A stretch of 64,000 bases of DNA from Nitrospinota bacterium (GTDB taxonomy: Bacteria; JADFOP01): contig JADFOP010000003.1 of NCBI GenBank assembly GCA_022562795.1, positions 1-64,000 of the forward strand, read 5' to 3'. Below, one piece after another: positions 1 to 64,000 of this stretch. The position numbers and the translations under genes were made by a program. Every line of letters begins with the position of its first letter. The stretch's first letter is position 1. Under the pieces are notes generated by a model. It had not been told where the DNA came from and did no database searches. It saw only the letters and a list, made by a program, of their open reading frames with translations.

Positions 1-360
1 ATGTGCCTTCATTCAGGAAGTAAAGGAAGTACGAGACGACAAGCCTCTTTCATTCTGCTAGGTCCTTCTTAGCAAGTTAGATTTGTTCTCATAGGTTGGG
101 AGGCAAAGCGCCTATGATCTACGCACTGGGTTCAGAAAAATTGGGAAATTTTGCCCCCAATGGCTTCGATATGGCATTAAACTTGCTACGAATCAGTCCG
201 ATAGAGTAGGAAGGGATAAAACCCCTTGACCAGCTATGCAAATCAGGGTATTCTTATTTTGGATGATGGAGGCGGAAAGTTTGTTAGGTCCATATCAGCC
301 AACTTTCTTGCCAAAGTCCTACTAGAATCCTTACAATGAGAAAAATGGGGGGGTCAACAA
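1..360. other. AT-rich non-coding edge
   Basis: No convincing reading frame, RNA gene or terminator is visible here. The stretch is clearly richer in A and T than the window from about 2000 onward. It leads into the small-gene module that begins at 361, so it may be the flank of an acquired island. The left boundary lies outside the window. Confidence 0.4.
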
Positions 361-624
361 GTGGCGCAACCAGTCAGGGTGACGCTCCCCAATGGAGAGG
401 AGAGTGCTGCTCTAGAGCTTGACTTTGATATCGTGAAGGAGGACTGGAATACCTATGCTACTGAGGATGGAACAAGCATTAAAATTAAGTTGGTTGTTAC
501 GAAGGTTACAAGGATAGAGGGAAAATATGACGAAGAGGGCAATCCTTTGTATCTCGTCAAGTCCAATAACATGGTTGTAGCTGCAGCACCCGACCATCTC
601 AGAAAGAGGGCCAGTGGTGAGTGA
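361..624 (+). CDS. Small hypothetical protein, first gene of TA-like module
   Basis: This 87-residue acidic protein was not recognised. It starts at GTG, preceded by a G-rich stretch at about 346-353 that could act as a weak ribosome binding site. Its middle is beta-rich with alternating hydrophobic residues (IKIKLVVTKVTRI), and I see no signal peptide or metal motif. It overlaps the next gene by 11 nt, so the pair is probably translationally coupled. Its AT-rich base composition differs from the core genes, suggesting horizontal transfer. Function unknown; it may be an accessory member of the HicB/HicA-like unit downstream. Confidence 0.6.
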   Translation: MAQPVRVTLPNGEESAALELDFDIVKEDWNTYATEDGTSIKIKLVVTKVTRIEGKYDEEGNPLYLVKSNNMVVAAAPDHLRKRASGE

Positions 625-1006
625 GGGTTTAACACTGTCGTTGCAAGAAGATTCAAGACACAATCAATCCTTGGGAGTTTTTGGGCCTTGGTCACCTTAC
701 TCCTTGATAGAAGCCATTGATACGTTCACTTTTGACCAAGACTTTATTCATGGGGAACTAAATGCCAAATATCGGCTTAGGGAAGCTGTCCCTGTCATGA
801 TGGAGCATTTAGATGATACCTATACTGTCTACTGGCCTGAAATAGAAACCTTTGGTTACGGATCAAGCCGTGATGAGGCATTTATAGATTTAAGGAATTC
901 CGTTGTAGAGCTTTTTGAGCGATTAGGAAGCGAACCGCTCTTTTCCTTGGGCCCACAATTGAGGAATGAATTAACTTACCTAGAAAACATAATCGAGTAT
1001 CAATGA
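614..1006 (+). CDS. HicB-like putative antitoxin
   Basis: This 130-residue protein has a central segment (about residues 55-105) resembling the HicB fold. A strand ending in PEIETFGYG is followed by a helix (SRDEAFIDLRNSVVELFERL), as in HicB antitoxins where a PEL/G strand precedes EAxxNLxEA. The start is GTG at 614, or possibly GTG at 617 behind GAGGG. It overlaps its neighbours by 11 nt upstream and 4 nt downstream. Pairing with a HicA-like gene supports an antitoxin role, but I see no DNA-binding domain and the match is by pattern only. It could instead be an uncharacterised regulatory protein. Confidence 0.45.
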   Translation: MVSEGLTLSLQEDSRHNQSLGVFGPWSPYSLIEAIDTFTFDQDFIHGELNAKYRLREAVPVMMEHLDDTYTVYWPEIETFGYGSSRDEAFIDLRNSVVELFERLGSEPLFSLGPQLRNELTYLENIIEYQ

Positions 1007-1284
1007 TGTCTCTTCGAACAGGGGATGTTGACCGGATCTTTAGAAAATTGGATATGGAGATTAGGGAAACTGACCATATTTGGGCCTATTTTCGATATGA
1101 TGACAAAATCGTTACGAAAACACGACGTTCTCTCGGGAAGGGAAAGATTGAAGGCAATATCCCTTTTTTTATTCGACAGCAGTTAAAGCTTAACGAAAAA
1201 GAGTTTAGAGAACTCCTAGAATGTGAATTTGAACGGGAAGGTTATATCGATATACTCAAATCAAAGAAAATTATAAATAGCTAA
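1003..1284 (+). CDS. HicA-like putative mRNA interferase
   Basis: This 93-residue basic protein has the layout of HicA toxins. An N-terminal helix (VDRIFRKLDM) leads to a strand with a histidine (TDHIWAYFRYDD), then a basic segment (TKTRRSLGKGKIEG) and a C-terminal helix (FFIRQQLKL). In HicA the catalytic His lies in a GSHHxF context; here it sits in DHIW, so the assignment is tentative. HicA toxins are small RNases that cleave mRNA. The ATG overlaps the upstream stop by 4 nt. Usual hicA-hicB order varies between systems, so gene order does not decide it. Confidence 0.45.
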   Translation: MMSLRTGDVDRIFRKLDMEIRETDHIWAYFRYDDKIVTKTRRSLGKGKIEGNIPFFIRQQLKLNEKEFRELLECEFEREGYIDILKSKKIINS

Positions 1285-1731
1285 TTATAAATCGTCTCCA
1301 ACGTAGCCCACATCCACGACCCGATGACTCTCCTCTTTTCCTTCCGCGCCTATACCTAAGCCCTCACGATGGCTGAAAAAACTCGCCGTGTAGACCTATA
1401 TAGGGGATGTGCCGCCGCCAGCGGGAGGGCACCGGAGGGGTAGGGGCAGCGCCACCACCGGCAGCCAGCAACAGGGCAGCCCATCCGTTCCACCCAAGGG
1501 AACCAGCACCACCAAGGCGGTCCCACCACACAGCAGGCTAGACCCCACACAGCCACCACGAGCAGGGTGGTTGGGTCATAGTTTCCTACTTTTTCTGCCC
1601 CAAGTCACACCAGCTGGCCTGTTTCTAAAGGGCTTACGCGACCCTCACCTAAGCTGATTTGGGGCAATATTCGTTAGGTATGGATAATCCTTGCCCTTAG
1701 CTCTCTCGGCTGTAGCCGGCAACGTCTGAGA
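1285..1731. other. Non-coding stretch between TA-like module and transposase remnant
   Basis: Reading frames that cross this segment are low-complexity (Pro/Ser/Arg/Gly-rich) and have no recognisable family. I see no tRNA or terminator. The base composition shifts from AT-rich to GC-rich at about 1400, which may mark the right edge of the acquired AT-rich module. Confidence 0.4.
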
Positions 1732-1932
1732 ATGTCTTATAAAGGAATACGGGGCAGGGTCTGGACGGATCAGTATTACGACCACGGCCTCCGGGGCGAG
1801 CGTGAGCTGTGGGAGAAGGTCGCTTACATTCATGGAATTCCGGTGAAGGAAGAGCTGGTGGAGGAGGCGAGCGCCTATCCTTTCAGCTCGGCTAACTCGG
1901 CCTACGACATGTATTTGTGGAAGAACTGGTAA
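1732..1932 (+). pseudogene. C-terminal fragment of REP-associated (Y1/IS200-like) transposase
   Basis: The 66-residue frame matches the C-terminal part of RAYT-type Y1 transposases: a W-x-D/R-x-Y-x-D-H segment (VWTDQYYDHGLRGE), then helix EKVAYIHGIPVKEELVEE and an AYPFSSA tail, equivalent to YIHxNPVKxGLVxxPxxYPWSSA. The catalytic HUH and Tyr parts that should lie N-terminal are absent upstream, so this is a remnant. No matching REP palindromes were recognised around it. It may mark past mobile-element activity at the accessory edge beside the restriction gene. Confidence 0.7.
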
Positions 1933-2078
1933 AAGGTGTCGGGGTCGGGGGCGCCCCCGCCCTACCCTGATTTGGGGCTGGCCCACCGCCTGAGGCGGAC
2001 TTGAGGTCCCCTGTCCTAAAGGCCGGAGACCCATAGAGGGAGTCGCTGTTGTCATCCAGAACCCCCGGCGTACCTCCA

Positions 2079-4733
2079 TCACGGCCCTTCGGCCTCCACC
2101 AGGGCGATCTCCTTCTTGGTGAGACCATAGAGGCGGTAGACGACCAAGTCGAGAAGCTCCCTTGTGCGGCCTATCTCGACTTGTATGGCCTCTACGGCCT
2201 CGCGGTAGGCGGCGAAGTCCTCGGCGAGCTCGCGCCGGGTGGCCTCGTCGGCCCGCCCCGCCTTCGGCTCCAGGAGCCGCTCCCACTCTTTCGCCTCAAG
2301 GCTCCGCGTGCGGCCGCTTAAGGCCTGTTGGACCTCTTCGGCACCCAACAGCCCGCGGGCCTGGAGGCCGTGGATGAGCTCGTCTGCCTCACTCGCCTCC
2401 TCTGCGCTCAAAGCCGAGACGCGCCGCCCGACCAGCGCAAGGGCCGCCGCCAGCATCGCTCTGGCCTCCTTCCCGCCGCGGGCCGACATCAACTCAACCT
2501 CCTCCTCCAGCGACCGTCCCGCATCGAGTAGCCCCTCGGCGAAGCCCTCCAGGGACTCAACCGCCTCCGGCTCATCCGGGGCCTCAGGCTCCCATACGAT
2601 GGGCAGGCCGTCGAGCTGGTACTTTTGGACCTCGGGGAAGATGCTGGCTTTCTTGGTCGTCCACCACACCCCGAAGTAGCCAGACATAAGTCGACTGTTA
2701 AGGCAGGCCGCCAGGTAGTAGGGCCCAATGCGACGCCCCGGACGGGGTATGACTGCGTAGAGATTTTTAAGGAAGTGGTGCCCCGCCTCGTCCACCGTAG
2801 CCAGCAGCGTGGGCGCAACCCGCCGGACCAGCACCCGCCAGGGCCTCCGCACAAGCCCCGCATAGGCGTCTAGCTCGGAGCGAAATCGGTCAATCCGACC
2901 TGAGGGCATGGGAGGGGCGAAGGCGACCACCTCGGCCCCCACAAGCACCGGCACGGCCCGGCGGCCGCCGAGCAGCGCCCGGCGGCCGAGCTCAATCCCC
3001 CGCCGGCTCAGGCAGATGTGGCCCAGAGGTACGCCGCGGGCCTGGAGCTTTTCGGCCAACGCGAGCCACTCCGGGGTCAGGGCGAGGTTGAAGGCCGCGT
3101 GGGGCAAGCGGGCAAAGGTTGCCTGTGGGATGCTTGAGGAGCGGACCGTCTGGCCCTCGTCGTTCCAGGCGATGATGCGGCAGGTCTCCTCCCCCGTAGG
3201 AGGGGAGGCCTGGATGATGAGGATCGCGCACTCGGTCTGCACCCCCTTGAAGGGCCGCCCGGCGTCGATTATCGCCACGAGCCCCCCCTCGCCGAGCAAC
3301 CGCTCCCTAAGGGGGCCCAGGGAGCGGTTGAAGCAGAAAAATCGAGGGCAAATGACCCCAAGGCGCCCGCCGCGCTTGAGGAGCCTGAAGCCGAGCTCGA
3401 GGGTCATAACGTAGAGGTCGCCCGGGGCGGTGAAGCGACGCCGGAGGAAGGCCCGCTCGTCATCGGGAAGCGTGGAGGCCACAACGTAGGGGGGGTTGCA
3501 CACTACAGCGTCGAATCCTCCTGCTGCGAAGACCTCTGGGAAAGCCAGCTCCCAATGGAAGAACCGCTTGGTGCGGGCCAGCCGGGCCGCCTCGACGAGC
3601 CACGGGTAGTCGTCGGGGACGAGCATCCCCTTTTGGGCCTGCTCCAGGGCCTGGCGGTAATCGGCGGCCGGAAAATCCAGGCCGAAGGCGGCCGCCAGGT
3701 GTGCGTCGGCCAGCCGCTCGGCGGCTACCCCAGGAGGCGGGGGAGGGAGGCCCTCATGAGCGAAGAGTCCGACCAGCGTTGGGGAGCCGGGCGGGTCGGT
3801 CGTAATCTCGGCCCGGCTCACCCCGAGCAGGGCGTTGCCGCACCGGATCTTGCCGGTGAAATCGGTCCAGCCGCTCCCTCCCACCTCTAGCATGAGCGCC
3901 GCCCGGGCGAGCTCCACGGCCACCGGGTCGACGTCCACGCCATGGAGGCACCCGTGAGCCACCTCCCTCAGGGTTTCGGGTCCCGGCGTCGTGCCTTGAA
4001 TCGCCGCCCAACGCGCGCTCAGCCGTTGGAGAACCCATACGAGGAAGTGGCCCGTGCCGCATGCCGGGTCTGCGATCTTGAGCGCTAGAAGGTCCTCCGG
4101 GGCGCGGGAGGCGGCCAGGTGGCGGCCCAAAGTAGCCTCAACGATTGTCTCGATGATGTGCGCAGGCGTGTAGAAGCTACCCCGACTACGTCGTCGTGTG
4201 GCGTCGGGCTTCAGACGTATCGGCGCCCCACGGCGGGCCACGGTGGGGATCCGGCCCAGAAGCGCCTCGTAGAGCTCGCCAAGCCCTCGGACGTCTCCCT
4301 CCCCCTCGGCCAAGGGAAGCACCGCCTCCCGGAGGGCCTCCAGCGATGCGTCTTCCACCTCAAGATCTGGCTCGTGGAGGAGTGGGGCGATCTCTGACCT
4401 TAAGAGGCTTCCCGGGTAGGGATCGAGCCCAAGGCTCCGGTGTCCCCCTTCGAAGAGGGTCCAGCTTGCCCGCAGCTGCTTCCACGACAGACCCACCCCG
4501 GTGAGCACCGAGGTCCGCTTCCGCCAGGCCTTTTTCGAGGTCGGCAGAAGGCCCCTGGCCTCGAAAAGGGCCACGGCCGCCAACCGCAAGGCCGCAACCG
4601 TGCCGGCTTGTGCCAAGGCCTCCAGCTCCTCGGCCCCCAGGGCGGTTTTCTGGGAGGCGCGCAGGCCTCGGGCTAGGTCGTTAATGAGCGCCTCGGTGGC
4701 GGAAATAATGGAGCGATAGGTTCGGTGCGCCAT
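2079..4733 (-). CDS. Eco57I/TaqI-class adenine DNA methylase (type IIG-like restriction-modification protein)
   Basis: This 884-residue protein is an N6-adenine DNA methyltransferase. SAM motif I (ADPACGTGHF) lies at residues 221-230 and the catalytic NPPY at 413-416. They are preceded by the characteristic RGSFYTP (184-190) and FHWELAFPEVF (392-402) segments. The C-terminal part (GPYYLAACLNS through YQLDGLPI) resembles the TaqI-like target-recognition domain. The N-terminal 170 residues are helical and show no clear PD-(D/E)xK nuclease motif. No separate nuclease, specificity or BREX gene is adjacent. It could be a type IIG fusion with a divergent nuclease or an orphan methylase. The ATG at 4733 is the first in frame. 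Confidence 0.8.
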   Translation of the reverse strand: MAHRTYRSIISATEALINDLARGLRASQKTALGAEELEALAQAGTVAALRLAAVALFEARGLLPTSKKAWRKRTSVLTGVGLSWKQLRASWTLFEGGHRSLGLDPYPGSLLRSEIAPLLHEPDLEVEDASLEALREAVLPLAEGEGDVRGLGELYEALLGRIPTVARRGAPIRLKPDATRRRSRGSFYTPAHIIETIVEATLGRHLAASRAPEDLLALKIADPACGTGHFLVWVLQRLSARWAAIQGTTPGPETLREVAHGCLHGVDVDPVAVELARAALMLEVGGSGWTDFTGKIRCGNALLGVSRAEITTDPPGSPTLVGLFAHEGLPPPPPGVAAERLADAHLAAAFGLDFPAADYRQALEQAQKGMLVPDDYPWLVEAARLARTKRFFHWELAFPEVFAAGGFDAVVCNPPYVVASTLPDDERAFLRRRFTAPGDLYVMTLELGFRLLKRGGRLGVICPRFFCFNRSLGPLRERLLGEGGLVAIIDAGRPFKGVQTECAILIIQASPPTGEETCRIIAWNDEGQTVRSSSIPQATFARLPHAAFNLALTPEWLALAEKLQARGVPLGHICLSRRGIELGRRALLGGRRAVPVLVGAEVVAFAPPMPSGRIDRFRSELDAYAGLVRRPWRVLVRRVAPTLLATVDEAGHHFLKNLYAVIPRPGRRIGPYYLAACLNSRLMSGYFGVWWTTKKASIFPEVQKYQLDGLPIVWEPEAPDEPEAVESLEGFAEGLLDAGRSLEEEVELMSARGGKEARAMLAAALALVGRRVSALSAEEASEADELIHGLQARGLLGAEEVQQALSGRTRSLEAKEWERLLEPKAGRADEATRRELAEDFAAYREAVEAIQVEIGRTRELLDLVVYRLYGLTKKEIALVEAEGP

Positions 4734-4936
4734 GGGCCCCTACTGGTTGAAGGGAAATCCTCTGAGGGAATATACCGAAGTATACCGGAAAAGGGGGCTC
4801 ATCGGGTAGTAGGCGGAAGAAAAAGCTTTGGGTATTTGCCCTTGATGGGTGTTGCGGGCCCCGCGTCATCTTGAAAGAAGGTGAACGGGTACCTAGATTA
4901 TAGATGGCGAAAATCCCTCAAGGAGGACCGGCCCTA

Positions 4937-5422
4937 ATGGACCTGGACCATTTGCCCCATGATGCTCGTGAGTTGTTTGAAGAGGGGTTTGAACATCACC
5001 AGGCGGGTGACCTCGAGCAAGCCATCGAGTGCTACCGTCAGTCCCTGGAGGCCGCTCCGTCGGCCGAAGCTCACACCTTCCTCGGATGGGCTTTCAGCCA
5101 CCAGGGAGAATTGGATACCGCCATAGAAGAGTGCTTCAAGGCCATCGATGCGGACCCCGCCTTCGGAAACCCGTACAACGACATCGGCGCCTATTACATA
5201 CAGCTCAAGCGCTATGATGAGGCCATTCCCTGGCTTGAGCGGGCCATGGAGGCCGAACGCTACGAGAGCTATCACTTCCCCCACCTCAATCTGGGGCGGG
5301 TGTATCTCAAGAAGGGTATGTTTTTCGAAGCCATTAGGGCGTTCGAGAAAGCCATCGAGATCGAACCACGCTACGAGATGGCCCGCATGGAGCTGGCCAA
5401 GCTCCGCGCCATGATGAACTGA
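4937..5422 (+). CDS. TPR repeat protein
   Basis: This 161-residue protein consists of about four tetratricopeptide repeats with the W/Y-LG-Y-A-F-P consensus (for example LEQAIECYRQSLEAAPSAEA and AIRAFEKAIEIEP). TPRs act as protein-binding scaffolds. The start chosen is ATG 4937, preceded by AGGAGG at 4921-4926; an in-frame ATG at 4904 lacks a well-placed ribosome binding site. No signal peptide is visible, so it is probably cytoplasmic. It stands alone between the methylase (divergent) and the metal operon. No specific partner can be named. Confidence 0.85.
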   Translation: MDLDHLPHDARELFEEGFEHHQAGDLEQAIECYRQSLEAAPSAEAHTFLGWAFSHQGELDTAIEECFKAIDADPAFGNPYNDIGAYYIQLKRYDEAIPWLERAMEAERYESYHFPHLNLGRVYLKKGMFFEAIRAFEKAIEIEPRYEMARMELAKLRAMMN

Positions 5423-5519
5423 CCCCCAAAGCGTCTCCCCCTATCCGGTCGGGTCGGCCGAGGGCAATGCCGAGGGGTGGCACACCGTCCGGGTGGAGGT
5501 CTTCTGCGCGTTTTTCCTC

Positions 5520-5549
5520 TTGTAACTCCCTATGATGCTCTTATATATT
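5520..5549 (+). promoter_or_regulatory. Putative sigma70 promoter of metal/redox operon
   Basis: TTGTAA at 5520-5525 and TATATT at 5544-5549 are separated by 18 nt. They lie 31 nt upstream of the ATG at 5581. The -10 element is good and the -35 element is weak. Confidence 0.4.
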
Positions 5550-5580
5550 AGCTGAAGAACCTCCCCGGCGAGGAAGCGCT

Positions 5581-5916
5581 ATGCGCCCCGGAAAGACCAA
5601 ACTGTTAGTTTTAATCCTGATGGCATCCTTCCTGGTGTTTGGGGTGGTCTGCGTCGGACTCGATGTCGGTCACGCCGATTCGCACGACGCTCAATCCGGG
5701 CATGGTTGCTATTTCCTTGCGTTATCTAATACGAACGGTATCAATCCCATTCAGTCGATGACACTCTCCATGGTTTCCACGCTCGTAATCGGTCTGCTAT
5801 CGGTGAGCCTCTCCTTACCATCGGCCCGCTATCGTCACCTGATCCTTCATGCCACACCTCTTAAGAACTTGCCTCTCAAGCGGCGCCTCGCCCTTCTCCA
5901 AACCTTTATCCAGTAG
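5581..5916 (+). CDS. Small membrane protein upstream of multicopper oxidase
   Basis: This 111-residue protein has an N-terminal hydrophobic segment (about 8-28) that could be a signal anchor. A short His/Asp-containing loop (HADSHDAQSGHGC) follows, then a second membrane segment (about 57-80) and a basic tail. GAGG sits 7 nt before the ATG. I do not recognise a named family. The layout resembles small uncharacterised membrane proteins found in copper-resistance operons. Its position at the head of the multicopper oxidase/TolC operon and the His-rich loop suggest a metal-related role, which is inference. Confidence 0.55.
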   Translation: MRPGKTKLLVLILMASFLVFGVVCVGLDVGHADSHDAQSGHGCYFLALSNTNGINPIQSMTLSMVSTLVIGLLSVSLSLPSARYRHLILHATPLKNLPLKRRLALLQTFIQ

Positions 5917-6067
5917 GACCTTTCCTTAGAGAGTCAGGCTCTACCCACAAGAGCATCCTTATACCGGCAGGCTGGGTTTCGCTGGAGGGAAAGAGCCCAT
6001 CGGCAAAAACCAAGGTCAGACGTAGTAGTAAGGTGCCCGGCGAGTCGGGCGCCAAGGAGGAGATTTC

Positions 6068-7495
6068 ATGACAAGGAAGAAACCATCAGACACGTCGTCT
6101 TTGGGAGGGAGTCCCATGAGGATATCTGTCTCAACCCTCAAAGGCGCACTGGTCGCCGGAGTGGTAGCATCGGCCCTCGCCTTGGTCTCCCCATCAGCGG
6201 CGCAGGCCCAGCAGCACGAAGGGACGCACATGCACGGTGCAGCCCCTCAAGGGACGATAAAATCCGGCGCCAAGCCTCACCATGAGATGCCGCACGGTCA
6301 CATGCAGCATGGGGAGCGGCCCCATGGCGGAATGAAGCATGGCGAGATGATGCACGGCATGGGGCAGCAGGCCGAGATGAAACACGGCGCGATGGGCCAT
6401 GGGGGAATGGCCATGCACCAAGCCACTGGGTGGGAGAATCCCGATATCCCCCCCTCGCCGCCGCCGCCGCTAATGGGCCGGCAGATGGGGCGGGTCGTCG
6501 CTCCCGGAGTACCCCCGCTTGGATACGAAATGGACGGTGACGTCAAGGTCTTCCGCATCGTCGCCCAGCCCGTGAAGATCTTCCTCAACGACGGTCGCTC
6601 GAAAGATGATTCCATCGAAACCATCGTCAATGCAGTAAACCGCTATACGGGCGTGATGATGCACCACCCGGTCTCCCAGCCGGTCCGGGCCTGGGGTTAC
6701 AACGGCACCTCTCCGGGGCCGACCATCGAGGTGACCGAGGGAGACCGGATCCGCATCATCTTGACGAACGAGCTTCCAGAGCCGACATCCATTCATTGGC
6801 ACAGCATTGAGCTGCCCAACTCCCAAGACGGCGCCGGCGGCGACACCGAGCCGCCCACCATGCCCGGCGAGACCCGCGTCTACGAGTTCACCCTCTATCA
6901 GTCGGGGACCTTCATGTATCACACGGGCTTCAACGTGATGAAGCAAGATTCCCTTGGGCTTGGTGGGATTCTCGTCGTCCACCCGAAGAGGCCGAAGCAC
7001 AAAGTAGATAAGGATTTCACCATCATGCTACAGGCGTGGGCGCTCCTGCCAGGTAACCCAAACCCTAACCTCGTAACCATGGACTTCAATTGGTTCACTT
7101 TTAACGGTAGGTCTGCGCCCGACATCCCAGTGCTGACCGTCAAGCAGGGCGAGCGGGTACGCATCCGCATCGCTAACCTGAGCATGGACAGCCACCCCAT
7201 CCACATCCACGGCTACACGTGGAAAGTGGTTGGTACCGAGGGAGGGCCCATTCCCGAGGGTGCCCAATGGCCCGGCACCACCGTCAACGTGGCGCCCGGG
7301 ACGACCCGCGATGTGGAGTTCGTCGCATGGAACCCGGGGGTGTGGCGCTTCCATTGCCACAAGCTCCACCACCTAGTAAACGCCCACGCAGATGTGCCCA
7401 TGGGTGTGATGCCCCACGGAGGGATGTTTACCCTCATCCACGTAATCCCCAAGGACCCGGCTTCCGCCTGGAAGCATCCGAAGCAGAAGGGATAG
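6068..7495 (+). CDS. Multicopper oxidase with His/Met-rich N-terminal region
   Basis: This 475-residue exported cupredoxin protein probably oxidises Cu(I) or another metal or organic substrate and reduces O2 in the periplasm. A strong AGGAGG lies 7 nt before ATG 6068; a second in-frame ATG at 6116 begins a cleaner Sec signal ending AQA-QQ. Residues 50-118 are His/Met-rich (repeated MHG, MKHG) and suit copper binding. Copper motifs are HWH (243-245), HPIHIHG (376-382) and HCHKLHH (429-435). The second HxH motif reads YHTG (284-287), so one expected His is missing. It precedes the TolC-cytochrome gene by 13 nt, indicating one operon. Confidence 0.85.
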   Translation: MTRKKPSDTSSLGGSPMRISVSTLKGALVAGVVASALALVSPSAAQAQQHEGTHMHGAAPQGTIKSGAKPHHEMPHGHMQHGERPHGGMKHGEMMHGMGQQAEMKHGAMGHGGMAMHQATGWENPDIPPSPPPPLMGRQMGRVVAPGVPPLGYEMDGDVKVFRIVAQPVKIFLNDGRSKDDSIETIVNAVNRYTGVMMHHPVSQPVRAWGYNGTSPGPTIEVTEGDRIRIILTNELPEPTSIHWHSIELPNSQDGAGGDTEPPTMPGETRVYEFTLYQSGTFMYHTGFNVMKQDSLGLGGILVVHPKRPKHKVDKDFTIMLQAWALLPGNPNPNLVTMDFNWFTFNGRSAPDIPVLTVKQGERVRIRIANLSMDSHPIHIHGYTWKVVGTEGGPIPEGAQWPGTTVNVAPGTTRDVEFVAWNPGVWRFHCHKLHHLVNAHADVPMGVMPHGGMFTLIHVIPKDPASAWKHPKQKG

Positions 7496-7508
7496 GAGAG
7501 CTGAATAG

Positions 7509-9272
7509 ATGAGAACGAAACAGGTTGGAATGGGGCTAGCTATAGCTATCGCCTTCTTGCTCGCGGGCTGCGCAGGCGTCCAGACGGACAAGGAGTGGGG
7601 GCGGGTCGAGACCTTCGTGAAGGAGAGGGCCGGTGCCAAGGCGCGGTGGGAGCAGACGAAGGAAGACGGCCAGGCCACGCATGCCGAGGTCAATGCCATG
7701 CTGGCCGATGGGCTCACCCGCAAGGAGGCGGTGCAGATCGCAATTTTGAATAACCGAACCCTGCAAGCGGCCTTCGAGGAGCTGGGCGTGGCGAAGGCCG
7801 ACCTCGTCCAGGCCGGCTTCTTCACCAACCCAAGAATCGACGGGCTGGTCCGTTTCCCGACCAAGGGCGGCGGGACCAATGTCGAGGCAGGGGGGCTCGT
7901 CAACCTCGCAGACCTCTGGCAGATTCCCCTTCGCAAGCGACTCGCCAAGACCCGCCTGGAGGCCGCGACACTCAGGGTGACGGACGAAGTTTTGAATACG
8001 GTGGCCGAGGCCAAGGGGTTCTACGACGACATTCTTGCCCTGGCCGCCGCTCGGGACGAGACGGCGCGGGTTCTCAAAGCCTTGGAAGATCTGCGCGACC
8101 GGATTGCCCAACGGAAGGAGCATGGCTACACGAGTGACTTCGACGTCGCTTTCGCCCGTGCGGCCGTCTTCGACCAGAAGGCGGCCCTGGTGCGGGTCGA
8201 GGGGGAGTTGCGGGTGGCCAGCACCCGCCTCAGCCGCGTGCTGGGGCTCACCCCGGAGCAGGCCGGGTACACCTTGACCGGTTCGTTGCCGGACGACATA
8301 GGGGGTCCTATCCCAGATACCGAAACCCTGGTGACTCATGCTCTGGCCCAGCGGCCCGACGTCCAGCTGGCGGAGCTGGAGATTTCCATCTCCGAGCGGG
8401 CCATGGCCCTGGAGCAGGCCCGCGTCTTCACCGATATCGAGGCGGGGGCGGCGTTCGAGCGCGAGGCCGAGGGGGGCGAGCTCGTGGGTCCAGCCTTGGG
8501 CCTCCAGTTGCCTGTCTTCGATCAAAACCAGGCCCAGATCGCCAAGGCCGCCTATAGGGTCCGGCAGGCCCAGAAGCAGCGGCAAGCCCTCGTAGGGATG
8601 GTCTACGAGGAGGTGGCCGCCGCCGCCGAGCGCCTCGCCGTGGCCCGCCAAGATGCCATGATCATACGAGACCAGGTTCTGCCGGCCTACCAGGATGCCA
8701 TCGACTACGCGGAGAAATACTCCGGCGCAATGCAGCTCAACATGCTGTTCCTCCTGGAGGCTCGAAAGGAACAGGTCGCCAGCAGCCGCCGATACATCGA
8801 CGCCCTTCGAGAAGCGCGGGCGGCGGAGGTTGACCTGGAGCGGGCCCTGGGCGGAGTCATGCCGAAAGGTGCGATGCAAAGTTCGATGAAGCACGGCCAT
8901 GCGGCTATGCCCCATGTAGTGGTGAGCGCCAAAGGGAGAGCAGCGGCGGGAAAGGCGATTTACCAGCGCCTCTGCGCCTCCTGTCACGGGGCTTCAGGCA
9001 AGGGCGACGGCCCAGTCGGTCGTTCCTTGACCCCAAAGCCTATCGATTTCACAGTCCATTCACGACACCACAATGATGAGTACTTTTTCAAGGCTATCCA
9101 GGAGGGGGGCCCCGCCGTGGGGAAGTCCCCCGTCATGCCTGCGTGGGGTGGCCAGCTAAAAGACGAGGAAATCTGGGACGTTATCAGCTACATTCGGGCT
9201 CTCGTAAAGGGCGAGGGGGAAGCTGGGGGGGATATGCCGGCACACCACCCTCATCACGGGGGCGGTCATTAA
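7509..9272 (+). CDS. TolC-family outer-membrane efflux lipoprotein fused to cytochrome c
   Basis: This 587-residue protein begins with a lipoprotein signal (lipobox LLAGC, Cys21). It continues as an outer-membrane efflux protein of the TolC/CusC type, with two long coiled-coil-rich repeats up to about residue 455. After a His/Met-containing linker there is a class I cytochrome c domain: the haem motif CASCH is at 489-493 and the probable axial Met, in SPVMPAW, is at 543. The tail is His-rich. The frame is uninterrupted, so this is a true fusion. TolC proteins form export channels; the haem suggests coupling to electron transfer, perhaps from the multicopper oxidase partner. No inner-membrane RND or adaptor gene is adjacent. 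Confidence 0.85.
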   Translation: MRTKQVGMGLAIAIAFLLAGCAGVQTDKEWGRVETFVKERAGAKARWEQTKEDGQATHAEVNAMLADGLTRKEAVQIAILNNRTLQAAFEELGVAKADLVQAGFFTNPRIDGLVRFPTKGGGTNVEAGGLVNLADLWQIPLRKRLAKTRLEAATLRVTDEVLNTVAEAKGFYDDILALAAARDETARVLKALEDLRDRIAQRKEHGYTSDFDVAFARAAVFDQKAALVRVEGELRVASTRLSRVLGLTPEQAGYTLTGSLPDDIGGPIPDTETLVTHALAQRPDVQLAELEISISERAMALEQARVFTDIEAGAAFEREAEGGELVGPALGLQLPVFDQNQAQIAKAAYRVRQAQKQRQALVGMVYEEVAAAAERLAVARQDAMIIRDQVLPAYQDAIDYAEKYSGAMQLNMLFLLEARKEQVASSRRYIDALREARAAEVDLERALGGVMPKGAMQSSMKHGHAAMPHVVVSAKGRAAAGKAIYQRLCASCHGASGKGDGPVGRSLTPKPIDFTVHSRHHNDEYFFKAIQEGGPAVGKSPVMPAWGGQLKDEEIWDVISYIRALVKGEGEAGGDMPAHHPHHGGGH

Positions 9273-9384
9273 CAGAAGCGGAAAACTCCACTGATGGCGC
9301 GTTAACTCGCCCATAGAATCGTTGTCGCGGAAGTCCCCTCATGCACGAGTACGTCTGCTATGCGTTTACCTTCTTCTCCATCCC

Positions 9385-10290
9385 TTAGGCGAGGTATTTT
9401 CGGAGGCCTTCTTCAAGGCTCATGAACCGGATGCCGAAGGTCTCTTCGGTGGGCTGGGGGTCTACGAGGGCCTCGCCGGTGACGAACTCCACGGCCTGAG
9501 GTGTCATTGGAGGGGTGGGTAGGAGCTGGAAAGGCACCGTCGCCAGCTTCATGAAGCCCACGGGATGGTGGATGAGGCGTCGTTTTACCCCCAGAATTCG
9601 CTGGACGGTCAGGAGCACCTCGTCCATCGTGAGGACCTCTGGCCCTCCGAGCTCGAAGAGGCGATTGGTTGCCTCCTCCAGGCCAACCGCGCCCGCCGCC
9701 ACCGTCGATACGTCAGAGACGAAGACCGGCTGGATTCTCGACGTCCCGTCACCGATGACGGGCACGAAGGGAAGCGTCTTTGTGAGGGTTATTAACTTGT
9801 TGAGGCTTCGGTCCTCAGGCCCGTATACCCACGAGGGGCGAAGTATGACGTACTCCATCCCGCTTTCTCTTACCGCCTCCTCCGCGATGGCCTTTGCACG
9901 AAACCAGCTTTTGTCCGAGGTCGAGCTTGCCCCCGCCCCTGAGAGGTAGATGAACCGGCGCACCCCGTTGGCGGCCGCCGCCTTGACCATGCGGCTTGTG
10001 CCTTCGGCGTCTATCTCCATGTAGGTGAACCCTCGGCGGGGGACCTCCACCGGGTGGTTGGGAAACTGGACGGTGTGTATGACGACCTCAACCCCTCTCG
10101 TGGCCTCGTCGAGACTCGCCTCGTTGCGGACATCGCCCGGAACGAGCTCGACCTGCTGGGCCCAGGGGCTTGGCCGGTCGGAATTTCTTGTCATGCACCG
10201 CACAGTGGCCTCTTGCTCTGTCATCCCCAAGAGGTCATCGATGATGTGCGATCCGAGGAACCCCGTCCCGCCTGCAACTAGAATGGTCAT
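9385..10290 (-). CDS. NAD(P)-binding SDR protein (NDUFA9/NmrA-like)
   Basis: This 301-residue protein has an N-terminal Rossmann fold (VAGGTGFLGSHI, the GxxGxxG motif). A VIHTVQFP strand and a YLSGAGAS segment follow, the position where extended SDRs carry Ser. The YxxxK pair is not obvious: the region reads SWFRAKAIAEEAVRESG. That places it with the atypical SDRs related to complex I NDUFA9 or NAD(P)H-binding NmrA-like sensors. These act in redox or lipid metabolism or as nucleotide sensors, so the substrate is not predictable. It is a single gene, convergent with the metal operon. Confidence 0.75.
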   Translation of the reverse strand: MTILVAGGTGFLGSHIIDDLLGMTEQEATVRCMTRNSDRPSPWAQQVELVPGDVRNEASLDEATRGVEVVIHTVQFPNHPVEVPRRGFTYMEIDAEGTSRMVKAAAANGVRRFIYLSGAGASSTSDKSWFRAKAIAEEAVRESGMEYVILRPSWVYGPEDRSLNKLITLTKTLPFVPVIGDGTSRIQPVFVSDVSTVAAGAVGLEEATNRLFELGGPEVLTMDEVLLTVQRILGVKRRLIHHPVGFMKLATVPFQLLPTPPMTPQAVEFVTGEALVDPQPTEETFGIRFMSLEEGLRKYLA

Positions 10291-10371
10291 GAGAGCTACC
10301 CTCCTTCGCCCCTTCGCCTCACCGACTTTAACTGTCTAGAAATGACCTACATCAGTCCCCGCGTACCTTAG

Positions 10372-10391
10372 TTGACGGATTTTTTCGTCAA
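10372..10391. promoter_or_regulatory. Palindrome in divergent intergenic region
   Basis: TTGACG and CGTCAA are arranged as an inverted repeat around an 8-nt T-rich spacer. They lie between the divergent SDR gene and the small plus-strand frame. It could be an operator or a small hairpin; nothing distinguishes these. Confidence 0.3.
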
Positions 10392-10474
10392 AGCCGTAAG
10401 AAGGACCTTGCTTCGTTCGTCATAGGAGGTGGACCCCGTGTGAGTTATCAGCCGCCATGAGAGGAGACCCACCG

Positions 10475-10651
10475 ATGAGCCGTTCTCCTAAATCACCCCC
10501 TAACAACCAACCCCGAGTGCGCACCCTCATCAGGAGCAGCTTGCCTAAGGGGAAGGTGATCATCGTCTCCCGAGGGCATCAACGGGCCAATTTTATTAGG
10601 AAGCTGCCCCCGTGCCTTAAAGCCCATCGGGTCACTAGAATCGTCCCCTGA
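10475..10651 (+). CDS. Possible small basic protein
   Basis: A 58-residue basic, Pro/Ser/Arg-rich frame begins with ATG at 10475. It has a good ribosome binding site (GAGGAG at 10461-10466, 8-nt spacing). No family is recognised and there is no membrane segment. The well-placed site is the main argument for it being real. The opposite strand also has a short open frame here, so the assignment is weak. Confidence 0.3.
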   Translation: MSRSPKSPPNNQPRVRTLIRSSLPKGKVIIVSRGHQRANFIRKLPPCLKAHRVTRIVP

Positions 10652-10743
10652 ATGCCCGTCCGTCCCGGAGGGTCGTATCGGCATCCCCTTGGGCGAGCCG
10701 CCCGGAAAAACCCTTGGGAATAGAGCAGCTGCAACGAATTCCG

Positions 10744-11205
10744 CTAACCGACCTTCGCCCCCTTCTCCACGTGCTTCTTAAGAAGTGTTAGTACCGTTTC
10801 GTAGTCCTCTCGGGGCAGCGAGTGTACGTTACCCTGAAAGCCAAGCCGCCAGTGCTCATCGGGCCACTTCTTCAGGTGCTGGAGCTTGTGGCGGATGGGC
10901 TCGACGGCAAGAAAGTCTCCCGCCTCGCAGACAATCTCCGGGCGGACCTCAAACCGGAAGGGGTAAATTTCCTGCTTTTTTCCGCCGTCCCAGACGGGTT
11001 CGTCGCTCTCGAAGAAGGTGCTGGTAACCTCGGCGCATCCTCCGAATGCCTGGACTTTGGTTAGGTAGAAGACCACCTTGTCGCCTGGCTCGACCCGCTC
11101 GGCTTTCTTTCGATGTCGGCTCTTCATCCCCGCGATGTCGAAGCCCCGAGTACGGGAGCGCTCGAAATTTTCTTCCGAGCTTACGAGCATCCAGTAAGTT
11201 GGCAT
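10744..11205 (-). CDS. EVE-domain protein
   Basis: This 153-residue protein is a single EVE domain (PUA-like fold, UPF0310/ThyA-like group). Hallmarks are the YWMLVSSEENFE start, the GDKVVFYLTK strand, a gating aromatic region and the WRLGFQGNVHSL C-terminal segment. EVE domains bind modified bases in DNA or RNA, and many are associated with restriction or RNA modification. It ends a minus-strand run behind the AcuC-like gene with a 54-nt gap. The nearby methylase is separated by several genes, so a functional link is only a possibility. Confidence 0.8.
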   Translation of the reverse strand: MPTYWMLVSSEENFERSRTRGFDIAGMKSRHRKKAERVEPGDKVVFYLTKVQAFGGCAEVTSTFFESDEPVWDGGKKQEIYPFRFEVRPEIVCEAGDFLAVEPIRHKLQHLKKWPDEHWRLGFQGNVHSLPREDYETVLTLLKKHVEKGAKVG

Positions 11206-11259
11206 GTCAATGTCCTCCTCAAAGGGTGGTGGATAAGGGAAGCTTAGAACCTCCTCGCC

Positions 11260-12390
11260 TCATGACCTCCAGAATGGAAAGAGTTTTTGTTTGTGGTGCG
11301 TGATGATGCGGTCGGCCTCGGCTTTTGCTTCGGTGACCATATCGGGCCGGCCTGGAAAGGGAGCGTCACGGAGCTTGGAGCCTTCGAGACCCATCCGGCC
11401 GAGAAGTGCCACGAAATCCTCTGGTAAAGAGTCGGGAGGGTCGGCGTCGTTGAACATCGCCCAGGCAAGCGTCCAGGCCCGGGCCACGTTGACCATGTCG
11501 TAGCCCCCGCCGCCCAGGGCCAGGAGTTTCGGGGCCAGTCCCATAATCTCGTGGACCATTTCGCAAAATCCGTTTGTCGTGCAATCGAGCTGGGCGAGGG
11601 GGTCGGAGTGGAAGGTGTCCACACCGAGCTGGGCCACCACGATGTCTGGCCGGAAGGCCCTAACCAGCGGAACGATGCCCTCCTTGAATGCCCCCACGAA
11701 GACGGCGTCGGTGCTGTGGGGGAGGCAAGGAATGTTGACACAATAGCCCACTCCTTGACCTTCACCGATCTCATCCTCAAATCCCGTCTGAGGGAAGAAA
11801 TACCGGCCCGACTGGTGGATGCTGGCGGTAAAGACTCGGCTGGTGTCGTAGAAGATGTTCTGGACTCCGTCACCGTGGTGGGCGTCGATGTCGATGTAGG
11901 CCACCCTCCAGCCCTGCTCCGTTAGCCAGCGGATGGCGATAGCGGCGTCGTTGAGGTAACAGAAGCCGCTGGCCCGCTCCGGCATTGCGTGGTGGAGGCC
12001 GCCGGCGATGCTGAAGGCGATGTCCACCTCACCCTCGTAGAGGAGTCGGGCTCCCATGATGGAGCCGCCGGAAGACAGGAGCGACCAGTCCCAAAGCCCC
12101 GGGAAGACGGGGTTATCGCCGGGCCCCAGGCCGTAGTCGTGGGCGCCCCGCGTCATCTTCCCGTTATTGACTGCCTGAAGGACATCGACGTACCTATGGT
12201 CGTGGACCGTGAGGACGTCGTCAACTGAGGCCGCTTCGGTCTCAATTAGGCGAGACCCTGTAAGCTCGAAAAGCCCGTAAGAGCGCACGAGCTCGTAGGT
12301 GAGCTTCAACCGCACGGTCTTCATGGGATGGGCTGAGCCGTAATCGAACCCAGCGAGCCGGTCGGTGTAAATGAACGCTGTTGACGCCAC
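11260..12390 (-). CDS. acuC: AcuC-like histone deacetylase family protein
   Basis: This 376-residue zinc-dependent deacetylase belongs to the arginase/HDAC fold. Visible active-site motifs are the His-His pair in GGLHHAMP, the zinc ligand segment DIDAHHGDG and the downstream GVDTFHSDPLA. The tail holds GGGGYD, where the catalytic Tyr follows the glycines. AcuC-type enzymes deacetylate acetyl-CoA synthetase and other acetyl-lysine substrates in the cytoplasm. It lies 10 nt after the stop of the unknown 278-residue gene, so the two are probably cotranscribed. A second, shorter deacetylase is at 18649-19515. The symbol rests on family resemblance. Confidence 0.85.
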   Translation of the reverse strand: MASTAFIYTDRLAGFDYGSAHPMKTVRLKLTYELVRSYGLFELTGSRLIETEAASVDDVLTVHDHRYVDVLQAVNNGKMTRGAHDYGLGPGDNPVFPGLWDWSLLSSGGSIMGARLLYEGEVDIAFSIAGGLHHAMPERASGFCYLNDAAIAIRWLTEQGWRVAYIDIDAHHGDGVQNIFYDTSRVFTASIHQSGRYFFPQTGFEDEIGEGQGVGYCVNIPCLPHSTDAVFVGAFKEGIVPLVRAFRPDIVVAQLGVDTFHSDPLAQLDCTTNGFCEMVHEIMGLAPKLLALGGGGYDMVNVARAWTLAWAMFNDADPPDSLPEDFVALLGRMGLEGSKLRDAPFPGRPDMVTEAKAEADRIITHHKQKLFPFWRS

Positions 12391-12400
12391 GGTTTCTGCG

Positions 12401-13237
12401 CTACCTCTTATGCGCTCCGATAGCCGGGAACGTGCAGACTGCGGCGTCGACCCCGAACCACTTGATCATTCTTGGCGAGACCCACTCATCGCCGAGAATA
12501 CCGTCGTGAATGGCCCATGTGCGGCCAAAGACGGTCTCACCGGCGCCTGGCCGGCGGAAGATGGTCGAGCCATCAAGGAGAGTGTCGAGGGCCCCTCCGG
12601 GCTGGAAGCCTTCGTGGATTTCCCGCATGAGCTTCTTCCCGGCGATGTAAGTGAATCCGTACTTCTCGTAGAGAATGGCGTTGGAGTAAAAGAGGGCCCG
12701 AAGCGTGATGAGCTTCTTGCCGAGAGCCGCGAAGAGGTCCTCAGCCCTCGGCAGGAACTTTGAGAAAAGTCCGAGCCCTGAGCGGACTTGGCCCGGAAAG
12801 AGCCCCGAGTGGAATGCCTTCTCCTCTTCCTCGAGGTTCCTGCGGTGGGAGCCTAAGTCGGTGGGCCGCCCCTCGTCGTCCTTGTCGATGTGGAAGCGGG
12901 GGCTCATCGGGTCGTTGATGGTGATGAAGGTGAGCTCGATATTGTTGACTGTCCGCTCGGTCATCTCCACCAGGAAGATGCAATCCACATCGTCCGGCTG
13001 GTGGCGGACCTCTATCCGAAAGCCCAGGACCCTCGGCGGGCAGACGTAGGTGACCACCCGTTGCCCGGCGGCGTTTAGGCCTGTGGCCGGGTCGATGTCG
13101 AACCGCGTGAAAACCTCCTCCGGGATGAGCTCCCGGTAGAAACTCTCGCGGCGCTCTGAAGGAAGGTCGTTTATCTGGTTGATGGACGTGATGGTCACGC
13201 CATCAACGGTCAGGGTGGAGAGGAGCTCTTTGAGCAT
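12401..13237 (-). CDS. Conserved-looking hypothetical protein preceding acuC
   Basis: This 278-residue protein was not recognised with certainty. It has no signal peptide or membrane segment. A central segment (LRALFYSNAILYEKYGFTYIAG) resembles the end of a GNAT acetyltransferase fold, where YEKxGF is common. I cannot identify the acetyl-CoA binding loop. The linkage to a deacetylase gene 10 nt downstream makes an acyl-transfer role thinkable but unproven. The start is ATG 13237, the first in frame after the intergenic region. Confidence 0.6.
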   Translation of the reverse strand: MLKELLSTLTVDGVTITSINQINDLPSERRESFYRELIPEEVFTRFDIDPATGLNAAGQRVVTYVCPPRVLGFRIEVRHQPDDVDCIFLVEMTERTVNNIELTFITINDPMSPRFHIDKDDEGRPTDLGSHRRNLEEEEKAFHSGLFPGQVRSGLGLFSKFLPRAEDLFAALGKKLITLRALFYSNAILYEKYGFTYIAGKKLMREIHEGFQPGGALDTLLDGSTIFRRPGAGETVFGRTWAIHDGILGDEWVSPRMIKWFGVDAAVCTFPAIGAHKR

Positions 13238-13313
13238 GGGGTTTGACCGTCCATCGTTCGAGGGTCATTCACCATATCACATTACCCAGGGCGAGCCAAC
13301 GACGGTGGCGGCC

Positions 13314-13342
13314 TTGACACCCCCGAGGCCCTGCCGTAGAAT
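13314..13342 (+). promoter_or_regulatory. Putative sigma70 promoter (distal)
   Basis: TTGACA (13314-13319) and TAGAAT (13337-13342) are separated by 17 nt. It lies about 175 nt upstream of the first U32 gene and upstream of a second promoter. It could be an alternative promoter or that of a short untranslated RNA. Confidence 0.45.
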
Positions 13343-13427
13343 AGCACGCCGATTCTAAAACCACGCGCCCCGCACCCTGCAGGGTTGAAGTCGTTGAAAT
13401 GATTGACCGTGGACCTGCGTCACTTGC

Positions 13428-13457
13428 TTGACAGGAGCGAGAGACGCTTTGTATAGT
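13428..13457 (+). promoter_or_regulatory. Putative sigma70 promoter of U32 gene run
   Basis: TTGACA (13428-13433) and TATAGT (13452-13457) have an 18-nt spacer. They are 60 nt upstream of the ATG at 13517. Confidence 0.55.
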
Positions 13458-13516
13458 GTTCCGTTGGGTCGATTCTGTAATTTGGTTCACAGTAGGTGGG
13501 CGTTGGGAGGCGCTTC

Positions 13517-14374
13517 ATGCCCGTTATTGTAGCCCCGTGTGGGCGGTCGGACGCCGCCGAGACGCTCCTTGCCGCAGGCGCCGATGGCCTTTATGTAGGC
13601 ATGACCAGCCTCTCCCACGGCCGCCGGGGCGCCGAGTTATCGCTCGCATGCATCGAGGCCGTATGTCGGACGGCCCGGGCCTGGGACGCTTTTGTCCTGC
13701 TCAGCCTTAACCTCATGCCCCTCGTGGCCGAAGAGCCACTATGGCGCTCGGTCGTGGCTGAAACAGTCGAGCTAGGCGTTGACGGGGTCATTCTTCAGGA
13801 CCCTGGTCTGGCCGTGGACCTTCGCCGCATCCACCCGCGGCTCGCCATCCACGTCTCTGTAGGGGCGGCGGCCCTTAACGCCGCCGACGCCCGTTTCTGG
13901 CGCGAGGCGGGGGCCGACGTGCTGGTGCTCCAGCCGGGGACCACGCCCGAAGAGGCGGCCTCCATACGTCAAGACGGCGGGATCGAGGTGGAGCTCTTCG
14001 TCTCGGGTCGTACCTGCCAGGCGACCCTCCTAGGCCAATGCGGTATGGGTAACTACTTGAAGCAGGTCTGGAAGTCATCCGGCTGGCGCGATGAGATCCC
14101 CGAAGGGAGCCGAAAGCGGAGCGGAGTATGTTACTACGTTTGCGAGGGCGCGTGGGAGGAGGACGGTGACCCCATCGGGAAGTGGGGCCCGGTGCCGATC
14201 GAGCTTGGGGCCCCTCTGGCGGACTACCTCGCGGCTGGAGTGACGCATCTTAAGCTGGGCGGGCGCGGCAGGCCCGTCGCCGAACTCGCAGGTGAAATTC
14301 GATCCGTCCGCCAGGTGGTGGATGAGGAGGAGTGGCCGAGCAGTTATGCCCTCACTGGCAACACACGTTCCTAA
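13517..14374 (+). CDS. U32 family protein A
   Basis: This 285-residue U32-family TIM-barrel-like protein begins at ATG 13517, with GGGAGG 6 nt upstream. The opening (APCGRSDAAETLLAAGADGLYVG) is typical of the family. Four cysteines occur as a C-x7-C pair (CQATLLGQC) and a C-x3-C pair (CYYVC), the arrangement used by U32 proteins for an iron-sulfur cluster. Family members include RlhA (23S rRNA hydroxylation), UbiU/UbiV (oxygen-independent ubiquinone hydroxylation) and proteins once called collagenases. It is paralogous to protein C (15492) and overlaps protein B by 29 nt. The specific substrate is unknown. Confidence 0.75.
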   Translation: MPVIVAPCGRSDAAETLLAAGADGLYVGMTSLSHGRRGAELSLACIEAVCRTARAWDAFVLLSLNLMPLVAEEPLWRSVVAETVELGVDGVILQDPGLAVDLRRIHPRLAIHVSVGAAALNAADARFWREAGADVLVLQPGTTPEEAASIRQDGGIEVELFVSGRTCQATLLGQCGMGNYLKQVWKSSGWRDEIPEGSRKRSGVCYYVCEGAWEEDGDPIGKWGPVPIELGAPLADYLAAGVTHLKLGGRGRPVAELAGEIRSVRQVVDEEEWPSSYALTGNTRS

Positions 14375-15317
14375 TCTGAGACGGCTGGAGGCCTGCGACT
14401 GGTCGGCCTTCGATACCCTCTTTCTTGGGGATCCCTCGTGCCATCTCTACCCGGACAACTTCGCCCGCTACGTGGATGAGCTTGCCGTTGGAGTTGAGAT
14501 GGTCAAGTCCTGGGGTAAGCGGGCCATCCTGAGCCTGTACGCCGTTCCACGCAACGATGACCTGCCGTGGATACGAGCCCTGCTGGAAGGCGCCATTGAG
14601 CGCCGTCTTCCGCTCGATGGAGTTGAGGTTCATAACCTTGGCTTGCTCGTCATCCTTCGAGAGCTGAGCAACCCTTGGCCTGTAACAATCGGGGTCTGTG
14701 GCAACCTCTACACCGTTGCGACGGCCCGGGTGCTGGCCGAATACGGTGTGGTGGACGGCTTCCCCAATCCGGAGGTCGGCTTGCCCGAGGTCGCGGAGCT
14801 GGTTCGAGACGGGGGGATCGGGGTCATCCTTCAGGTTCACGGCAAAATCCCCCTGGGATTTAGCGATAAGTGTTTCGTTGTTGACTATCAGAAGCAGGAA
14901 GGGACCTGCGAGGAGGTATGTTTTACCGATCATTGGTTGACCCGCGACGGCTGGACGCTCAAGAACATCGGAAGGGTCGTCTTAAGCGGGAAGGACCTTT
15001 GCATGATCGAACACCTGCCGGACCTGCTCGAGGAGGGCCACCGGCATTTCTACATCTGGACGTTTGCCGAGTCGCCCGAATATGTGGCGGCTATCGGGGG
15101 GCTCTACCGCGAGGCCCTTGAGGAGGCCTTCTCCGGAAGTGCGGACTACCGTTTGCGGCCTGAGTGGGAAGAGACCATCCGGCGCTTCGCTCGTGTCGGG
15201 CTCTGCAACGGCTTTTACTTCAACACGACGGGGCAGTCTTACGTGGGCGCCCTCGATGGAGAATCGACCGAGGGGCTCCGACCGGCCGAACACATCCCGG
15301 GTCAGTCGAGAGCCTAG
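14346..15317 (+). CDS. U32 family protein B, UbiV-like
   Basis: This 323-residue U32-type protein starts at ATG 14346, with GGAGGAG upstream inside the preceding gene. An early LGDPSC segment and a later C-x11-C-x3-C cluster (KCFVVDYQKQEGTCEEVC) resemble the four-cysteine layout of UbiV-like proteins, which hold a 4Fe-4S cluster. In known systems UbiU and UbiV form a heterodimer that hydroxylates quinone precursors without oxygen. Proteins A/C and B could form such a complex. Ubiquinone synthesis genes are not seen in this window, so a different hydroxylation target is equally possible. Confidence 0.7.
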   Translation: MPSLATHVPNLRRLEACDWSAFDTLFLGDPSCHLYPDNFARYVDELAVGVEMVKSWGKRAILSLYAVPRNDDLPWIRALLEGAIERRLPLDGVEVHNLGLLVILRELSNPWPVTIGVCGNLYTVATARVLAEYGVVDGFPNPEVGLPEVAELVRDGGIGVILQVHGKIPLGFSDKCFVVDYQKQEGTCEEVCFTDHWLTRDGWTLKNIGRVVLSGKDLCMIEHLPDLLEEGHRHFYIWTFAESPEYVAAIGGLYREALEEAFSGSADYRLRPEWEETIRRFARVGLCNGFYFNTTGQSYVGALDGESTEGLRPAEHIPGQSRA

Positions 15318-15491
15318 GCGACGCCACTAACACATCCTGTGGCGTTGAGGCTTACACAGCACCATCAGATTCAGCGGAGGGGGTGCTTCCGCCGCACCTT
15401 ATGCCCGGCGGACGCCTCGGATGGTCCCGCCGACACATCGGGCGGGTTCCATCGCGCATGCTCCTGCTGAGCAAAGCGAGGTTTGAAGAGA

Positions 15492-16472
15492 ATGGCCAAA
15501 TTACTTGCTCCGGGCGGGAGCGTCGAGATGGCGCTGGCCGTCTTGGAGGCCGGTGCCGAGGCCGTCTACGTGGGCCCGTTGGGCTGGAGCCGCCGGGTGT
15601 CCCGGTATGAATTGGACGACGAGGCCATCCGGGAGGTCTGCGCATACGGCCGGGCACACGGAAAAGAGGTCCGTCTCGCCTTCAATACGACCCCCGCTTC
15701 CTCTGAGATTCCGACCATGGTTGAGAAGATCGACCAGTACGTTGAGTGGGGAGCCAACGGGCTAATCATGGCTGACCCGGGCGCCATCGCCGTCGTCCGC
15801 CGCCGGCATCCCGACATAGCCATCCACGCCAGCGTCGCGGCGACCATTATCAACGAGGCCGACATCGCCTTCTTCCGAGACATAGGAGTGACAGTGGTTG
15901 TCGTTCCCAGCAAGCTTTCGTTCACCGAGGTGCGGGAGTTCAAGGAGCGGCTGGGGGTGCAGCTAGAGGTCTTCCTCCACTCGAACCACTGCTACACGTA
16001 TCTCGGTCGGTGTCAGATGTCGAGCTACTTCAACCACCGATTCACCGAGACGGACGAGCACAAGCAGCTCTTCCTAGGCAGCCCTAACCGAGGTGGATTC
16101 TGCCACCGGGTCTGTAAGGGCAAGTGGACCTGGAGCGAGAGCGGGACCGTCCGGAATGAGTCGGTGACCATGCCTAATATCGCCATCCTGGGGTTCAACT
16201 CGATTCCCGCTTACATCGACATAGGGGTTGAGTACCTGAAGATTCAAGGCAGGGAATTCAGCCTGCCCCTTATCATCGACATCGTTCGGTTCTACCGAGA
16301 GTTGATTGACTACTGCCGCTCCGCTCCTCGCCCCATCTCCCTCTCCCGCTACCAGCCGCGGCTGCTGGGTCTCCTCCGCCAGCGGGACGAGGAGCGGGAG
16401 TCCCGCACAGAGGCGCTTCTCCAGGTGGCGGTGGAGGACACCCCGCTGCCAGCCGTAGGGGTCGTCGACTGA
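15492..16472 (+). CDS. U32 family protein C, UbiU/RlhA-like
   Basis: This 326-residue protein shows the classical U32 signature: EVFLHSNHC followed by a C-x6-C pair (CYTYLGRC), then C-x3-C (CHRVC). The N-terminus (LLAPGGSVEMALAVLEAGAEAVYVG) is the family hallmark. ATG 15492 is preferred over an in-frame TTG at 15483 because GAGG lies about 10 nt before it. A 174-nt gap separates it from protein B. It is a paralogue of protein A, giving an A/B/C trio in which two members share the UbiU-like and one the UbiV-like cysteine pattern. Reaction and substrate are unknown. Confidence 0.8.
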   Translation: MAKLLAPGGSVEMALAVLEAGAEAVYVGPLGWSRRVSRYELDDEAIREVCAYGRAHGKEVRLAFNTTPASSEIPTMVEKIDQYVEWGANGLIMADPGAIAVVRRRHPDIAIHASVAATIINEADIAFFRDIGVTVVVVPSKLSFTEVREFKERLGVQLEVFLHSNHCYTYLGRCQMSSYFNHRFTETDEHKQLFLGSPNRGGFCHRVCKGKWTWSESGTVRNESVTMPNIAILGFNSIPAYIDIGVEYLKIQGREFSLPLIIDIVRFYRELIDYCRSAPRPISLSRYQPRLLGLLRQRDEERESRTEALLQVAVEDTPLPAVGVVD

Positions 16473-16593
16473 ACTAAAGAAACGCGTCCCTTGGTCTTCA
16501 TCTCGGGGCTCCTGGGGTGAGGGCCAGGGGCTCGTCTCTGTCTGGTGATTCCGACCCTAGAGCGCCGCATTCACGTCGGAGGGCTGTTGGCCG

Positions 16594-17055
16594 GTGTCTG
16601 AAGAATTCTCATCCAGCTGCGACCCCGAAGCTTTCTCCCGCATAAAGGCGCTACTGGAAAAAAGCGCCTTCGTCCGCCACTGCGGCCTCCTCCTGGAGAA
16701 CCTTGAGGCGGGCCGGTGCGAGCTTCGCTTGCCCCTTGAGGCCGTCCATGCCAATGCCTACGGCTCCCTTCATGGTGGGCTGGTGGCCACATTGGTCGAT
16801 ACCGTCAGCGGTGTGGCCGCCTGGACCCTGGCGGATTCGAACGAGCGGGTCTCCACGATGGAGCTGAAGGTGAATTTCATAGCCAGTGTGGCGCCCATGG
16901 AGGGCGAGCTCAGGGCCCTTGGGGTGGTGCTTCATCGGGGTAGGACCACGGCCGTCGTTGAAGCCGACGTGAACGACTCAGAGGGCCGAAGGGTCGCCCG
17001 TGGCCTGGGGACTTTTATCTATCTGGCGCGCAAGGGGGAGGCCGCCGATGGGTGA
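16594..17055 (+). CDS. PaaI-type hotdog-fold thioesterase
   Basis: This 153-residue hotdog protein contains the PaaI/YdiI signature: a HGG motif (GSLHGGLVATLVDTVSG), then a strand with STMELKVNFIA and the RGLGTFIYL C-terminal strand. Such enzymes hydrolyse aromatic or other acyl-CoA thioesters in the cytoplasm. The GTG start at 16594 has GGAGG 11 nt upstream. Its end overlaps the CoaE-like gene by 8 nt, so both are translationally coupled, which suggests linked CoA metabolism. The substrate is not predictable from sequence. Confidence 0.8.
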   Translation: MSEEFSSSCDPEAFSRIKALLEKSAFVRHCGLLLENLEAGRCELRLPLEAVHANAYGSLHGGLVATLVDTVSGVAAWTLADSNERVSTMELKVNFIASVAPMEGELRALGVVLHRGRTTAVVEADVNDSEGRRVARGLGTFIYLARKGEAADG

Positions 17056-17689
17056 GGAGCGCTACGACGAACGGGTGGTTGGCTTAACTGGGGGGCTTGC
17101 GACAGGAGCCTCCACAGTGGCTGGGATGCTCACCGAATGCGGGGCCCTCATGGTAGACGCCGACGAGATTGTTCATTGGCTGGAGGGACCTGCCACGTCG
17201 GTCACGCTGGCCATCGCCGAACGCTTCGGCCCAGAAGCTCTCGATGCCGACGGGCGGGTCGACCGGGCGTGGCTGGGCCCACGGGTGTTTGAAGACCCTG
17301 AGGCTCTGCGAGATTTGGAAGCGATCGTTCACCCTGAGGTGGTGGCTGAAAGCCGCCGCCGAATCGAATCGCTCCGGGCCGCCGACCCTGATGCGCTCAT
17401 CATCTACAACGCGCCTCTGCTGATAGAGAGGGGGGCCTACAAGCGGTTCCTGACAATCATAGTCGTATACGTCGACGACGCCACACAGCTTAAGCGCCTC
17501 ATGGCCCGTGATGGGCTCTCGCGCCCCCAGGCGCTCAAACGGCTCGCCGCCCAGATGGCTCCCTCGGCCAAACAGGCCTACGCCGACGTCGTCATCGACA
17601 ACACGGGAAGCATCGAGGAGACACGCGCCCTGGTGGAAGCCATCCACCGCGAGCTCATGAGCAGGCCCCTGCTGTTGCGAAAGGATTGA
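17048..17689 (+). CDS. Dephospho-CoA kinase-like protein lacking the P-loop lysine
   Basis: This 213-residue protein aligns with CoaE, which phosphorylates dephospho-CoA to CoA. Seen are a P-loop-like GLTGGLATGAST, DADEIVHWL, HPEVV and a NAPLLIE segment, all in CoaE order. The invariant Walker A lysine (GxGKST in CoaE) is alanine here (codon GCC), so ATP binding is probably impaired or altered. The ATG at 17048 overlaps the thioesterase end. Length is normal for the family and the frame is intact. It could be a non-catalytic paralogue with a binding or regulatory role, or the organism may use another enzyme for CoA. Confidence 0.75.
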   Translation: MGEERYDERVVGLTGGLATGASTVAGMLTECGALMVDADEIVHWLEGPATSVTLAIAERFGPEALDADGRVDRAWLGPRVFEDPEALRDLEAIVHPEVVAESRRRIESLRAADPDALIIYNAPLLIERGAYKRFLTIIVVYVDDATQLKRLMARDGLSRPQALKRLAAQMAPSAKQAYADVVIDNTGSIEETRALVEAIHRELMSRPLLLRKD

Positions 17690-17714
17690 GTCACAACGAC
17701 GGTTGCGCTATACT
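17686..17714 (+). promoter_or_regulatory. Putative sigma70 promoter of moxR-like gene
   Basis: TTGAGT (17686-17691) and TATACT (17709-17714) have a 17-nt spacer. They end 38 nt before the ATG at 17752. The -35 element overlaps the end of the CoaE-like gene. Confidence 0.5.
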
Positions 17715-17751
17715 CCATCGCCGCCGCACATTATTTCGAGGAGAGGACTTT

Positions 17752-18630
17752 ATGCTGTTGAAAGAGGAACGGGATAAAATTCTCAAAGAGATTGTCGGTC
17801 GGGAAAAGGAAGTCACAAATATTCTGGCCACTCTACAGGCGGGAAAGCACATCATCCTCGAAGGGGCGCCTGGGACGACGAAGTCAACCATCCTACGGAC
17901 CATCACGAAGGTGCGGGATGTTCCCTTCTACCTCATTGAGGGCAATATCGACCTAACCCCCTCGAAGCTCGTCGGCCACTTCAACCCTTCCAAGGTCATG
18001 GCCGACGACTATCGGGTTGAGTACTTCGAGAAGGGCCCGTTGACCTACGCGATGGAGGGGGGCTTTCTCTACATCGAGGAGTTCAACCGGATGCCGGCCG
18101 ATACGGCCAACGTCCTCATTAGTGCGATAGAGGAAGGCGAGATACAAATCCCCCGCTATGGGCCCGTAAAAGCCACGGGCGAGTTCCGGGTCATCTGCGC
18201 CCAGAATCCCTACGACGATGTCGGGACAATGCGGGTTTCCCGGGCCATTTACGACCGGTTCTGCCGCGTTAAGCTCAACTACCAGAACTTGGACGAAGAG
18301 CTCGATATTGTCACCTCCCAGTCTGATTCCGATGATCGTGAGCTCATCGACGTGGCGGTCCGCATTGCCCGCGATACGCGGACACACAGCGATGTCAAGC
18401 AGGGCGCTTCCATTCGGGGTGCTCTCGACATGGTGGCCATCGCCGAGGAGCTATTTAAGGTCTCTTCAGCGGATCGGTCCCAGGTGATGGATGATGCCAT
18501 GCTATCTTCCATGAGCGGCAAGGTCTGGCTCCAGGAGACCACCGAGCGGCCAGCCGAGGAAATTCTCCGGGAGATCCTAAAGAAGGTGCTGGCCAAGAAG
18601 GAGGCCGATGCCAAGGGGCTGTCCCAATAG
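17752..18630 (+). CDS. MoxR-family AAA+ ATPase
   Basis: This 292-residue AAA+ ATPase of the MoxR class has Walker A GAPGTTKST and a Walker B region FLYIEEFNR, in which the usual first Asp is Glu. A sensor-type segment (QNPYDDVGTMRVSRAIYDRF) and a winged helical C-terminal lid follow. MoxR ATPases act with VWA-domain partners to insert metals or remodel target enzymes. GAGGAGAG precedes ATG 17752. It is a close paralogue of the N-terminal half of the fusion at 20729, sharing the DLTPSKL-GHFNP segment. The deacetylase gene follows after 18 nt, so that enzyme or the U32 proteins could be clients (inference). Confidence 0.85.
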   Translation: MLLKEERDKILKEIVGREKEVTNILATLQAGKHIILEGAPGTTKSTILRTITKVRDVPFYLIEGNIDLTPSKLVGHFNPSKVMADDYRVEYFEKGPLTYAMEGGFLYIEEFNRMPADTANVLISAIEEGEIQIPRYGPVKATGEFRVICAQNPYDDVGTMRVSRAIYDRFCRVKLNYQNLDEELDIVTSQSDSDDRELIDVAVRIARDTRTHSDVKQGASIRGALDMVAIAEELFKVSSADRSQVMDDAMLSSMSGKVWLQETTERPAEEILREILKKVLAKKEADAKGLSQ

Positions 18631-18648
18631 GGACGCCCCCTCCGTGCT

Positions 18649-19515
18649 ATGTCTAGGCTCACGGGCATCTTCTACCACGAGAGCTTCAGCCGCAGCAGCT
18701 ACCTGACCGTCGGCGCTCGACTGGCCGACTTCCCAGAGGCTTTCGACCCCCTTCTCGCCCACGAAAACGTACGCATCTTCGAGAGCCAGCCCGTCTCTCG
18801 AGAGCTGATCCTTTCGGTTCATACCCCGGGGCTCATAGAGGGGGTCAAGGGCGACCCCCTTTGTTCGACCGCATGGCTCTCCGCTGGCGGCTGCGTTGAG
18901 GCGGGAGAGCGCATCACCTCCGGGGAGCTTCGAAACGCCTTCGTCACCATCGGAGCCGGCGGCCACCACGCGGGGTTCGACTACTTTGGAGGCTACTGCT
19001 GCTTCAACGACGTGGCGCTCACCATCTCCCGGCTCCGGGAGCGAGGCCTCGCCCACCGATTCGCTGTCGTGGACACCGACGCACACCACGGAGACGGAAC
19101 CCGCCAGATTTTCGATGACGACCCCGACGTGCTCCATATCTGCTTCTGCGGCACTAGCTGGGAGTCTCAAGACGGGACCAAGGTCGATGTCAATATCCCC
19201 TGGTTTTCCGGGCGGCGGTCCGATAACGATGCCCCGTATCTGGAGCTGATCGACGAGCACGTCCCTAACCGCGTGCGGTCCTTTGGCCCGGATCTCCTCT
19301 TTTGGTACTTTGGGTTCGACACCCACCACGGCGACTACGGCTCTATAGGCCTGACCGGCGATTGTTTCTTCTCCATATGTGATATTATGATGGGCCTGGC
19401 CGACGAAGCGTGCGGCGGTCGGCTGGCGGTCGTCCTGGGTGGCGGCTCTCGTACGGACATCGCCACGGCGACCATTCCCGAGATTATCCGTCGCCTGGCA
19501 GGCCTCGCCACCTAG
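18649..19515 (+). CDS. Histone deacetylase family protein, short form
   Basis: This 288-residue zinc deacetylase of the HDAC fold is distinct from the AcuC-like protein at 11260. The active-site segments are GAGGHHAGFDYFGGYCCFND, VDTDAHHGDGTRQIF and GFDTHHGDYGS. The final glycine turn reads LGGGSRTD instead of GGGGY, so the catalytic Tyr position is not obvious. Such proteins remove acetyl or other acyl groups from lysines or polyamines. ATG 18649 lacks a strong ribosome binding site and lies 18 nt after the ATPase gene. A GNAT acetyltransferase gene follows, forming an acetylation/deacetylation pair. Confidence 0.8.
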   Translation: MSRLTGIFYHESFSRSSYLTVGARLADFPEAFDPLLAHENVRIFESQPVSRELILSVHTPGLIEGVKGDPLCSTAWLSAGGCVEAGERITSGELRNAFVTIGAGGHHAGFDYFGGYCCFNDVALTISRLRERGLAHRFAVVDTDAHHGDGTRQIFDDDPDVLHICFCGTSWESQDGTKVDVNIPWFSGRRSDNDAPYLELIDEHVPNRVRSFGPDLLFWYFGFDTHHGDYGSIGLTGDCFFSICDIMMGLADEACGGRLAVVLGGGSRTDIATATIPEIIRRLAGLAT

Positions 19516-19550
19516 AGCCCGCTCTGCGCCCGAGGCGCCAGGGAGCCCCC

Positions 19551-20603
19551 ATGGTCACCGTCCGAGAGGCCACAGCCGCAGACAATGACGCCCTCATCGC
19601 CCTCGACCACCAGTGCACAATGGGCGAAGCCATGACTCTCGCCTTCGACCGCGCCCCAGACTTCTTCGCCCGCCATAAGGTCTACGAGCGGTGGACGGCC
19701 CTGGTGGCCGAGGCTCCCGACGGCGCCCCCGTCGGAACTGGGAGCATGGCGCTGAAGACCCTCCTTGTGGGGGGACGGCCCGTAGAGGCGGCCTACCTGA
19801 TGGACCTTCGTGTTCACCCCGACTGGCGCCGCCGGGGGGTCGGCCGGGCCATCGGTGACGCCTTGCGCGACCGACTTATCAAGGCTGCCCCCGCCTTTGC
19901 CTACCTCATGGTTCTCAAGGGCAACGAGCCCTCCCTAAGCTTCGTTCGCAATCGGGGAGTTTACACCTCTCTCGGAAAGGTAACCCTGCCGGTCCTTGTC
20001 CCCGAGGACCTCCCGGCCCTGCCGACAGGCATCGAGGTCCGCCCGCTCGCCGCCGAGGATATGCCGTGGCTCGCCGAGCGATGGAAGGCCTGTACGGCTG
20101 GGTGGTCCCTCGCCCTGCCCATTGAGGCTGGAGGCATTGAGAGATTGGTCGCCGAACGCTTGGAAGTCCCACCCGACGACCGGCTCGTCGTACTCGACGA
20201 GGGGGCGCCAATCGGAGCGGCGGCCCTGTGGGATTACTCCCGAATAATGTCCATTACCTTCGTCCGCCTGCCAGAAGAGATCGACCGGCGATTGTCACCT
20301 TCCCTTCGGGCGCGCCTCGGCGGAGGCGAACCCTTCCGTCTCTACTACCCCCTGCCGTTGGTATGGCGTAGCCTGGAGGACCTACCGGCGATTACGGCGG
20401 CTCTGCTCACCTACCTGGCGGACAAGCACGCGGGGGAGCAGAGCGCAACCACCTTGTGGATGCCCATGGACTCCGCCGGCCCCATGGCTTCCCTGGTGGT
20501 GCCGAAGGCGGCCTTCGCCGTCGAGATGGACCTCTTCGGAGTGGCCATCCGGGGTAGCCTGCCTACTCAAGGGCCCTTTTTCATCGACCCCCGGGATATT
20601 TAA
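19551..20603 (+). CDS. GNAT-family N-acetyltransferase
   Basis: This 350-residue protein has an N-terminal GNAT domain. The acetyl-CoA pyrophosphate loop is visible as VHPDWRRRGVGRAIGDAL, preceded by the strand AAYLMDLRV. The C-terminal 190 residues form a second domain without recognisable motifs, perhaps a degenerate GNAT. ATG 19551 follows AGGGAG with 5-nt spacing, 35 nt after the deacetylase stop. Adjacent acetyltransferase and deacetylase genes suggest they act on the same substrate, but the acceptor (protein lysine, amine or small molecule) cannot be told. Confidence 0.8.
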   Translation: MVTVREATAADNDALIALDHQCTMGEAMTLAFDRAPDFFARHKVYERWTALVAEAPDGAPVGTGSMALKTLLVGGRPVEAAYLMDLRVHPDWRRRGVGRAIGDALRDRLIKAAPAFAYLMVLKGNEPSLSFVRNRGVYTSLGKVTLPVLVPEDLPALPTGIEVRPLAAEDMPWLAERWKACTAGWSLALPIEAGGIERLVAERLEVPPDDRLVVLDEGAPIGAAALWDYSRIMSITFVRLPEEIDRRLSPSLRARLGGGEPFRLYYPLPLVWRSLEDLPAITAALLTYLADKHAGEQSATTLWMPMDSAGPMASLVVPKAAFAVEMDLFGVAIRGSLPTQGPFFIDPRDI

Positions 20604-20630
20604 GACGGGCGCCGCCGGGCGTTTTCCCCG

Positions 20631-20659
20631 TTGACTTTCCTCCGTATTGCGTGTAAGTT
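20631..20659 (+). promoter_or_regulatory. Putative sigma70 promoter of MoxR-VWA gene
   Basis: TTGACT (20631-20636) and TAAGTT (20654-20659) have a 17-nt spacer. They lie 69 nt upstream of ATG 20729. Confidence 0.45.
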
Positions 20660-20728
20660 CTTAAAAAACTGGGGTCTTTACCCGTTTTGATAAGCGCACC
20701 ACTATTGCCCCATCTCCCAGAGGTACCC

Positions 20729-22666
20729 ATGTCCCAAGGAAACGGGCACTACCTGCGTCATCTGCCCACCATAGCGGCTCAGATTGTCGGGCGGGATCAC
20801 GAGATCGAGACTATCTTGGCCACCCTGGCAGCGGGCAAGCACATAATCCTCGAGGGTCCGCCAGGCACCACCAAATCGACCATCCTCAGGGCCATCACCG
20901 AGGCAGTGGGCCTGCCCCTCTACTACGTTGCTGGGAGCGGTGATTTGACCCCTTCCAAGCTCATCGGCCACTTCAACCCCGCCCACGTAATGAAAGACAC
21001 CTACCACCCGGACCACTTCAATGAGGGCCCCCTCATGCATGCGATGCGGGGTGGCTTTCTCTTCATCGAGGAGTTTAACCGGGTGCCGCCCGACACAGCC
21101 AACGTGCTCATAACGGCCGTTGAGGAAGGTGAGCTCACCATCCCCCGCTACGGCACCATCTTCGCTGACCCCGACTTTCGCGTAATCTGCGCCCACAACA
21201 CGCTCGATGACGTCGGGACCGTCCGAATCAGCCGGGCCCTATACGATCGGTTCTGTTGCCTTAGGATGGACTACCAAAGCCAGGAGGAGGAACTTGAGGT
21301 CTTGAGCCGCAGCGTGGGTGACGCCGACGAGACCATCAACCTCGTTGCCGTCCATCTGGTGCGCGCCACCCGCCGGCACAAGGAGATCAGGCAGGGCGCG
21401 AGCATCCGGGGAGCCATCGACATGGTGACGCTCTTCCACGGCCTCGGCCTCCTCTCGGACCTCTCTTACATCGAGAGGATGGAGGAGGCCATGCTCATGG
21501 GGCTCTCCAGCAAGGTCTGGCTCTCGGACGCCTGTACGCGCATGCCCGAGGAGGTGCTGAACGATATCCTCGACCAGGTGCTAATGTCCTTGGAATTGGA
21601 AGGCCTAGAGAAGTCGTTCGCCTTCGGCGCCGCCTTTCGGCTAGACGAAGATAAGGGCGAGGAGGAGGGGTTCAGGGATGATGTTGAGGTAGACGACAGC
21701 CTACCTAAAAGCGATCCTATGGGGCAGAAGCGCGAGATTGAGGTCCCTGTGGATGAGAAGGACCTCGCCGATGAGCTTAAGAAGCGGGCCAAGGATAACC
21801 CTGAGGAGGTCTCCCGCTTCCTCAACCAGCACCCGGAAATCGCAGCTCGGATTTTGGCGAGCCCGGACGTGCTGGAGATGTACAGCTACATCAAGGATAA
21901 ATTGGACGAAGAGCTGAAGGAGGCGGCGAAGCGGTACGCCAGCCGCCTCATCATTAAGATTGCCACGAAGATTGCCAGCTTGGGTGTGAAGAGCGGCAAC
22001 CTTGAGGCTGTTGCAGACTACCTGGCCAGTGACGAGATTGAGATCGACAAGACTTTGGAGCGCATTGTGGAGCGGCCCACCGAGAGCATTGAGGACAACC
22101 TCGTCGTGCTGGCCCGAAAGCCTGAGCGGAAAGGGTGTGTTGTCATCCTCGACCATTCCTCCAGCATGCAGGGGATCAAGGTGTCTATCGCAGCGCTGAC
22201 GGCGGCCACCATTGCGCTCCACTTCAAGGAGAACTACGGAGTGGTGGCATTTGCAACGAGGGCGACCCTCCTGAAACGGATCACCCAAACCGTTGCACCC
22301 ACTGTGGTGGCCGAGGAGGTGCTCTCGCTCGATGCCCGAGGTTACACCAACATCCGAGAGGCTCTCCAGCTGGCCCTCGGAGAGGTGCGCTCCTATGATC
22401 ATAAGATCGGTATCCTGCTGACTGACGGCGACTGGACTTACGGGGGCGATCCCCTCCAGATGGCCCGGCTCTTCGATCGCTTACATGTCATTGGGCTGGA
22501 AGACCCCCACGCTTACCAAGACTTCTACGCCAGCGACGGCCGGTTCCACCAGACCCGCTACGGCAGCCGCATCGAGGTGCTGGCCAAAGAAGGCAGGGGC
22601 ATGTTCGCCTACGTGAGGACCATCGACGAGGTGCCCCTCGCGCTGACGCGTTGCCTGACAAGTTGA
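20729..22666 (+). CDS. MoxR AAA+ ATPase fused to VWA domain
   Basis: This 645-residue protein joins a MoxR ATPase (about residues 20-300; Walker A GPPGTTKST, Walker B region FLFIEEFNR) to a charged helical linker (about 300-470) and a C-terminal von Willebrand A domain. The MIDAS metal site is present as DHSSS, with downstream GYTNIREAL (Thr) and LLTDGDWTYGGD (Asp). In other systems MoxR and VWA proteins are separate and act as metal-insertion or remodelling chaperones; here both are one chain. Its ATPase half is paralogous to the protein at 17752, possibly giving a mixed hexamer. The start has only a weak AGAGG upstream. Confidence 0.85.
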   Translation: MSQGNGHYLRHLPTIAAQIVGRDHEIETILATLAAGKHIILEGPPGTTKSTILRAITEAVGLPLYYVAGSGDLTPSKLIGHFNPAHVMKDTYHPDHFNEGPLMHAMRGGFLFIEEFNRVPPDTANVLITAVEEGELTIPRYGTIFADPDFRVICAHNTLDDVGTVRISRALYDRFCCLRMDYQSQEEELEVLSRSVGDADETINLVAVHLVRATRRHKEIRQGASIRGAIDMVTLFHGLGLLSDLSYIERMEEAMLMGLSSKVWLSDACTRMPEEVLNDILDQVLMSLELEGLEKSFAFGAAFRLDEDKGEEEGFRDDVEVDDSLPKSDPMGQKREIEVPVDEKDLADELKKRAKDNPEEVSRFLNQHPEIAARILASPDVLEMYSYIKDKLDEELKEAAKRYASRLIIKIATKIASLGVKSGNLEAVADYLASDEIEIDKTLERIVERPTESIEDNLVVLARKPERKGCVVILDHSSSMQGIKVSIAALTAATIALHFKENYGVVAFATRATLLKRITQTVAPTVVAEEVLSLDARGYTNIREALQLALGEVRSYDHKIGILLTDGDWTYGGDPLQMARLFDRLHVIGLEDPHAYQDFYASDGRFHQTRYGSRIEVLAKEGRGMFAYVRTIDEVPLALTRCLTS

Positions 22667-22671
22667 TATGC

Positions 22672-22699
22672 TTGACAGCGTGTCTTAGTGTAATAAGAT
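22672..22699 (+). promoter_or_regulatory. Putative sigma70 promoter of MBL-TPR gene
   Basis: TTGACA (22672-22677) and TAAGAT (22694-22699) have a 16-nt spacer. They are followed at 22729 by AGGGAGGTGA before ATG 22741. Confidence 0.5.
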
Positions 22700-22740
22700 G
22701 CGGGCAGTTTTTGTCCCGCAACTAATCAGGGAGGTGAACT

Positions 22741-23781
22741 ATGGGCGGGCCCATTCAGGAGATGTTCTCTCTGAAGATCCTCGACCCCTCCTTCGCTGAT
22801 ATCTGGTTTATCGAAGGCTCCACTCCTCAACAAGAGGATTCGGAGACGTGCAACGTTTACGTCCTCGATGAGGGCCGCGTCGTCATCGATACGGGCAATA
22901 TCTCCGAGCTCGCCTGGTACATCAACGAACACTTCCCTGTCGCCCATGTGGAAAAAATCATTATCACCCACCCTCACTTCGACCACACGACGGGGCTCTC
23001 AATTTTGCTGGCGATTTCCAACCCGAAGGTCTATATGCACCCCGAGGCCCTCGGATATACCTACATGGGGGGGCTCAGTTTCTCGAAGATGACCAAAGAG
23101 GCTGGGCGAGAGGATCAGGTCATCCCGGTATCCGACGGCGACGTGATTGAGGTCGGCCCGCGCACCTTGGAAGTCATCCACACCCCGGGCCACATGATCG
23201 GCGGGATATGTCTGTACGATCGGGCGAGCCAGAGTCTCTTCAGCCAAGACATCGTCTTTCCCTCAACACACGAGACGAGCTACTTGAGCGCTCCTGATAA
23301 CAAGTTTGGAGATATCAAAGACCTTGTAGAGTCGCTTAAGAAGCTTCTGGGCTACCCGGTGAAGAATCTATTCCCCGGTCACTTCTTGCCGACCCTGGAC
23401 GACGGGGGCGAGCATGTCAAGAACGCTTACAAGGAGACGGTGAAGCACTTTGTAGAAGATAAGACGCGGCGGGAGGAGGAGGGTTGGGTCAAGCTAGCCG
23501 CTGCTCTGGCCGATCACGGGCGACTTGATGAGGCCGTGGAATACTTTGACTTGGTCTTGACGATGAATCCCAACCACTCGGCGGCCCTGCTCTCCAAAGC
23601 TCTGTCGCTTACGGAACTCGGCCGGTTTGAAGAAGCCTTGGAAATCTTACAGAAAATTGTTGCGGCCAACCCGGACCTCGAGGAGGCCTCCATCGGGATG
23701 GGCTTCTGTTTGCTGGGGCTCGGCCGAAAAGACGAGGCCCTGGAGGTCGAGGCCTTCAAAGCGAAAATCGGGCAGTTGTAA
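22741..23781 (+). CDS. Metallo-beta-lactamase-fold hydrolase with C-terminal TPRs
   Basis: The first 230 residues of this 346-residue protein form an MBL-fold hydrolase. The HxHxDH zinc motif is THPHFDHTTG, followed by HTPGHMIGG, SQDIVF (the bridging Asp) and LFPGHFLP (the final His). The last 110 residues are TPR repeats (EAVEYFDLVLTMNPNHSAAL, EALEILQKIVAANPDLEEA). Strong AGGGAGGTGA precedes the ATG. MBL proteins of this type hydrolyse thioesters, lactones or other esters. The TPR tail implies a protein partner. It has its own promoter and ends the plus-strand run. Confidence 0.85.
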   Translation: MGGPIQEMFSLKILDPSFADIWFIEGSTPQQEDSETCNVYVLDEGRVVIDTGNISELAWYINEHFPVAHVEKIIITHPHFDHTTGLSILLAISNPKVYMHPEALGYTYMGGLSFSKMTKEAGREDQVIPVSDGDVIEVGPRTLEVIHTPGHMIGGICLYDRASQSLFSQDIVFPSTHETSYLSAPDNKFGDIKDLVESLKKLLGYPVKNLFPGHFLPTLDDGGEHVKNAYKETVKHFVEDKTRREEEGWVKLAAALADHGRLDEAVEYFDLVLTMNPNHSAALLSKALSLTELGRFEEALEILQKIVAANPDLEEASIGMGFCLLGLGRKDEALEVEAFKAKIGQL

Positions 23782-23844
23782 AGCTTCTTTTCTTATGGTC
23801 GGCGCCATCGTTTGGCGTCCCTTCGCTTACGAGATTCCGCTCCC

Positions 23845-24810
23845 TTACGTATCCTCTTCGGCCTTTTTCTTCTTCAACGACGTTAGATGGAGGGTCACTT
23901 TGGCCACCATCTCGGCCTCGCTCGGTAGCTTCCCTGCCATTTCCAGATACCTTTCCCATATGGGGATTGCGAGATCACGGTCGCGCCGTTCGTAGAGGGT
24001 CGCCAGACAAAAGTAGCTGCTTGGCGTGTCAGGGTCGATTCGAGTTACCTCCTCGAAACAACGCTCAGCCCCGGAATAGTTGCCTCCCTCGCGCAAAATG
24101 AGCCCTAGGTTGTAAAGGGCCGGGACAAATTCGGGGTTGAATTCTAAGGCTTGGCGAAAGGCCTCTTCGGCCTCCTCAGTCTCGCCCTGGTTAGCATGCG
24201 ATACCCCCCGGTTGTAGTGGACGGTTGCGTCGTCCCGGTCCGGGGGCTGTGCTCTCTTGAATTCCTCCACCGCTTCGGCTTCTTTACCCTGGGTGCTTAA
24301 GATCAACCCCAGGGCCTGTCGGGCCTGAAGAAGGCTGGGGGAGCGGTCAACGACCTCCCGCAGGTGCTCCTCGGCTGTCTCGAGCTCCCCTTGGTCGGCG
24401 TAGTTGATGGCCAGGCTGATGGAGGCGTCGGTCAGCTCAGGGTCGATGGCCAGCGCCCGTTTGAAGTGTTCCTTGGCCTCGGCGAAGGACTCCTGCTGGT
24501 TTAAGCAGACCCCGAGGTTATGGTGGGCGACGGCAAGGCTGTTGGCAATCTTGGGGTTGCCTCCGACCTCCATCGTTGTCTCTAAGCTTTCGATGACCCC
24601 CCGCCAGTCGGCAGAGGTGGAAGTGTCGTCCTCCATGCGCTTCATGGCGCGTTCAAACTCGAAAAGACCCAGCCGCTCACGAAGCTCCGGCTCATCAGGA
24701 TACCGCTCGGATACCTTGCTGAGGAGCTCCATCGCCTCGGCGAATCGACCCTTCTCGAAGGCTTCATTGGCAGCCTGGAAGTCTTTATCTTCGTTGAGCT
24801 TTCCGGCCAT
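23845..24810 (-). CDS. TPR repeat protein
   Basis: This protein of about 321 residues is built of tetratricopeptide repeats (for example EAKEHFKRALAIDPELTDA, EAEEAFRQALEFNPEFVPAL, GAERCFEEVTRIDPDTPSS) and ends in a Lys/Glu-rich tail. ATG 24810 (MAGKLNEDKDF) is chosen because the longer upstream extension is Pro/Gly-rich, has no TPR character and overlaps the preceding gene. No signal peptide is visible. It is the last gene of a three-gene minus-strand operon. TPR proteins serve as scaffolds; the partner is unknown. Confidence 0.8.
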   Translation of the reverse strand: MAGKLNEDKDFQAANEAFEKGRFAEAMELLSKVSERYPDEPELRERLGLFEFERAMKRMEDDTSTSADWRGVIESLETTMEVGGNPKIANSLAVAHHNLGVCLNQQESFAEAKEHFKRALAIDPELTDASISLAINYADQGELETAEEHLREVVDRSPSLLQARQALGLILSTQGKEAEAVEEFKRAQPPDRDDATVHYNRGVSHANQGETEEAEEAFRQALEFNPEFVPALYNLGLILREGGNYSGAERCFEEVTRIDPDTPSSYFCLATLYERRDRDLAIPIWERYLEMAGKLPSEAEMVAKVTLHLTSLKKKKAEEDT

Positions 24811-24821
24811 AAGATTTTCGG

Positions 24822-25187
24822 TTAGTCCTGAGTGGGCAGGTCCGTTTGAGCGACGCTGATCCAAGGCAGACAAATGGGCTGGCGTTGGGAGGAGAAACCC
24901 ATCTCCGGTGGAATGAACGCCCCGAACGGACATACTCCACACAGAGCGCCCTCGTGGCCGCAGGTCTCGACGAGCGTCGTCTCTCCAGCCTCGGAGCCCC
25001 CGAACTTCTCTCGGATTGAGTCGATAAGCCCATGTATCTCCTTTTCGGTTGGCTCCGGTACCTCATGGATGAGGTTCCGTTGTAAGACGGCCAAGTCGAG
25101 GAGAATCACCGGCAGTTCCTCCTTGTTTTGTTCCAGGCGGCTAAGGAACTCCTCGGTTAAGCGCCCGCTTTCGGTCCTCTCGGTCAT
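24822..25187 (-). CDS. Hypothetical protein with CGHxGxxCxxC-type cysteine motif
   Basis: This 121-residue protein has a helical N-terminal half (EEFLSRLEQNKEELPVILLD) and a Cys-rich C-terminal part (ETCGHEGALCGVCPFGAFIP) that could bind zinc or an iron-sulfur cluster. Its ATG overlaps the stop of the upstream TPR gene by 4 nt, and the next TPR gene starts 11 nt downstream. It is therefore embedded in a TPR operon, where it may be the client or metal-binding partner of the TPR proteins (inference). No named family was recognised. Confidence 0.65.
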   Translation of the reverse strand: MTERTESGRLTEEFLSRLEQNKEELPVILLDLAVLQRNLIHEVPEPTEKEIHGLIDSIREKFGGSEAGETTLVETCGHEGALCGVCPFGAFIPPEMGFSSQRQPICLPWISVAQTDLPTQD

Positions 25188-25801
25188 GACGGCTCCTCCT
25201 GGTGGGCTTGGCGTTGACCAATAATCTGTTTGGCCAGCTTCTCGCGGAAGGAAGGATCGACCGGAAAGCCCAAGTTGCTTGCGGCATCCAGTTCATCGGC
25301 CGCCCGTTTGTAATCACCAAAGTAGCAGTAAACGATAGCCAGGTTGTTTCGGGCGCCGGCGAGGCTTGGCTCGAGCGGCCCGAGTTCCACGGCCCGCTCC
25401 AGGGCGGTCTTGGCCATCTGGTAGGCTCGGTTACGGATGTACAGCACGCCCATCCCGGCGAAAGCTTCGGCTCGATTGGGATCGCGTTCAAGCGCCGCCT
25501 GGAAGTTCGCTGCCGCTCGGTCTTCGTCGCCATTCTGTAAGTAGGCGTCCCCAAGCTCAACCCACCACGATACCTCGGGATTCTCGGCCACGGCAATTGC
25601 CGCCTCCAGGTCGTCCGCCGCCTCACTCGCGCGCCCTAGCCGAAGCCGGCAGCGTCCCGCCTGCGCCCGGGTCTCGGCGGATTTGTCATCGAGCGAGATG
25701 GCCTCCTGGTAGGCCTCCAGGGCATCGGCCCATCGGCCTATCATGAAGGCCCGCCCGGCACGGGCCAAAGCATCAACGGCGCCATCGAGGCTATCACTCA
25801 T
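25184..25801 (-). CDS. TPR repeat protein, first gene of TPR operon
   Basis: This 205-residue protein has five or so TPR motifs (WADALEAYQEAISLDDKSAE, RAAANFQAALERDPNRAEA, YQMAKTALERAVELGP). There is no signal peptide, so it is probably cytoplasmic. It overlaps the downstream Cys-motif gene by 4 nt (ATGA), showing translational coupling. The alpha/beta hydrolase gene ends 59 nt upstream and may belong to the same transcript. Binding partner unknown. Confidence 0.8.
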   Translation of the reverse strand: MSDSLDGAVDALARAGRAFMIGRWADALEAYQEAISLDDKSAETRAQAGRCRLRLGRASEAADDLEAAIAVAENPEVSWWVELGDAYLQNGDEDRAAANFQAALERDPNRAEAFAGMGVLYIRNRAYQMAKTALERAVELGPLEPSLAGARNNLAIVYCYFGDYKRAADELDAASNLGFPVDPSFREKLAKQIIGQRQAHQEEPS

Positions 25802-25860
25802 CGTAGAAAATTATCTCCTAGTTGAAGGTCCGGGGAGTCTAACGCACCGAGGGCGGGAAA

Positions 25861-26616
25861 TCAAGGCTCCCCCAAAGGAGCCTGCCCGCTCAGCCACCGG
25901 GTTAGCTTGGCAGAGACCTCGGGATTGACGGGCAGCTCCCCGTGGTTCAACCATCGGGCCAGGTAGGCCGCGATATCTCCCTCTAGCATCACATCGGGGA
26001 GTTGATGGAGACTCACTTCGACGAGCTCCGCCTGGCTGAGCTCCCCGGCGACGGCGTCGATGCCTTCAATTAGTGAGGGGATGTCTCCCGCCCCGCGAAG
26101 CAGGAGAGTTGGCACCTGCCTGTCCGGCACGGGGCCCAGAGCCTGGAGAAGCATAAGTACGGCCTCGGGAGAGGCCTGGTTGACTTTTGTGGAGGAGAGC
26201 TTCGTCAAGACCTCCCGGCCCTCCAGCGAGGGCTTTGAGGGGACCGCCGGCGAGATGGCCACCAGCAGGTCGGCCTCGCTCATCAATGCGAGCCGCCCGG
26301 CCAGGGAGTGGCCGATGACGGCTACCGGGAGCCCCGGCCATCGCTCTCGGCAGTATCCCACGGCGCCGTTGATGTCGCCTAAGATCTCCTCGCCCAAGGG
26401 AGCTGGGTGCTCGCCGTGTCCTCTGAGATCGATAACCAAGGCGGCCCAGCCGTCTTCGGCCACCTTGACCCCCAGCCCTATAACGGCCTCTTTGGACGAG
26501 GCGTAGCCGTGAGCGACGACGGCCGCTCCCCTCGTGGGGACTTCGGGAAGGATGAGGTAGGCAGGGACCGCCGCACCGTCGGAAGCTCGGCAGTCGTTGA
26601 CGCGTTCAATCTCCAT
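25861..26616 (-). CDS. Alpha/beta hydrolase
   Basis: This 251-residue alpha/beta-hydrolase fold protein has the nucleophile elbow GHSLAG (Ser), an oxyanion-side motif VAHGYASSKEA and an acid region LLRGAGDIPSL. The final catalytic His is less clear; HQLPDVML in the C-terminal part is a candidate. Members hydrolyse esters, thioesters or peptides, or act as dienelactone-hydrolase-like enzymes. It is separated from the CoA ligase upstream by a strong terminator (26650-26681), so it does not belong to that operon. Substrate unknown. Confidence 0.75.
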   Translation of the reverse strand: MEIERVNDCRASDGAAVPAYLILPEVPTRGAAVVAHGYASSKEAVIGLGVKVAEDGWAALVIDLRGHGEHPAPLGEEILGDINGAVGYCRERWPGLPVAVIGHSLAGRLALMSEADLLVAISPAVPSKPSLEGREVLTKLSSTKVNQASPEAVLMLLQALGPVPDRQVPTLLLRGAGDIPSLIEGIDAVAGELSQAELVEVSLHQLPDVMLEGDIAAYLARWLNHGELPVNPEVSAKLTRWLSGQAPLGEP

Positions 26617-26649
26617 GGCGGCCGCCCCTCAAGCTCTTCGTAAGAGAAA

Positions 26650-26681
26650 GGGGCCCCTGCCCTCCGCGGAGCAGGAGCCCC
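26650..26681 (-). terminator. Rho-independent terminator of CoA-transferase/ligase operon
   Basis: Arms GGGGCCCCTGC (26650-26660) and GCAGGAGCCCC (26671-26681) pair with one mismatch. On the minus strand the stem is followed by TTTCTCTTA. It lies 28 nt after the CoA ligase stop. Confidence 0.75.
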
Positions 26682-26708
26682 AGTCGCCCTAGAGGGTATA
26701 GATGGAGC

Positions 26709-28373
26709 TCAATTACCCACGCGTTCCTTTTCCCACTCCCTGACGATTCTTCGAAGCAGCTTGCCCGTCGGCGTCTTCGGGAGGCTCTCCACGAAGTGGA
26801 GCTCGCGCGGGAGCTTGTAGACGGCGACGTGGTCCCGGCAGGAATCGACAATCTCCTTTTTGAGCTCATCGCTTTCCTCAGAGCCCTCCGCCAGGACGCA
26901 GTAGGCGACGGTGTTCTCACCCCGAACGGGGTCGGGCGAGCCGATGACACAGGAGTCGGCCACCGCCGGATGCAAAAGGAGGGCCTCTTCCACCTCGGCG
27001 GGCCCGATGCGGTAGCCCGAGGACTTAATCATGTCGCCCTCGCGGGAGACGAAGAAGATGTAGCCCTCATCATCGCGGTAGACGGCGTCGCCTAGGATGT
27101 TCCAGCCGTTTCGGACCGCCGACTTCTGGTTCTCAAGCAACCGCTCGTCGTCTACGTACGGCTTCCAGTAACAGATGCCCGTGGGCCCTTTGATGGCCAG
27201 CGAGCCGACCTCCTGGGGCGGACACTCCTCGCCCTCTTCATTGAGGACCCGGATGTCGAAGCCGGGCAGTTTCCATCCAATCGAGGAGGAGTTCGGCTCT
27301 GGAGCGACGGCGTTGGAAGTCACCAGGTGGATCATCTCTGTGGCGCCGAGCCCCTCGTAAATCTCGTGACCTGTCTTCGCCTTCCAGGCATCGAACGTCG
27401 CCGGGGTCAGAGAGTCGCCCCCGGTGGTGTACATCCGGACGCTGGAGAAGTCGAAATCCGAGAAGTTCTTCTGGGCCAGGAGGACCCTGTAGGCCGTCGG
27501 CAGACCCGTGAAGACTGTAATCTGGTGCTTTGGGACGAGACTGAGCATCTCCTGGGGCTCGAACCTTGGAATGAGGCTCACGGCTGAGCCGAAGCGAAAT
27601 GGGATGAGAGCGAATGTGCCGTAGCCGGCGGCGAAGGAGACGGGTGCGCCACCGCCCAGGGTATCCTCCGGGGTGAGCTTCCAGACGTGCTTGCCCACGA
27701 TGTCCGTCTCAATGAGGGTCTGGCCCACGAAGTGGCAGCAGCCCTTGGGGGGACCCGTCGTGCCGGAAGTGTAGAGGATTAAAGCGAGGTCGTCCTTCTT
27801 CATCTTGGTCGGCTCGAGCTCGGGGCTTCCCGCCCCCACGAGCTTCTCAAAAGAGAGCAGGCCCTTGCCTTCAAGCTCCTCCGCATCACCACCCGAGATG
27901 ATAATGTGCTTGGTGAACTCCATGGCCTCTCGGGCCTTTTCCACCTCGGGGAGTATGGGGGCGGTGCTGAACAGGCCAACCGCCTCGGCGTTGTTTGCGG
28001 CGAAGGATATCTCGTCTTTCGACCATAGAGGGCTCATTGTAATCGGCACGGCGCCGATCTTCATAATGGCGAAGTTCGCGATTATCGCCGCCGGGCCGTT
28101 TGTCATCCTGAGCGCAATCCGGTCGAGGGATTCCACCCCCAGCTCCTTCAGGCTGTTGCCCAGGCTGTTTACGGATTCGTAGACCTGCTGGTAGGTCCAG
28201 CTTTTGTCCATGAACTTAATCGCAACGTTGTCGCCCCGTCCCTCCTTGATGTGGATGTCCAGCATCTCTTCGGTGAGGTTGATCTCGTCGGGAAGGTTCT
28301 CATACTCGGCAGGTATAAGGTAATCCGGCAGAAGGTCCGGGGGGGGCAGGCAGTCCTCACGAATTTTTGCCAT
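26709..28373 (-). CDS. AMP-forming acyl/aryl-CoA ligase
   Basis: This 554-residue ANL-superfamily adenylate-forming ligase converts a carboxylic acid, ATP and CoA to acyl-CoA. The phosphate-binding motif is LYTSGTTGPPKG; YEGLGATEM and the late GWNILGDAVYRDDEG hinge region follow. The catalytic C-terminal Lys is in PKTPTGKLLRR. Overall layout is closest to benzoate/aminobenzoate- or acetyl-CoA-ligase-like members. The ATG follows a strong GAGGAGGA site. It is the last gene of the operon headed by two CoA-transferase genes, so it probably activates a related acid. The substrate cannot be read from sequence. Confidence 0.85.
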   Translation of the reverse strand: MAKIREDCLPPPDLLPDYLIPAEYENLPDEINLTEEMLDIHIKEGRGDNVAIKFMDKSWTYQQVYESVNSLGNSLKELGVESLDRIALRMTNGPAAIIANFAIMKIGAVPITMSPLWSKDEISFAANNAEAVGLFSTAPILPEVEKAREAMEFTKHIIISGGDAEELEGKGLLSFEKLVGAGSPELEPTKMKKDDLALILYTSGTTGPPKGCCHFVGQTLIETDIVGKHVWKLTPEDTLGGGAPVSFAAGYGTFALIPFRFGSAVSLIPRFEPQEMLSLVPKHQITVFTGLPTAYRVLLAQKNFSDFDFSSVRMYTTGGDSLTPATFDAWKAKTGHEIYEGLGATEMIHLVTSNAVAPEPNSSSIGWKLPGFDIRVLNEEGEECPPQEVGSLAIKGPTGICYWKPYVDDERLLENQKSAVRNGWNILGDAVYRDDEGYIFFVSREGDMIKSSGYRIGPAEVEEALLLHPAVADSCVIGSPDPVRGENTVAYCVLAEGSEESDELKKEIVDSCRDHVAVYKLPRELHFVESLPKTPTGKLLRRIVREWEKERVGN

Positions 28374-28449
28374 CTCAGTCCTCCTCCTCTTTAGGGGGAG
28401 AGGTGGAGCGGCACGCGCTTTTAAAGGCCGCCCCGACCTGGAACTCTTC

Positions 28450-28842
28450 CTACTCGGGAAGCCCGTCGGAGATAATCAAGTCGATCGCTTCGTTGACTAG
28501 GAGCATCTTTGCTAATACCTTGTCGGTCCGCGGAAAGACCTCCGAGGGCTTTTTGTCGTCGCCTTTGTAAAAGCCGCTCAGAGCGGGGACGTCCTTGCCG
28601 AAGTTTTCCTCCAGGCCTCCCTTTGCACCAAAGATGGCCCGCTTGTCCATGGGCGGAGAGTTACAGGCCGCGTGATAATCCCTGAAGACGTCCACTCCGG
28701 AGGCTATGTCGACGATCTCGACCTCCACCCCTTTGCCCTCAAGATCTTTGAGCTGCTCGAGGGCCTTGTCGTTGTCACACGGATAGGTCTCCCCAACCTC
28801 ATCCTGAGTGCTGTAGAAAAACTTCACCTTTTCAAATCGCAT
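28450..28842 (-). CDS. Unknown small protein with possible thioredoxin-like fold
   Basis: This 130-residue protein matches no family I know. The order VKFFYST (strand), helix EQLKDLEGKG, EVEIVDIAS (strand) and VPALSGFYKG (strand after a cis-Pro-like VPAL) resembles a thioredoxin/KaiB-type fold. There is no CxxC; the equivalent site has one Cys (YPCDND). GGAGGA lies 10 nt before ATG 28842. It lies between an unknown 129-residue gene and the CoA ligase within the operon. A redox or scaffold role is inference. Confidence 0.6.
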   Translation of the reverse strand: MRFEKVKFFYSTQDEVGETYPCDNDKALEQLKDLEGKGVEVEIVDIASGVDVFRDYHAACNSPPMDKRAIFGAKGGLEENFGKDVPALSGFYKGDDKKPSEVFPRTDKVLAKMLLVNEAIDLIISDGLPE

Positions 28843-29024
28843 AGCCTGAAATCCTCCACATTCGTTTTTCGGATTACCGACAACACCGTCACGGCTCTGC
28901 CTGTGTTTTGTGTGTCCGGTAGGTAGAAATTGTCTACCGTACCGCTATTAATTATTAATGCTTCTCCTGTCCTAGAACTCTCAATAGATTGTCTTTAGGC
29001 CGGTCGAATGGTTAAATAGCGTCC

Positions 29025-29414
29025 TCAATACGATAAGTCCTCGACTTGACGGAGCCGATCGGCCAGGTCCTCCCCTTCTAGCTCGTGGAAATCCACCCCC
29101 AGGGCTTGCTCCAGATTTGCTATCTCTTTCTCCATAAATTCCTTGGGGGGCGCGGAGAAATCGACCATATTTGTATCTCGATTGAGAGTTGCCATGGCGG
29201 CATTGTCGAGACCCCCGGAGCCCAGTTGGAAGGTGACAAAAATCTTCGTCCCCTCCTCGTTCATGTGAACTCCACGAAACCCTTCAAAGAGGTAGTCATA
29301 CTCGACCAGGTAGATTTGCTCCCAGACCAGGCTAAGAGCTTCTTCAACCTCGTGGCGCTCAAGGCGTTCGTCCACGCAAAACAGCCTAGAACTCGGATGT
29401 TTGGGTTTGGACAT
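29025..29414 (-). CDS. Unknown small acidic protein in CoA-transferase operon
   Basis: This protein of about 129 residues starts at ATG 29414, which is preceded by GGAGG and AAGGG at suitable spacing; a longer frame upstream crosses the strong hairpin at 29530 and looks non-coding. The protein is acidic, with no signal peptide, membrane segment or Cys cluster. A strand-rich middle (GTKIFVTFQLGSGG) precedes a helical C-terminus (EKEIANLEQALGVDFHELEG). No family recognised. Its conserved-looking position between other small genes suggests it works with the CoA enzymes. Confidence 0.55.
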   Translation of the reverse strand: MSKPKHPSSRLFCVDERLERHEVEEALSLVWEQIYLVEYDYLFEGFRGVHMNEEGTKIFVTFQLGSGGLDNAAMATLNRDTNMVDFSAPPKEFMEKEIANLEQALGVDFHELEGEDLADRLRQVEDLSY

Positions 29415-29529
29415 AATTGCCCTTCGGCCTCCGGCAACTGCAGATGAGATGCCCTCTAACAGCACAAGACGGCAGGCAATAAGGTGATATTGCCCCTCAC
29501 CGCCCGCCGTCCGGTGTACCTTGCCCTTT

Positions 29530-29564
29530 GGAGGCGGGGGCAAGTCTTACCTGCCCCCGCCTCC
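29530..29564. repeat. Strong intercistronic hairpin
   Basis: GGAGGCGGGGGCA (29530-29542) and TGCCCCCGCCTCC (29552-29564) form a perfect 13-bp stem with a 9-nt loop. Neither strand shows a following T run. It lies after the 62-residue gene on the minus strand and may act as an mRNA stability or processing element, or a partial terminator. Confidence 0.65.
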
Positions 29565-29612
29565 AGGCATAGGAGGCTTATCGCTACTTCTGTTGCCTTA
29601 CGACTCAGCCAA

Positions 29613-29801
29613 CTATGAGACGATCTCTTCCCTCACGTCGCAACTACTAGGCGCGGTAAAAGCCCCGGCTTGCTCCGCCTTGAAGATGGCGAGCGAGAAG
29701 GGCCATTCCAGCTTGAAGCAATACCCGTGGATGTGTGGGATAATGTCAGCAAACGCAGCCTCTTCGTAGTGCGCACAGGTTTGGCATAGTTCAATGCCCA
29801 T
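29613..29801 (-). CDS. Small Cys-containing protein
   Basis: This 62-residue protein is supported by a strong ribosome binding site (AAAGGAGG, 10 nt before ATG 29801). It has an N-terminal C-x2-C-x-H arrangement (LCQTCAHYEE) followed by HIHGYC, which could bind zinc or iron. There is no membrane segment. It is the second of four small unknown proteins in the CoA-transferase operon. No family recognised; a metal-binding accessory subunit is one possibility. Confidence 0.6.
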   Translation of the reverse strand: MGIELCQTCAHYEEAAFADIIPHIHGYCFKLEWPFSLAIFKAEQAGAFTAPSSCDVREEIVS

Positions 29802-29836
29802 TTATGTTAGTCCTCCTTTCGGTCGACACCCGTAAT

Positions 29837-29853
29837 GTGCCTCATCGAGGCAC
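29837..29853. repeat. Intercistronic hairpin
   Basis: GTGCCTC-ATC-GAGGCAC is a perfect 7-bp inverted repeat between the 138- and 62-residue genes. No T run follows on the minus strand. Confidence 0.5.
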
Positions 29854-29861
29854 GCGGGGCG

Positions 29862-30278
29862 TTAGCACATGACGTTGCCTAGCTTCTTGGCGTTGAAAAT
29901 CTCCGTCCAGATGGAACCCGTCAGCTCTTCCGGCGTAAGAGGCTTACCGGCCTGCAGGTTGCCTCTGACGTTCGTTGTGAGCTCGCGGCAGACGCCGTCG
30001 AAACCGGCTCGTGCCAGCACCGGGGGAGCCACCTTGCCTTTCTCCGTGATGTACGTCCCCTCGGCGATCGTCTCGGCGAACCCCGGGAGGTTGGTTTGCA
30101 CGCCCTCGCGGGCATCCTCCGGCCCCACGGTCATCTGACCGTTTTCCTTCTCAATGTAATACACCTTGTCGCATCCCGCGCAGGAGACGTTGCCTACGAA
30201 GAACAAGAAGGTGTATGGGTCCAGGTAGTTCCTGACTCCACATTCACATTCGATCGTCGACTGGTTTCTTGTCGTCAC
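29862..30278 (-). CDS. Zinc-ribbon-like small protein
   Basis: This 138-residue protein starts at GTG 30278 behind GAGGAGG (about 9-nt spacing). The N-terminal 45 residues contain two Cys pairs, ECECG (C-x-C) and CAGC (C-x2-C), spaced like a zinc ribbon with an aromatic middle (YTFLFFVG). The rest is mixed alpha/beta with no known motif. It follows the CoA-transferase subunit gene, separated by a perfect hairpin. Zinc-ribbon proteins often accompany thiolase or acyl-CoA enzymes as subunits; that role here is inference. Confidence 0.6.
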   Translation of the reverse strand: MTTRNQSTIECECGVRNYLDPYTFLFFVGNVSCAGCDKVYYIEKENGQMTVGPEDAREGVQTNLPGFAETIAEGTYITEKGKVAPPVLARAGFDGVCRELTTNVRGNLQAGKPLTPEELTGSIWTEIFNAKKLGNVMC

Positions 30279-30315
30279 TCAGCGTTCCTCCTCTCGATAA
30301 CTGTTACGGAGGGCG

Positions 30316-30345
30316 CGGAATAGGTGGCGTGAGCCACCTATTCCG
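30316..30345. repeat. Strong intercistronic hairpin
   Basis: CGGAATAGGTGGC and GCCACCTATTCCG form a perfect 13-bp stem with a GTGA loop, located 24 nt after the CoA-transferase stop on the minus strand. No T run follows, so an RNA processing, stability or attenuation role is as likely as termination. Confidence 0.65.
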
Positions 30346-30368
30346 TCCCTTGAACGTAGAGGTCTTCC

Positions 30369-31748
30369 TCAGATGATCATCTGCTCCTCCAGATCGCGAA
30401 TGTACCCCATGGAGAAGCCCAGCACCTTCTGGTAGATGTACTCGTTGTCCGCTCCCACCGGCTTCATCTCCCACTTAATCCGGCGGGGGGTTTCGGACAT
30501 ATGGGCGAGGGTGCCCTGGTGGCACAGCTCTCCAAAGCTTGGATCATCCAACCAGATAATCTCACCCCGTTGTAGGTAGTGCTCTTGGTTGGCCACCTCC
30601 TTGCTGTTCCAAACGGGCTGGCAGTTGATCCCGGCCTCTATCAGGATGGCCTCGGCTTCTTCCTTGGTCTTGTCTGAGGCCCACGCTTCGACCTCGGGAT
30701 AGATCTTGTACTGATTCTCAGCATTTACCCGGTCGTCGTGCGTCGGGTACGCCGTGGCCAGGTCGTCTCTGCCTATGACTTTGCAGAGCTTCGCGAAGTC
30801 TTCGTTTTCGTAGGCCGAGATGAAGATGTAACCGTTCTCCAGCTCCTGTGGATTGTCCGAGTCGGGGTAGGAGCTCTTGCCGCACATGATAGTCCCGTGG
30901 ACGCAGAGCTGGGTGTCGTAGTTACCCCAGCGCTGGCGGATGACGCCGAAGCGACCCCAAAGCGGCAGGGCGTACTCCATCACTCGCGATACGCCGTGGA
31001 CCTGGGAGTACTCGAAGTAGTTACCCTGGTTGGACTGGGTCTCGCGCCAGTAAAGCGCCGCCAAGGAGCCGGTGGCCCCGTACTGGCCTCCCCAGAAGTC
31101 AGCCAGCCAGATGCAGTGCTTGGAAGGATTCCCAATGCCTGCGCCGCCCTCTGGGGCCCCCCTCGGCGAGGGAAATCCGGTGATGGAGAAGGCCCCTCCC
31201 TGGGCCTGCCCCAGGATGTCGTAGCTGGCTCGCTTCCGTCCCTGGCCCCAGCCACCGAAACCGCCCTGCCACACCTGGACTAGGCGTGGGTTGACTTCCT
31301 TGGCGGCGTCGTAGCCGAAACCCCAGCGGTGGAAGGTGCCCGGCCGGTAGTTCCACAGCATGATGTCTGTCTTGCGCATCAACGAGTGCATGATGGTCTT
31401 CGCCTCGTCTTTGCGCATGTCGAGCGAGATGAAGTACTTGTTGACATTGGCCGAGGTTACGCCCAAGCCGAGCCCGCGGTCTGGCACCCATCGGGAGACG
31501 GGGAAGAGGTAGGGCTCGTTGTACGGAGTCGTATGCCGCATGGGCTCGCCAAGGCGGGGCATCTCAATCTTGATTACCTCGGCTCCAAGCTCGGCGAGGT
31601 AGGCGCACGAGCTGGGGCCGAGAATGTACTGCGTCGGCGACATGACCCGGTAGCCTTTCAGCGCTTCGGGCTTTGCCCAGGCGCCCTTAGGGTCGAATAT
31701 CGTCCGACAGTAGTCTTCAAATGACAGTGCGTCGAGATCTACGGACAC
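30369..31748 (-). CDS. Class III (CaiB/BaiF) CoA-transferase subunit 1
   Basis: This protein of about 459 residues belongs to the formyl-CoA transferase/CaiB family, which moves CoA between carboxylic acids. Visible hallmarks are GPSSCAYLAELGAEVIKIE, YFISLDMRK and the catalytic-Asp segment ASYDILGQAQGG, in which the Asp four residues before Gln is retained. GTG 31748 is chosen since GGGAGG lies 8 nt before it; the GTG at 31757 overlaps that site. A homologous but divergent subunit lies 17 nt upstream, suggesting a heteromer as in BbsEF-type transferases of anaerobic aromatic degradation. Donor and acceptor are unknown. Confidence 0.85.
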   Translation of the reverse strand: MSVDLDALSFEDYCRTIFDPKGAWAKPEALKGYRVMSPTQYILGPSSCAYLAELGAEVIKIEMPRLGEPMRHTTPYNEPYLFPVSRWVPDRGLGLGVTSANVNKYFISLDMRKDEAKTIMHSLMRKTDIMLWNYRPGTFHRWGFGYDAAKEVNPRLVQVWQGGFGGWGQGRKRASYDILGQAQGGAFSITGFPSPRGAPEGGAGIGNPSKHCIWLADFWGGQYGATGSLAALYWRETQSNQGNYFEYSQVHGVSRVMEYALPLWGRFGVIRQRWGNYDTQLCVHGTIMCGKSSYPDSDNPQELENGYIFISAYENEDFAKLCKVIGRDDLATAYPTHDDRVNAENQYKIYPEVEAWASDKTKEEAEAILIEAGINCQPVWNSKEVANQEHYLQRGEIIWLDDPSFGELCHQGTLAHMSETPRRIKWEMKPVGADNEYIYQKVLGFSMGYIRDLEEQMII

Positions 31749-31765
31749 GTATTTCACCTCCCTTT

Positions 31766-33196
31766 CTATATTACGTTGTTCTCGCGAAGCGAGATCATAT
31801 CGTCACGGGTGAGCCCAACCAGCCTGCGGTAGACATCATCGTTGTCGTAGCCGACAGGCCGTCCCAGGAATCGCACCCTAGCGGGCGTGCGGTGGGACTG
31901 CAATGGGCTCGTACCGTAAAGGACCGGACCGTAGTGCTCGGTATCGACCATGGCCACGTGAACGCGGTACTTGAAGTGCTTGTACTCGGCGACCTCGTCG
32001 GTGAATAGCACACCGCCGGAGGCCACTTCTTCCTCCAAGAGCGCTCCCTCACTCTCCATCCGGGTCAGGTCCTTGCCCCACTCACTGAGCAGCGTGTAGG
32101 TTTTGACCTGGGAGTAGTAGGGAAGCCGGTCGATAACCACCCGCATATTCTCGTCATCGACCATCATCTCTTCAAGCTCCGGCCGGAGCTTGCCTACGGT
32201 CTTCCAGATGCGGTACCAGAGGCGGTCGTGACCGCCGCCGACCATCAAGAGACCATCTTTCACCGGGTTGACGGCGTAGATGTTGATGGCGAGGTCCCAG
32301 TTACCGAAACGGGGACGGATGGAGCCATCGTAGCCGTACCAGACCCACTGATAGTCGATGATCCGGATGTTGCCGTTGGCGGCAGTGTTCTCGATGAACT
32401 GACCCTTGCCCGAGAGCGTGTCGCGGTGCAGGAGGGCTGCGATCGCGTTCATCGCCGCTCCCGTGCCGGATACGTGGTCCATGGCCATCATGCCGCTGCG
32501 GGTCGGGTGGCCGCCGAAGGCCTTCGGGGCGCCCGTGCCCCACTGGAATCCGCTGGCCGCCTGGCCGGTGGGCTCCAGCATCCAGGGCGTGTCCTTCTTC
32601 GGACCCCACTGGCCGCGCTGGCCGAGCCAGACGTAAATGAGCCGCGGGTTGATCTTGGAGAGCTGGCGGTAGCCGATGCCCCATTCGTCGAACTGTCCCG
32701 GAGGATAGTTCTCAACAACCACGTCGGCATGGACGGCCAGCTTCTTAAAAATCTCGCGGCCCTCTTCCGTCTCAAAGTTCAGCGTGATGGACTGCTTGTT
32801 TCGACACTCGTGGAGGAAGTGAGGACCACACTCCTCACCCGACCTCTTGTCTTTGAAGTACCACTTCTTGCGTCCGAAGGGCACGTACCGACGGGCCGGG
32901 TCCCCACCGGGGGGCTCCACCATGATGGTCTCGGCGCCCAGCTCGGAGAGCATAGAGCTGAACCATCGGGTCTGCATGCTTTTGATTCCGCAGTCAAGCA
33001 CCCGCACACGCTCGAGAGCCATGGCCTTGCCAGGGTCGTCTTTGGGGTGCACGTGGTCCTCAAGGAACCTGGACCAGTTGATTTCCGCCTCCGTTGAGCC
33101 CGCATACGCCGTTTCGAAGTCTTCGATGGGCGAAAGCGGCCAGAGACAGATATCGTCACGGTCCGTTTGTTCATATGCTGGATAAGTATCTGCCAT
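31766..33196 (-). CDS. Class III (CaiB/BaiF) CoA-transferase subunit 2
   Basis: This 476-residue second subunit has the family segments SMLSELGAETIMVEPP and QSITLNFETEEG and a C-terminal GRPVGYDNDDVYRRLVG. At the catalytic position it reads MLEPTGQAASG, with Glu where subunit 1 and most family members have Asp. The subunit may be non-catalytic or altered, as in known heteromeric enzymes with one active subunit. Strong AAGGAGGGAG precedes ATG 33196. It is the first gene of the operon and has a palindrome just upstream (33224-33241), presumably where regulation acts. Confidence 0.85.
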   Translation of the reverse strand: MADTYPAYEQTDRDDICLWPLSPIEDFETAYAGSTEAEINWSRFLEDHVHPKDDPGKAMALERVRVLDCGIKSMQTRWFSSMLSELGAETIMVEPPGGDPARRYVPFGRKKWYFKDKRSGEECGPHFLHECRNKQSITLNFETEEGREIFKKLAVHADVVVENYPPGQFDEWGIGYRQLSKINPRLIYVWLGQRGQWGPKKDTPWMLEPTGQAASGFQWGTGAPKAFGGHPTRSGMMAMDHVSGTGAAMNAIAALLHRDTLSGKGQFIENTAANGNIRIIDYQWVWYGYDGSIRPRFGNWDLAINIYAVNPVKDGLLMVGGGHDRLWYRIWKTVGKLRPELEEMMVDDENMRVVIDRLPYYSQVKTYTLLSEWGKDLTRMESEGALLEEEVASGGVLFTDEVAEYKHFKYRVHVAMVDTEHYGPVLYGTSPLQSHRTPARVRFLGRPVGYDNDDVYRRLVGLTRDDMISLRENNVI

Positions 33197-33223
33197 TCAG
33201 CTACTCCCTCCTTATATTGCGTT

Positions 33224-33241
33224 GCGTTACCTTAATAACGC
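33224..33241. promoter_or_regulatory. Palindromic candidate operator upstream of CoA-transferase operon
   Basis: GCGTTA-N6-TAACGC lies 28-45 nt upstream of the subunit 2 start. Size and placement fit an operator for the adjacent IclR-type regulator. The assignment is inferred. Confidence 0.45.
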
Positions 33242-33349
33242 GCATTAGATGAGTAACTCCTCTCTTTCCTTTATCAAACGACTGCTTGACTTCCTCCCCC
33301 CCTTTCTCTCCGAGGTTTGTGGATTGGTTAAGGCGGCACTCCTCTTTAT

Positions 33350-33374
33350 GGTATGAAAGGTATGAAAGGTATGA
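33350..33374. repeat. Short tandem repeat of GGTATGAAA
   Basis: Two exact copies and a third partial copy of the 9-mer lie head to tail between the IclR gene and the operon. They could be slippage-prone spacer or direct-repeat regulator sites. Confidence 0.5.
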
Positions 33375-33411
33375 GTCGTGCCACCGCCTCTCTTAGGTCC
33401 AAGCAATGTTT

Positions 33412-34221
33412 TTACCTCTCGCCGCCACTTAACGAGACGGCGATACCATAACCCAACCGGCGGGAGAGCTCGTCCCCAGCATCCTTCATGATGCCTATGA
33501 GCTCAGTTTCAATCCTCTCGTCAGGCATCCGGGACGAGGGTCCGGCGATGCTGATGCCCGCCACCACCTGCTGGGTGTAGTCTCTGATGGGTACCGCTAC
33601 ACAACTCACGTTGTTTTCAAATTCCTCTCTGTCTACAGCGCACCCCTGCTCTGCCACATCCTTTAGATGGGCTTTTAAGGCTCCCATGTCCGTAATTGTG
33701 GTTTCCGTGTAGGGATGCAATGGTTCGTCGCCATACAGCTCTTCGAACTTCTCCGGCTCCTGGTAGGCAAGCTGGGCTTTTCCGACGGCGGTACAATATG
33801 CCTTGAGGCGCCGCCCGATTCGTGGAGCAATACGGACGGCCTGTGTGGTTTCGACCCCGTCGAGGTAGACCACATCGCCGTTCTGCAAGAGCGCCAGGTA
33901 TGCAGATTCGTTACAGGCGGCAACGATTTTCTCCAATATGGGCCGGGCCTCTTGAATAAGCTTGAGATGGGCAACGAAGTTCTGACCAAGCTCAAAAATC
34001 CTCAATCCCAGGCGATAGTTTCCCGTCAGTTTATTCTGCTCTACGTAACCTTTGGCCTCCAGGGTCCCTAGCAGCCGTAATATATTGTTTTTGTTAAGAC
34101 CCTGACGCTTAGCAAGCTCTGTAACTCCTAGCTCGTCATCGGGACCAGCCAGGTTTTCCAAAATATCCAGAGCGTTGTTGACGGACTGGACGACATACCG
34201 GCTCCTTTCCCGTTTGACCAT
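33412..34221 (-). CDS. IclR-family transcriptional regulator
   Basis: This 269-residue protein has an N-terminal winged helix-turn-helix (about 8-70: ALDILENLAG, VTELAKRQGLNKNNILRLL, GYVEQNKLTGNYRLG) and a C-terminal GAF-like effector domain (RIGRRLKAYCTAVGKAQLA, VAVPIRDYTQQVVAGISIAG). IclR proteins control catabolic genes in response to small organic acids. It lies directly upstream of the CoA-transferase operon in the same orientation, making it the likely regulator. An AATGCA-N7-TGCATT repeat further upstream at 34399-34417 may be its own control site. Confidence 0.9.
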   Translation of the reverse strand: MVKRERSRYVVQSVNNALDILENLAGPDDELGVTELAKRQGLNKNNILRLLGTLEAKGYVEQNKLTGNYRLGLRIFELGQNFVAHLKLIQEARPILEKIVAACNESAYLALLQNGDVVYLDGVETTQAVRIAPRIGRRLKAYCTAVGKAQLAYQEPEKFEELYGDEPLHPYTETTITDMGALKAHLKDVAEQGCAVDREEFENNVSCVAVPIRDYTQQVVAGISIAGPSSRMPDERIETELIGIMKDAGDELSRRLGYGIAVSLSGGER

Positions 34222-34702
34222 TATGATTCAGTCCTACGACGAACCGGGAACGCCGTCAACACGATATAGACTCTCCAGACCTTGCTTGGCCTGGAAACGT
34301 CGGCTGAGGAAAATCTGTGGTAATTCAGTGAATGGTGCGCATGCTGCTAGTGCTTGTAACGTAGATTATAAAAACCCTGTGGCCTTTGTCAAGCGAAAAA
34401 TGCAAAAGGACTGCATTATTTTAAACGTCTTTTGGTTTTTCTGGCTGGGAGAATCGAGGCCTCCGTCGCCCTCCTCGCTTAGGGCCTTAGATATGTGTGA
34501 TTTACGGCGAATATGGTCGGTGGATAGGCCCCACCATTTCGTTATGGGATGTCTTAAATGGCTCTCGGAATCCCTACGTGGAGCAGGGATGAACCCCTCC
34601 TCAGGGCTCTTTTAAGATGCTGTTTTAAACCCTATCGTAATGGAATCCGTTTCGCGGGGTCCTGTGACAGGAGGGCTGTGGATTAGTTTTCCACATCTTG
34701 GG
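34222..34702. other. Intergenic region between iclR-type gene and larC
   Basis: No gene is convincing here. A plus-strand frame extends from the IclR gene to 34615 but has no family features. An inverted repeat AATGCA-N7-TGCATT lies at 34399-34417, about 180 nt upstream of the regulator start. No terminator of the usual form was found. Confidence 0.4.
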
Positions 34703-35896
34703 TTACTTTTTCCGCGATTTTCCGAATACGGTATTCCAGGCCTCCGTTTCGGCGACGCGCTGGACGGTTCGTAGGGCTAGGTCCTTGTCTTCCGCAATCC
34801 GGCGGCAATCCTCGTATTCCGGCGCCACATTTAGGAGGCGGCCGGCCCGCCGTCCGACTTTGACGGCCACCGGCCCCCAGGGGGTCTCGACCGTGAGAAG
34901 CTCTCGATCCAACACGATCCGCCTGGTTGTGGTCCGACGGATGCCGAACGTTGTGGTCTCGGCAAAAAGGACGTCGGTGACCGCCTCGGCTGCCTCCGGC
35001 GGGGTGACGGCCGTCAGGGCCACTCCCGGGCGGTTCTTCTTCATCTGAATGGGCGTTAAGCCCACATCGAGCGCCCCGGCGGCGAAGCACCGGTTCATGA
35101 GGTGGTCGAACACCTCGGGGGAGCAGTCGTCGATGTGAGTTTCCAACACAACGACCGTCTCGCCGGCGGCAAGCGGGTCGCGTTCTCCGAGAATTATACG
35201 AAGGGCGTTTGGCCGCTCGGCCACATCGGCCTGGCCTGCGCCGTAGCCCACGGCCTGCGGCACCATAGGGGGCATGAGGCCGGATGAGGAGGCGAGCGTT
35301 GTGAGCAGGGCGGCGCCGGTTGGGGTGGCCAGCTCGAGGGGCGGCCCCTCGGCGTAACAAGAAAATCCGGCAAGGAGCTCTATTGTGGCGGGTCCGGGGA
35401 CGGGCAAGGTGCCGTGGGCGGCCTTAACTGTGCCGCTGCCGGTGTTTACCGGCGAGGCGATAATCTCATCAACACCTAACCGGTGGAAGCCTGCGACGGT
35501 GCCGACCACGTCTACGATCGCGTCAATGGCCCCAACCTCGTGGAAGCGGACCTCATCCACCGGGCAGCGATGGACTCGGGCTTCGGCTTCAGCCAGGCGG
35601 GTGAAGACGTGGGCCGCTCCCGCCCGGACCTCCTCGGGGAGGTCGGCCCCATCGACAATGGACAAAATGTCAGACAAGCGGCGGTGAGACTGCTCGTCGG
35701 CGGTAATTTCCACTGTGGCCAAGGTGCAGCCTATTCCGCAACGCTCGACCTCGGTCACCTCCAGACGCCATCCGCCCACGCCCAAGGTCTCGAGGTCGGC
35801 CCGGAGCGTATCCGCTGGCAGGCCCGCATCGAGAAGGGCTCCGAGGAACATGTCCCCGGCCACCCCGCTGAAACAGTCGCAGTAGGCGATAGTCAC
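34703..35896 (-). CDS. larC: LarC, nickel-pincer cofactor nickel insertase
   Basis: This 397-residue protein matches LarC, a CTP-dependent enzyme that inserts nickel into the pyridinium thiocarboxylate cofactor of lactate racemase-type enzymes. Family segments are CDCFSGVAGDMFLGALLDAG at the start, a His-rich region (RFHEVGAIDAIVDVVG), and THIDDCSPEVFDHLM through GLTPIQMKKNRPG. The protein is a single uninterrupted frame, unlike the ribosomally frameshifted larC1/larC2 of Lactiplantibacillus. Its start overlaps larB by 4 nt. larE and larA are not in the window. Confidence 0.9.
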   Translation of the reverse strand: MTIAYCDCFSGVAGDMFLGALLDAGLPADTLRADLETLGVGGWRLEVTEVERCGIGCTLATVEITADEQSHRRLSDILSIVDGADLPEEVRAGAAHVFTRLAEAEARVHRCPVDEVRFHEVGAIDAIVDVVGTVAGFHRLGVDEIIASPVNTGSGTVKAAHGTLPVPGPATIELLAGFSCYAEGPPLELATPTGAALLTTLASSSGLMPPMVPQAVGYGAGQADVAERPNALRIILGERDPLAAGETVVVLETHIDDCSPEVFDHLMNRCFAAGALDVGLTPIQMKKNRPGVALTAVTPPEAAEAVTDVLFAETTTFGIRRTTTRRIVLDRELLTVETPWGPVAVKVGRRAGRLLNVAPEYEDCRRIAEDKDLALRTVQRVAETEAWNTVFGKSRKK

Positions 35897-36672
35897 TCGT
35901 CTCCCCCCGAATGCTGTGGCTTTTCTCCCAAGCGGTTTATTGAGTGGGCCATAGTCCCGGCGCCGAAACCGTTATCGATGTTAACTACGGCGACCCCCGG
36001 CGCGCAGGTATTGAGCATGGTGAGCAGGGCAGCCAGGCCACCGAAGCTCGCCCCATAACCGACCGAGGTCGGCACAGCGATGACCGGCGCATCAACCAGG
36101 CCCCCGATGACGCTAGGCAGCGCGCCGTCCATTCCGGCCACTACGACGATGACTCGGGCCTCATCAAGGCTCTCCCGCGCATCCAGGAGTCGGTGAATCC
36201 CCGCCACACCGACGTCGTAGAGACGCTCTGTCCGGCTGCCCAAAACTTGTGCAGTTACTGCGGCTTCCTCTGCCACGGGAATATCCGAGGTGCCGGCGGT
36301 AACGACGAGGACTTTCCCGAGGGTGGGAACCACCGCCTCTCGTTGGATGACGACGGTACGGGCCAGCGAATTGTGCTCTGCACAAGTGTCCATGGCTTTC
36401 AGGCGTTCGGCCAGGGTTTCATCCACCCTCGTGGCCAGCACCGTTGAGCCCCCTGCGAGGAGAGAGGCCACGATAGCCTCCACATCCTCGGGCCTCTTGC
36501 CCTCGCAGTAGACCACCTCCGGGGAGCCGGTCCTCAAGGGCCGATGATGGTCGATTCGGGCGAAGCCGAGGTTCTCGAAGGGGAGGTTCCGGAGGGTTTC
36601 CACCGCTTCCTCAGGGCTCATCGCGCCCTGAGCCACGGCCTGGAGCATCTCCCTGAGCCGGGTTGGGTCCAT
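35893..36672 (-). CDS. larB: LarB, nickel-pincer cofactor biosynthesis
   Basis: This protein of about 259 residues resembles LarB, which carboxylates and hydrolyses nicotinic acid adenine dinucleotide to start nickel-pincer cofactor synthesis. The C-terminal AIR-carboxylase-like (PurE-like) core shows VVTAGTSDIPVAEEA, VVAGMDGALPSVIGGL and PTSVGYGASFGGLAALL. GGAGG lies 5 nt before ATG 36672; a GTG two codons earlier is too close to that site. It overlaps larC and begins 15 nt after gpsA ends, so the operon is tightly packed. Confidence 0.9.
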   Translation of the reverse strand: MDPTRLREMLQAVAQGAMSPEEAVETLRNLPFENLGFARIDHHRPLRTGSPEVVYCEGKRPEDVEAIVASLLAGGSTVLATRVDETLAERLKAMDTCAEHNSLARTVVIQREAVVPTLGKVLVVTAGTSDIPVAEEAAVTAQVLGSRTERLYDVGVAGIHRLLDARESLDEARVIVVVAGMDGALPSVIGGLVDAPVIAVPTSVGYGASFGGLAALLTMLNTCAPGVAVVNIDNGFGAGTMAHSINRLGEKPQHSGGDE

Positions 36673-36686
36673 CGCCACCTCCGCTC

Positions 36687-37691
36687 TTAGTCCGTTTCCA
36701 CTTTCGGGTCACGGGCCATGAGCTTCTCCACGGCGACTAAAGGAGCTTTTTCCCGATAGAGTATGGCCGCGACTTGTTCGGCTATCGGAAGCTCGACCGC
36801 GTATTTCGCTCCCAGAGCCACGATAGCGGGGGTGGTTTTCACGCCCTCGGCGACCTCGTCGGTCTCCTTAAGGATGGCCTCGAGGGACATTCCCTGCCCG
36901 ATCTTCAAGCCCACCGAGCGGTTGCGCGACAGAGCCCCCGTGCAGGTCAGGACCAGATCCCCAAGGCCCGCCAGCCCGGCGAAGGTCTCGGCGTCGCCCC
37001 CCATGGCGACACCGAGACGGGACATCTCGGCCAGGCCTCGAGCAATGAGAGCCGACCTCGCATTGAAGCCCAGCTCCAAACCGTCGGAAACCCCACAGGC
37101 GATGGCCACAACGTTCTTATGCGCTCCGGCGAGCTCCACCCCCAGGATGTCTCGGTTCGTGTAGACTCGGAAGTATGAGGTGTTGAAGAGGGCCTGGACG
37201 GCCGAGGCGGCCTCGGCGTCTGCGCTCGCCGCCACAAGGGCCGTTGGCAGCTTGCCGGCCACCTCCTTGGCAAAGCTCGGACCCGATAGAGCCACTATGG
37301 CCCGTCGTTTTCCGGAGGGGATCTCCTCGGTCATAATTCCGCCGACAGTCTGGAGGCTATCCTGTTCGATCCCCTTGGAGGCGGTGATGAGCAGGGTTGA
37401 TGGGGGTAAGTGAGGCTCAAGAGCCCTAAGGACGGCCCGCGCCCCGAAGGTGGGAACGACCGAGAGCACCGTCGTTGCAGAGCCTGCGAGCGAAAGGTCG
37501 TTGGTCGGGGTAAGGGACTCCGGCAGGGGGTAACCTGGTAAAAACCAACGGTTTTCCCGATCCCGGGCCATCTCCTCGGCAAGTTCAGGCTCACGCACCC
37601 ATAGGGTCACGGCGCGGCCCAGCTCGGCAAGGTGGATTGCCAGGGTCGTGCCCCAACTACCGGCTCCAACGACGGCGATGGGCTCAGTCAC
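36687..37691 (-). CDS. gpsA: NAD(P)-dependent glycerol-3-phosphate dehydrogenase
   Basis: This 334-residue GpsA reduces dihydroxyacetone phosphate to sn-glycerol 3-phosphate for phospholipid synthesis. It has the N-terminal nucleotide motif VVGAGSWGTTLA, SGPSFAKEVA, the catalytic-lysine region VELAGAHKNVVAIACG and GLGDLVLTC. Length is normal. It begins with GTG 37691, 9 nt after a G-rich site, 26 nt after rtcB. No link to its neighbours' functions is evident beyond sharing a transcript. Confidence 0.92.
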   Translation of the reverse strand: MTEPIAVVGAGSWGTTLAIHLAELGRAVTLWVREPELAEEMARDRENRWFLPGYPLPESLTPTNDLSLAGSATTVLSVVPTFGARAVLRALEPHLPPSTLLITASKGIEQDSLQTVGGIMTEEIPSGKRRAIVALSGPSFAKEVAGKLPTALVAASADAEAASAVQALFNTSYFRVYTNRDILGVELAGAHKNVVAIACGVSDGLELGFNARSALIARGLAEMSRLGVAMGGDAETFAGLAGLGDLVLTCTGALSRNRSVGLKIGQGMSLEAILKETDEVAEGVKTTPAIVALGAKYAVELPIAEQVAAILYREKAPLVAVEKLMARDPKVETD

Positions 37692-37717
37692 GGGCTGAAC
37701 ACCCCCAGTACCGGCAC

Positions 37718-39187
37718 TTAGCCCTTGACCACCCCCAAGGGCCGAACTTTGGCAACCGTAGTGGCGATACCCGCCCCTTGGACCACCCGAACCACATCGC
37801 TCACGTCCTTGTAGGCCTCCGAGATCTCCTCCACAACGGTGCGGCGGCCCGCGGCTCGAAGAATAATGCCCTTATCCTCCATCTCACGGAAGATTGACCG
37901 GCCCTTGGCCAGCCGGGTTGCCGCTTTGCGGCTCATGAGACGCCCGGCGCCGTGGCACGAGGAACCCCAGGTCTCTTCCATAGCCTCGGGGGTGCCGACA
38001 AGGATGAAGCTGTATCGGCCCATATCACCGGGAATTAGGACGGGCTGGCCCACATGCCGGTAGGCCTCGGGTACCTCGGGGTGGCCCTTGGGGAACGCCC
38101 GCGTCGCCCCTTTGCGGTGGACCATGAGGGGGCGCTTCCGGCCCTCGTGCGTGTGCTCCTCGAGCTTGACGATGTTATGAGCCACATCGTAGAGGAGCTT
38201 CATGCCGAGGTCTCGCGGCCCCATGCCGAGGGCCTTCTCGAAGGCCTCCCGTGCCCAATGAGTCATTGCCTGGCGGTTGGCCCAGGCGTAATTGGCCGCC
38301 CCAACCATTGCCCCCAGGTAGTCCTGGCCCTCAGGGCTGGAGTACGGCGCGCAGGCGAGTTGCTTATCGGGCAGTTGGATGTCGTACTTTCGAAGCGCAT
38401 GCTCCATAACCACCAGATAGTCGGTGCAGACTTGGTGGCCGAAGCCCCTGGAGCCGGAATGAATCATGAGTGTAATCTGGCCTTTCCATAGGCCGAAGGC
38501 CTTAGCCACGTCCGCCTCATAAATCTCATCGACGACTTGCACCTCGGCGAAGTGGTTGCCACTGCCGAGCGTTCCGAGCTGCTTTCGGCCCCTGTCGAAG
38601 GCCTTCTTCGAGATGGCGTCAGGATCGGCCCCCTCCATCGCGCCGCCGCTTTCGGTGTGGTCCAGGTCTTCCGTCGTCCCGAATCCTTGCTCGACCGCCC
38701 AGCGTGAGCCTTTCGTTACTACCTTCTTAGCGTCGCTTTGCGAAAGGGTGATTTTACCTTTCGAGCCAAGGCCGCTTGGCAGCGCGTGGAAGAGGCTTTC
38801 GATTAAGGGGCGCATATGCTCTTGGACATCTTCTTGTTTGAGATTGGTCGTCAGGAGGCGTACTCCGCAGTTGATGTCGAAACCCACGCCGCCCGGGGTA
38901 ATTACCCCGTCGGCGTCAGGGTCGGTCGCTATAACACCCCCTATAGGCAACCCATAGCCAAAGTGAATATCTGGCATGGCAAGGGAGCGGCCGACGATCC
39001 CCGGCAGAGTGGCGGCGTTTGCCACCTGTTCTACGCAGTCGTCCTTTTCAATGTCGGCCATGAGCTTGTCGTCGGCGTAGATGAGACCGGGGACCCTCAT
39101 GCCCTCCTTGTAGTCTATTGGGACCTCCCAACGGTAGGGGTCCAATCGTTTCAAAGGCTTCTTAGTACCTCTATCTTCCATTTTCAT
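37718..39187 (-). CDS. rtcB: RtcB RNA-splicing ligase
   Basis: This 489-residue RtcB joins RNA 2',3'-cyclic phosphate and 5'-OH ends, using GTP and Mn. Key segments are DINCGVRLL, LGSGNHFAEV, HSGSRGFGHQ and the SSCHGAGRLMSR segment, which carries the His that becomes guanylylated. There is no intein. GGAGGT lies 8 nt before ATG 39187. The archease gene directly upstream (59-nt gap) encodes its activating partner, supporting a working RNA-repair pair. No RtcR-type sigma54 activator is adjacent. Confidence 0.95.
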   Translation of the reverse strand: MKMEDRGTKKPLKRLDPYRWEVPIDYKEGMRVPGLIYADDKLMADIEKDDCVEQVANAATLPGIVGRSLAMPDIHFGYGLPIGGVIATDPDADGVITPGGVGFDINCGVRLLTTNLKQEDVQEHMRPLIESLFHALPSGLGSKGKITLSQSDAKKVVTKGSRWAVEQGFGTTEDLDHTESGGAMEGADPDAISKKAFDRGRKQLGTLGSGNHFAEVQVVDEIYEADVAKAFGLWKGQITLMIHSGSRGFGHQVCTDYLVVMEHALRKYDIQLPDKQLACAPYSSPEGQDYLGAMVGAANYAWANRQAMTHWAREAFEKALGMGPRDLGMKLLYDVAHNIVKLEEHTHEGRKRPLMVHRKGATRAFPKGHPEVPEAYRHVGQPVLIPGDMGRYSFILVGTPEAMEETWGSSCHGAGRLMSRKAATRLAKGRSIFREMEDKGIILRAAGRRTVVEEISEAYKDVSDVVRVVQGAGIATTVAKVRPLGVVKG

Positions 39188-39246
39188 GAGGTAGGACCTC
39201 CGCTAAAATGCAGCCTTTTTGCGTTTTCACCTCGCCCCGGCGGCCT

Positions 39247-39669
39247 TCAAACGTCGACTATGACGTAGGCTTCCCACCCTGAGGGACCCTCGACCACCCG
39301 TGCCAGGTGATAGGTCGCCGCCTTAAGCTCGGTCCCCAGCGTGTGGCGGTCTTCGTCTATTGGCTCTCCCCACGCAGTGGCCTCAATTCTGGAGGGGTCG
39401 AAGGCCGTAATCTCAAACCGCCGAAAGAGAACGTCGTGGACATCGTGAAGGTAGATGAGCTCGTTCAACCATGAGACGAGCAGCCCTTCAAGGCTAATGC
39501 CCTCACACACGACCGAAAAGGGTTGGGTCGGCTCTATCGCCTCAAGATCGGTGACGAGGCTAAAGAGCCCCTCAGCTGCGTGGATGAATGCTTCCTCGCA
39601 AGTGGCCCCTGTAGCCAGCACCCCCACATCGGCCGTCGTGCCAATAATCTCAAACGGTCGGTCGGCCAT
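39247..39669 (-). CDS. Archease
   Basis: This 140-residue archease speeds RtcB guanylylation and broadens its nucleotide use. The family pattern is visible: TTADVGVLATGATCEEAFIH with the metal-binding Asp, an acidic WLNELIYLHD segment and a C-terminal strand (GWEAYVIVDV) ending in Asp. Length is normal. It lies between a TonB-like gene and rtcB in the same direction, the usual archease-rtcB linkage. Confidence 0.92.
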   Translation of the reverse strand: MADRPFEIIGTTADVGVLATGATCEEAFIHAAEGLFSLVTDLEAIEPTQPFSVVCEGISLEGLLVSWLNELIYLHDVHDVLFRRFEITAFDPSRIEATAWGEPIDEDRHTLGTELKAATYHLARVVEGPSGWEAYVIVDV

Positions 39670-39718
39670 GGATGTACCTATAAGATAAAGGCGTTTGCTA
39701 CGCTCTTCAAGATTAAAG

Positions 39719-40579
39719 TTAGCGTAGGGCGCTCAGCGAGGGCATGTAGCTGAAGACGGCGTTAATCTGGAGCCGTCTCTTTGTAATCCGCCTCGGGAAG
39801 GGATTATAAGGGTTAGCCATCTTGACGGCCCGAACGGCCTCATCATCCAAGAGGCGAGACCCGCTGGAACGCAACAGACGCACATCTTCGAGTCGTCCGT
39901 CATGCAGAATGGTAAAACGGAGCATAAGTTCACCAAAGATTCCCGTCCTGGCGGCCTCCTCAGGATAGTTCCAGACGAGCTCGATCTGTCGTTTGATAGT
40001 GGCGAAGTAGGATATGTAACGGAAATCCCGGGTATCGAGACTCACCACCTCCGCTTCTTCGGCATTCAGGTCGAGGCTGGCGTACCGCTCGAGGTCGGCC
40101 CCGCTCAACAGGGGTAGTTTTCTAAGCTTTGGCACCCCTTGTGGCAAAATTCTCGGCCGCTCGGAGAGCCTTGCCGTCAGCGCCTCTTTCGGTTTTGGCG
40201 GTTCAAGCTTCTGCTTGACGGGCTTCGGGAGGGGCTTCTCAAGCGGAGGGACAATGGGCCGGGTGGGTTTTATTGCCTTGGCCATAATTCGAACCTTTGG
40301 ATGCTTTGGCTCACGAACACGTTCCAATACTTTTGGCCCCTTGGCCCGTCGGTCGGCGTTGCTGAGGGCCGCCGTTTTCGTCTTGATGGGGGTTTGCTCC
40401 TTCTTGGGTTTCGGCAGATCGGTGATAATTCGGACCATGACCGGAACATTGGGCTTCATTACGTTTGACGACAGCGACGGGTAGAAGGCAAGGAAGAAAA
40501 TGGTGTGAGCCAGGAGAGAAACCAGTATAAAGCGTGGGCCGTGGAGCCCCTGGCGTGGAATACTTTCAAGATTGATCAT
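39719..40579 (-). CDS. TonB-like energy transducer
   Basis: This protein of about 286 residues has a cytoplasmic start, one membrane segment (FILVSLLAHTIFFLAFYP), a long Pro/Lys-rich periplasmic spacer and a C-terminal TonB domain. The domain includes FATIKRQIELVWNYPEEAAR, LRFTILHDGRLEDVRLLRSS and LDDEAVRAVKMA. TonB/TolA proteins carry inner-membrane energy to outer-membrane receptors. ATG 40579 is preferred because the upstream extension is not membrane-like. No ExbB/ExbD is adjacent; a set is encoded at 62489-63554. Confidence 0.8.
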   Translation of the reverse strand: MINLESIPRQGLHGPRFILVSLLAHTIFFLAFYPSLSSNVMKPNVPVMVRIITDLPKPKKEQTPIKTKTAALSNADRRAKGPKVLERVREPKHPKVRIMAKAIKPTRPIVPPLEKPLPKPVKQKLEPPKPKEALTARLSERPRILPQGVPKLRKLPLLSGADLERYASLDLNAEEAEVVSLDTRDFRYISYFATIKRQIELVWNYPEEAARTGIFGELMLRFTILHDGRLEDVRLLRSSGSRLLDDEAVRAVKMANPYNPFPRRITKRRLQINAVFSYMPSLSALR

Positions 40580-41112
40580 CGGTTTCGAATACCCTGTGGG
40601 GGGTTGTAAGCCTCGGGAGGGGCAGGCCAGGCGACTCGTCGAAGAGATATCATACCATTTCGCTTGACGCGCATCAAGAAAAAATACCTCTGGCAAATAT
40701 TGATGCTGAGTTTTAAATAACTGGATGTAACTGCTCAATTAAGCAATGAAAACAAACCTACGCCTCCATCCTTTTCCCACTTTGAAAAAGAAGATTGGTG
40801 AAGGGCGCCGGTTCGGCCGGTCGGACCGAGGATCTTCCAACCCTGCTGCCTATTCCTTGAGCAATCTGGATCACCGGGCTGCCTCACTGTAACCCTTTAG
40901 AATCCCGCCATTTATATACTTCCCCTCAGCTACCCTGCCCCACTGGGTAGCATCCATAGCCCCAGCAGAGGAAGATATGGGCGCCCGAAGTTTTTCATTA
41001 TCAAGCCATTAGAGGTCCTTCAGCCCTTTGGTATCACTCTTGCTGTAACGGATGATGTCAGTTGGGAGTCTTGGAGTGCAACATTAACCATTCAACTTGC
41101 GGGAGAACCTCA
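40580..41112. other. Divergent intergenic region of tonB-like gene and amtB
   Basis: There is no gene in this 533-nt region. It is somewhat AT-rich near the tonB-like side. It contains the sigma54-like promoter of amtB (separate entry). No tRNA or terminator recognised. Confidence 0.45.
41029..41044 (+). promoter_or_regulatory. Putative sigma54 (RpoN) promoter of amtB
   Basis: TGGTATCACTCTTGCT matches the -24/-12 consensus TGGYAYRNNNNTTGCW except at one position. GG and GC are exactly 10 nt apart. It lies about 70 nt upstream of amtB, a gene commonly under NtrC/RpoN nitrogen control. Confidence 0.6.
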
Positions 41113-42426
41113 ATGAGCCGTAGCAAACGCTGGTCATTAGTGAGTGCCCTGGTCACATACGCGATCGTAGCCCTGCCTGCCCTGGCACTGGCCGATGAGG
41201 CTGCAAAACTCGATTCGGGCGACACCGCCTGGATGCTTACCTCTACCGCCCTGGTGTTATTCATGACCATTCCGGGCCTATCGCTGTTCTACGCCGGAAT
41301 GGTGCGTTCCAAGAACGTGCTGTCAGTCTTAATGCAGTGTTTCACTATCACCGCACTGATGACGGTTTTGTGGACCGTCTACGGCTATAGCTTGGCATTT
41401 ACAGACGGCGGCGCCCTCAACGCCTTCATCGGTGGCCTTAGCAAGTTATTTCTGATTGGAGTGACGGTGGATGCCCTAAGCGGCACCATCCCCGAGAGCG
41501 TTTTTATGATCTTCCAGATGACCTTCGCGATCATCACCCCAGCGCTCATCGTGGGGGCTTTCGCCGAGCGCATGAAGTTTACCGCCATGATGCTTTTCAT
41601 GGCGGCCTGGGTGACCATAGTCTACGCCCCGGTTTGTCACTGGGCGTGGGGTGGCGGATGGATGGGCAGTATAGGCGTCTTGGACTTTGCTGGCGGCACC
41701 GTGGTGCACATCAATGCCGGGGTCGCCGGCTTGGTCGCCGCCATCTTACTTGGCAAACGCAAGGGTTTTCCGGCCACGCCCATGCCGCCGCACAGCCTTC
41801 CGCTAACGGTAATCGGCGCGGGCATGCTCTGGGTCGGTTGGTTTGGGTTCAATGCCGGCAGTCAGCTGGCCGCGGACGGCACCGCTGGAATGGCTATGGT
41901 GGTGACCCAGGTCGCTACAGCTACCGCCGCCCTGGCTTGGATGTTCATGGAGTGGTGCAGGCACGGCAAACCAACCGCCTTGGGTATCGTGACCGGCGCG
42001 GTTGGGGGCCTCGTTGCCATCACCCCCGCTTCCGGGTTCGTTGGACCAATTGGGGCCCTGGTCATCGGCGCGGCCTCCGGCGTTTTATGCTTCTTGGCCT
42101 CCACGACTCTCAAAAGCAAGATGGGTTATGACGACTCACTTGACGTCTTCGGTGTGCATGGAATCGGCGGAATCGTTGGAGCTCTTCTCACGGGCGTTTT
42201 CGTATCCTCCAGCTTTGGCGGGGCGGGCCTCAGCGAAGGAATGACCATGGTGGGCCAAGTGGGGATTCAGGTGCTCGGCGTTACCGGCACTATCGTTTAC
42301 TGCGGTATCGCCAGTTACGCCATCCTCAAGGTGGTGGATGCCGTAGTGGGCCTTCGGGTCGATGAGGAGGAGGAAACCCTGGGGCTCGATCTTTCCCTGC
42401 ACGACGAGCGTGGCTACAACCTGTGA
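41113..42426 (+). CDS. amtB: AmtB-type ammonium transporter
   Basis: This 437-residue Amt-family channel conducts NH3/NH4+ across the inner membrane. It has a cleavable-looking signal, about 11 membrane segments, and the pore histidines in VVHINAGVAG and GVHGIGGIVG. The N-terminal binding site region is GLSLFYAGMVRSKN. ATG 41113 follows GGGAGA and begins the signal; an upstream in-frame ATG at 41062 is unlikely. The partner PII gene glnB is nearby on the opposite strand, matching the usual amtB-PII functional pair although not cotranscribed here. Confidence 0.93.
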   Translation: MSRSKRWSLVSALVTYAIVALPALALADEAAKLDSGDTAWMLTSTALVLFMTIPGLSLFYAGMVRSKNVLSVLMQCFTITALMTVLWTVYGYSLAFTDGGALNAFIGGLSKLFLIGVTVDALSGTIPESVFMIFQMTFAIITPALIVGAFAERMKFTAMMLFMAAWVTIVYAPVCHWAWGGGWMGSIGVLDFAGGTVVHINAGVAGLVAAILLGKRKGFPATPMPPHSLPLTVIGAGMLWVGWFGFNAGSQLAADGTAGMAMVVTQVATATAALAWMFMEWCRHGKPTALGIVTGAVGGLVAITPASGFVGPIGALVIGAASGVLCFLASTTLKSKMGYDDSLDVFGVHGIGGIVGALLTGVFVSSSFGGAGLSEGMTMVGQVGIQVLGVTGTIVYCGIASYAILKVVDAVVGLRVDEEEETLGLDLSLHDERGYNL

Positions 42427-42501
42427 TTGTCAGATCCGACTATACGCTTTCCAGTATGAGGGGTCCGGCCCTATAGCGGGCCGCACCCATCTTTCTTGCA
42501 G

Positions 42502-42580
42502 GCCCCGAGGTCGGCATCGTACCACGAAAACAGGCCACTCATTGGACCCTGTTCTCCCGCCCGCCACCTCGGGGCTTTCT
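42502..42580 (+). terminator. Structured amtB 3' region ending in terminator-like stem
   Basis: GCCCCGAGGT (42502-42511) and ACCTCGGGGC (42566-42575) form a perfect 10-bp stem followed by TTTCT. The 54-nt loop holds a second hairpin: AACAGG pairs with CCTGTT (42529-42553), with an inner CCA/TGG pairing. It may be a terminator or a small structured RNA from the amtB 3' UTR. Confidence 0.45.
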
Positions 42581-42605
42581 ACTGTTTGATCCACCTTACA
42601 AATAC

Positions 42606-42640
42606 AAAAAGAAATACCCCGCACCGCTCGCGGTGCGGGG
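42606..42640 (-). terminator. Rho-independent terminator of glnA
   Basis: CCCCGCACCG-CTCG-CGGTGCGGGG (42617-42640) is a perfect 10-bp stem. On the minus strand it is followed by a T-rich tract (TATTTCTTTTTG). It lies 23 nt after the glnA stop. Confidence 0.9.
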
Positions 42641-42663
42641 TCATCCTTCCGGTTGATCTGTAA

Positions 42664-44076
42664 CTAGCAATCGTAGTAGAGGGCGAACTCTATCGGATGG
42701 GGCCTGAGCCGCAGCTCATCGACCTCAACCGTTCGCTTGAAATCCAACCAGGTCTCGATGACGTCTTCGGTAAAGACGTCGCCCTTGAGGAGAAACTCGT
42801 GGTTGGCCTCCAGGGCGTCGAGGGCCTCGTCGAGCGAGCCAGGGACGCTCGGCACTTTCGCAAGCTCCTCGGGGGGGAGCTCGTAGATGTCTTCGTCCAT
42901 CGGCTCGCCCGGGTCCATTTTGTTTTGGATGCCGTCGAGCCCGGCCATGAGCATGGCGCTGAAGGCGAGGTAGCCGTTGCACGACGGGTCGGGAAAGCGC
43001 ACCTCAATGCGCTTGGTCTTGGGATTGGGCGAGTACATGGGGATGCGCACACCCGTCGAGCGGTTTCGGCTCGAATAGGCGAGATTAACCGGGGCCTCGA
43101 AGCCCGGCACGAGCCGCTTGTAGCTGTTGGTCGTTGGGGCTACTAAGGCACACAGCGCCGGGGCGTGGTGGAGGATGCCCCCGATGTAGTAGAGGGCCAT
43201 CTGGGAAAGCCCCCCGTAGAGGTCGCCGGCGAAGAGCGGCTCGCCGTCCTTCCAGATCGACTGGTGGACGTGCATGCCGGTCCCGTTGTCGTTCCAGATG
43301 GGCTTCGGCATGAAGGTGGCCGTCTTACCGTTTCGGAGGGCTACGTTTTTCACGATGAACTTGTACCACATGAGATTGTCGGCCATTTTCTTGAGCGAGT
43401 CGAACTTTATGTCGATCTCACCTTGGCCCGCCGTGCCCACCTCGTGGTGCTGCGCCTCTATATTCATGCCAACCGACTCCATCACCAGGCACATCTCCGT
43501 CCGGATATCTTGCAGCGTGTCAGTGGGCGAGAGGGGGAAATAGCCCTCTTTGTACTGAGGCTTGTAGCCGAGGTTGGGACCCTCCTCCCGACCCGTGTTC
43601 CAACGGCCCTCCACAGAGTCGATGTAATAAAACGCGTGCTGCTCTCTACAATCGAAGCGGATGTCGTCCAGGATGAAGAACTCCGCCTCTGGACCGAAGT
43701 AGGCAACATCGCCGATTCCGGATGCGACGAGGTATGCCTCGGCCTTCTGGGCTATGTTTCGAGGATCGCGGCTGTACTTCTCCCGGGTGATGGGGTCCAC
43801 GATGTCGCATATCATCGACAAGGTCGGCTCTTTGGTGAAGGGGTCCATGACGGCCGTCGCTGGATCTGCCACGGCGAGCATGTCTGAGGCGTGAATGGCC
43901 TGCCAGCCGCGGATGGACGAGCCGTCGAAACCGTAGCCCTCTTCAAATGCGTCCTCAGAGAGCTCGGAGATCGGAACCGAGAAGTGTTGCCAGAGGCCGG
44001 GGAAGTCCATGAATTTCAGGTCGACCATCTTGGCGCCGTTCTCTTTGGCAAAAGCAATAACCTCTTTCGGCGTCAT
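42664..44076 (-). CDS. glnA: Type I glutamine synthetase
   Basis: This 470-residue GlnA makes glutamine from glutamate, ammonia and ATP. Visible motifs are [26 protein letters not shown], the [11 protein letters not shown] segment and the [15 protein letters not shown] active-site region. IYELPPEE holds the Tyr that is adenylylated in enterobacterial enzymes. AAGGAGG lies upstream of ATG 44076; the ATG at 44097 precedes that site and is unlikely. It is the second gene of a glnB-glnA operon (58-nt gap) with its own terminator. Confidence 0.95.
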
Positions 44077-44134
44077 TCCTATCCCCTCCTTTTTCATCTC
44101 TCACGTACTGATAAGGAAACAGCGTGGCTGAAAG

Positions 44135-44521
<387 letters not shown>

Positions 44522-44530
44522 TTAACTGTT

Positions 44531-44548
44531 GAGCGCTAGCAAGCGCTC
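44531..44548. promoter_or_regulatory. Palindrome upstream of glnB
   Basis: GAGCGCT-AGCA-AGCGCTC is a perfect 7-bp inverted repeat, 58 nt before the glnB start. It could be an operator or a leader hairpin. Confidence 0.4.
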
Positions 44549-44933
44549 TCACGAATGGGGCTATCTTCAGGAGGTGCTTGACCGTAACACACCACCGTGA
44601 GCCGTGTAAAGGGGAAAGTTCGGAACGTTTTGTGAGCCACAGGGCCTCACCGGCAGCCCCGTCGAATGCCGGTTTCCTCCCGCCTCACTGCAGGCGGTCT
44701 CCCCATCAACCCTGCAAAATGTGATAAAGCAAGAGTCGTGCCACTTTGGGGGCATCCGGTGTTGTGGTATCGCCTTGATTTTTTGGATGTTACGCGATGG
44801 TGGCTTGGCGCCGATGATGGGAGAGTGGGGGGGCTGACCGATTTCGCGCCACCTCTGCCGCCGAATGCGTGCGTACCGTTGAAAACAGGGAGTTTCCACT
44901 ACTGCTTACCTATCGGGCAGCGTGCTTATTAAA
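44549..44933. other. Intergenic region between glnB promoter area and groEL terminator
   Basis: No supported gene in this stretch. Frames on both strands lack family features. The glnBA promoter is expected at the left end, but no clear sigma54 or sigma70 pair was found. Confidence 0.35.
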
Positions 44934-44969
44934 CCATCGGCCGGCCCCGAGCTGGGAGCCGGCCGATGG
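44934..44969 (-). terminator. Terminator hairpin of groESL
   Basis: CCATCGGCCGGC (44934-44945) and GCCGGCCGATGG (44958-44969) form a perfect 12-bp stem. It lies 31 nt after the groEL stop and is followed on the minus strand by TTTAATAAG. Confidence 0.7.
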
Positions 44970-44999
44970 GTGAGGAACCAGGCCAGAGGCGTAGGGACC

Positions 45000-46643
<1,644 letters not shown>

Positions 46644-46665
46644 TTATGTATCCAGGGTGCTTGCC

Positions 46666-46959
46666 TTATGCAATGATGGCAAAGACGTCTTCCTCGCGCA
46701 GGATGAGGTACTCCTCATCGTCGATCATGACATCGGTGCCAGAGTACTTGCCGAAAAGTACGAGATCGCCGACCTTTACGTCCATCGGCTGACGCTCGCC
46801 GCTTTCCAAGCGGCGGCCCTCGCCAACGGCAACAACCTCGCCCTCCTGAGGCTTTTCCTTGGCGGTGTCCGGGATGATGATGCCTCCCTTTTTGACCTCT
46901 TGCTCTTCGATCCTTCTTAAGAGGATGCGGTCATGGAGAGGTCGCACTTTTGCGCTCAT
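46666..46959 (-). CDS. groS: GroES co-chaperonin
   Basis: This 97-residue GroES caps the GroEL ring. Seen are the start [12 protein letters not shown], the mobile-loop region [20 protein letters not shown] and the hydrophobic pattern [12 protein letters not shown]. It precedes groEL by 43 nt on the minus strand. CIRCE lies about 115 nt upstream in the leader. Confidence 0.97.
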
Positions 46960-47073
46960 ATAAGCTCCTCACTGCCACCTCGCAGTGGCGGATGGGCCCG
47001 GTAGGTTGGGGCCAATTCGTCTCGACGGTTAACGGCTTGATGCGCCGTACCCTAACGTATGGTTTCTAACCTA

Positions 47074-47100
47074 TTAGCACTCTCCAGTGGAGAGTGCTAA
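47074..47100. promoter_or_regulatory. CIRCE operator of groESL
   Basis: TTAGCACTC-N9-GAGTGCTAA matches the CIRCE consensus perfectly. HrcA binds this element to repress chaperone genes. It begins just downstream of the predicted -10 box. Confidence 0.97.
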
Positions 47101-47113
47101 TAGGTTGCAGTAA

Positions 47114-47143
47114 GATATATACTCATCGCAACCGTTCGGTCAA
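47114..47143 (-). promoter_or_regulatory. Putative sigma70 promoter of groESL
   Basis: On the minus strand TTGACC (47143-47138) is followed by a TATATATC stretch (47121-47114), giving a spacer of 16-18 nt. Its start site would lie immediately before CIRCE. Confidence 0.6.
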
Positions 47144-47292
47144 GAAAAAAATGGCCGGTGGGCAGGAATTTTTTGGAGCCGGTCTCCCCTCCGATATCGG
47201 GACGCCATCAGTGACCCAACCACGATAGACGTTTAGAAAGTCTCCCTTAAGCCCGCAAAGTGGTATGAGCAAAGGGCGGTGTTGGGTCGGCC
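47144..47292. other. Spacer between groESL promoter and purH end
   Basis: This short intergenic stretch lies between the groESL promoter and the end of purH on the same strand. No terminator with a T run was found for purH. Confidence 0.35.
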
Positions 47293-48888
47293 TCAATGCT
47301 TGAAGTGGCGGATGCCGGTGAAAACCATCGCAATGCCGTGCTCGTTGCAGGCAGCTATAACCTCCTCATCGCGGATACTCCCACCTGGCTGGATGACGGC
47401 TGCGATGCCCTGGGCCGCCGCCTCGTCGATGGCGTCACGGAAGGGGAAGAAGGCGTCGGAGGCCATAACGCAGCCGTGAAGGTCGCTTTGGGCCTTTTCG
47501 GCGGCGAGGCGAGCCGAGTCGACCCGGCTCATCTGCCCGGCGCCGATTCCTACGGTCCGGTCGGCGCGCGTGTAGACTATGGCGTTGGACTTAACATGTT
47601 TGACCACTTTCCATGCAAACCGCAGGGCCGACATCTCCTCATCCGTGGGCTTCCGCTCTGTCGGGACGGTGATTTGCTCAGCCGAGAGGTCTATCGTGTC
47701 GCGCTCCTGGACGAGAACCCCCCCGAGGAGCTTCTTAATCTCCAATCCTTGGGCCACTGGCTCCGTCCCCTCACCTAGGCCGGGGCATCGTATGAGCCTC
47801 AGGGCTTTTTTCTTTGAAAGCAGAACTTGGGCCTCATCGCTGAAGGCCGGGGCGATGAGAGCCTCGACGAAAATTTTAGACAGAGCCTCGGCCAGGGATG
47901 CCTCTATTGGCCGGTTGAAGCCGATTACCCCTCCGTATGCGCTCATCGGATCACAGGCGTTGGCCTTAAGGTAGGCCTCGGTGAGGTCTTCGGCGAGGCC
48001 CACACCGCAGGGGTTGGTGTGCTTGATGATGACGCATGCAGGCACCTCGAACTCCAGGATGCAAAGCAGGGCCGCCTCTAGGTCCACCAGATTGTTGAAC
48101 GAGAGCTCTTTACCGTGGAGCTGGTCGGCTTCAAGCAGCGAGGGAGCGAGTCCCGCTTCCGAGGCGTCACGGTAGAGAGCTGCGCGTTGATGCGGGTTCT
48201 CGCCGTAACGTAGCTCTTGGACGAGCTCAAGCTGTAAGGTTTTGCTGGAGGGGAATGTTTCATCCTCTTGACCGTCGGCCTCCCGCTGCTCGGCCATGAA
48301 GGAGGAGGCGGCCGCGTCGTAGCGGGCGGTGTGGGCGAAGGCTTTGTGGGCGAGGGTGATACGGGTGGATAAGGACAGGCTACCCTCGTTGGCTTCGAGC
48401 TCCTCACCTACTGCTGGGTAGTCATTAGGATCGACTACCACGGCCACATCGCGGAAATTTTTCGCCGCAGCCCGAATCATGCTAGGTCCACCTATGTCGA
48501 TCTGCCCAACCGCTTCGTCAACTGTCAAATCGGGCTTGGAGAGGGTGGCTTCGAATGGGTAAAGGTTTACCACGACGAGGTCGATGGGTCGGATGCCGTG
48601 CTCGGCTAGGGCGGACTCGTGGTCAGGGTCACCCCGTCGGGCTAGAATTCCACCGTGAATCTTCGGGTGGAGAGTTTTGACCCGACCGTCTAGAATCTCC
48701 GGGAAACCGGTGACGTCCGAGACCTGGGTGACGGCGACTCCATTATCGGCCAGCAGCCTCGCGGTCCCGCCCGTGGAGATAATTTCCACGCCCGCAGCCA
48801 CCAAGGCCTCGCAGAACTCGACCGCACCCTCCTTATCGGACAAACTGACCAGGGCCCGTGAGACCTTTCTCGGCTCCTCCACGGTCAT
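47293..48888 (-). CDS. purH: Bifunctional AICAR transformylase/IMP cyclohydrolase
   Basis: This 531-residue PurH performs the last two steps of purine synthesis. The N-terminal IMP cyclohydrolase domain shows [20 protein letters not shown] and [12 protein letters not shown]. The C-terminal transformylase shows [23 protein letters not shown] and [17 protein letters not shown] 48888 follows AGAGGGAG; a longer upstream frame begins with a non-homologous extension. It ends the hrcA-grpE-rsmE-purH series, 128 nt after rsmE. Confidence 0.95.
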
Positions 48889-49016
48889 AACTCCCTCTGA
48901 TTGATTACTTAATGAACGAAGGGTTTGCAAAAGGTGAGTTGCCGCTTCGGCGGCCCAATCTTAACCGAGCCGCCCTTTGAGTGTCAAGCTGCGCTAAGTG
49001 GTCCTCTGGGTTTGGG

Positions 49017-49760
49017 CTAGAGGCCCCCGAAGGCGTGCTGGAGGATGGCCAGAAGGGCCAGGGGAGCCGTCTCAGTCCTGAGAATCCTGGGCCCCAGGCT
49101 TGTTGCTACGAAGCCTGCCTCGGTTGCCTTGGCCACCTCGGGCGCCTCGAAGCCCCCCTCGGGCCCGACCAGGCATACTACCTTCTTCGGCCTGATGCCT
49201 CTGGCGAGGAGCTCTCGTAGGGGTTCGCTCGCCTCCTCCCATAGAAGAAGCCGCATCTGCGTTGAGGCGGGTGGGCCGAGATCAACCAAAAAATCCTCAA
49301 GCGAGGCCAAAGGGGCGACTTCTGGCACTGATGGGCGGCGGCATTGCTTGGCCGCCTCCACGGCAACGCGACGCCAACGCTCAAGCCTCTTGGCAGCTCT
49401 CTGCCCCGAGAGACGGACCACCGCGCGCTTGGTCGAGATCGGCACGATTCGGGCGGCCCCCAGCTCAACGGCCTTCTGGAGGATAAGCTCGAACTTCCGC
49501 CCTTTTGGAAGCCCTTGGGCCAGGGTGATGGATGGAGTAGTCTCTGGAGGCGCTCCGGCGGCCTCCACCACCGTCCCTTCGACCGTCTCGTCGGCGATCC
49601 GATCGATCCTAACCCGGCTGAGACGGCCCTCTCCGTCAGAGACCGACACAAAGTCGCCCGGCCCCAGCCGCAGCACCCGCGTTATGTGATGTACGTCGGG
49701 CCCTGTGATAGCGACCCGATTTTCCGTCATCTGCTCTGGTACGACGAAGAAGAGGCGCAC
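49017..49760 (-). CDS. rsmE: 16S rRNA m3U1498 methyltransferase
   Basis: This 247-residue RsmE is a SPOUT-class methyltransferase that methylates U1498 of 16S rRNA. It has a PUA-like N-terminus (HHITRVLRLGPGDFVSVSDG), a QKAVELGAARIVPISTKRAV core, and the knotted SAM-binding C-terminus (LVGPEGGFEAPEVAKA, SLGPRILRTETA). It lies 24 nt after grpE. In many bacteria rsmE follows dnaJ and prmA in this locus; here those are missing. Confidence 0.92.
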   Translation of the reverse strand: MRLFFVVPEQMTENRVAITGPDVHHITRVLRLGPGDFVSVSDGEGRLSRVRIDRIADETVEGTVVEAAGAPPETTPSITLAQGLPKGRKFELILQKAVELGAARIVPISTKRAVVRLSGQRAAKRLERWRRVAVEAAKQCRRPSVPEVAPLASLEDFLVDLGPPASTQMRLLLWEEASEPLRELLARGIRPKKVVCLVGPEGGFEAPEVAKATEAGFVATSLGPRILRTETAPLALLAILQHAFGGL

Positions 49761-49784
49761 GGCTTTTTATCCTAATAGTGCGAA

Positions 49785-50366
49785 TTATGGCGGCGGTCCG
49801 GAGGAGACGATGACCTTGGCCGGCCTCAAGATACGCTCTTTGAAGCGGTAGCCTTTCTCGATCTGATTGATGACAACTCCTTCGGGGACTTCCGAAGAGG
49901 GCTGGGTTGAGACGGCCTCGTGGATGGTGGGGTCGAAGGGCCCGCCGATGGCTTCTATGGGGTCAACGCCCTCGCGGCGGAGAAACTCTTTAAGCTCTCG
50001 CAGGGTGAGCTCGACACCGGCCACCAGGCCGTCGTGGCCGGCGTCGGACGTTGCGGCTGCCAGTGCACGCTCCAGATTGTCTACAACCGGCAGAAGCTTC
50101 TCCAGGAGCACTTCATTGGCGTAGGCGAGAACCTTCGCCCGCTCCCGCTCCATACGCTTCTTGTGGTTTTCAAATTCGGCCGCTAGTCTGAGGTAACGTT
50201 GCTCCAGGGGCTCCGCATCTTCCTCGGGCGCCCCCGTTTCCTCTGTACCTGTCTCGGAAGAGGAAGATTCCAGAGCCCCTCCGCCCTCTCCCGGTGACGA
50301 GGGAGCGGAGGCCTTCTCGCCGCTACGTCTCTCATCGTCGCTCTCAATGGGGATACGGCGCGCCAC
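49785..50366 (-). CDS. grpE: GrpE nucleotide exchange factor
   Basis: This protein of about 193 residues is GrpE, which releases ADP from DnaK. An acidic disordered N-terminus precedes the coiled-coil helix (AEFENHKKRMERERAKVLAY) and the beta domain ending in GYRFKERILRPAKVIVS. The GTG at 50366 is chosen because AAGGAG lies 9 nt upstream; an earlier TTG at 50399 overlaps hrcA and has no such site. It starts 13 nt after hrcA. No dnaK gene follows. Confidence 0.92.
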   Translation of the reverse strand: MARRIPIESDDERRSGEKASAPSSPGEGGGALESSSSETGTEETGAPEEDAEPLEQRYLRLAAEFENHKKRMERERAKVLAYANEVLLEKLLPVVDNLERALAAATSDAGHDGLVAGVELTLRELKEFLRREGVDPIEAIGGPFDPTIHEAVSTQPSSEVPEGVVINQIEKGYRFKERILRPAKVIVSSGPPP

Positions 50367-50379
50367 GGCTACGCTCTCC

Positions 50380-51432
50380 TTAGACCGGCTCGCCCGCAAG
50401 CAGGTGGCTCAACCTCTTGGCCGCGTAGTCGACCAGGCCCATGACCCGTGCGTACTCCATCCGCTTGGGTCCCATGATGCCAACAGCCCCCAAGGGTCCC
50501 TCACCCATCCTGTATGATTGGCTTACGACCGATAAATCGTCGAGGCCCTCTATCTCGCTCTCTTCACCGATGAAGACGCTGAGGCCATCGCTCGTCAGGC
50601 AGCGATCGAGCAAGCGGACCAGGCGGCCCTTGTCCTCGAAGGCCTGAAAGATGGTCCGCATCTTCTCGATGTCTCTTTGAATCTCAGGCGAGTTTAGAAT
50701 GTTGCTCGCCCCCTCGACGATGACCTCTCCTGGGGACTCATCCATCTCCCGGCCGAAGGACTGCTCATAAAGGGCCATAGCATTCTGGAGGAGAGCGTCG
50801 TACTCGGCTTTCTCCTCGGCCATCTGCTCCAAGACCTTGACCCGGACCTCCCTGAGCGAGAGTCCCTCAAACTGACTGTTGAGGAAGTTTCCCATCTCCG
50901 TGAGTTTATCCTGGAGGAGGTCTTCATCCAACTTCACTACCTTGGTGTGGGTCATCCCCGCCTCGGAGACTAGGACGGCTAGGACCTTCTTGGGCCCAAG
51001 CCTGGCGAAGTTAATCTGCTTGAAGACGATGGTCGGGAGCCGAGGAGCGAAGACGAGCCCGGCGTGCTGGGAGAACTGGCTCAGCAGCAAGCTCGTCTGC
51101 TCGAGGAGCGACTCAATGCGCTCGAACTTGGATGGCGCCGAGAGTGTGAGGGCCTCCAGGTCATTGCTCTGGAGCCGGGGGATGGAGGTCAGGCTGTCGA
51201 CGTAGTAGCGGTAACCGAAATCGGTGGGCACCCGGCCGGCCGAGGCATGGGGTTGGGCGACGAGGTCCATCTCTTCGAGATCGGCCATGACGTTGCGGAT
51301 TGTGGCGGGGCTGAGGTTCAGACCGCTTTTGCGGGCTACCGTACGGCTGCCGATGGGCTCCCCGACAAGAACGTAATCCTGGATTATTGTAAAAAGAACG
51401 GTCCGTTGGCGCTCGGTAAGGGCAAGGGGCAT
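50380..51432 (-). CDS. hrcA: Heat-inducible repressor HrcA
   Basis: This 350-residue HrcA represses chaperone genes by binding CIRCE and needs GroEL to fold. It has the N-terminal winged helix (ERQRTVLFTIIQDYVLVGEP, GLNLSPATIRNVMADLEEM) and the C-terminal GAF-like region ending GAVGIMGPKRMEYARVMGLV. A CIRCE element lies just upstream (51454), so it is autoregulated. It heads the hrcA-grpE-rsmE-purH series. Confidence 0.96.
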   Translation of the reverse strand: MPLALTERQRTVLFTIIQDYVLVGEPIGSRTVARKSGLNLSPATIRNVMADLEEMDLVAQPHASAGRVPTDFGYRYYVDSLTSIPRLQSNDLEALTLSAPSKFERIESLLEQTSLLLSQFSQHAGLVFAPRLPTIVFKQINFARLGPKKVLAVLVSEAGMTHTKVVKLDEDLLQDKLTEMGNFLNSQFEGLSLREVRVKVLEQMAEEKAEYDALLQNAMALYEQSFGREMDESPGEVIVEGASNILNSPEIQRDIEKMRTIFQAFEDKGRLVRLLDRCLTSDGLSVFIGEESEIEGLDDLSVVSQSYRMGEGPLGAVGIMGPKRMEYARVMGLVDYAAKRLSHLLAGEPV

Positions 51433-51453
51433 GATCGATCACACATAGGGGTC

Positions 51454-51480
51454 TTAGCACTCTATACGGTAGAGTGCCAA
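51454..51480. promoter_or_regulatory. CIRCE operator of hrcA
   Basis: TTAGCACTC-N9-GAGTGCCAA matches CIRCE with one mismatch in the right arm. It lies 22 nt before the hrcA start and directly after the -10 box. Confidence 0.92.
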
Positions 51481-51486
51481 GGTCAA

Positions 51487-51515
51487 AAGATACAGGGCTG
51501 ATGTAGTATTGTCAA
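51487..51515 (-). promoter_or_regulatory. Sigma70 promoter of hrcA
   Basis: On the minus strand TTGACA (51515-51510) and TATCTT (51492-51487) have a 17-nt spacer. They end 6 nt before CIRCE. Confidence 0.65.
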
Positions 51516-51587
51516 GCCTCAAGAGGCGGGCGGGCATTGTCGCTCTCTCCCTTCTCGTGCTAGATTGAGCCGGGAGGTCGGCACGCG

Positions 51588-52106
51588 GTGAGCGTTAGAA
51601 AAGCCCCTAGGTTTCTTTGCGATGCCATGCTTGGGAAGCTCTGTAAGTGGCTTCGCATCGCCGGGTACGATTCGGCCTATGCCCGCCGCTCGGTCCCCCT
51701 TCAAATCGTGGACAGAGCCCGCCGGGAGGAACGCATCATCTTGACTCGGAATACAAAGCTCTTGGCCCGCGAGAACCTCCCCACCCACCTATTTATTAAG
51801 AATAATGGGTGGGATGCCCAACTTGTAGAGGTTGCTGGCGCTTTCGGGCTTGACCTCGAGGCTCGGGCTTTCTCCCGCTGCCTGGCCTGTAACGTGGAGA
51901 CAGAGCCGGTAGAGAGGCGAACCGAGGTAGAGGCCGTGGTCCCGGAGTATGTCTACCGTCGGGTGGTGGAGTTCCACTGCTGCCCTGTCTGTGGGAAGGT
52001 ATTCTGGTCTGGCACCCACCTGGCAAGCATGGGCCGGCGGCTTAGGGCTGTAGCCGAGCGGGTAGATGAGCTTAAGGAGACGGGAGGCACGGTGTTGGAT
52101 AAATAA
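51588..52106 (+). CDS. Mut7-C RNase-domain protein
   Basis: This 172-residue protein combines a PIN-like Mut7-C nuclease domain (FLCDAMLGKLCKWLRIAGYD, RIILTRNTKLLA) with a zinc ribbon (CLAC at about 100, and CCPVC near 130). The family is predicted to cleave RNA; the bacterial role is not established. In the second motif the position often Asp (LTRD) is Asn. GTG 51588 follows GGGAGGT. It is divergent from hrcA and has no operon partner. Confidence 0.8.
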   Translation: MSVRKAPRFLCDAMLGKLCKWLRIAGYDSAYARRSVPLQIVDRARREERIILTRNTKLLARENLPTHLFIKNNGWDAQLVEVAGAFGLDLEARAFSRCLACNVETEPVERRTEVEAVVPEYVYRRVVEFHCCPVCGKVFWSGTHLASMGRRLRAVAERVDELKETGGTVLDK

Positions 52107-52358
52107 GCAAGAAGGTTTTCGATGCCTACCCAACTGACTATTTCGGACATCACTCATCAATCCGGCTTCCCGTTTGTCCCGCCCATGCCCTGTGAAGGTT
52201 TCTTGGAAGATTTCCCCATTCCTTAAGCTGCTTAACCGACGAGCAAATTATACCGAAAAGGACTAAGGGGATTAGTATGCCCTGGCGGATTCGAGACAAA
52301 AACGTCCGGAGCGCCGCTTCGGATGGGATCCCATGGCCTAGGAATAAGGTTTTTCATA

Positions 52359-52925
52359 ATGTCCGAACAGAAACGATGCTACGAAATCCTTGGATTGGAG
52401 CCTGGCGCGTCACCTGAAAGGGTGAAACAGGCGTATCGGGACATGGTACAGGTATGGCATCCGGATCGGTTTGAGCACGACCCCCGGCTCCAAAAGAAAG
52501 CTCAGGAGAAGCTAAAAGAAATCAACGAAGCCTACGGGAAACTGACCAACACCAATTCCGGCACAAGGGTTCGTAGAGGCAAGAGGTATGCAAAACAATA
52601 TGTCGGAGCCCAAAGGAGGGAACATTTCAGGGTAGAGTATCCATCGAGGTATAGGCCCAAACTCGTTATAGCTGAAAGTGAGTATGACGTTTTAGACCTC
52701 TCCGAGAGCGGGGTTAGATTTTCCTGCAGCGGTGGGAGAGGGTTGGAACATAATATACAAGGAACAATAACATTCCATGATGGAGAGGACTTAGAGATAG
52801 TAGGGGAAGTTTTCCGGTCCGGATACAACGAAATGACATTACGTCTTGTGAAAAGGGTTCCATTACAGAGGATCGTTAAGGAGCAGCGGCATCTTATGAA
52901 CGAATTATGGGTGTATGGAACGTAA
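52359..52925 (+). CDS. J-domain/PilZ fusion protein
   Basis: The N-terminal 65 residues of this 188-residue protein form a J domain with the HPD motif (VWHPDRF), which stimulates DnaK-type ATPases. The C-terminal part (from about 90) resembles a PilZ domain: RREHFRVEYP, VLDLSESGVRFSC and the strands TITFHDGEDLEIVGEVFRSG. PilZ domains bind cyclic di-GMP through RxxxR and (D/N)xSxxG; here DLSESG is intact and the arginine part is RREHFR. AAGG precedes ATG 52359. Base composition is AT-richer than its neighbours, suggesting transfer. Confidence 0.75.
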   Translation: MSEQKRCYEILGLEPGASPERVKQAYRDMVQVWHPDRFEHDPRLQKKAQEKLKEINEAYGKLTNTNSGTRVRRGKRYAKQYVGAQRREHFRVEYPSRYRPKLVIAESEYDVLDLSESGVRFSCSGGRGLEHNIQGTITFHDGEDLEIVGEVFRSGYNEMTLRLVKRVPLQRIVKEQRHLMNELWVYGT

Positions 52926-53075
52926 GGTGGAGGCGGCATTAGGGCTTCGACCAAATTACCCTCCGGTCGGCTTTATGTGGCTACATAAATTGGGCGTTAT
53001 TATCCTTTCCAACACACAACGATGGGTCCATAATATATAGATATAGATAAGGCGATTCGTTTGTAGGGGACCCTC

Positions 53076-53990
53076 GTGCAACGCGTTGTCTCTTTGATTG
53101 CCAGCAGCACCGAAATCGTATGTGCCCTCGGCTTGGAAGACCGCTTGGTGGGCCGCTCCCACGAGTGCGACTTTCCCGAATCTGTCGCCCTCCTTCCGGT
53201 CTGCACCGAGCCCAAGTTCAACGTGGACGGCACCAGCTATGAGATCGACCAGCGGGTCAAAGCAATTCTGCAAGAAGCGCTGTCCGTCTACCGAGTCCAC
53301 GCCGATACGCTGAAGCAGCTCAAGCCCGATCTCATTCTCACTCAATCCCAATGCGAGGTCTGTGCGGTTACCCTTAAGGATGTGGAGGAGGCCGTTAGCG
53401 AATGGCTTGACGCTCGCCCCCAAATTGTTTCTTTGGAGCCGAACGGCCTCTCTGACGTTTGGGCGAGTATAGCTCGGGTGGCCGAGGCGCTTGGGGCCTC
53501 CGAGCGGGGTGGCGAGCTGGTTGGTCGCCTGCAGGACCGGATGTCTGCCATAACAAAGCAAGCTCAAGCGGCGCCGTCCAGGCCGACCGTCGCATGTATT
53601 GAATGGATTGAGCCGCTAATGGCATGCGGCAACTGGGTGCCGGAGATGGTGGAGATGGCCTGGGGCGAGAATCTCTTTGGCGAGTCCGGCAAACATTCTC
53701 CATGGATGACCTTGGAGGAGTTTTGCAGGGAGGACCCGGAGGTCGTTGTGGTTATGCCGTGCGGCTACGACATCGCCGAGACTCGGGAAAACATGCCCGC
53801 ATTGACGAATAAGCCGGAGTGGCCGAGCCTTCAGGCGGTAAGAGACGGGAGGGTCTACCTACTCGACGGCAATCAGTATTTCAACCGACCGGGGCCGCGC
53901 CTGGTCGAGTCCCTGGAAATTCTCGCCGAGGTGTTGCACCCAGGCCTCTTTCAGTTCGGGCACGAGGGAAAAGGCTGGGAGTTGCTCTGA
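53076..53990 (+). CDS. BtuF-like cobalamin/iron-complex binding protein without signal peptide
   Basis: This 304-residue protein belongs to the class III periplasmic-binding-protein family that includes BtuF (RVVSLIASSTEIVCALGLED, LKPDLILTQSQCEVC, WPSLQAVRDGRVYLLDGNQ). There is no signal peptide or lipobox, so it may be cytoplasmic, or exported by another route. GTG 53076 follows AGGGGA. No BtuCD transporter genes are adjacent. Such orphan proteins are described as cobalamin-binding in annotations, but the ligand is uncertain. Confidence 0.75.
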   Translation: MQRVVSLIASSTEIVCALGLEDRLVGRSHECDFPESVALLPVCTEPKFNVDGTSYEIDQRVKAILQEALSVYRVHADTLKQLKPDLILTQSQCEVCAVTLKDVEEAVSEWLDARPQIVSLEPNGLSDVWASIARVAEALGASERGGELVGRLQDRMSAITKQAQAAPSRPTVACIEWIEPLMACGNWVPEMVEMAWGENLFGESGKHSPWMTLEEFCREDPEVVVVMPCGYDIAETRENMPALTNKPEWPSLQAVRDGRVYLLDGNQYFNRPGPRLVESLEILAEVLHPGLFQFGHEGKGWELL

Positions 53991-54003
53991 GCGCCAGCCC
54001 CCC

Positions 54004-54032
54004 TTGACTTCCCCTCCGCCGGTTGCTAGATT
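54004..54032 (+). promoter_or_regulatory. Putative sigma70 promoter of deoxynucleoside kinase gene
   Basis: TTGACT (54004-54009) and TAGATT (54027-54032) have a 17-nt spacer. They lie 36 nt upstream of the ATG at 54069. Confidence 0.5.
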
Positions 54033-54068
54033 ATGTAATTCCAAGTACCAGCGAGAACTGGAGATTGG

Positions 54069-54710
54069 ATGGCGACTCGTGCCCGCTACCTGGCGATCGA
54101 GGGCCCCATCGGAGTGGGAAAAACCTCCCTCGCCACCCGGCTGGCCGAACGCCTGGGCGGTAGGCTGGTTCTGGAGCGGGTTGAGGCGAACCCATTTCTC
54201 GCCGATTTCTACCGCGACCGAGAGCGCCTCGCCTTTCAGACCCAGATCTTCTTTTTGCTGAACCGCTACCGGCAGCAGGAAGAGCTGGCCCAGCACGAGC
54301 TCTTTGACAGAGTCACCGTTGCGGACTATCTTTTTATTAAGGACCGCATTTTCGCATCGCTGACGTTGGACGAAGCGGAGTTCGCACTCTACACCGAAAT
54401 ATTCAACCTTCTGCAGGGGAAGCTCCCTCGGCCAGACTTGGCTGTCTTCCTGCAGGCCTCCACAGAGGTCTTGATGGAGCGCATTGCCCAGCGGGGGGTC
54501 GTTTACGAGAGGAACTTCGATCAGGATTATTTAGAGCGCCTCGTGAGGGCGTACAACCACTACTTCTTTCATTACCGGGCCACGCCGTTGCTCGTGGTCA
54601 ACACGAACGAAGTCGATTATGTCAATAAACAGGAGGATTTCGAAAGGCTCGTTAAAAAGATAGAGACCCACGAAATGGGGACTGCCTACTTCGTACCGCT
54701 TGGATCCTGA
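54069..54710 (+). CDS. Deoxynucleoside kinase
   Basis: This 213-residue dGK/dAK-type kinase phosphorylates deoxynucleosides in nucleotide salvage. The P-loop is EGPIGVGKTSLA, the DRx motif FDRVTVADYLF, and a LID region RGVVYERNFD. Length is typical. It lies upstream of panBCD but a terminator separates them. The substrate preference (purine or pyrimidine deoxynucleoside) cannot be read from sequence. In some bacteria a kinase of this type neighbours folK/panB genes, suggesting an ancient gene-order link. Confidence 0.85.
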   Translation: MATRARYLAIEGPIGVGKTSLATRLAERLGGRLVLERVEANPFLADFYRDRERLAFQTQIFFLLNRYRQQEELAQHELFDRVTVADYLFIKDRIFASLTLDEAEFALYTEIFNLLQGKLPRPDLAVFLQASTEVLMERIAQRGVVYERNFDQDYLERLVRAYNHYFFHYRATPLLVVNTNEVDYVNKQEDFERLVKKIETHEMGTAYFVPLGS

Positions 54711-54861
54711 GAGAGGGACCGAGACGGAAGCCCCGAGGTTACGGGCCCTTAAGGAGCGTCGAGAGGCCGTCGGGAGGGTTATTTCCTCTAAGGAGGAGAA
54801 GCCCAGCCCGCTAAAGGCGGCCGGCCCGACGACGAAGGGCTCCGAAGACTCAACAAAGGGA
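54711..54861 (+). other. Untranslated leader candidate upstream of panB
   Basis: The space between the kinase stop and the terminator holds several short self-complementary segments, for example CCCG-AGGTTA-CGGG and CCTC-TAAG-GAGG. An open frame crosses it but looks non-coding. It may be a structured leader or attenuator for panBCD; no known riboswitch consensus was recognised. Confidence 0.3.
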
Positions 54862-54891
54862 AACCTTCCGGCTCGACCGGAAGGTTTTTTT
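54862..54891 (+). terminator. Rho-independent terminator upstream of panB
   Basis: AACCTTCCGG-CTCGA-CCGGAAGGTT is a perfect 10-bp stem that runs into a T tract (seven T's in total). It ends 39 nt before panB. It ends kinase transcripts or serves in attenuation of panBCD. Confidence 0.85.
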
Positions 54892-54929
54892 GTTGCGTCC
54901 GCCCACCCCGGAGGCGAAGGGAGGAGGAT

Positions 54930-55739
54930 ATGACCGAACGGAAGAAAGTGACCGTCCCACGGGTGGTGGCCAAGAAGGCCGCTGGCGAGAAAATAACGAT
55001 GGTGACGGCTTACGATTACCCTGCGGCCCGACTGGTCGACCGAGCCGGGGTCGACATTATTCTCGTCGGCGACAGCCTGGGTATGGTGGTGCTCGGCTAC
55101 GAGGACACTACCAAAGTGACCATGGACGAGATGCTTCACCACAGCCGGGCCGTGGCCCGGGCCCGCCCTCGGGCCCTAGTGGTGGGGGATATGCCGTTCG
55201 GCACCTTCCAGGCCTCGGCCGATGACGCCGTTAGAAACGCCGTTCGCTTCGTTCAAGAAGGGGGCGCCGAGGCCGTCAAGCTCGAGGGGGGCCAGGCCGT
55301 GGCGTCCGCAGCAGCCAGTATCGTCGCCGCCGGCATCCCCGTCATGGGCCACATCGGGCTCACCCCACAGAGCATTCATGCCTTGGGAGGCTACCGCGTC
55401 CAAGGTCGCACGAGCGAGGCCGAAAGCCGGCTGCTCCGCGACGCCGCCTCCCTAGAGGCCGCCGGGGTATTCGCCGTGGTGCTCGAAGGCATGCCTTTGA
55501 AGCTCGGCCGCCGCATCACCGAAGCGCTCCGGGTTCCCACAATAGGCATCGGAGCAGGGCCTCACTGCGACGGCCAGGTGCTCGTACTACATGACTTGCT
55601 GGGCTTCTTCGACGGCTTCGCCCCGAAATTCGCAAAGGCTTACGCCGATCTCAATACGGTCATCGTTGAGGCGGTCGAGCGCTTCCGCGCCGAGGTGGAG
55701 GCCGGCGCCTTTCCAGACCGCGAGCACAGCTACGAGTGA
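54930..55739 (+). CDS. panB: Ketopantoate hydroxymethyltransferase
   Basis: This 269-residue PanB adds a hydroxymethyl group to 2-ketoisovalerate using methylene-THF, the first committed step of pantothenate synthesis. Motifs are MVTAYDYPAARLVDRAG, LVGDSLGMVVLGYEDT, AVKLEGG and GHIGLTPQS. Strong GGAGGAGG precedes ATG 54930. It overlaps panC by 4 nt and begins a panBCD operon. Confidence 0.96.
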   Translation: MTERKKVTVPRVVAKKAAGEKITMVTAYDYPAARLVDRAGVDIILVGDSLGMVVLGYEDTTKVTMDEMLHHSRAVARARPRALVVGDMPFGTFQASADDAVRNAVRFVQEGGAEAVKLEGGQAVASAAASIVAAGIPVMGHIGLTPQSIHALGGYRVQGRTSEAESRLLRDAASLEAAGVFAVVLEGMPLKLGRRITEALRVPTIGIGAGPHCDGQVLVLHDLLGFFDGFAPKFAKAYADLNTVIVEAVERFRAEVEAGAFPDREHSYE

Positions 55740-56614
55740 GGGCAACAGAGGTGAGTGTGGAGATTATCGAGACGGTTCGCGCCATGCAGGCCCGCTCTGA
55801 GGAGTGGCGGGCGGCGGGGGAGACCGTCGCCCTGGTTCCCACCATGGGGGCCTTTCACGAGGCCCACCTAAATCTCATGCGGGAGGGTAGACGCCGGGCC
55901 GACCGGCTAGTTGTGAGCCTATTCGTAAACCCCACCCAGTTCGGCCCGGGTGAGGACTACGAGGCCTATCCACGGAATCTTGAAGCGGATCTTAAGGCCA
56001 CTGAGGACATCGGGCTTGACGTCCTCTATCACCCCACCGCCGAAGAGATGTACCCGGAAGGCTACGCCTCTTACGTTGAGGTCGAGGGCCTGACCGACAC
56101 TCTTTGCGGGCCGAGCCGGCCGGGCCATTTTCGGGGAGTCGTGACCGTCGTGATCAAGCTCTTCACCGCGGTAAAGCCTCATGTGGCCATCTTCGGCGAA
56201 AAGGACTTCCAGCAGCTTGCTGTGATACGCCGCATGGTGGCCGATCTTCACTTAGAGATCGAGATTGTCGGGATGCCCATCGTCCGGGAGGCCGACGGGC
56301 TGGCCATGAGCAGCCGCAACCTCTACCTCTCGGCCGAGGAGCGTCGGACGGCCTTGGGTTTGAGCAGCTCCCTGGTCATCGCCCGACAGATGATTCTCGA
56401 CGGCGAGAGAGATGTCCAGACGATTGAGGAAAAGCTCCGCTCTCACATAGAAGCGGCTGGGCCGTGCACGATCGATTACGTGGCCGTGGCAGACCAAGAG
56501 ACCATGGCCCTCAAAGAGACAATTGACGGCCCGCTCCTTATAGCGCTGGCCGTCAGGGTGGGCCCCGCCCGCCTCATCGACAATACGGTCATTGAACCAC
56601 CGGCCTCATCATAG
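55736..56614 (+). CDS. panC: Pantothenate synthetase
   Basis: This PanC of about 292 residues joins pantoate and beta-alanine with ATP. Motifs are PTMGAFHEAHLNLMREG (the nucleotide-binding HxxH, HEGH in most relatives, HEAH here), FVNPTQFGPGEDYEAYPR, GEKDFQQLAVIRRMV and GLAMSSRNLYLS. The GTG at 55736 overlaps the panB stop (GTGA); later GTG codons at 55751 and 55757 are alternatives. It is the second gene of panBCD. Confidence 0.95.
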   Translation: MRATEVSVEIIETVRAMQARSEEWRAAGETVALVPTMGAFHEAHLNLMREGRRRADRLVVSLFVNPTQFGPGEDYEAYPRNLEADLKATEDIGLDVLYHPTAEEMYPEGYASYVEVEGLTDTLCGPSRPGHFRGVVTVVIKLFTAVKPHVAIFGEKDFQQLAVIRRMVADLHLEIEIVGMPIVREADGLAMSSRNLYLSAEERRTALGLSSSLVIARQMILDGERDVQTIEEKLRSHIEAAGPCTIDYVAVADQETMALKETIDGPLLIALAVRVGPARLIDNTVIEPPASS

Positions 56615-56634
56615 GAAAGAGGGAGAGGGAGACT

Positions 56635-56994
56635 ATGCGACTGATGCTATCGTCCAAGCTTCACCGGGCCGTCGTTACCGACTCAAACGTCGACTACGAG
56701 GGCTCGATCACCATTGATGCCGCGCTTATGGCCTCTGTGGACATCCTGCCGTACCAGCAGGTGGAGGTCTACAACATCATCAACGGAGACCGCTTCACCA
56801 CGTACGCCATCGAGGGCACGGCCAGCAGCGGCACTATCTGCATCAACGGGGCCGCCGCCCACCGGGCGAAGGTCGGCGACCGGATCATCATCTGCGCCTA
56901 CCGGCCCGTTAGGGACGAAGACGCCCACGCCATCGCTCCTAAGGTCGTCGTCCTCGATGAGGCCAACCGGCCTCGGAAGGCTGTTGTGGCATAG
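56635..56994 (+). CDS. panD: Aspartate 1-decarboxylase
   Basis: This 119-residue PanD makes beta-alanine from aspartate. The precursor self-cleaves at Gly23-Ser24 (DYEGSITID) to give a pyruvoyl group. The catalytic Lys region SSKLHRA and the TYAIEG and GAAAH segments are present. Length fits the family. It ends the panBCD operon, so the whole pantothenate branch downstream of ketoisovalerate, except panE, is together here. Confidence 0.95.
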   Translation: MRLMLSSKLHRAVVTDSNVDYEGSITIDAALMASVDILPYQQVEVYNIINGDRFTTYAIEGTASSGTICINGAAAHRAKVGDRIIICAYRPVRDEDAHAIAPKVVVLDEANRPRKAVVA

Positions 56995-57001
56995 CCTTTC
57001 G

Positions 57002-57031
57002 TTGACAGACCCGCTGTCTGTCGGGTACCAT
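57002..57031 (+). promoter_or_regulatory. Promoter with embedded palindrome
   Basis: TTGACA (57002-57007) and TACCAT (57026-57031) have an 18-nt spacer. Inside is the inverted repeat GACAGAC-N5-GTCTGTC (57004-57022), placed where a repressor would block RNA polymerase. It precedes the 118-residue gene at 57055. Confidence 0.5.
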
Positions 57032-57054
57032 CACCCCAGACTAAGGGAGGACCG

Positions 57055-57411
57055 ATGCGCATCGGCGCACTGGTCGAGTACACCGTCTACGGGGTCTTGT
57101 GGCTTCTTTGGAAGGGAGGCACGTGGCTCGGCCTGACCGACGACGGCTTGGCCTTTGGCCCCGGCACCCCCATGGTGATGCCCGATGAGTTCGCCCCGGT
57201 CGTGCCAGCGCCGCCGCCAGAGGCAACTCGGGCAGTGGCCGGCGAACCCGATGCCCGGCCCCTCGGCTTGGTGGGCCACCGCCGCTCCAGGACACTCCAT
57301 CGCTCAACCTGCCGCCACGCCCCCCCACCGGAGCTTGCCCAGCCCTTCGCAGAGAGGTCCTCGGCCGAGGCCGCCGGATTCCGCCATTGTAAGGTCTGCA
57401 CCCCCGATTGA
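57055..57411 (+). CDS. Small membrane-anchored protein with Ada-like zinc motif
   Basis: This 118-residue protein has an N-terminal hydrophobic segment (YTVYGVLWLLWKGGTWLGL), a Pro-rich spacer and a C-terminal Cys/His module. The module (VGHRRSRTLHRSTCRH, GFRHCKVC) resembles the Ada-type zinc-binding domain found in nucleases and competence-like proteins. GGGAGG precedes ATG 57055. The next gene follows within 8 nt, so it starts the TPR/ExbBD series. Function unknown. Confidence 0.65.
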   Translation: MRIGALVEYTVYGVLWLLWKGGTWLGLTDDGLAFGPGTPMVMPDEFAPVVPAPPPEATRAVAGEPDARPLGLVGHRRSRTLHRSTCRHAPPPELAQPFAERSSAEAAGFRHCKVCTPD

Positions 57412-57418
57412 AGGCCCC

Positions 57419-59458
57419 TTGCTCCTTCAGCGTATTGCCACCCCCGTCCTGGCTCTCCTCCTCTTGGTTACCCCGGCCTGGGGATCGGAGAAGCCCGAGC
57501 GCATCTACATATTCGCCTTAAAAGCTTACCAAGACGGACTTTATGAGGTCTCCGCCGATGCATTCCGCGAGTATCTGGCCTCGCCGGGACCGGGGAAGCA
57601 GCAAGCCGAGGCAGGCCTATTTCTCGGCCAAGCACTATTGGCCTTGGGGCGTGATGAAGAGGGCCTCGCCGCCCTCGAGGTCGCCGCCAAGACCGACTCT
57701 AAAGCCAGCGTCGCTCCTCTGGCGCGTATGATTAGAGCCCAACGCTACCTCGACCTGGTCCGATATGGAGAGGCGGAGGCCGAATCTGGACGGTGGCTGC
57801 GCTACTTTCCCCGCCATCCTCTCCGATGGGAGGTCCGGCTCCTCAGGGGCCGAGCCCTGTCGGGGCTGAAGCGCTGGGACGAGGCGGCAGCCCTCTTCAA
57901 GGAGGTGGCCGAAGCTGAGAAAACGCCCGGTGATCTCCCGGTGGAGGCCTTATCCAGGCTCGCCGCCATTTGGACCCATCAGGGAAAGCCTGAGGAGGCG
58001 GCCGCAGCATGGGCGGCGCTCGTCGAGCGCGCCCCCGCAGACCCCCGGGCGGCCAAGGCCCTCCTCCACCTCGCGGCCCGAACGGAGCAGGCGGGCCGAT
58101 TTGACGAGGCGCTGGCCCACGTCGAGGCCCTTACCGCGACTTTTCCCGAAGCTCCCGAGGCAGGTCTGGCAAAGCTCATTCGCGCCGATAGCCTCTTCGG
58201 TCTGGGGCGATGGTCGGAGGCCGCGGACGAATACCGCGAGGCGGCTCAAGGTGAGGGCGCGGTGGCCTTCAGCCCCTCCAAATGGGAGCGGGCCGGGCTT
58301 GCCGCCTACCGGGCCGAGCGCTTTCAGGAGGCGGCGGACGCCCTGGCCAGAGCCGGCGATGGCCCCGATGGGTCTAATCTCGCTCTTCGGATCCGGTCGC
58401 TTCGTAAGGTCGGAAAGCCTGTCGAGACTTTTAAGGCGTCTACCAAGCTACTGGCCTCATATCCGCGCAGTCCGTGGGCCGCAGAGGCTCTTTGGCCGAC
58501 AATCACGCTTGCCCGAACGACCGGGCGTTGGGAAGAGGTCCGAAAGGCTGTTTCAGACTATGTGAGCGGGGCCCCGGCTGCTAAGGAGATGGAGGCCCGA
58601 TACGGGCTGGCCCACGTGGAGCTTTACGGCGGCCGACCGGGTGAGGCCGCGCGGCTCTTCGGGGCATTGGCGGAGGCCGAAGGCGGGCTGGACCGATTTA
58701 GAGATGTACGGTATAAACGGGCCGTGGCGCTCGTCGCCGCAGGCCGTCACATAACGGCCGTGGAGCTCGTAGAGGACTTGAGCGAGCAGGAGCGCGCCGC
58801 TGCAGGGTCAGAGTCGATCCTAGCATTGGAGGCCCATATACAGCGGGCTCAAGGGCACTACAGTGCAGCCGCCGACCGCTACCAATCCCTCTTGGCCCAG
58901 TGGCCCGAGGCGGGGGCGGCGGGTCGATGGCTGTTGGCTCTTGCCGAGATGGAGCAGGCCCGGGGGCGCTCGAGCGAGGCGCTCGAGGCATACGAGAAGT
59001 GGCTTGAGAGCCGCGCTGGAGACCCTGAGGCCCCTACAGTGCAGCTCGCAACTGCCCGGCTCATGGTCGCCGTAGGCCGACGCGACGATGCATGGGCGAG
59101 CCTCGAGGCGCTAGGCGCCGGCGATGATCCTGAGCTTGCCGCCCAAGCCTTCCTCCTGCAGGGGCGCATCGCCTTCGAGGAGCACGACTACGAAGCGGCG
59201 CTCAAGGCGGCCGCCAAGGCGCTGGAGGGTCTTTCGGCCGAGAGTCCAGCCCACGCCCTCGCACGCTGGCGGATGGCCCGAACCCTTGAGGAGGCCGGAC
59301 GGCCTTCCGATGCGGCAACCCACTATCGGTGGCTGGCCGAGCATGTCGAGGATGATGAGGTGCGAGAAGCGTCCGAAGAGGGCCTCACACGCGTAACCGA
59401 AGTTCGCAGAAACGCGGAAAAAGCCAAAATTAAGAAAAAGGTGGAAAAGGTTCCATGA
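57419..59458 (+). CDS. Exported TPR protein 1
   Basis: This protein of about 679 residues starts at TTG 57419 (GAAGG just upstream), 7 nt after the previous stop, followed by a Sec signal (LALLLLVTPAWGS). A longer upstream frame overlaps the preceding gene and is unlikely. The mature part is a long array of TPR-like repeats (FAEEY/EAADEYREAAQGEG style) as in CpoB/YbgF and Myxococcus gliding-type TPR proteins. It ends in a charged Lys/Glu tail and overlaps the next gene by 4 nt. It is likely a periplasmic scaffold for the ExbB/ExbD machine downstream. Confidence 0.75.
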   Translation: MLLQRIATPVLALLLLVTPAWGSEKPERIYIFALKAYQDGLYEVSADAFREYLASPGPGKQQAEAGLFLGQALLALGRDEEGLAALEVAAKTDSKASVAPLARMIRAQRYLDLVRYGEAEAESGRWLRYFPRHPLRWEVRLLRGRALSGLKRWDEAAALFKEVAEAEKTPGDLPVEALSRLAAIWTHQGKPEEAAAAWAALVERAPADPRAAKALLHLAARTEQAGRFDEALAHVEALTATFPEAPEAGLAKLIRADSLFGLGRWSEAADEYREAAQGEGAVAFSPSKWERAGLAAYRAERFQEAADALARAGDGPDGSNLALRIRSLRKVGKPVETFKASTKLLASYPRSPWAAEALWPTITLARTTGRWEEVRKAVSDYVSGAPAAKEMEARYGLAHVELYGGRPGEAARLFGALAEAEGGLDRFRDVRYKRAVALVAAGRHITAVELVEDLSEQERAAAGSESILALEAHIQRAQGHYSAAADRYQSLLAQWPEAGAAGRWLLALAEMEQARGRSSEALEAYEKWLESRAGDPEAPTVQLATARLMVAVGRRDDAWASLEALGAGDDPELAAQAFLLQGRIAFEEHDYEAALKAAAKALEGLSAESPAHALARWRMARTLEEAGRPSDAATHYRWLAEHVEDDEVREASEEGLTRVTEVRRNAEKAKIKKKVEKVP

Positions 59459-62400
59459 TGCGGTTCTGGAGAGCCGTTGCCCTAGGGGCGTTGGTCGCGC
59501 CCCTTTCGGTGGCCTGGACGGCCCCCGAGGGACGTCCTCCCATCCGTCTGCCGGAGGTCGTCATCGTCGGCCTGCCTGTTGCCGAGCCGACCGAGGCCAA
59601 AGAGCCGATTGGGTTTCCGACGACAGGGCCCGAAAGAGAGATGCCACGCGAGGTTAAAGAGCCGGTCGATGTAGCTTCCCTCCAGGAGGCGGGCCGTACG
59701 CTACCGGTCTCCCCGGCCCCGGGATGCGCCTACAGAAGCAGTGTGACCACGGCGGTGGCAAAGGTCTTCCTGAAAGACGAAGCCCAGTACAAGCTCGGCC
59801 TCTACCGCATCCAGCATGGCCAGCCCGCCGAGGCTATCGGGGCCTTTGAAAGCCTCCTCGCCAACTACCCGGCGAGCCTGTGGCGGACGGGTGCCCGATA
59901 TTGGATCGGTGAGGCCCGCCTCGCACTGGGAGATGCGGATCGGGCCATGGCTTCCTTCGAGGCGGCCGAAGCCGAGCCACCACGTCAGCGTTTGGCCGAT
60001 TACGCCATTTACGCCAGCGCATGGCTCCACGTTAGGCGTGGGGAGCACGCGCTTGCGCTGGAGAAGCTCGACCGCCTCTCCGCTCAGTACCGGACAAGCC
60101 CTGTGATGCCGGCGGCCCTTGAGCTCAGGAGCATCGCTCACGCGAATCTCGGCGAGTTTGACCTCGCATCGAAGGCCTCTCGTCATATTGCCCAAATTTA
60201 TCCCGGAAACCGCCGGGCTGCTGTAGCCCGCTTCTGGCAGGCTGAGAGCGCCTACCGGGCGGGCGCATTCGAGGAGGCCTGGGAGGCATACCAGGCCTTC
60301 CTCGCGCGCCATCCGGGACACCCGCGCTCTGCCGAGGCCCTATACGGACTCGCCTGGACGGGCTTGGCGCTGGGAGACGGCCATCGAGCCCTTGATGCCT
60401 TTATGCGCTTTGAGGAGAGATACCCAGGGCATCGGCTTCTGCCATCGGTCCGATACGGGCTGGTCCGCTCCGCTCTGGCCTCGGGCCGGCCTGATTTAGC
60501 CCGCTCGCGCCTTGCGTTGATTAAAAAAACGGCGCCCGGCCATTGGGCCACTGCGGCCCTGGCTGCCTTAGCGGACGCGGACTTCAACTCCGGGAGGCAC
60601 GAAGAAGCCCTAGCGGCCTACAGAGCAATTGCGGCCGCGGGCTCAGGCGGGCCCTACGAGCTCGTGGGGCTTCTCAGGGGCGCCGAGAGCGCCCTGGCCC
60701 TGGAGCGATACGACGAGGCCCTATCCATCTACGACACCGCGCTGCTGAGGCCCCTGGATGAGGAGGTCTACATGACGCTCCTTGTAAAACGCGGCGTGGC
60801 CCTTTACGAGAGCGCCCGCTATCGGGAGGCGGCCGTCACTTTCGGCGAGGCGGCGGATCTCGACCGTGAATCACCCGCAGGGGGGGAGGCCCGCTGGCTG
60901 CAGGCCGAAAGCCTCTACCAGGCCCGCGAGCTCGGACAGGCCAGGGCGATCTTCCGGGCTCTCGAGCCCGACGGGCCTCGCGGCGCCGAAGCCCTCTTCG
61001 GCCTGGCGTGGGTTGAGGCCGACATGGGCCATCTTAATGAGGCTCGGGCCTTGCTCGACCGTGTTGCCCTGGGGCGGCCAGACCATCCACTCGCACCAGC
61101 GGCTCGTCTCAAGGCCGCTTCACTGGTGGCTGATGCCAAGGGCTACGTCGAGGCGGCTGAGCGGCTTAAGGCCCTGCTCGTCGCCTACCCCGAAAGCGAC
61201 GAGGCCCCTCGGGCCGCATGGAGGATTGGGCTCATGCTCGCCCGGGCAGGGGAGTTTCGAAAAGCCGCAAACGCCCACGCCGCTTTCCTCGGTCGCTACC
61301 CGGACCACGACTTGGCCGACGACGCCCAGTTCGAGCTCGCCATGAATCTCTACCGAACGGACGCCTTCGGGCGGGCCCGGGTGGCTCTGAAGCGACTCAT
61401 CGGCGACTACCGCACCTCGCCCCACTTGCCCAAGGCCTTCCTCACGCTAGGGGATACCTACTACAACGAGAGTGACTACGCGTCGGCCGAGGACGCCTAT
61501 CGCCAGGTGGTGAAGCTTTATCCCACCGATGCGGCGGCCGTGGAGGCGGACTACGGCATCGTGCTGACCCATCTGAGACGGGATGCCTGGGAGGAATTCC
61601 TCACCGGGGCCGAACGATTTCTGGCCGCTCACCCCGACCATCCTCTCTCTGTGACATTGGCTTTTCAGGTGGGAGACAGCGCTGCCAGCCGCAATGAACG
61701 GGCCCAAGCCATAGGCGCCTTCGAGCGGGCGGTGAGACTGTTCCCGAAAAGCGAATTGGCCGACGATGCCCTCTTTCGCATTGGCGAGCTCACCAGGGCC
61801 GAGGGCCGAGAGAGCGAGGCCGCCGAGGTATTCGGGCGGCTGCTGTCCGAGTACCCAAAAAGCAACTTGGCCGTGGACGCCCACTTTGCCCTGGCCGAGC
61901 TCTATGAGGGGCAGCGGCGGTGGGAGGAGGCGCTGACCCACGCCCGGGGGGTTATCGCCGCTGGGGCGGGTTCAGGCAGGCTCCAGGCGGCCGCTATCAT
62001 CCAAGGACGCTCATTGGTCCACAGTAGAAAGCCCTCGGCGGCCGCGGAGGCTTTTCAGATGGCCGTCAACGCCGGGCCTGAACAACCCATAGGCCGCAGG
62101 GCGGCCCTCGAACTCGGCGACTTGCAGGTAGGCCGCAAACGCTATAGCAAGGCCCTGATCGCCTACCAGGTTGCGGCCCAGGCGGACGAGCCCTCCGTGG
62201 CCGTGCAGGGAAATTACGGAACGGCCCGCATGCTAGAAGCCACGGGCGATAGGCAAGCCGCCGTGGCGGCTTACCTTAAGGTCTTCTACCTCTACCCCAA
62301 GTTTCGAAGCTTAGGGGCTAAATCGATGCTTTCCGCCGCAGACGGGTATGCGGCCCTCGGACGTCAAGACCTCGCCCTGTCCTTGTACAAGAAGCTTCTC

Positions 62401-62484
62401 GCCGAGTACCCTAAAGAGCCGGCGGCCCAAGAGGCCAGAACAAGCCTGAAGGCGGCAGGCGAAGCCGTGGGAGAGGAGAGATAA
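59455..62484 (+). CDS. Exported giant TPR protein 2
   Basis: This 1009-residue protein begins with a short signal (AVALGALVAPLSVAWTAPEG). A Pro-rich segment to about residue 85 and roughly twenty TPR-like repeats follow (for example ASAEDAYRQVVKLYPTDAAA, QAIGAFERAVRLFPKSELAD). Its ATG overlaps the preceding TPR gene by 4 nt. The size is far above the usual CpoB, which suggests an extended periplasmic solenoid. With ExbB/ExbD/TonB genes next it probably forms part of an envelope machine; the partner is unknown. Confidence 0.8.
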   Translation: MMRFWRAVALGALVAPLSVAWTAPEGRPPIRLPEVVIVGLPVAEPTEAKEPIGFPTTGPEREMPREVKEPVDVASLQEAGRTLPVSPAPGCAYRSSVTTAVAKVFLKDEAQYKLGLYRIQHGQPAEAIGAFESLLANYPASLWRTGARYWIGEARLALGDADRAMASFEAAEAEPPRQRLADYAIYASAWLHVRRGEHALALEKLDRLSAQYRTSPVMPAALELRSIAHANLGEFDLASKASRHIAQIYPGNRRAAVARFWQAESAYRAGAFEEAWEAYQAFLARHPGHPRSAEALYGLAWTGLALGDGHRALDAFMRFEERYPGHRLLPSVRYGLVRSALASGRPDLARSRLALIKKTAPGHWATAALAALADADFNSGRHEEALAAYRAIAAAGSGGPYELVGLLRGAESALALERYDEALSIYDTALLRPLDEEVYMTLLVKRGVALYESARYREAAVTFGEAADLDRESPAGGEARWLQAESLYQARELGQARAIFRALEPDGPRGAEALFGLAWVEADMGHLNEARALLDRVALGRPDHPLAPAARLKAASLVADAKGYVEAAERLKALLVAYPESDEAPRAAWRIGLMLARAGEFRKAANAHAAFLGRYPDHDLADDAQFELAMNLYRTDAFGRARVALKRLIGDYRTSPHLPKAFLTLGDTYYNESDYASAEDAYRQVVKLYPTDAAAVEADYGIVLTHLRRDAWEEFLTGAERFLAAHPDHPLSVTLAFQVGDSAASRNERAQAIGAFERAVRLFPKSELADDALFRIGELTRAEGRESEAAEVFGRLLSEYPKSNLAVDAHFALAELYEGQRRWEEALTHARGVIAAGAGSGRLQAAAIIQGRSLVHSRKPSAAAEAFQMAVNAGPEQPIGRRAALELGDLQVGRKRYSKALIAYQVAAQADEPSVAVQGNYGTARMLEATGDRQAAVAAYLKVFYLYPKFRSLGAKSMLSAADGYAALGRQDLALSLYKKLLAEYPKEPAAQEARTSLKAAGEAVGEER

Positions 62485-62488
62485 GCTA

Positions 62489-63130
62489 ATGGTGGAGGCG
62501 TTGCGTACCGTGGTCGGATACTTCCCCTTGGGCACGACCCTCGTAAAAGGGGGCATCCTCATGGTGCCAATCGGGATATGCTCGCTCCTTGCGGTGGCCA
62601 TCGTCCTGGAGCGCTTCTTCATGCTTCGCCAACCCAGGGTTATCTCGCCCGAGGTCCTTCGCCGGGTTGAAAGCCATCTTCGAGAGGGTGAGACGGACGA
62701 GGCGCTCTCCCTTTGCCGCCACCGACCGTCCGCCATTACCCGGGTCCTCCACGTCGGGATCGCCAACCACCAAAGGCCCAAAGGCGAAATCAAGGAGATT
62801 ATCGAGGACGCAGGGCGCCACGAGGTTCCCAGCCTCGAGCGATACCTGGGGGTCCTGGGGACCATCGCGTCAATCTCGCCGCTCCTTGGGCTGCTGGGGA
62901 CGGTGACCGGAATGATTAAGGTCTTCAATGTCATCGCAGTCAGGGGTGTCGGCCACCCGGGAGCCCTGGCCGGTGGGATCAGCGAGGCTCTAATCACTAC
63001 CGCCGCAGGCCTGTCCGTCGCCATACCATCGTTGGTCTTTTACAACTATTTCGTTACCAAAGCCGACGGGCTCGTTATCGAGATGGAGAAGGCCTCGTTG
63101 CGTATGCTCGACATACTGAAGAGCGACTGA
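62489..63130 (+). CDS. MotA/TolQ/ExbB proton-channel protein
   Basis: This 213-residue inner-membrane protein has three membrane segments: GGILMVPIGICSLLAVAIVL near the start, and two later ones around SPLLGLLGTVTGMIKVF and ITTAAGLSVAIPSLVFYN. The conserved LLGTVTGM and TTAAGL motifs define the family. GAGGAGAG lies upstream of ATG 62489. With ExbD/TolR next it should form a proton-driven stator. ExbB versus TolQ cannot be decided. Confidence 0.9.
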   Translation: MVEALRTVVGYFPLGTTLVKGGILMVPIGICSLLAVAIVLERFFMLRQPRVISPEVLRRVESHLREGETDEALSLCRHRPSAITRVLHVGIANHQRPKGEIKEIIEDAGRHEVPSLERYLGVLGTIASISPLLGLLGTVTGMIKVFNVIAVRGVGHPGALAGGISEALITTAAGLSVAIPSLVFYNYFVTKADGLVIEMEKASLRMLDILKSD

Positions 63131-63140
63131 GGGGGGACCG

Positions 63141-63554
63141 GTGGAGTTTGCCAGCAGACGTCGCGTAAACGCGAGCCTCAACATCACGCCGCTAATCGAC
63201 GTGGTCCTGCTCCTTCTAATCTTCTTCATGATATCGACGACATTCGTCGTCCAGCCTGGCATCCCCATCCAGTTACCGGAGGCCGTCTCGGCTTCCGGCC
63301 AGATACAGCGCGAATGGGTGGTGGCGGTCACCGCCCAGGACGAAATCTACCTGAACGAAGTCCGGGTGACCCTGAAAACCCTCCAGCGTCAGCTTGAGGC
63401 GGCGGTCGGAAGGGGCGAGATCGAAGTCCTGATAATCAAGGGTGACGAGGTGGCTCGTCACGGTCGAATCGTGAAAGTGATGGACGCCGCCAAGCTGGCC
63501 GGCGTCAAGCGTCTGGCCATCGCCACGGCGCACAAATCGACCGGTCGGCCATAA
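63141..63554 (+). CDS. ExbD/TolR protein
   Basis: This 137-residue protein has a single membrane segment carrying the essential proton-path Asp20 (NITPLIDVVLLLLIFFMI) and a periplasmic ExbD domain (IYLNEVRVTLKTLQRQLEAA, LIIKGDEVARHGRIVKVMD). GTG 63141 has GGGGGGA upstream. It follows the ExbB/TolQ-like gene by 10 nt. Confidence 0.9.
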   Translation: MEFASRRRVNASLNITPLIDVVLLLLIFFMISTTFVVQPGIPIQLPEAVSASGQIQREWVVAVTAQDEIYLNEVRVTLKTLQRQLEAAVGRGEIEVLIIKGDEVARHGRIVKVMDAAKLAGVKRLAIATAHKSTGRP

Positions 63555-63561
63555 AATCCCC

Positions 63562-64000
63562 ATGTCCAACGCTATTGAGATCGAGAGCTTCCTGGACCCC
63601 CCGGCGACCCGCGGGCCCCTGGCGGCAGCTCTCGCGTGGTCGGTCGTCCTCCACGGCCTGCTCGTCTACCTCTCACCTCCTCTAGGCCAGGCGCATATCC
63701 CCAACAAAGTCGTCTACACGGAAGTTGAGCTCCTCCGGATGCCAGAGGCGCCTCCAATCGTGCGCCGTGCCCCTCCCCCTGCGCCGGCGACCACGCCTGC
63801 CGTCCAGCAGAAGGTCTGGAAGTCCGTCGAGGGCGAAGCCGCCGCCGTCCTGGAGCGCCGGGCGCTGGAGGCGCTGCGCCGGGCCCGGACAGAGAGCCTG
63901 GGAAGTACCCTGGCCTACCCGGGTCTAGACCTTACGTTGCCTAAGACGCCCGCCGAGGAGCCCGCTAAGCGGGGTGAGGAGCCCGAGGCCATGTTGCTCC
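63562..64000 (+). CDS. TonB/TolA-like protein, 3' end beyond window
   Basis: The frame from ATG 63562 is open to the window end (146 codons seen). It begins with a cytoplasmic segment, one membrane segment (AAALAWSVVLHGLLVYLSPP) and a Pro-rich start of the periplasmic part (MPEAPPIVRRAPPPAPATTP). Such an order is typical of TonB/TolA. The C-terminal domain is not visible, so the assignment rests on topology and the ExbB/ExbD context. Confidence 0.75.
   Translation, partial: MSNAIEIESFLDPPATRGPLAAALAWSVVLHGLLVYLSPPLGQAHIPNKVVYTEVELLRMPEAPPIVRRAPPPAPATTPAVQQKVWKSVEGEAAAVLERRALEALRRARTESLGSTLAYPGLDLTLPKTPAEEPAKRGEEPEAMLL

Follow-up and report, generated by a model that had tools for sequence, protein, structure and literature searches.

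Several described systems share parts of their make-up with the locus analysed here. In the PcoA/PcoB (CopA/CopB) systems, a periplasmic multicopper oxidase (MCO) works alongside a protein of the outer membrane. The unit in the window (by which we mean the whole analysed stretch of 64,000 nucleotides) likewise combines an MCO with an outer-membrane partner; however, this partner is a TolC-type channel, and the MCO scores far below the cut-off of the CopA/PcoA model TIGR01480 (135.6 vs. 478.95 bits). The Ag/Cu RND efflux channels SilC and CusC, which are among the nearest solved structures, share with the window channel both lipoprotein character and the TolC fold, but the window channel is only ~17% identical to them, has no CusA/CusB-type genes beside it and carries a C-terminal cytochrome. 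The small class I cytochromes c552 (PDB 9vr0, 7o9u) resemble this cytochrome in having a single CXXCH motif and an axial Met, and most of the domain matches them significantly in sequence; yet their solved chains, of 125 and 153 residues, come without a channel, whereas in the window this domain forms the C-terminal end of a channel protein of the outer membrane. In Nitratiruptor sp. SB155-2, a Cd/Cu-induced cluster contains the SO_0444 transporter, a cytochrome c and TolC (PMC10092412). As described, this cluster is a precedent for cytochrome c and TolC genes occurring together, although there the genes are separate and no MCO is mentioned (PMC10092412).

Pairs of a TolC-family gene and a copper oxidase gene on Burkholderia/Paraburkholderia plasmids (L118, L120) and in Criblamydia (L119) are like the window in that homologous MCO and TolC-family genes are adjacent. 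They differ in that the TolC gene comes first and the MCO gene second, the YHxH motif of the MCO is kept, no cytochrome was found nearby and the set of copper genes is richer. A literature search found no fusion of TolC with a cytochrome c.

A channel and a cytochrome in one reading frame

The preliminary description had reported one frame with a lipobox, a complete outer-membrane efflux protein (OEP), a CASCH haem domain and an axial Met, located 13 nt after an MCO gene. Translation of the window, Pfam searches and motif inspection confirm each of these elements, including the coordinates and the 13-nt spacing (Table 1); the 587 codons contain no internal stop, and GGAGA lies 9 nt before the ATG start codon.

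Table 1 Features of the unit in the window and the evidence on which each assignment rests.
Feature	Position	Strand	Evidence
Small predicted membrane or exported protein, 111 aa	5581..5916	+	48% identical to the same-place protein in L033 (L033:7850-8197)
Two-domain multicopper oxidase, Met/His-rich N-terminal stretch, YHTGFN in motif 2	6068..7495	+	Cu-oxidase_3 and Cu-oxidase_2 (Pfam), motif alignments
Fused gene, TolC-family lipoprotein and class I c-type cytochrome, 587 aa	7509..9272	+	Open frame, Pfam domains, structure model
Lipoprotein signal peptide, lipobox LLAGC, lipidated Cys21 expected	7509..7571	+	Sequence; GC(A/V) kept in relatives
OEP/TolC channel domain, ~residues 73-452	7725..8864	+	Pfam OEP; TolC fold of the model, SilC (9rmm) best solved match, CusC (3pik) also matched
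Linker, fusion site, ~residues 453-474	8865..8930	+	MPKGAM vs. MPHGAM (L033); low pLDDT at 463-473
Monohaem class I cytochrome c domain, ~residues 475-566	8931..9206	+	Pfam; c552-type solved relatives; dN/dS 0.37 vs. L033
Haem-binding motif CASCH, residues 489-493	8973..8987	+	Sequence motif
Expected axial ligand Met543, in SPVMPAW	9135..9137	+	Sequence, alignment
His-rich disordered C-terminal tail	9219..9269	+	Common to the L033 cytochrome; absent from the stand-alone paralogue

The Pfam OEP domain was matched in two stretches, both above the curated cut-off (116.3 bits vs. 22), and the region of ~477-564 matched Cytochrome_CBB3 (56.2 bits, cut-off 27) and Cytochrom_C (51 bits, cut-off 21.3). 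The C-terminal part passes the Pfam cut-offs and has a CXXCH motif followed by an axial Met, as is characteristic of class I c-type cytochromes; CXXCH and SPxM are conserved across the aligned cytochromes, except that L011 has SNLM instead. The lipobox and its Cys21 predict an N-terminal lipid anchor, as in the CusC/SilC channels. When compared with the NCBIfam models, the fused protein scored below the cut-offs of both TIGR01844 (TolC; 40.5 vs. 225 bits) and TIGR01845 (NodT; 38.7 vs. 210 bits), as did the relatives of the MCO-TolC pair.

In the monomer structure model, a confident TolC fold (pLDDT mostly above 90 in the OEP part) extends to ~residue 450 and is followed by a short, Met/His-containing linker, uncertain at residues 463-473, and then by the cytochrome, modelled as a domain of its own with moderate confidence (pLDDT ~55-85). 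The solved structures closest to the model in fold are SilC, OprN, OprM, TolC and CusC. The domain scores together with the structure model are far beyond what chance would give.

Upstream of the MCO gene lies a gene for a small protein, a putative member of the unit, whose N-terminus is hydrophobic and which matched neither Pfam nor NCBIfam models.

Separate genes in the sister species and the probable origin of the fusion

The only same-genus genome compared with the source genome (2.15 Mb, 97% complete) is G001, which contains the corresponding locus L033 (JALLOF010000028.1, Nitrospinae bacterium; Nitrospinota). Here, the genes for the small protein, the MCO and the OEP (9778-11145) are followed by a separate cytochrome gene (11172-11762), which begins 26 nt past the OEP stop and whose product has a signal peptide of its own as well as a stretch rich in Met and His, and then by an opposite-strand NAD-binding epimerase-like gene that is also the next gene in the window. 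Because the OEP and cytochrome genes of L033 are separate and only 26 nt apart, the fusion most likely arose in the window lineage, by removal of the OEP stop codon, of the spacer and of the signal peptide that the cytochrome had. If it were not fused, the cytochrome of the window would be left with no evident export signal.

The fused domain is 55% identical to the neighbouring cytochrome of L033 and 51-55% identical to the paralogues, so that identity alone does not decide orthology. Nevertheless, the fused domain is best read as the orthologue of the L033 cytochrome, given that it occupies the same place, that the linker retains MPKGAM as a diverged remnant of the MPHGAM in the Met/His-rich stretch of the L033 cytochrome, and that both proteins share the His-rich tail, which the stand-alone paralogues in both genomes lack. 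Between the window and L033, the cytochrome has changed faster than the other two parts, with dN/dS of 0.37 (0.19-0.60), a value that spans the time before the fusion as well as after it, compared to 0.23 for the OEP and 0.08 for the MCO core.

In L033, a codon-aligned 9-nt direct repeat, TTGGGCGGG, occurs at the end of the OEP gene (11119-11127) and within the cytochrome signal peptide (11238-11246). Recombination at an L033-type repeat would yield an in-frame join and may have been the route to the fusion. In addition, the sequence encoding the Met/His linker of L033 (11309-11398) is a diverged 15-nt tandem repeat; along with the 9-nt repeat, this makes a deletion-prone layout that could explain the fusion.

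Search for further fusions

In a search of 386 genomes spread over the domain, no second OEP-cytochrome frame was detected, and neither was one found in 195 genomes of one phylum, in 396 genomes of another phylum or in the plasmids that were searched as well. The sampled genomes total ~970, and the source phylum is represented by three genomes; a few candidates per genome were scored under strict E-value limits, such that rare or divergent fusions could escape. Among 80 relatives of the OEP in GTDB genomes, the fusion occurs in none, and only L033 has a matching cytochrome beside the channel gene. On this sampling, we reject the possibility of a fusion family spread over phyla. The notion of the fusion as a conserved device is not borne out either: no other genome searched yielded it, and in the sister species the two genes are distinct.

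Long open frames that matched a cytochrome or an OEP were inspected, and none proved to be an OEP fusion: in L129, the cytochrome follows a membrane-protein-like stretch; in L018, it follows a low-complexity upstream frame; L124 is an OEP without CXXCH; and L009 is a multi-haem protein. The frame in L009 (G050:C20:168500-169741) consists of three tandem copies of a cytochrome domain of the same kind, with Ala/Pro-rich linkers between them.

Copper context of the MCO-TolC pair

The pair of MCO and TolC-family genes is itself ordinary: it recurs in adjacent positions across several phyla, and on Burkholderia plasmids it lies inside copper-resistance clusters. On the Burkholderia/Paraburkholderia plasmids, the pair is accompanied by CopC, CopD, a copper-binding protein, a heavy-metal two-component system and a P-type ATPase; in Criblamydia, by a CusA/CzcA pump, P-type ATPases and a four-helix copper-binding protein; and in G010, by a metal-sensitive repressor and a sub-threshold HMA match. 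Few of the pairs have a cytochrome alongside. A scan of the immediate neighbours of the window unit revealed no gene for CopC, CopD or a P-type ATPase. Since homologous pairs sit in copper-resistance contexts, copper is, by association, the likely substrate, and the unit as a whole probably handles copper or a related metal.

Other genes were seen next to such pairs. After the pair in L005 (2905-3306) and in L189 (~3.7 kb past the MCO start), there is a gene for a small Cys-rich protein with a weak DUF326 match, which resembles the four-helix copper-binding protein annotated by the pair in Criblamydia. Downstream of the pair in L035, a YHS domain and a carbohydrate phosphorylase domain are encoded in one frame (4103-5923).

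Proposed working and alternative explanations

On balance, we favor the view that the locus is a lineage-specific, in-frame fusion of two neighbors in a copper-handling unit that consists of an MCO, a TolC-family lipoprotein and a periplasmic monohaem cytochrome c. Under this proposal, the MCO would oxidize periplasmic Cu(I) to Cu(II), and the channel would let metal out of the periplasm, either alone or with a pump encoded elsewhere. The lipoprotein signal of the OEP would now export the cytochrome as well, which would hang from the C-terminus of the channel on the periplasmic side, with three cytochromes per trimer if the channel is trimeric like TolC. The tethered haem, with its His/Met-rich flanks, might be reduced by Cu(I) or by the MCO and then feed electrons into the respiratory chain. 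We regard any electron transfer in which the MCO or copper takes part as somewhat doubtful. The source genome has genes for cytochrome c assembly, which makes it plausible that the haem is loaded.

The C-terminus of TolC is periplasmic, and the haem would accordingly be tethered under the outer membrane and not outside it; with this predicted topology, a single periplasmic haem gives no wire across the membrane. The preliminary description had suggested a link between metal efflux and electron transfer at the outer membrane. The metal part of this suggestion gains from the copper context of the homologous pairs and from SilC and CusC being among the nearest solved channels, whereas transfer across the membrane does not fit a periplasmic C-terminus. 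If confirmed, the protein would be a TolC-type channel bearing its own redox center and would hint at a coupling of metal export to periplasmic electron transfer in these bacteria. The sister species, in which the genes are not joined, allows the states before and after the fusion to be compared in nature.

Separate genes in a close relative had been named beforehand as a sign that two genes were joined by the assembly. Such genes were indeed found in L033, the only close relative, and the fused joint rests on one assembly; an artefact of assembly or binning nevertheless appears improbable. The joint lies inside an 89 kb contig, and the order of the flanking genes on both sides of the unit is the same as in L033. 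Moreover, the join is in frame, it has no direct repeat in the window that could have collapsed, and the diverged remnant in the linker, the retained tail and the constraint on the cytochrome, together with the synteny, favor a genuine fusion. We hold with high confidence that the fusion is real, and our overall assessment is that of an unusual but recent, single-lineage fusion of neighboring genes within a known kind of unit. A real fusion could still be functionally neutral, with an ordinary periplasmic carrier now tethered to an unchanged channel. This we consider unlikely, if by some way the most serious of the alternatives: the fusion is present in one species while the sister species manages without it, the genome retains a second, stand-alone cytochrome of the same kind, and one small deletion, of the sort that the in-frame repeat of L033 would allow, could remove stop, spacer and signal peptide at once. 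On the other hand, both halves are intact and constrained and the haem ligands are kept, in a comparison that mixes time before and after the fusion.

It seems very improbable that the channel works chiefly with drug-type RND pumps whose genes lie elsewhere, with the MCO and the cytochrome unrelated to transport. The source genome was found to contain just two OEP genes and two clear RND pumps; no CusA-type pump or adaptor genes adjoin the channel gene, the two pumps lie on other contigs that carry no OEP match, and they fit drug-type models better than CusA/CzcA, all with scores below cut-off. However, the other OEP (on C5) fits the TolC model far better than the fused protein does (103 vs. 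40 bits), and MCO-TolC pairs persist in copper contexts in different phyla, both of which speak against this reading.

A histidine missing from the multicopper oxidase

The MCO core is 91% identical to that of L033. Multicopper oxidases are expected to have four copper motifs with complete HxH pairs. In motif alignments, the window MCO departs from this in one of them: motif 2 reads YHTGFN (~residues 280-297), with Gly in place of the second His, and the other copper motifs are present. At the position of this Gly, the YHSH motif of laccases has its second His, which is a type-3 copper ligand. The structure model of the MCO, with a mean pLDDT of 63 from 9 sequences, is too weak to judge the copper site.

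In the MCO tree, the window protein falls within a group of nine with strong support (100/100), in all of which the MCO gene precedes the TolC gene. Eight of the nine (the window, L033, L034, L035, L036, L090, L189 and L190) have G or E for the second His of motif 2 (YHTG, YHAG, YHSG or YHGE), and L037 keeps the histidine; among the pairs in which the TolC gene comes first, YHxH is retained wherever the motif was read. The loss of the histidine thus appears to be clustered, but, with L037 inside the group, a single loss is not implied.

This loss is a more general lead than the fusion, and the histidine-less clade makes it testable whether oxygen is still reduced or electrons are passed to the cytochrome. 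It is conceivable, if quite improbable, that MCOs of this clade reduce oxygen poorly, oxidize Cu(I) and deliver the electrons to a cytochrome c, here attached to the exit channel, so that copper detoxification would be coupled to respiration and not to direct oxygen reduction. A general association of cytochromes with histidine-less MCOs was considered and set aside as weak: cytochrome genes lie near three of the eight (the window, L033 and L034), with two of the contigs too short to tell. In L034, two CXXCH genes precede the MCO gene, one of which encodes a Pfam cytochrome c.
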